Assembly: GCA_001797815.1 (NCBI GenBank)
Contig: MGQK01000071.1
Coordinates: forward strand, 55,904 to 65,649
Reading direction: 5' to 3'
Source of the DNA: Deltaproteobacteria bacterium RBG_13_61_14
GTDB taxonomy: Bacteria; RBG-13-61-14
DNA length: 9,746 bases
Shown piece after piece: positions 1 through 9,746 of the stretch (position 1 is its first letter; each line of letters starts with the position of its first letter). The translations under genes and the position numbers were made by a program. The notes under the pieces were generated by a model. The model was not told the origin of the DNA, did no database searches, and worked only from the letters and a program-made list of their open reading frames with translations.

Positions 1-5
1 CACGA

Positions 6-1676
6 TCAACGAGCTACGCGGAGCACCCGGGCCGAAGAGTCAGGCAGCGAGAGCGAGTACACGGTCTGGAAACGTCCGGGGTAGGCTTCGATCGCAGGCA
101 ATAAGAAGTGGGCAGTGAAGGCCGACATCAAAGAGCGACCATATTCCACCTCGTCGTCCACCACCACCAAGGTGATTTGCTGTTCGTCGAGGTAGCGGAT
201 GAGTCGCTCCGGCGGAACCGGCGGAATCGGAGAGCACTGCCGTTCGGTGATCAGCGCGCAGGGTTCATAGGAATGAAACAGCACCCGGTCCGAGGGGCTG
301 GAATGGGTGCGGATCCAATCGAGGAGCAACAAGCTGTGATAAGCGCCCAAGTTGGGCGAGGTGATGCGGAAATGGGGTCTCCACTCCAGCACCGGCGTGG
401 TCAAGCGCTTGCCCTCGGCCAGACGTTGAAGGTCGCGGGCTGTAAATAATCCGATCAGGAGCACCAGGACGGCCAGGATTGCAAAACGAGCTCGAGGCCA
501 AGTAGGTTCCGAAGAAACCCGAAAAACAAAACGCGCCCCGGCCTGGAAACCCTCGATTAAATAAAGCAAGAGAAAAGGCGCGATCGGCAGGAGAAAGCGA
601 TGGTCCTGGTAGGGCCAAAAAAGGATGACCCCCAGATACAAGACGGTAGCAAAGTCGAGAATCCGCCGCTTCCGGAATAACCCCAGAACAAGACCGAGAA
701 GTGCCAGACCCGCGGGCAGACCAACCGCGGCCAGAACAGCCGGCAAGGGCCACGCGGAACTTGCCCGCCAGAGGTTTCCCAGGACTTGACGGAAGAAGAA
801 AACGGTATTGGGAAGACAACGCCGGGCAACCGCACCGGCCGTCGCCCGGGGTGGCCGGGGCAGTAAGGGAACCCGATGGTCCTCGGCCAACCAGTAAAAG
901 CTGTTGACCGGCTCTCCGGCCAGTAACTTGGTCAAGTAAGTCAACTCTCCCTTGGGGGCGACCAGTTGAGTTCGGATCATCCAGCCGCCGCCCACCACGA
1001 TCCAGGTTCCGAGGATAACGCCGGCCCAGATGAGGCGGAGCCGGCGGGGAGCTTTCGAATCGAAAGCCAGCGTGAGCCAAGCGGCAGGAACCAGCACAAA
1101 CGCCGCGGTTCGCACCAAGGTGGCCACTGCCAGGAGGAAGCAAAAGAGGACTAAGAGCCGTTGGTCGCGAAACGATTTATCATGAGCCGTTTCGAACACC
1201 GCCAGGCTGGCAAAGAAGAGAAGACAAAAGAGCACCTCGCTTTCCAGGTAACGGGCGATCTCGTAGAGGTGGGGGAAGAGATAAGCGGCCAGAGCCATGA
1301 GGAGGGCCAGGCCGGGATCTTGAGTGCGACGCCGAAAAAGGAAAAAGAGGGCGAAAAAGCCCAGGGGAGCAAAGCTGTTGTTGATCACCTTGAGAACAAG
1401 CATGTCTTCCCCGAAGAGGGCGATCACCCCGGCAATGATGAGGGCAAAGCCGGGGGGCCGAACGATCTCGGGAGGAGACCCGATTCTTCCAATATCCGTG
1501 TATCCCTCTCCCCCCAAGAGCGCCCGGGCCTGGAGAAGCTTGATGGCAGTTGCGCCTTCCATGAAGCGAAATTCGGGATTGGCCGTGGCCAGGTAAAGGA
1601 TCGCGATGAGTCCCGCGGCCACCAGGGCCGCGATCGGTGTGCTCTCGGGTCGAAGGTTCCGGAAGATAGCCGTCAT
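6..1676 (-). CDS. Polytopic membrane glycosyltransferase, GT39/ArnT-like
   Basis: A 556-aa integral membrane protein that probably transfers a sugar from a polyprenyl-phosphate donor to an envelope acceptor on the outer face of the inner membrane. A first membrane helix lies near residues 14-32. The first periplasmic loop carries an acidic residue in FMEG (E40), where GT-C enzymes place a catalytic Asp/Glu, and RPPGF (73-77) resembles the conserved loop of the PMT/ArnT group. YLESE (143-147) also fits that group. Many Leu/Val/Phe-rich helices follow to about residue 410, then a soluble C-terminal domain of about 145 residues ending LRVAR. The ATG at 1676 is the first good start; no Shine-Dalgarno sequence is seen. 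The gene lies 21 nt after the SGNH hydrolase on the same strand, so co-transcription is likely. The fold family is fairly sure; donor and acceptor are unknown. Confidence 0.72.
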   Translation of the reverse strand: MTAIFRNLRPESTPIAALVAAGLIAILYLATANPEFRFMEGATAIKLLQARALLGGEGYTDIGRIGSPPEIVRPPGFALIIAGVIALFGEDMLVLKVINNSFAPLGFFALFFLFRRRTQDPGLALLMALAAYLFPHLYEIARYLESEVLFCLLFFASLAVFETAHDKSFRDQRLLVLFCFLLAVATLVRTAAFVLVPAAWLTLAFDSKAPRRLRLIWAGVILGTWIVVGGGWMIRTQLVAPKGELTYLTKLLAGEPVNSFYWLAEDHRVPLLPRPPRATAGAVARRCLPNTVFFFRQVLGNLWRASSAWPLPAVLAAVGLPAGLALLGLVLGLFRKRRILDFATVLYLGVILFWPYQDHRFLLPIAPFLLLYLIEGFQAGARFVFRVSSEPTWPRARFAILAVLVLLIGLFTARDLQRLAEGKRLTTPVLEWRPHFRITSPNLGAYHSLLLLDWIRTHSSPSDRVLFHSYEPCALITERQCSPIPPVPPERLIRYLDEQQITLVVVDDEVEYGRSLMSAFTAHFLLPAIEAYPGRFQTVYSLSLPDSSARVLRVAR

Positions 1677-1697
1677 GACTGCGGAGGGATCATTGGC

Positions 1698-2687
1698 TTA
1701 GGGTTTCACGGCTCGAAGCTGGACCAGGGTTTCAAACACGTTCCGGGCGACTATCGCATATCCCGGTCCGGCCAGATGGGTTTCCCCGGAATCGGCCAGG
1801 AAGAGCCGGTCGTGCGCGGCCTGATCCATGCTTCCGTCCGGCCTCATAAACCGCGGCCAGATGGCCGCGTCGTTATCCACCAGGGGCACTCCCAGGGACT
1901 TGGCCATCGTCCTCAGAACGTCATTGGCCCCTCCCATCGGCGAAAAGGGCTGGCCGGCATAAGTCATCAGGATCGGCAAGGCCCTGACCGACTCCGCCAT
2001 CTCCACCATCGCGGCAAGATCGCGGCGGGAACGATCGAGCATGCGGTCAAGCTCATTCCACGGTCCCTTCCATTTCCATTGCTCTCGATGGAAATAAACC
2101 TTTCCCTCTCGGTCTTCCACGCGCTCTAACGGCTTCAAGCGCCGGCCGGTCTCGTTCCACAGGTAGGTGAGCAGTCGCACGGTCCGCAAATTTCCCACCA
2201 GGCCGAACCACAGGCGTCGCGGCCAGGAACGGATCCCGGGTTGCAGCACTCCGTCCTGGAGATCGCTCCAGATGATATCGGCTCGGTTCCAACCGTTATT
2301 CGAGCAACTCAGGATCACCACGGCCACCGGCCGATAACGGACCAAAAGCTCTGGCAAGCGCCGGCGCAACTCCGAGGTGTTTTCCCCCGGGACACCGGCA
2401 TTGACCACGTTGACGACTATTCCTTGATGATCGAAAAGCGATTGAAGCTGTCCCGGATACGATTGCTCCGCCGGAAGTTTCACGCCGTAAGTATGGGAGT
2501 CGCCCACGCAAAGGATAACCGGTGTGCCGGGGTGGGGAAGCTCAGAAGCGGGTTCCATGGCCGCATGAATCCAGTGTGCCCCTTGCAGAGCCAGCTCCAG
2601 CACCAGGCAGGAAAAAACAATGAATAGGAGTCCTTTGATTATGAAATGAACGACCTTCATCGCTAGTTTAAATTTTTTCAATTTCAT
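1698..2687 (-). CDS. Membrane-anchored SGNH/GDSL-type hydrolase
   Basis: A protein of about 329 aa with a basic N-terminus, one membrane helix (about residues 13-35) and an SGNH-hydrolase domain, probably facing the periplasm. Block I is VGDSH (Ser64 as likely nucleophile) and block II is NAGVPGENTSE, carrying the oxyanion glycine. Block III appears as SNN (129-131). The C-terminal DSGETHLAGPGY supplies the catalytic His (about residue 304), although the usual DxxH spacing is altered. Family members are esterases or acyl transfer/removal enzymes acting on glycans or lipids; the substrate here is unknown. The pairing with a GT39-like protein 21 nt downstream suggests envelope glycan modification. 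The start is uncertain. TTG at 2702, ATG at 2687 and ATG at 2660 are all in frame and none has a good ribosome site. If the TATAAT at 2686-2691 is a real promoter, the ATG at 2660 is the true start. Confidence 0.8.
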   Translation of the reverse strand: MKLKKFKLAMKVVHFIIKGLLFIVFSCLVLELALQGAHWIHAAMEPASELPHPGTPVILCVGDSHTYGVKLPAEQSYPGQLQSLFDHQGIVVNVVNAGVPGENTSELRRRLPELLVRYRPVAVVILSCSNNGWNRADIIWSDLQDGVLQPGIRSWPRRLWFGLVGNLRTVRLLTYLWNETGRRLKPLERVEDREGKVYFHREQWKWKGPWNELDRMLDRSRRDLAAMVEMAESVRALPILMTYAGQPFSPMGGANDVLRTMAKSLGVPLVDNDAAIWPRFMRPDGSMDQAAHDRLFLADSGETHLAGPGYAIVARNVFETLVQLRAVKP

Positions 2688-2714
2688 TATAGCCCAAAAC
2701 AAAATTTTTCTAAA
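2686..2714 (-). promoter_or_regulatory. Candidate sigma70 promoter for the SGNH hydrolase/GT39 operon
   Basis: On the minus strand a perfect -10 hexamer TATAAT (2691-2686) is preceded, after 17 nt, by TTTAGA (2714-2709), which matches the -35 consensus at 4 of 6 positions. It lies in the most AT-rich stretch of the window, at the head of a leftward gene pair. Transcription would begin near 2679 and leave the ATG at 2660 as the first usable start. The AT-rich background makes a chance match possible. Confidence 0.42.
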
Positions 2715-2761
2715 AGGGAAGAATTAACTTCAGGAGATAGGACCATGTTCCGCTCGGTTAA

Positions 2762-3238
2762 TCCGACGAGTTTCAGGCCCGGAATTATTGCCGATGGAAG
2801 GGCGGACAATTACCCCCCGAAGCGGAATGGGAATGGGCGGCCCGCGGCCCGGAGGCCCGGATTTGGCCGTGGGGCGACCAATTCGAATGCAGCCGCGTGT
2901 GCGGATCGGTCCGGCCCTGCCGGAGTTACAGCACCTGTCCCGTCGGGTCCCATCCCTCCGGCCGGAGCCGGCGGGGAATCGAAGACCTGGCCGGGAACGC
3001 CAGGGAGTGGGTGGCAGAACGCTATGCGCCTTATGGATCGGACGACGCCGGGGTCCTGCTCACGCCCGGCCAGGAAGAAGCGCAACCCAAGGTGATTCGA
3101 GGAGGTTCCTGGCAGGAATCCGAGCCTTATTCTTTGCGCGCTTCCGAGCGCAGTTCCGCCTATCCGGGCCAAGCTTATTGGAATGTCGGATTTCGTTGCG
3201 CCCAATCCATCCCGGAGGGAACCAAGAAGAAAAACTAG
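2762..3238 (+). pseudogene. Truncated FGE-sulfatase (SUMF1/C-type-lectin fold) domain protein, remnant
   Basis: One uninterrupted plus-strand frame of 158 codons reads as the C-terminal two thirds of an FGE-sulfatase domain. It has QARNYCRWKGGQLPPEAEWE, then WAARG and WPWG, DLAGNAREWV in the middle, and VIRGGSW with the closing NVGFRCA, ending at TAG 3236-3238. The N-terminal part of the domain (normally about 200-250 aa in all) is missing. The frame is closed upstream by TAA at 2759-2761 and TAG at 2738-2740, and no ATG lies at its head. The first usable start is an internal GTG at 2897. The two active-site cysteines of true formylglycine-generating enzymes after GGSW are replaced by Glu and Ser, so even the intact parent was probably not a sulfatase activator. 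It is the only plus-strand gene here and ends 17 nt before a duplicated permease fragment. Most likely a dead fragment left by a rearrangement. Confidence 0.7.
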
Positions 3239-3254
3239 GTTAACGAAACTCCCA

Positions 3255-3375
3255 ATGCGGCCGGTGAGGTCGTAGATGGCCTTGGTGATCGGGTAGAAGC
3301 GCTCCTGCATGGCCAGGATCAGGCTGTCCGAGACCTCGAGCATGGAGAGCGCGAAGCAGAGGATGGCGGCCGCGG
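3255..3375 (-). repeat. Duplicated 121-bp fragment of the ABC permease gene
   Basis: This stretch matches 4268-4388 in direct orientation, offset 1013 bp, at 120 of 121 positions. The only difference is C at 3350 against G at 4363. On the minus strand it encodes permease residues about 480-519 (the part containing MLEVSDSLIL and TGRI), and the mismatch is synonymous (Ala GCG here, GCC in the full gene). Both ends break abruptly, with unrelated sequence before 3255 and after 3375. It carries no complete gene. Confidence 0.97.
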
Positions 3376-3380
3376 AAGGG

Positions 3381-3413
3381 AAATAGGGGTCAGATCATTA
3401 ATTAGTCAATTAA
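3381..3413. other. Possible transposon-end or REP-type relic
   Basis: Just past the duplicated fragment is AAATAGGGGTCAGATC (3381-3396), followed by an AT-rich inverted repeat TTAATT-AGTC-AATTAA (3398-3413). GGGGTCAGA-type motifs recur at ends of REP/IS200-like elements in many bacterial genomes, as far as I recall. No transposase gene is present, so this is at most a scar. The resemblance is from memory and has not been searched. Confidence 0.3.
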
Positions 3414-3432
3414 GGAAGTGGCCTGGCATCAA

Positions 3433-3458
3433 AGCCTGACGCACAGGCTAGATTTTTT
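3433..3458 (+). terminator. Terminator-like hairpin with T-tract
   Basis: A 6-bp perfect stem AGCCTG/CAGGCT (3433-3438 and 3444-3449) with a 5-nt loop ACGCA is followed on the plus strand by AGA and then six T (3453-3458). The stem is short and the T run starts 3 nt late, so strength is doubtful. It lies between the plus-strand FGE remnant and the minus-strand protease and could stop rightward transcription. Confidence 0.4.
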
Positions 3459-3478
3459 CCAGGCGGATAGTTTCGGTA

Positions 3479-3838
3479 TCATGAATGGATAGAGAGGTTG
3501 AAATGCTCAAGGAAGTTAAGCCCAAGGATACCGTCGAGCCCGAGGCGGGGCGGGAGGGGATGGCAGATGGCTCTGACATTTTCCACGGCCAATCCGAGGA
3601 TGGAGACCCGCCGCAGTTGCACCTCAACTGCCCAGGCTGAACCCGCAACTCCGAACAACTCAACATTCGGTTCCAGTCTCGCAAGCTCGATCCCCACTTC
3701 CTCGGCCAGGCGCGGGGCAATGACCGTAACTCGCGCGCCGGTATCAATCGCCATCGCGGGGCGGATTTCAAATTCATGCTCGATCATAACTGACGGGATG
3801 ATCAGGTGGCCGCGCTGAAATCGAAAGGTTACATTCAC
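3479..3838 (-). CDS. Clan AA retropepsin-like aspartic protease, 3' end frameshifted
   Basis: A 119-aa protein of the small, single-lobed bacterial retropepsin-like type, which would act as a homodimer. The catalytic motif is DTGA (residues 32-35), preceded by a hydrophobic strand. The second conserved element, LDGILGLNFL (101-110), is the C-terminal hydrophobic-hydrophobic-Gly motif of the clan. Substrate is unknown. The GTG start at 3838 overlaps the stop of the upstream 78-aa gene as GTGA, so translation is coupled. The frame stops at TGA 3481-3479 right after NLSIHS. The neighbouring frame continues IHDTETIRLEKI to TAG at 3450-3448, which is the sort of ending expected for this family (a strand ending in xIRLE). 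One extra base, or a TCAT tandem copy, in CATTCAT (3487-3481) would explain the break. The core is intact, so the protein may still fold, but the last strand of the dimer interface may be lost. Confidence 0.8.
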   Translation of the reverse strand: MNVTFRFQRGHLIIPSVMIEHEFEIRPAMAIDTGARVTVIAPRLAEEVGIELARLEPNVELFGVAGSAWAVEVQLRRVSILGLAVENVRAICHPLPPRLGLDGILGLNFLEHFNLSIHS

Positions 3839-4071
3839 AGAACTACAACCATATCGGGCGGGATGGGATCTCCGGTGAAAGCGATCAGGAGAGAACGCTC
3901 GCGTGAACGCTTGACCATCGCCACCTGGTGCAACTCCTCCCGGCTCTTGCCGTGGAAGAGCAGGCGGCCCTGGGTGGGACGATCCAGCTCGTCGGTTTCC
4001 AGCACCTCAAACAGGAGCCATTCATCCGGATATTGGGCTTGGGTCGCCTCGATATCAACGGTTTCGGACAT
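3835..4071 (-). CDS. Small conserved protein paired with a retropepsin-like protease
   Basis: A 78-aa soluble protein with no signal peptide or membrane helix, charged and with a central YPDEWLLFEVLETDEL (residues 14-29) followed by RLLFHGKSREEL and the end PPDMVVVL. Short proteins with a YPDEW-like core are, as I recall, often encoded directly upstream of bacterial retropepsin-like genes; no function is established. Here its TGA overlaps the GTG of the protease by 4 nt, so the two are translated as a pair. ATG at 4071 is chosen because GGAG lies 6 nt upstream (4081-4078). An in-frame ATG at 4083 and a TTG at 4125 are less likely, since a good promoter at 4088-4116 would put the transcript start near 4083. 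Function unknown; a partner or substrate of the protease is possible, but this is inference. Confidence 0.75.
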   Translation of the reverse strand: MSETVDIEATQAQYPDEWLLFEVLETDELDRPTQGRLLFHGKSREELHQVAMVKRSRERSLLIAFTGDPIPPDMVVVL

Positions 4072-4087
4072 TCGCTTCTCCATTACC

Positions 4088-4116
4088 AATATAAAATTCC
4101 TCTCCGGCGAAGTCAA
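4088..4116 (-). promoter_or_regulatory. Sigma70-type promoter for the small protein/protease pair
   Basis: On the minus strand TTGACT (4116-4111, 5 of 6 to consensus) and TATATT (4093-4088, 5 of 6) are separated by exactly 17 nt. The site lies in the 72-nt gap after the permease stop. Transcription would start near 4083, only about 12 nt ahead of the ATG at 4071, with GGAG in between. It suggests the pair is transcribed independently of the importer operon. Confidence 0.6.
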
Positions 4117-4143
4117 CTGGAACAACCGTTGTAAACCCTTGTT

Positions 4144-5823
4144 TCACCCGATCCGGAACATTTCGCCCAGTCGCCGGCCGAGGGCGGCGCCGGCGAAGAG
4201 GAAGCCGGCGAAGAGGAGGATCATGCCGAGCACGCCCAGGGCCGAGGCATAGGGGACGCCTTCGGTGATGCGGCCGGTGAGGTCGTAGATGGCCTTGGTG
4301 ATCGGGTAGAAGCGCTCCTGCATGGCCAGGATCAGGCTGTCCGAGACCTCGAGCATGGAGAGGGCGAAGCAGAGGATGGCGGCCGCGGTGAGGTGGCCGG
4401 AGGCGAGCCGCAGGGTGATCCGCCGGAGCGTGGTCAAGGGCCGGGCGCCGAGATTGGCCGAGGCTTCTTCCAGGGCCACCGGGATCTGCTGGATCCCGGC
4501 ATAGGCGGCGCGCACGGCGAAGGGGAGCCTCCGGATGGCGTAGGCGATGGCCAGGAGCGGCAGCGGGTTGACCCGGGGGTTGAGCGGGGTATTGGAAAAG
4601 GCGGCCACGTAACCGAAGGCCAGGACCAGGCCCGGCACGGCGAGCGGGAGCATGGCCACGAGGTCCAAGAACTCCTGGCCGCGGAAACGGCGGCGGACCA
4701 GGAGGTAGGCGAGGCCGAAGCCGAGGACCAGGTCTGCGGCTGCGGCGATGCCGGAGAGGAAGAGGCTGTTGCGGATGCTGGTCAGGGTCAGGGGGTGGCT
4801 GAAGATGCCGAGGAGGTAGCGGCCGGTGAACTCTTCGGGCAGCACCGAGAAAAACCATTGCTTGGAGATGGCGAGCAGAAGAACCCCGAGATGGGGCAGG
4901 AGCGCGAAGGCGGTGAGCGAGAGCGCGCCGGTCCAGAGCAGGAGGCGGGCGAGCGCACTTGGCGGCGGCCGGTCCGCGGCCATGACGCGGCCGGCGCCGG
5001 TGTAACGGCCGGAGGCCAGGGCGCTGCGTCCGGCCCAGAAGAGGATGGCGCTGAGGAGCAGGACCAGGACCACCAGGGCATAGCCGGTGGGGTTGGTGCG
5101 GAGGTCGAGGACCGCGCTGAAGATTTGGACCGGGGCCACTTCGCGGAACTCGAACATCAGCGGGGTGCCCAGGTCGGTGAAGGACCAGATAAAGACGATG
5201 CTGGCGCCGGCGAAGACGCCGGGCATGGCCAGGGGCAGGGTGACGGTGCGGAAGACGCGGAAGCGGCCGGCGCCGAGGTTCAAGCCGGCCTCTTCCAGGC
5301 TGGGGTCCACTTGCGCGAGCGAGGCGGCGAGGTTGAGGACCATGATCGGGTAGAGGTGGAGCACCTCCAGGATCACCACGGCCCAGAAGCCCTGGCCGAA
5401 CCAGTCAAGCGGCGTTTCGATCCAGCCGTGCTGGAGCAGGAGCAGGTTGAGGCTGCCGAAGCGGGCGAAGATCTGCTTCATGCCCAGGGCGCCGACAAAG
5501 GGGGGCAGGATCATGGGCGCGAGCAGCAGCGACTGGAGGATGGCTCGGCCGGAAAAATTCCAGCGGCCGAGCGCCGCGGCCAGGGGGAGCGAGATGAGGA
5601 AGGTGAGGATGGTCGCGAGGCCGGCCAGGTTGAGGCTGTTGAGGATGGATTGGCGGAGCGTCGGGTTCTGGAAAAGGATGGCGAAGAAGGCGAGGGAGAG
5701 TTTGCCTTCGGGCAGGATCGCCTCCCGGAACACGTAGAGCAAGGGATAAACCAGGAAGGCGAGGAGGCAGAGCGCGAGCAGGGCCAGGAGAGCGAAGGAG
5801 GCGCGGGAGTTCGAACCCAGCAT
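4144..5823 (-). CDS. ABC importer permease, fused two-domain, Fe3+ (Fbp/Afu) type
   Basis: A 559-aa inner-membrane permease made of two fused binding-protein-dependent transport domains, with about 12 hydrophobic segments. Each half carries an EAA loop that docks on the ATPase: EEAGLNLGAGRFRVFRT (177-193) and EEASANLGARPLTTLRR (452-468). This length and duplicated layout are typical of FbpB/AfuB ferric permeases and the related ThiP and putrescine-type proteins. The gene starts at ATG 5823, 3 nt after the ATPase stop, with only a weak GGA ahead of it, so translational coupling is likely. It is the last gene of the operon binding protein-ATPase-permease. A 121-bp piece covering residues about 480-519 is duplicated 1 kb further on. 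The codons are strongly G/C-ending, more so than in the genes to the left. Family is sure; iron as substrate is inference from domain layout. Confidence 0.9.
   Translation of the reverse strand: MLGSNSRASFALLALLALCLLAFLVYPLLYVFREAILPEGKLSLAFFAILFQNPTLRQSILNSLNLAGLATILTFLISLPLAAALGRWNFSGRAILQSLLLAPMILPPFVGALGMKQIFARFGSLNLLLLQHGWIETPLDWFGQGFWAVVILEVLHLYPIMVLNLAASLAQVDPSLEEAGLNLGAGRFRVFRTVTLPLAMPGVFAGASIVFIWSFTDLGTPLMFEFREVAPVQIFSAVLDLRTNPTGYALVVLVLLLSAILFWAGRSALASGRYTGAGRVMAADRPPPSALARLLLWTGALSLTAFALLPHLGVLLLAISKQWFFSVLPEEFTGRYLLGIFSHPLTLTSIRNSLFLSGIAAAADLVLGFGLAYLLVRRRFRGQEFLDLVAMLPLAVPGLVLAFGYVAAFSNTPLNPRVNPLPLLAIAYAIRRLPFAVRAAYAGIQQIPVALEEASANLGARPLTTLRRITLRLASGHLTAAAILCFALSMLEVSDSLILAMQERFYPITKAIYDLTGRITEGVPYASALGVLGMILLFAGFLFAGAALGRRLGEMFRIG
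4268..4388 (-). repeat. Source copy of the 121-bp duplicated segment, inside the permease gene
   Basis: This is the counterpart of 3255-3375, in the same orientation and 120/121 identical. It lies fully inside the second domain of the permease, just after the second EAA loop. Because the reading frame is intact here, this is the parental copy. Confidence 0.97.
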
Positions 5824-5826
5824 GGC

Positions 5827-6915
5827 TTATTCCGGGATCAGAGCGGCGGCGCCGGGCAGGAGCCGGAATTCCGCGATCTCGCCCTCGGCGATGCGCTCGA
5901 CCTCGGCCGACCGGAAGAGTCCGCGCAGCATGATCTCTTCCTCGGCGCGCAGCACGATCTCGTCCTGGTCGCCGAGGAACACCTTGCGGGTGACCCGGCC
6001 GTGGATCACGGTTCCGGGCCGAGGCTCCGGTCCGGGGATGACGAAACTCTCGGGCCGGATCATCAGGGTCACTCGTTGTTCCTTTTTGACGGGAGCGGCC
6101 GGCGCGGAAGCGGTGATCACCCCCAGCGCGGTGAACACTTCCACCTCGCCCCAGGCATTCACCCCCACCACCGTGCCGGGAAGGAAGTTGGCCTCGCCCA
6201 GGAATTCCGCCACCCATCGGGAAACCGGCCGGCAATAAAGCTCGCGGGGCGTTCCGACCTGGACCACCCGGCCGGCGTTCATCAGCGCCACCCGGTCGGC
6301 CAGGGTCACCGCCTCTTTCTGGTCGTGGGTGACGTAAAGCGTGGTGATGCGGGTCTCCTGGTGCAGGCGCTTGATCTCGGAGCGCATCTCGCCCCGGAGT
6401 TTGGCGTCGAGGTTGCTGAGCGGCTCATCGAGCAGGAGCACCCGCGGCCGCACCGCCAGGGCCCGGGCCAGGGCGATCCGCTGCTGCTGGCCGCCGGAGA
6501 GCACGCCCGGCTTATCCTCGGCCCGGTCCTCCATCTGCACCATGCGCAGCGCTTCCCGGGCGCGGGTCCGGATTTCCTCCTGGGCCAGCTTGCGCACGCG
6601 CAGGCCGTAAGCCACGTTCTCGAACACGCTCAGGTGGGGCCAGAGCGCGTAATGCTGGAAGACCATGCCGGTGCCGCGGAGGTGAGGAGGCACCCGGGTC
6701 ATCCGCTCCCCGGCGATGCGCACCGTGCCCTGGTCCGGAATAACAAACCCGGCCAGGACCCGGAGCGCGGTGGTTTTGCCGCAGCCGGAAGGCCCGAGCA
6801 AGAAAAAAAGCTCGCCCGGCGCGACCTTGAGGGCCACGTTGTCCAGGGCCTGGACCGCCTGGCCGCCCTCTCCCGGGAACCGCTTGCTGACTCTCTCGAA
6901 CTCAATCGAGGCCAA
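5827..6915 (-). CDS. ABC importer ATPase with TOBE domain
   Basis: A 362-aa ATP-binding subunit of an importer of the FbpC/PotA/UgpC class, acting in the cytoplasm on the permease. Visible elements in order: Walker A GPSGCGKTT (41-49), Q-loop Gln87 in VFQHYALWP, signature LSGGQQQRIALARAL (139-153), Walker B LLLDEP (160-165), D-loop SNLD (167-170) and H-loop His197 in YVTHDQ. A C-terminal regulatory TOBE-like domain (about 240-362) includes MIRPES. All catalytic residues are present, so it should be active. The start is TTG at 6915, supported by GGGAG 7 nt upstream inside the end of the binding-protein gene; only 1 nt separates it from that stop codon. The permease follows after 3 nt. Substrate cannot be read from the ATPase alone. 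Confidence 0.92.
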   Translation of the reverse strand: MASIEFERVSKRFPGEGGQAVQALDNVALKVAPGELFFLLGPSGCGKTTALRVLAGFVIPDQGTVRIAGERMTRVPPHLRGTGMVFQHYALWPHLSVFENVAYGLRVRKLAQEEIRTRAREALRMVQMEDRAEDKPGVLSGGQQQRIALARALAVRPRVLLLDEPLSNLDAKLRGEMRSEIKRLHQETRITTLYVTHDQKEAVTLADRVALMNAGRVVQVGTPRELYCRPVSRWVAEFLGEANFLPGTVVGVNAWGEVEVFTALGVITASAPAAPVKKEQRVTLMIRPESFVIPGPEPRPGTVIHGRVTRKVFLGDQDEIVLRAEEEIMLRGLFRSAEVERIAEGEIAEFRLLPGAAALIPE

Positions 6916-6916
6916 T

Positions 6917-8374
6917 TCAACGCTCCCTTCTCGATCGCCAGGTCCGCCAGCGCGCCCAGAGACGCCGGGCCGGAATGATCACGACCAGGCCCAGCATGAA
7001 AGCGGGAATCAGGCCGCGAACGACCCGGTAGAGGCCCGCCTGCCATTCGCCCGGCTCTTTTCCGGCCATGCGCAACACGCTCTGGTATTTGGCCCGGCCG
7101 AATCCCACCCATTCGGCAATCGTCCGTCCGCGCTTTTCCGGGTCTTTCCATTCCTCCGTGCGTTTCCGGAACGCGGCCTCGTCTTCCGGCGGGGCGGCCA
7201 GCCGTTTCCAGGCCGGACTCTGTGCTTCCCGGTCTTTCACGCTTTCCCAGGCGCGGACCAGCAAGGGGTGCGGGTCCACGATCAGGGCGCCGAACAGGTC
7301 GTTCAGCGTCTGCCAGCGCTCTTCAGCCAGGCCGGAGTTGAAATTCAGCCCCGGGGCCTGACGGAAAGGATTATAGGTCATCACCATGCGCCCGGCCAAC
7401 TCGTCGTAAAGCTCGGGCCGGACGCTGAGCCGGCCCAGGGTGTAGCGTCGGGGCCCGCCCTCGGCCCCGGCCGGCAGCATCCACAGCCGCTGCCCGGCCG
7501 GAGAGAGCACGAAGCGGATAAAGGCGCGGGCCAGGTCCGGATCGGGCGCGCCCTTGAGCATGGCGATCGGGTCGGTGGTGACCACGGTCTCGGCCGTGGG
7601 CAGGATGAATTCGAGCCGGCCGGGCCCGACCTCCGCCATCTTGGCCCAGGCGTAAAAATCAATGCAGGGTCCGCAGGCGACCTCGCCGGTGGCCACCAGC
7701 ATCGGGATCTGGCTGGCGGCCCTGGGGATGGTGCGGGCGTTGGCGCCGATGCGGGTGACCACATCCAGGCCCTTTTCCCAGCCGTAACTCTGGAACATGA
7801 GTTCGAGCATCATGTGGGCGGTGCCCGAGTCGCGGGGATCGGCCAGGGCCACCCAACTGAAGAAGGCCGGCGCGGCCAGGTCGGCCCAGGATAAGGGCCG
7901 GGGGAGATTCATCCGCTCGAGCACGCGCTCGTTGCAGAGGATGCCGAAGCTCCCGAGCGCGGCGCCGAACCAGAGTCCCTGGGCGTCATAAAGCGGGTTG
8001 CCGGCAAGCTCGGGGGGAATGCCGGCGAAGTCTTCGCCGGTGAGCCCGGCCGGAGCGAGCAGGTCCTCGGCGGCCAGGGTGGAATAATAGATGGAGCCGC
8101 CGCCCCAGACCAGGTCAATGCCGATGCCCTGGGGCCGGCTTTTAAACTCGGAGCGGACATAGGCCATGATGTTGCTGGAAGCGCCCACGTCCAGCCACTC
8201 CACCGCCACTTTCCGGCCGGTGCTTTTTTCATAGGTCCGGCTGAAAGCGGCCTCGAACTCCCGCTTGGGTCCTTCCCAATGAGGCGAAAGGACTGTGACC
8301 TTGGGCCCGGCCTGGACCGGGGAGAAAGCGAGGAGGCCAAAGAGGCCGGTCGCAATTTTTGGCCAGAACCTCAT
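6917..8374 (-). CDS. ABC importer solute-binding protein with C-terminal membrane tail
   Basis: A protein of about 485 aa, first gene of the importer operon. A signal peptide is visible: RFWPK, then a hydrophobic core, with likely cleavage after VQA (residue 22). The mature part begins with PKVTVLSPHWEGPKREFEAAF, matching the N-terminal lobe of iron/thiamine-type binding proteins (COG1840-like). The usual length is about 330-370 aa; here an extra C-terminal stretch of about 100 charged residues ends in one hydrophobic helix (about 454-468, LIPAFMLGLVVIIP) and a strongly basic Arg/Trp tail. It may therefore be anchored to the membrane at its C-terminus. Two adjacent ATGs occur at 8377 and 8374; 8374 is chosen because AGGA lies 4 nt before it. 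TTG at 8428 is rejected because it lacks a ribosome site and would hide the signal peptide. Iron binding is plausible, not shown. Confidence 0.85.
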   Translation of the reverse strand: MRFWPKIATGLFGLLAFSPVQAGPKVTVLSPHWEGPKREFEAAFSRTYEKSTGRKVAVEWLDVGASSNIMAYVRSEFKSRPQGIGIDLVWGGGSIYYSTLAAEDLLAPAGLTGEDFAGIPPELAGNPLYDAQGLWFGAALGSFGILCNERVLERMNLPRPLSWADLAAPAFFSWVALADPRDSGTAHMMLELMFQSYGWEKGLDVVTRIGANARTIPRAASQIPMLVATGEVACGPCIDFYAWAKMAEVGPGRLEFILPTAETVVTTDPIAMLKGAPDPDLARAFIRFVLSPAGQRLWMLPAGAEGGPRRYTLGRLSVRPELYDELAGRMVMTYNPFRQAPGLNFNSGLAEERWQTLNDLFGALIVDPHPLLVRAWESVKDREAQSPAWKRLAAPPEDEAAFRKRTEEWKDPEKRGRTIAEWVGFGRAKYQSVLRMAGKEPGEWQAGLYRVVRGLIPAFMLGLVVIIPARRLWARWRTWRSRRER

Positions 8375-8445
8375 CATGTCCTGGATTTTACCTTGAAATG
8401 CGCTTTGGTGGAAAGAGGAATTTTTCAAGAGCGTCGGTAAGGGGG

Positions 8446-8474
8446 AAAAAAAGGGGCGCGGAAAGCCGCGCCCC
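8446..8474 (-). terminator. Intrinsic terminator of the trpB2-type gene
   Basis: On the minus strand a perfect 9-bp G+C-rich stem (GGGGCGCGG/CCGCGCCCC, 8474-8466 and 8461-8453) with a 4-nt CTTT loop is followed directly by seven T (8452-8446). It lies 20 nt after the trpB stop codon and separates that transcript from the importer operon, which must therefore have its own promoter in the remaining 70 nt or rely on read-through. Confidence 0.9.
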
Positions 8475-8494
8475 TATTGAATCGCCCCTGCTTT

Positions 8495-9746
8495 TCAGGC
8501 GACCTTGGGCAGCTTTTTCAGCGCTTCCTTGATCGCTTCTTCCGGGTGCTCGTAGTCCTGGAGCTTGCCGGTGAGGTAGTCATCGTAAGCGGCGAGGTCG
8601 AAGTGGCCGTGGCCCGAGCAATTGAACAGGATCACCCGTTTCTTGCCTTCCTCCTTGGCCTTCTTGGCCTCGTCAATCACCGCCTGCACCGCATGCGCGG
8701 TTTCCGGCGCGATCAGGTGACCCTCGGTCCGGGCGAAGAGCATGGCCGCATCGAACACCGCCTTCTGGCCGTAAGCCACGGCTTCGATCATCTTTTCTTT
8801 GACCAGTTGCGAGATGATCGGCGCATCGCCGTGGTAACGAAGCCCGCCGGCGTGGATGCCGGAGGGGATGAAATCGTGGCCCAGGGTGTACATCTTGGCC
8901 ACCGGCGCGAGGCCCGCGGTGTCGCCGTAGTCGTAAGCGTAAATCCCCTTGGTCAGGGTGGGACAGGCCGTGGGTTCCACCGCCACCGCCCGCAAGTTTT
9001 TGCCCGCGAACTTGTCGGCGATAAAGGGCAGGCAGGTGCCGCCGAAGTTGGACCCGCCGCCGCAGCAGCCGATGACCACATCCGGGTAATCGCCGGCTTT
9101 CTTGAGCTGCTCCTTGGCCTCCAGCCCGATCACGGTCTGGTGCAGGAGCACGTGGTTGAGCACCGAGCCCAGGGAGTAGTGGGCGTCGTCGTGAGTGGCC
9201 GCGTCAAAGACCGCCTCGCTGATGGCTATCCCTAAGCTGCCCGGGCTTTTCGGGTCCTTGGCCAGGATGGCCTGGCCCTGGGGCGTCTTGTCGCTGGGGC
9301 TGGCGAACACCTCGCCGCCCCAGGTCTCCATCATGATCCGGCGGTAGGGCTTCTGGTTGTAGCTGACCTTGACCATATACACGGTGACCTTGAGCCCGAA
9401 GAGCTTGCCGGCAAAGCAAAGCGCCGAGCCCCACTGGCCGGCCCCGGTCTCGGTGCACAGCCGCTTGATGCCCTCTTTCTTGTTGTAATAAGCCTGGGCC
9501 ACCGCGGTGTTGGGCTTGTGCGAGCCGGGCGGGCTGACCCCTTCCCACTTGTAGTAAATTTTCGCCGGGGTGCCCAGCGCTTTTTCCAGGCGATGGGCGC
9601 GGTAGAGCGGGGTCGGCCGCCACATGGTGTAAATGTCCAGCACCTCCTGGGGAATATCAATCCAGCGCTCTTGGCTGACTTCCTGCTCGATCAGGCCCAT
9701 GGGAAAAAGCGGGGCCAGGTCCTGCGGCCCGATCGGCTTTAGGGTC
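8495..9746 (-). CDS. trpB: Tryptophan synthase beta chain, TrpB2 type (5' end off the window)
   Basis: A pyridoxal-phosphate enzyme joining indole and L-serine to give L-tryptophan in the cytoplasm. The frame runs to the right edge, and residues before the ATG at 9700 ([13 protein letters not shown]) fit the conserved TrpB2 N-terminus, so the true start is beyond 9746. Counting from 9700: the PLP lysine is K62 in GSHKPNTA, the catalytic Glu is E84 in TETGAGQWG, and the phosphate loop is GGGSN (214-218). Trp instead of His after GAGQ, and RWIDIPQEV near the start, are hallmarks of the TrpB2 subfamily rather than classical TrpB. TrpB2 proteins do not partner TrpA in the usual way and can serve as indole-salvage or serine-dehydrating enzymes. 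No trpA or other trp gene is visible, and a terminator follows the stop at once, so this gene ends its transcript. Stop is TGA at 8497-8495. Confidence 0.93.

Follow-up and report, generated by a model that had tools for sequence, protein, structure and literature searches.

A permease gene slice beside a transposon terminus: probably a recombination scar, one of eight gene-end repeats in a draft bacterial genome

Background

How does a slice of a gene come to stand, almost unchanged, about 1 kb away from the gene itself? The question is raised by the window, a stretch of 9,746 nucleotides from Deltaproteobacteria bacterium RBG_13_61_14 (C71:55904-65649), in which part of a permease gene occurs twice in the same orientation. 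Its draft genome consists of 132 scaffolded contigs, 4.74 Mb in all, with no close relatives in the searched set. The original prediction read the second copy as a recent, non-tandem duplication or a template switch, with assembly error as the main alternative. We find that the duplication is probably real, and probably an ordinary recombination scar.

The duplicated segment

Positions 3255-3375 and 4268-4388 of the window form a direct repeat of 121 bp, of which 120 are identical, at a spacing of 1013 bp. The longest exact run is 95 bp, against at most 16 bp in first-order Markov shuffles of the window, and the whole draft genome contains exactly two copies of the segment. The sole mismatch, C at position 3350 versus G at position 4363, opposes GCG to GCC, both alanine in the permease frame; this synonymous change, alone, is uninformative, since 26% is expected. 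The edges of the repeat are sharp: on both sides, the flanking bases agree only at about chance level. On these points the measurements agree with the original prediction.

The resident copy (4268..4388, minus strand) covers codons 479-519 of an intact ABC-transporter permease of 559 amino acids (4144..5823, minus strand; Pfam BPD_transp_1, E = 7.6e-27), for which the nearest NCBIfam model is PhnU2, with a score under its cut-off. The segment is internal to the gene, as had been claimed, yet belongs to its 3' part. The second copy (3255..3375, minus strand) is cut at both edges, neither of which is a natural start or stop of its own, and its permease frame runs open, without a stop, into sequence antisense to the neighbouring gene. 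That gene, of FGE-sulfatase type (2777..3238, plus strand), is a C-terminal fragment whose 5' part is missing, the match covering positions 162-254 of 255 in Pfam FGE-sulfatase; its predicted truncation is therefore borne out. A spacer of 16 bp (3239..3254) separates its stop from the slice, whose distal breakpoint is 3254/3255. An FGE paralogue with a similar truncation is found on contig C72. We also note two FGE-type C-terminal fragments in this one genome, at 2777-3238 in the window and at 2548-3051 in locus L089, both without the N-terminal half and with a near-identical start.

Between the two copies lie the last 124 bp of the permease gene, an open reading frame of 96 amino acids, a retropepsin gene and a transposon terminus. 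The retropepsin gene (3479..3838, minus strand) encodes a retropepsin-like clan AA aspartic protease of 119 amino acids with a DTG motif (Pfam gag-asp_proteas, 2.5e-12; Asp_protease_2, 5.4e-12). The 96-amino-acid frame (3835..4125, minus strand) overlaps the protease start, and family searches assigned it to no family. The retropepsin module was thus correctly placed between the copies, but it shares that interval with the partner frame and the permease C-terminus. As an observation in its own right, the arrangement at 3479-4125, a protease overlapping a family-less frame, has a toxin-antitoxin-like layout, and the pair occupies the same type of site as the BrnT/A and AF2212/PIN pairs of this genome.

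The original prediction also suggested that the two copies could recombine and delete the module. A crossover between them would indeed remove 1013 bp, in which the protease pair, the transposon terminus and some 40 codons at the end of the permease gene are included, and leave a frame of 666 amino acids that reads through sequence antisense to the FGE gene. Because the permease C-terminus is cut off as well, the module would be lost, but not cleanly.

The transposon terminus

A junction of 10 bp, AAGGGAAATA (3376..3385), connects the slice to a solo terminal repeat, GGGGTCAGATCATTAATTAGTCAATTAAGG (3386..3415, plus strand), from a family of Y1-transposase elements, with its GGGG side toward the slice. 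Its first bases, GGGGTCAG at position 3386, match the consensus GGGGWSAS of TIRtrons (Di Nocera et al. 2013, PMC3733652). What the original prediction had called a possible transposon-end motif turns out to be a terminus repeated throughout the genome: at least 10 Y1/RAYT-type transposase elements of about 1.03 kb (1.02-1.05 kb) have inverted ends that open with GGGGTCAG, each with its own 25-bp tail after the motif, and with transposase genes that match Y1_Tnp. Five of these are at L067 8035-9073, L078 8315-9347, L079 10301-11338, L092 785/1807 and L100 980/2029; others of about 1.03 kb are in L090, L093, L094, L098 and L099. The transposase protein of L067 scores 63 bits against NF047646, whose cut-off is 80. 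In 1.53 Mb of sampled sequence, part of it picked for the motif, GGGGTCAG occurs 163 times and the reversed word 38 times. The Y1 elements with GGGGTCAG ends fit the TIRtron class.

The window itself contains no complete TIRtron: there is one terminus near the slice and no transposase frame, and the next inverted match to this terminus, at 9534, is inside a gene. The tail subtype of the solo terminus is also present on contigs C17 and C36. More generally, this one genome holds many parallel TIRtron subfamilies, with at least 10 Y1 elements and numerous matching solo repeats. An internally deleted relic of the retropepsin/96-aa pair is found on contig C99 (L010, about 1785-1990), again beside a GGGGTCAG terminus; its retropepsin part spans about 1797-1966. 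The idea of a cassette fixed to one terminus is unsupported, because the terminus of this relic is of a different subtype from that of the window.

Seven similar scars in the genome

We now ask whether the window is alone. A scan for two-copy local direct repeats, over stretches that total 1.53 Mb, or about a third of the genome, and that were partly chosen for the motif, yields seven more pairs, 48-188 bp long and 90-99% identical. With the window, they form a small class of eight, defined after inspection, that share one plan: a segment from the end of a gene, an insert, and a second copy of the segment. What lies between the copies is a toxin-antitoxin pair, some other gene, or a terminal repeat.

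Two of the repeats enclose toxin-antitoxin pairs: a BrnT/BrnA pair between copies of 57 bp of a DSBA gene (L116), and an AF2212/PIN pair between copies of 71 bp (L109), where both copies are fragment-like and a search for an intact host gene found none. A repeat of 54 bp of a glutamine amidotransferase gene surrounds a terminal-repeat element (L111), one of 131 bp of an ABC ATPase gene surrounds a lipoprotein-like gene (L125), and one of 48 bp of a sulfatase gene surrounds a single gene (L132). Locus L128 has two pairs: 188 bp of the 5' end of a sodium:solute symporter gene around a weak radical-SAM-like gene between terminal repeats (4803/7131), and 79 bp of a pilin-like gene around 65 bp (13501/13644). 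Simple rules of open frame and base composition served to call the genes; "pilin" and "lipoprotein" are labels given by eye, the others coming from domain calls. The gene inserted at the 5' end of the symporter gene deserves a separate mention: it encodes 535 amino acids with weak B12-binding/radical-SAM matches, and is flanked by direct repeats of 71 bp in which the GGGGTCAG terminus is included (L128 4991-7130).

Other repeats were left out of the class as paralogous genes or internal repeats (L078, L081 3781, L119, L147 and L152) or as intergenic repeats (L138 and L128 5040/6854), and L159 13679 is also outside the count. In L147 (19223-20000, contig C107), a direct repeat of 322 bp, 99.4% identical and 135 bp apart, lies inside a single reading frame; it is either a genuine internal duplication or an assembly error.

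In the seven other loci, the remnants preserve the ends of genes. The far copies of L111, L116, both pairs of L128 and L132 run past the match into an in-frame stop or start of their own, while in L125 and L109 both copies end at the same stop; a natural end is thus found in 7/7. In the first five, the end has diverged from that of the host, as one would expect from another allele; examples are NFLALSGA against NFLALSSRAR and MVERHLKTVGSR against MVERFLQGRKA, each followed by a stop, and, at a start, VAPTPIDFF against MALAGIDFF. The GGGGTCAG motif, its outer side toward the remnant, is 1-12 bp from the module-side edge in three of the eight junctions, or in 2/7 when the window is excluded; the probability of three such junctions is about 3e-5, even with a tenfold intergenic enrichment allowed.

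Pooled over the eight scars, the copies differ at 38 positions in which 24 changes are synonymous and 14 are not. This exceeds both the neutral expectation of 0.26 (p = 2e-6) and the 0.41 expected for a constrained gene paired with a neutral copy (p = 0.006). As far as these counts can tell, selection seems to have been acting on both versions during most of their divergence. Because the pooled differences are mostly synonymous, the second copy in the window may derive from another allele, one that had diverged before the event that placed it there. While the duplication in the window is probably genuine, and is non-tandem and adjacent to a transposon terminus, its predicted recent date is consequently not established.

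For comparison, control sequence was sampled as well. A 6.8 Mb single-contig genome contains a comparable gene-end remnant, L197, where KLYAGSWSDWISYEENPVATGEG stands against KLYAGSRSNWISYEENPVATGGE, each followed by a stop; a control pair, L182, was set aside, its flank being made of N. The control sample gives about one clear remnant in 0.8 Mb, fewer than the rate in the genome under study.

Origin of the second copy

The reading that we favour, tentatively and at slightly under even chances, is that the second copy is a scar left by illegitimate recombination on the margin of an acquired module. Incoming DNA, carrying the end of a permease gene and the retropepsin pair, would have landed beside the resident gene. 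One side would have joined through homology within the permease; the other would have formed an illegitimate junction, inside the resident allele, at or near the terminal repeat of a Y1 transposon, where a nick by the transposase, or the structure of the repeat, might offer a weak point. A short piece of the resident allele would then be stranded on the far side of the module, and a second breakpoint, at 3254/3255, would have removed the remainder of the 3' end of that allele. What is observed is the duplication, the terminus and the seven other scars; from them we infer that there was a donor, in what order things happened, that a second break occurred and what part, if any, the transposase had. 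In support, the window shares with the other scars its plan, its kind of module and the terminus at its junction, and the end of a second allele after homology-assisted illegitimate recombination suits the data better than the decay of a fresh duplicate. Against it, the class is small and post hoc, L109 is without an intact host gene, and the slice does not finish at a natural gene end on its distal side, which calls for two breakpoints, just as template switching does.

Template switching is a serious rival, though the less likely origin of the slice. A replication end stalled or broken beside the terminus would have copied 121 bp of permease 1 kb off and switched back, with no donor DNA and the module already in place. 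Such an excursion yields exactly two junctions, in accordance with the two abrupt, gene-internal edges of the slice; its template would be the nearest gene, identity is high (99.2%), and a repeat terminus is just 10 bp away from the slice, while in E. coli repeats of the REP type are template-switch hot spots (PMC3161906). However, the copying of a neighbour does not predict the mostly natural ends and the synonymous-biased divergence of the seven other cases. A mixture of strains could mimic the whole class, synonymous bias and alternative gene ends included, and assembly error remains, as originally proposed, the main technical worry: in an assembly chimera of two strains, with and without the module, a permease piece from the strain without it would have been joined on behind the module of the other. 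This scaffolded draft has 170 N gaps in the 1.53 Mb sampled, about one per 9 kb, and the contig of the window terminates inside a transposase gene. However, the 60 bp on either side of each of the eight junctions are free of N, the identical runs by the module-side edge vary from a few to tens of base pairs rather than showing a constant k-mer length, and the comparable remnant L197 comes from a single-contig genome. We therefore regard a chimera as unlikely at the window, though, because the control sample gave fewer cases, some of the scars of this genome may still be chimeras.

A transposon that carried the retropepsin pair and duplicated 121 bp of its target on insertion would also leave direct repeats around a segment, with a terminus beside one of them. 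This explanation is very improbable, and we reject it: the resident copy is separated from the module by 124 bp that belong to the native permease C-terminus, so the two copies do not sit right at the ends of one mobile unit; the terminal repeat is single, with no inverted partner nearby in the window; and the repeats measure anything between 48 and 188 bp, depending on the case. Transposition of the IS200/IS605-type Y1 kind is not known to make a target duplication. Least probable of all is a functional slice. Its plus strand is complementary to the permease mRNA, and a transcript from the FGE side could in principle down-regulate the permease; no promoter, conservation or expression supports this, and the other slices differ in position and in gene.

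A direct comparison with a donor or an empty site was sought. Searches of GTDB contigs with the permease and retropepsin proteins found no relatives, and neither an empty site nor a donor; genomes of the same order have no syntenic permease; and similarity to the FGE paralogue on contig C72 stops before the junction, without an empty site.

Known systems and significance

The favoured reading, a scar at the edge of an acquired module, has a precedent in the homology-facilitated, or homology-assisted, illegitimate recombination described in bacteria (PMC2884548 and work cited there). There, as here, one side is homologous and the other illegitimate, and a new segment, small and of variable size, is placed beside a resident gene; that process was demonstrated in naturally competent species and in genome comparisons, whereas our inference is drawn from scars in one draft genome, without donor or empty site. 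No paper on short-patch double illegitimate recombination turned up in the literature searched. TIRtrons, or TIRYT (PMC3733652), share with our elements the Y1/HUH tyrosine transposase genes within inverted repeats headed by GGGGTCAG, and the solo and clustered repeats, but the window has a solo terminus at a recombination junction, not around a transposase gene. REP sequences account for 22 of the 90 novel junctions sequenced in amplified E. coli isolates (Lin et al. 2011, PMC3161906): in both cases, rearrangement junctions are enriched at short transposon-related repeats, though stressed cells gave rise there to amplifications, deletions and inversions on the kilobase scale, and these are short gene-end slices fixed in a genome.

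Prophage e14 in the icd gene offers a different parallel. It is inserted at the 3' end of the gene, a diverged version of which has been displaced to the far side of the prophage, and it has its own integrase and exact att sites. The window resembles it in the insertion at a gene 3' end and in the displaced copy, and differs in having no integrase and no constant core.

Could the transposases play an active part? Y1/HUH transposases with GGGGTCAG termini might help small modules, such as toxin-antitoxin or retropepsin pairs, to become established next to host genes: by nicking the terminus they would provide an end that joins illegitimately in a neighbouring allele, the other side being homologous, and the remnant would be the signature of the event. 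We consider this improbable.

The data suggest that the slice of 121 bp is recombination debris from the arrival of gene pairs, not a special element. Taken alone, the second copy is a small scar; with the seven others that accompany it in about a third of the genome, it gives a simple signature: a gene-end slice, a module, a remnant with its own end and, in some cases, a transposon terminus where the pieces meet. Such signatures are countable in any set of genomes, and could trace the integrase-free entry of toxin-antitoxin and similar modules into chromosomes.
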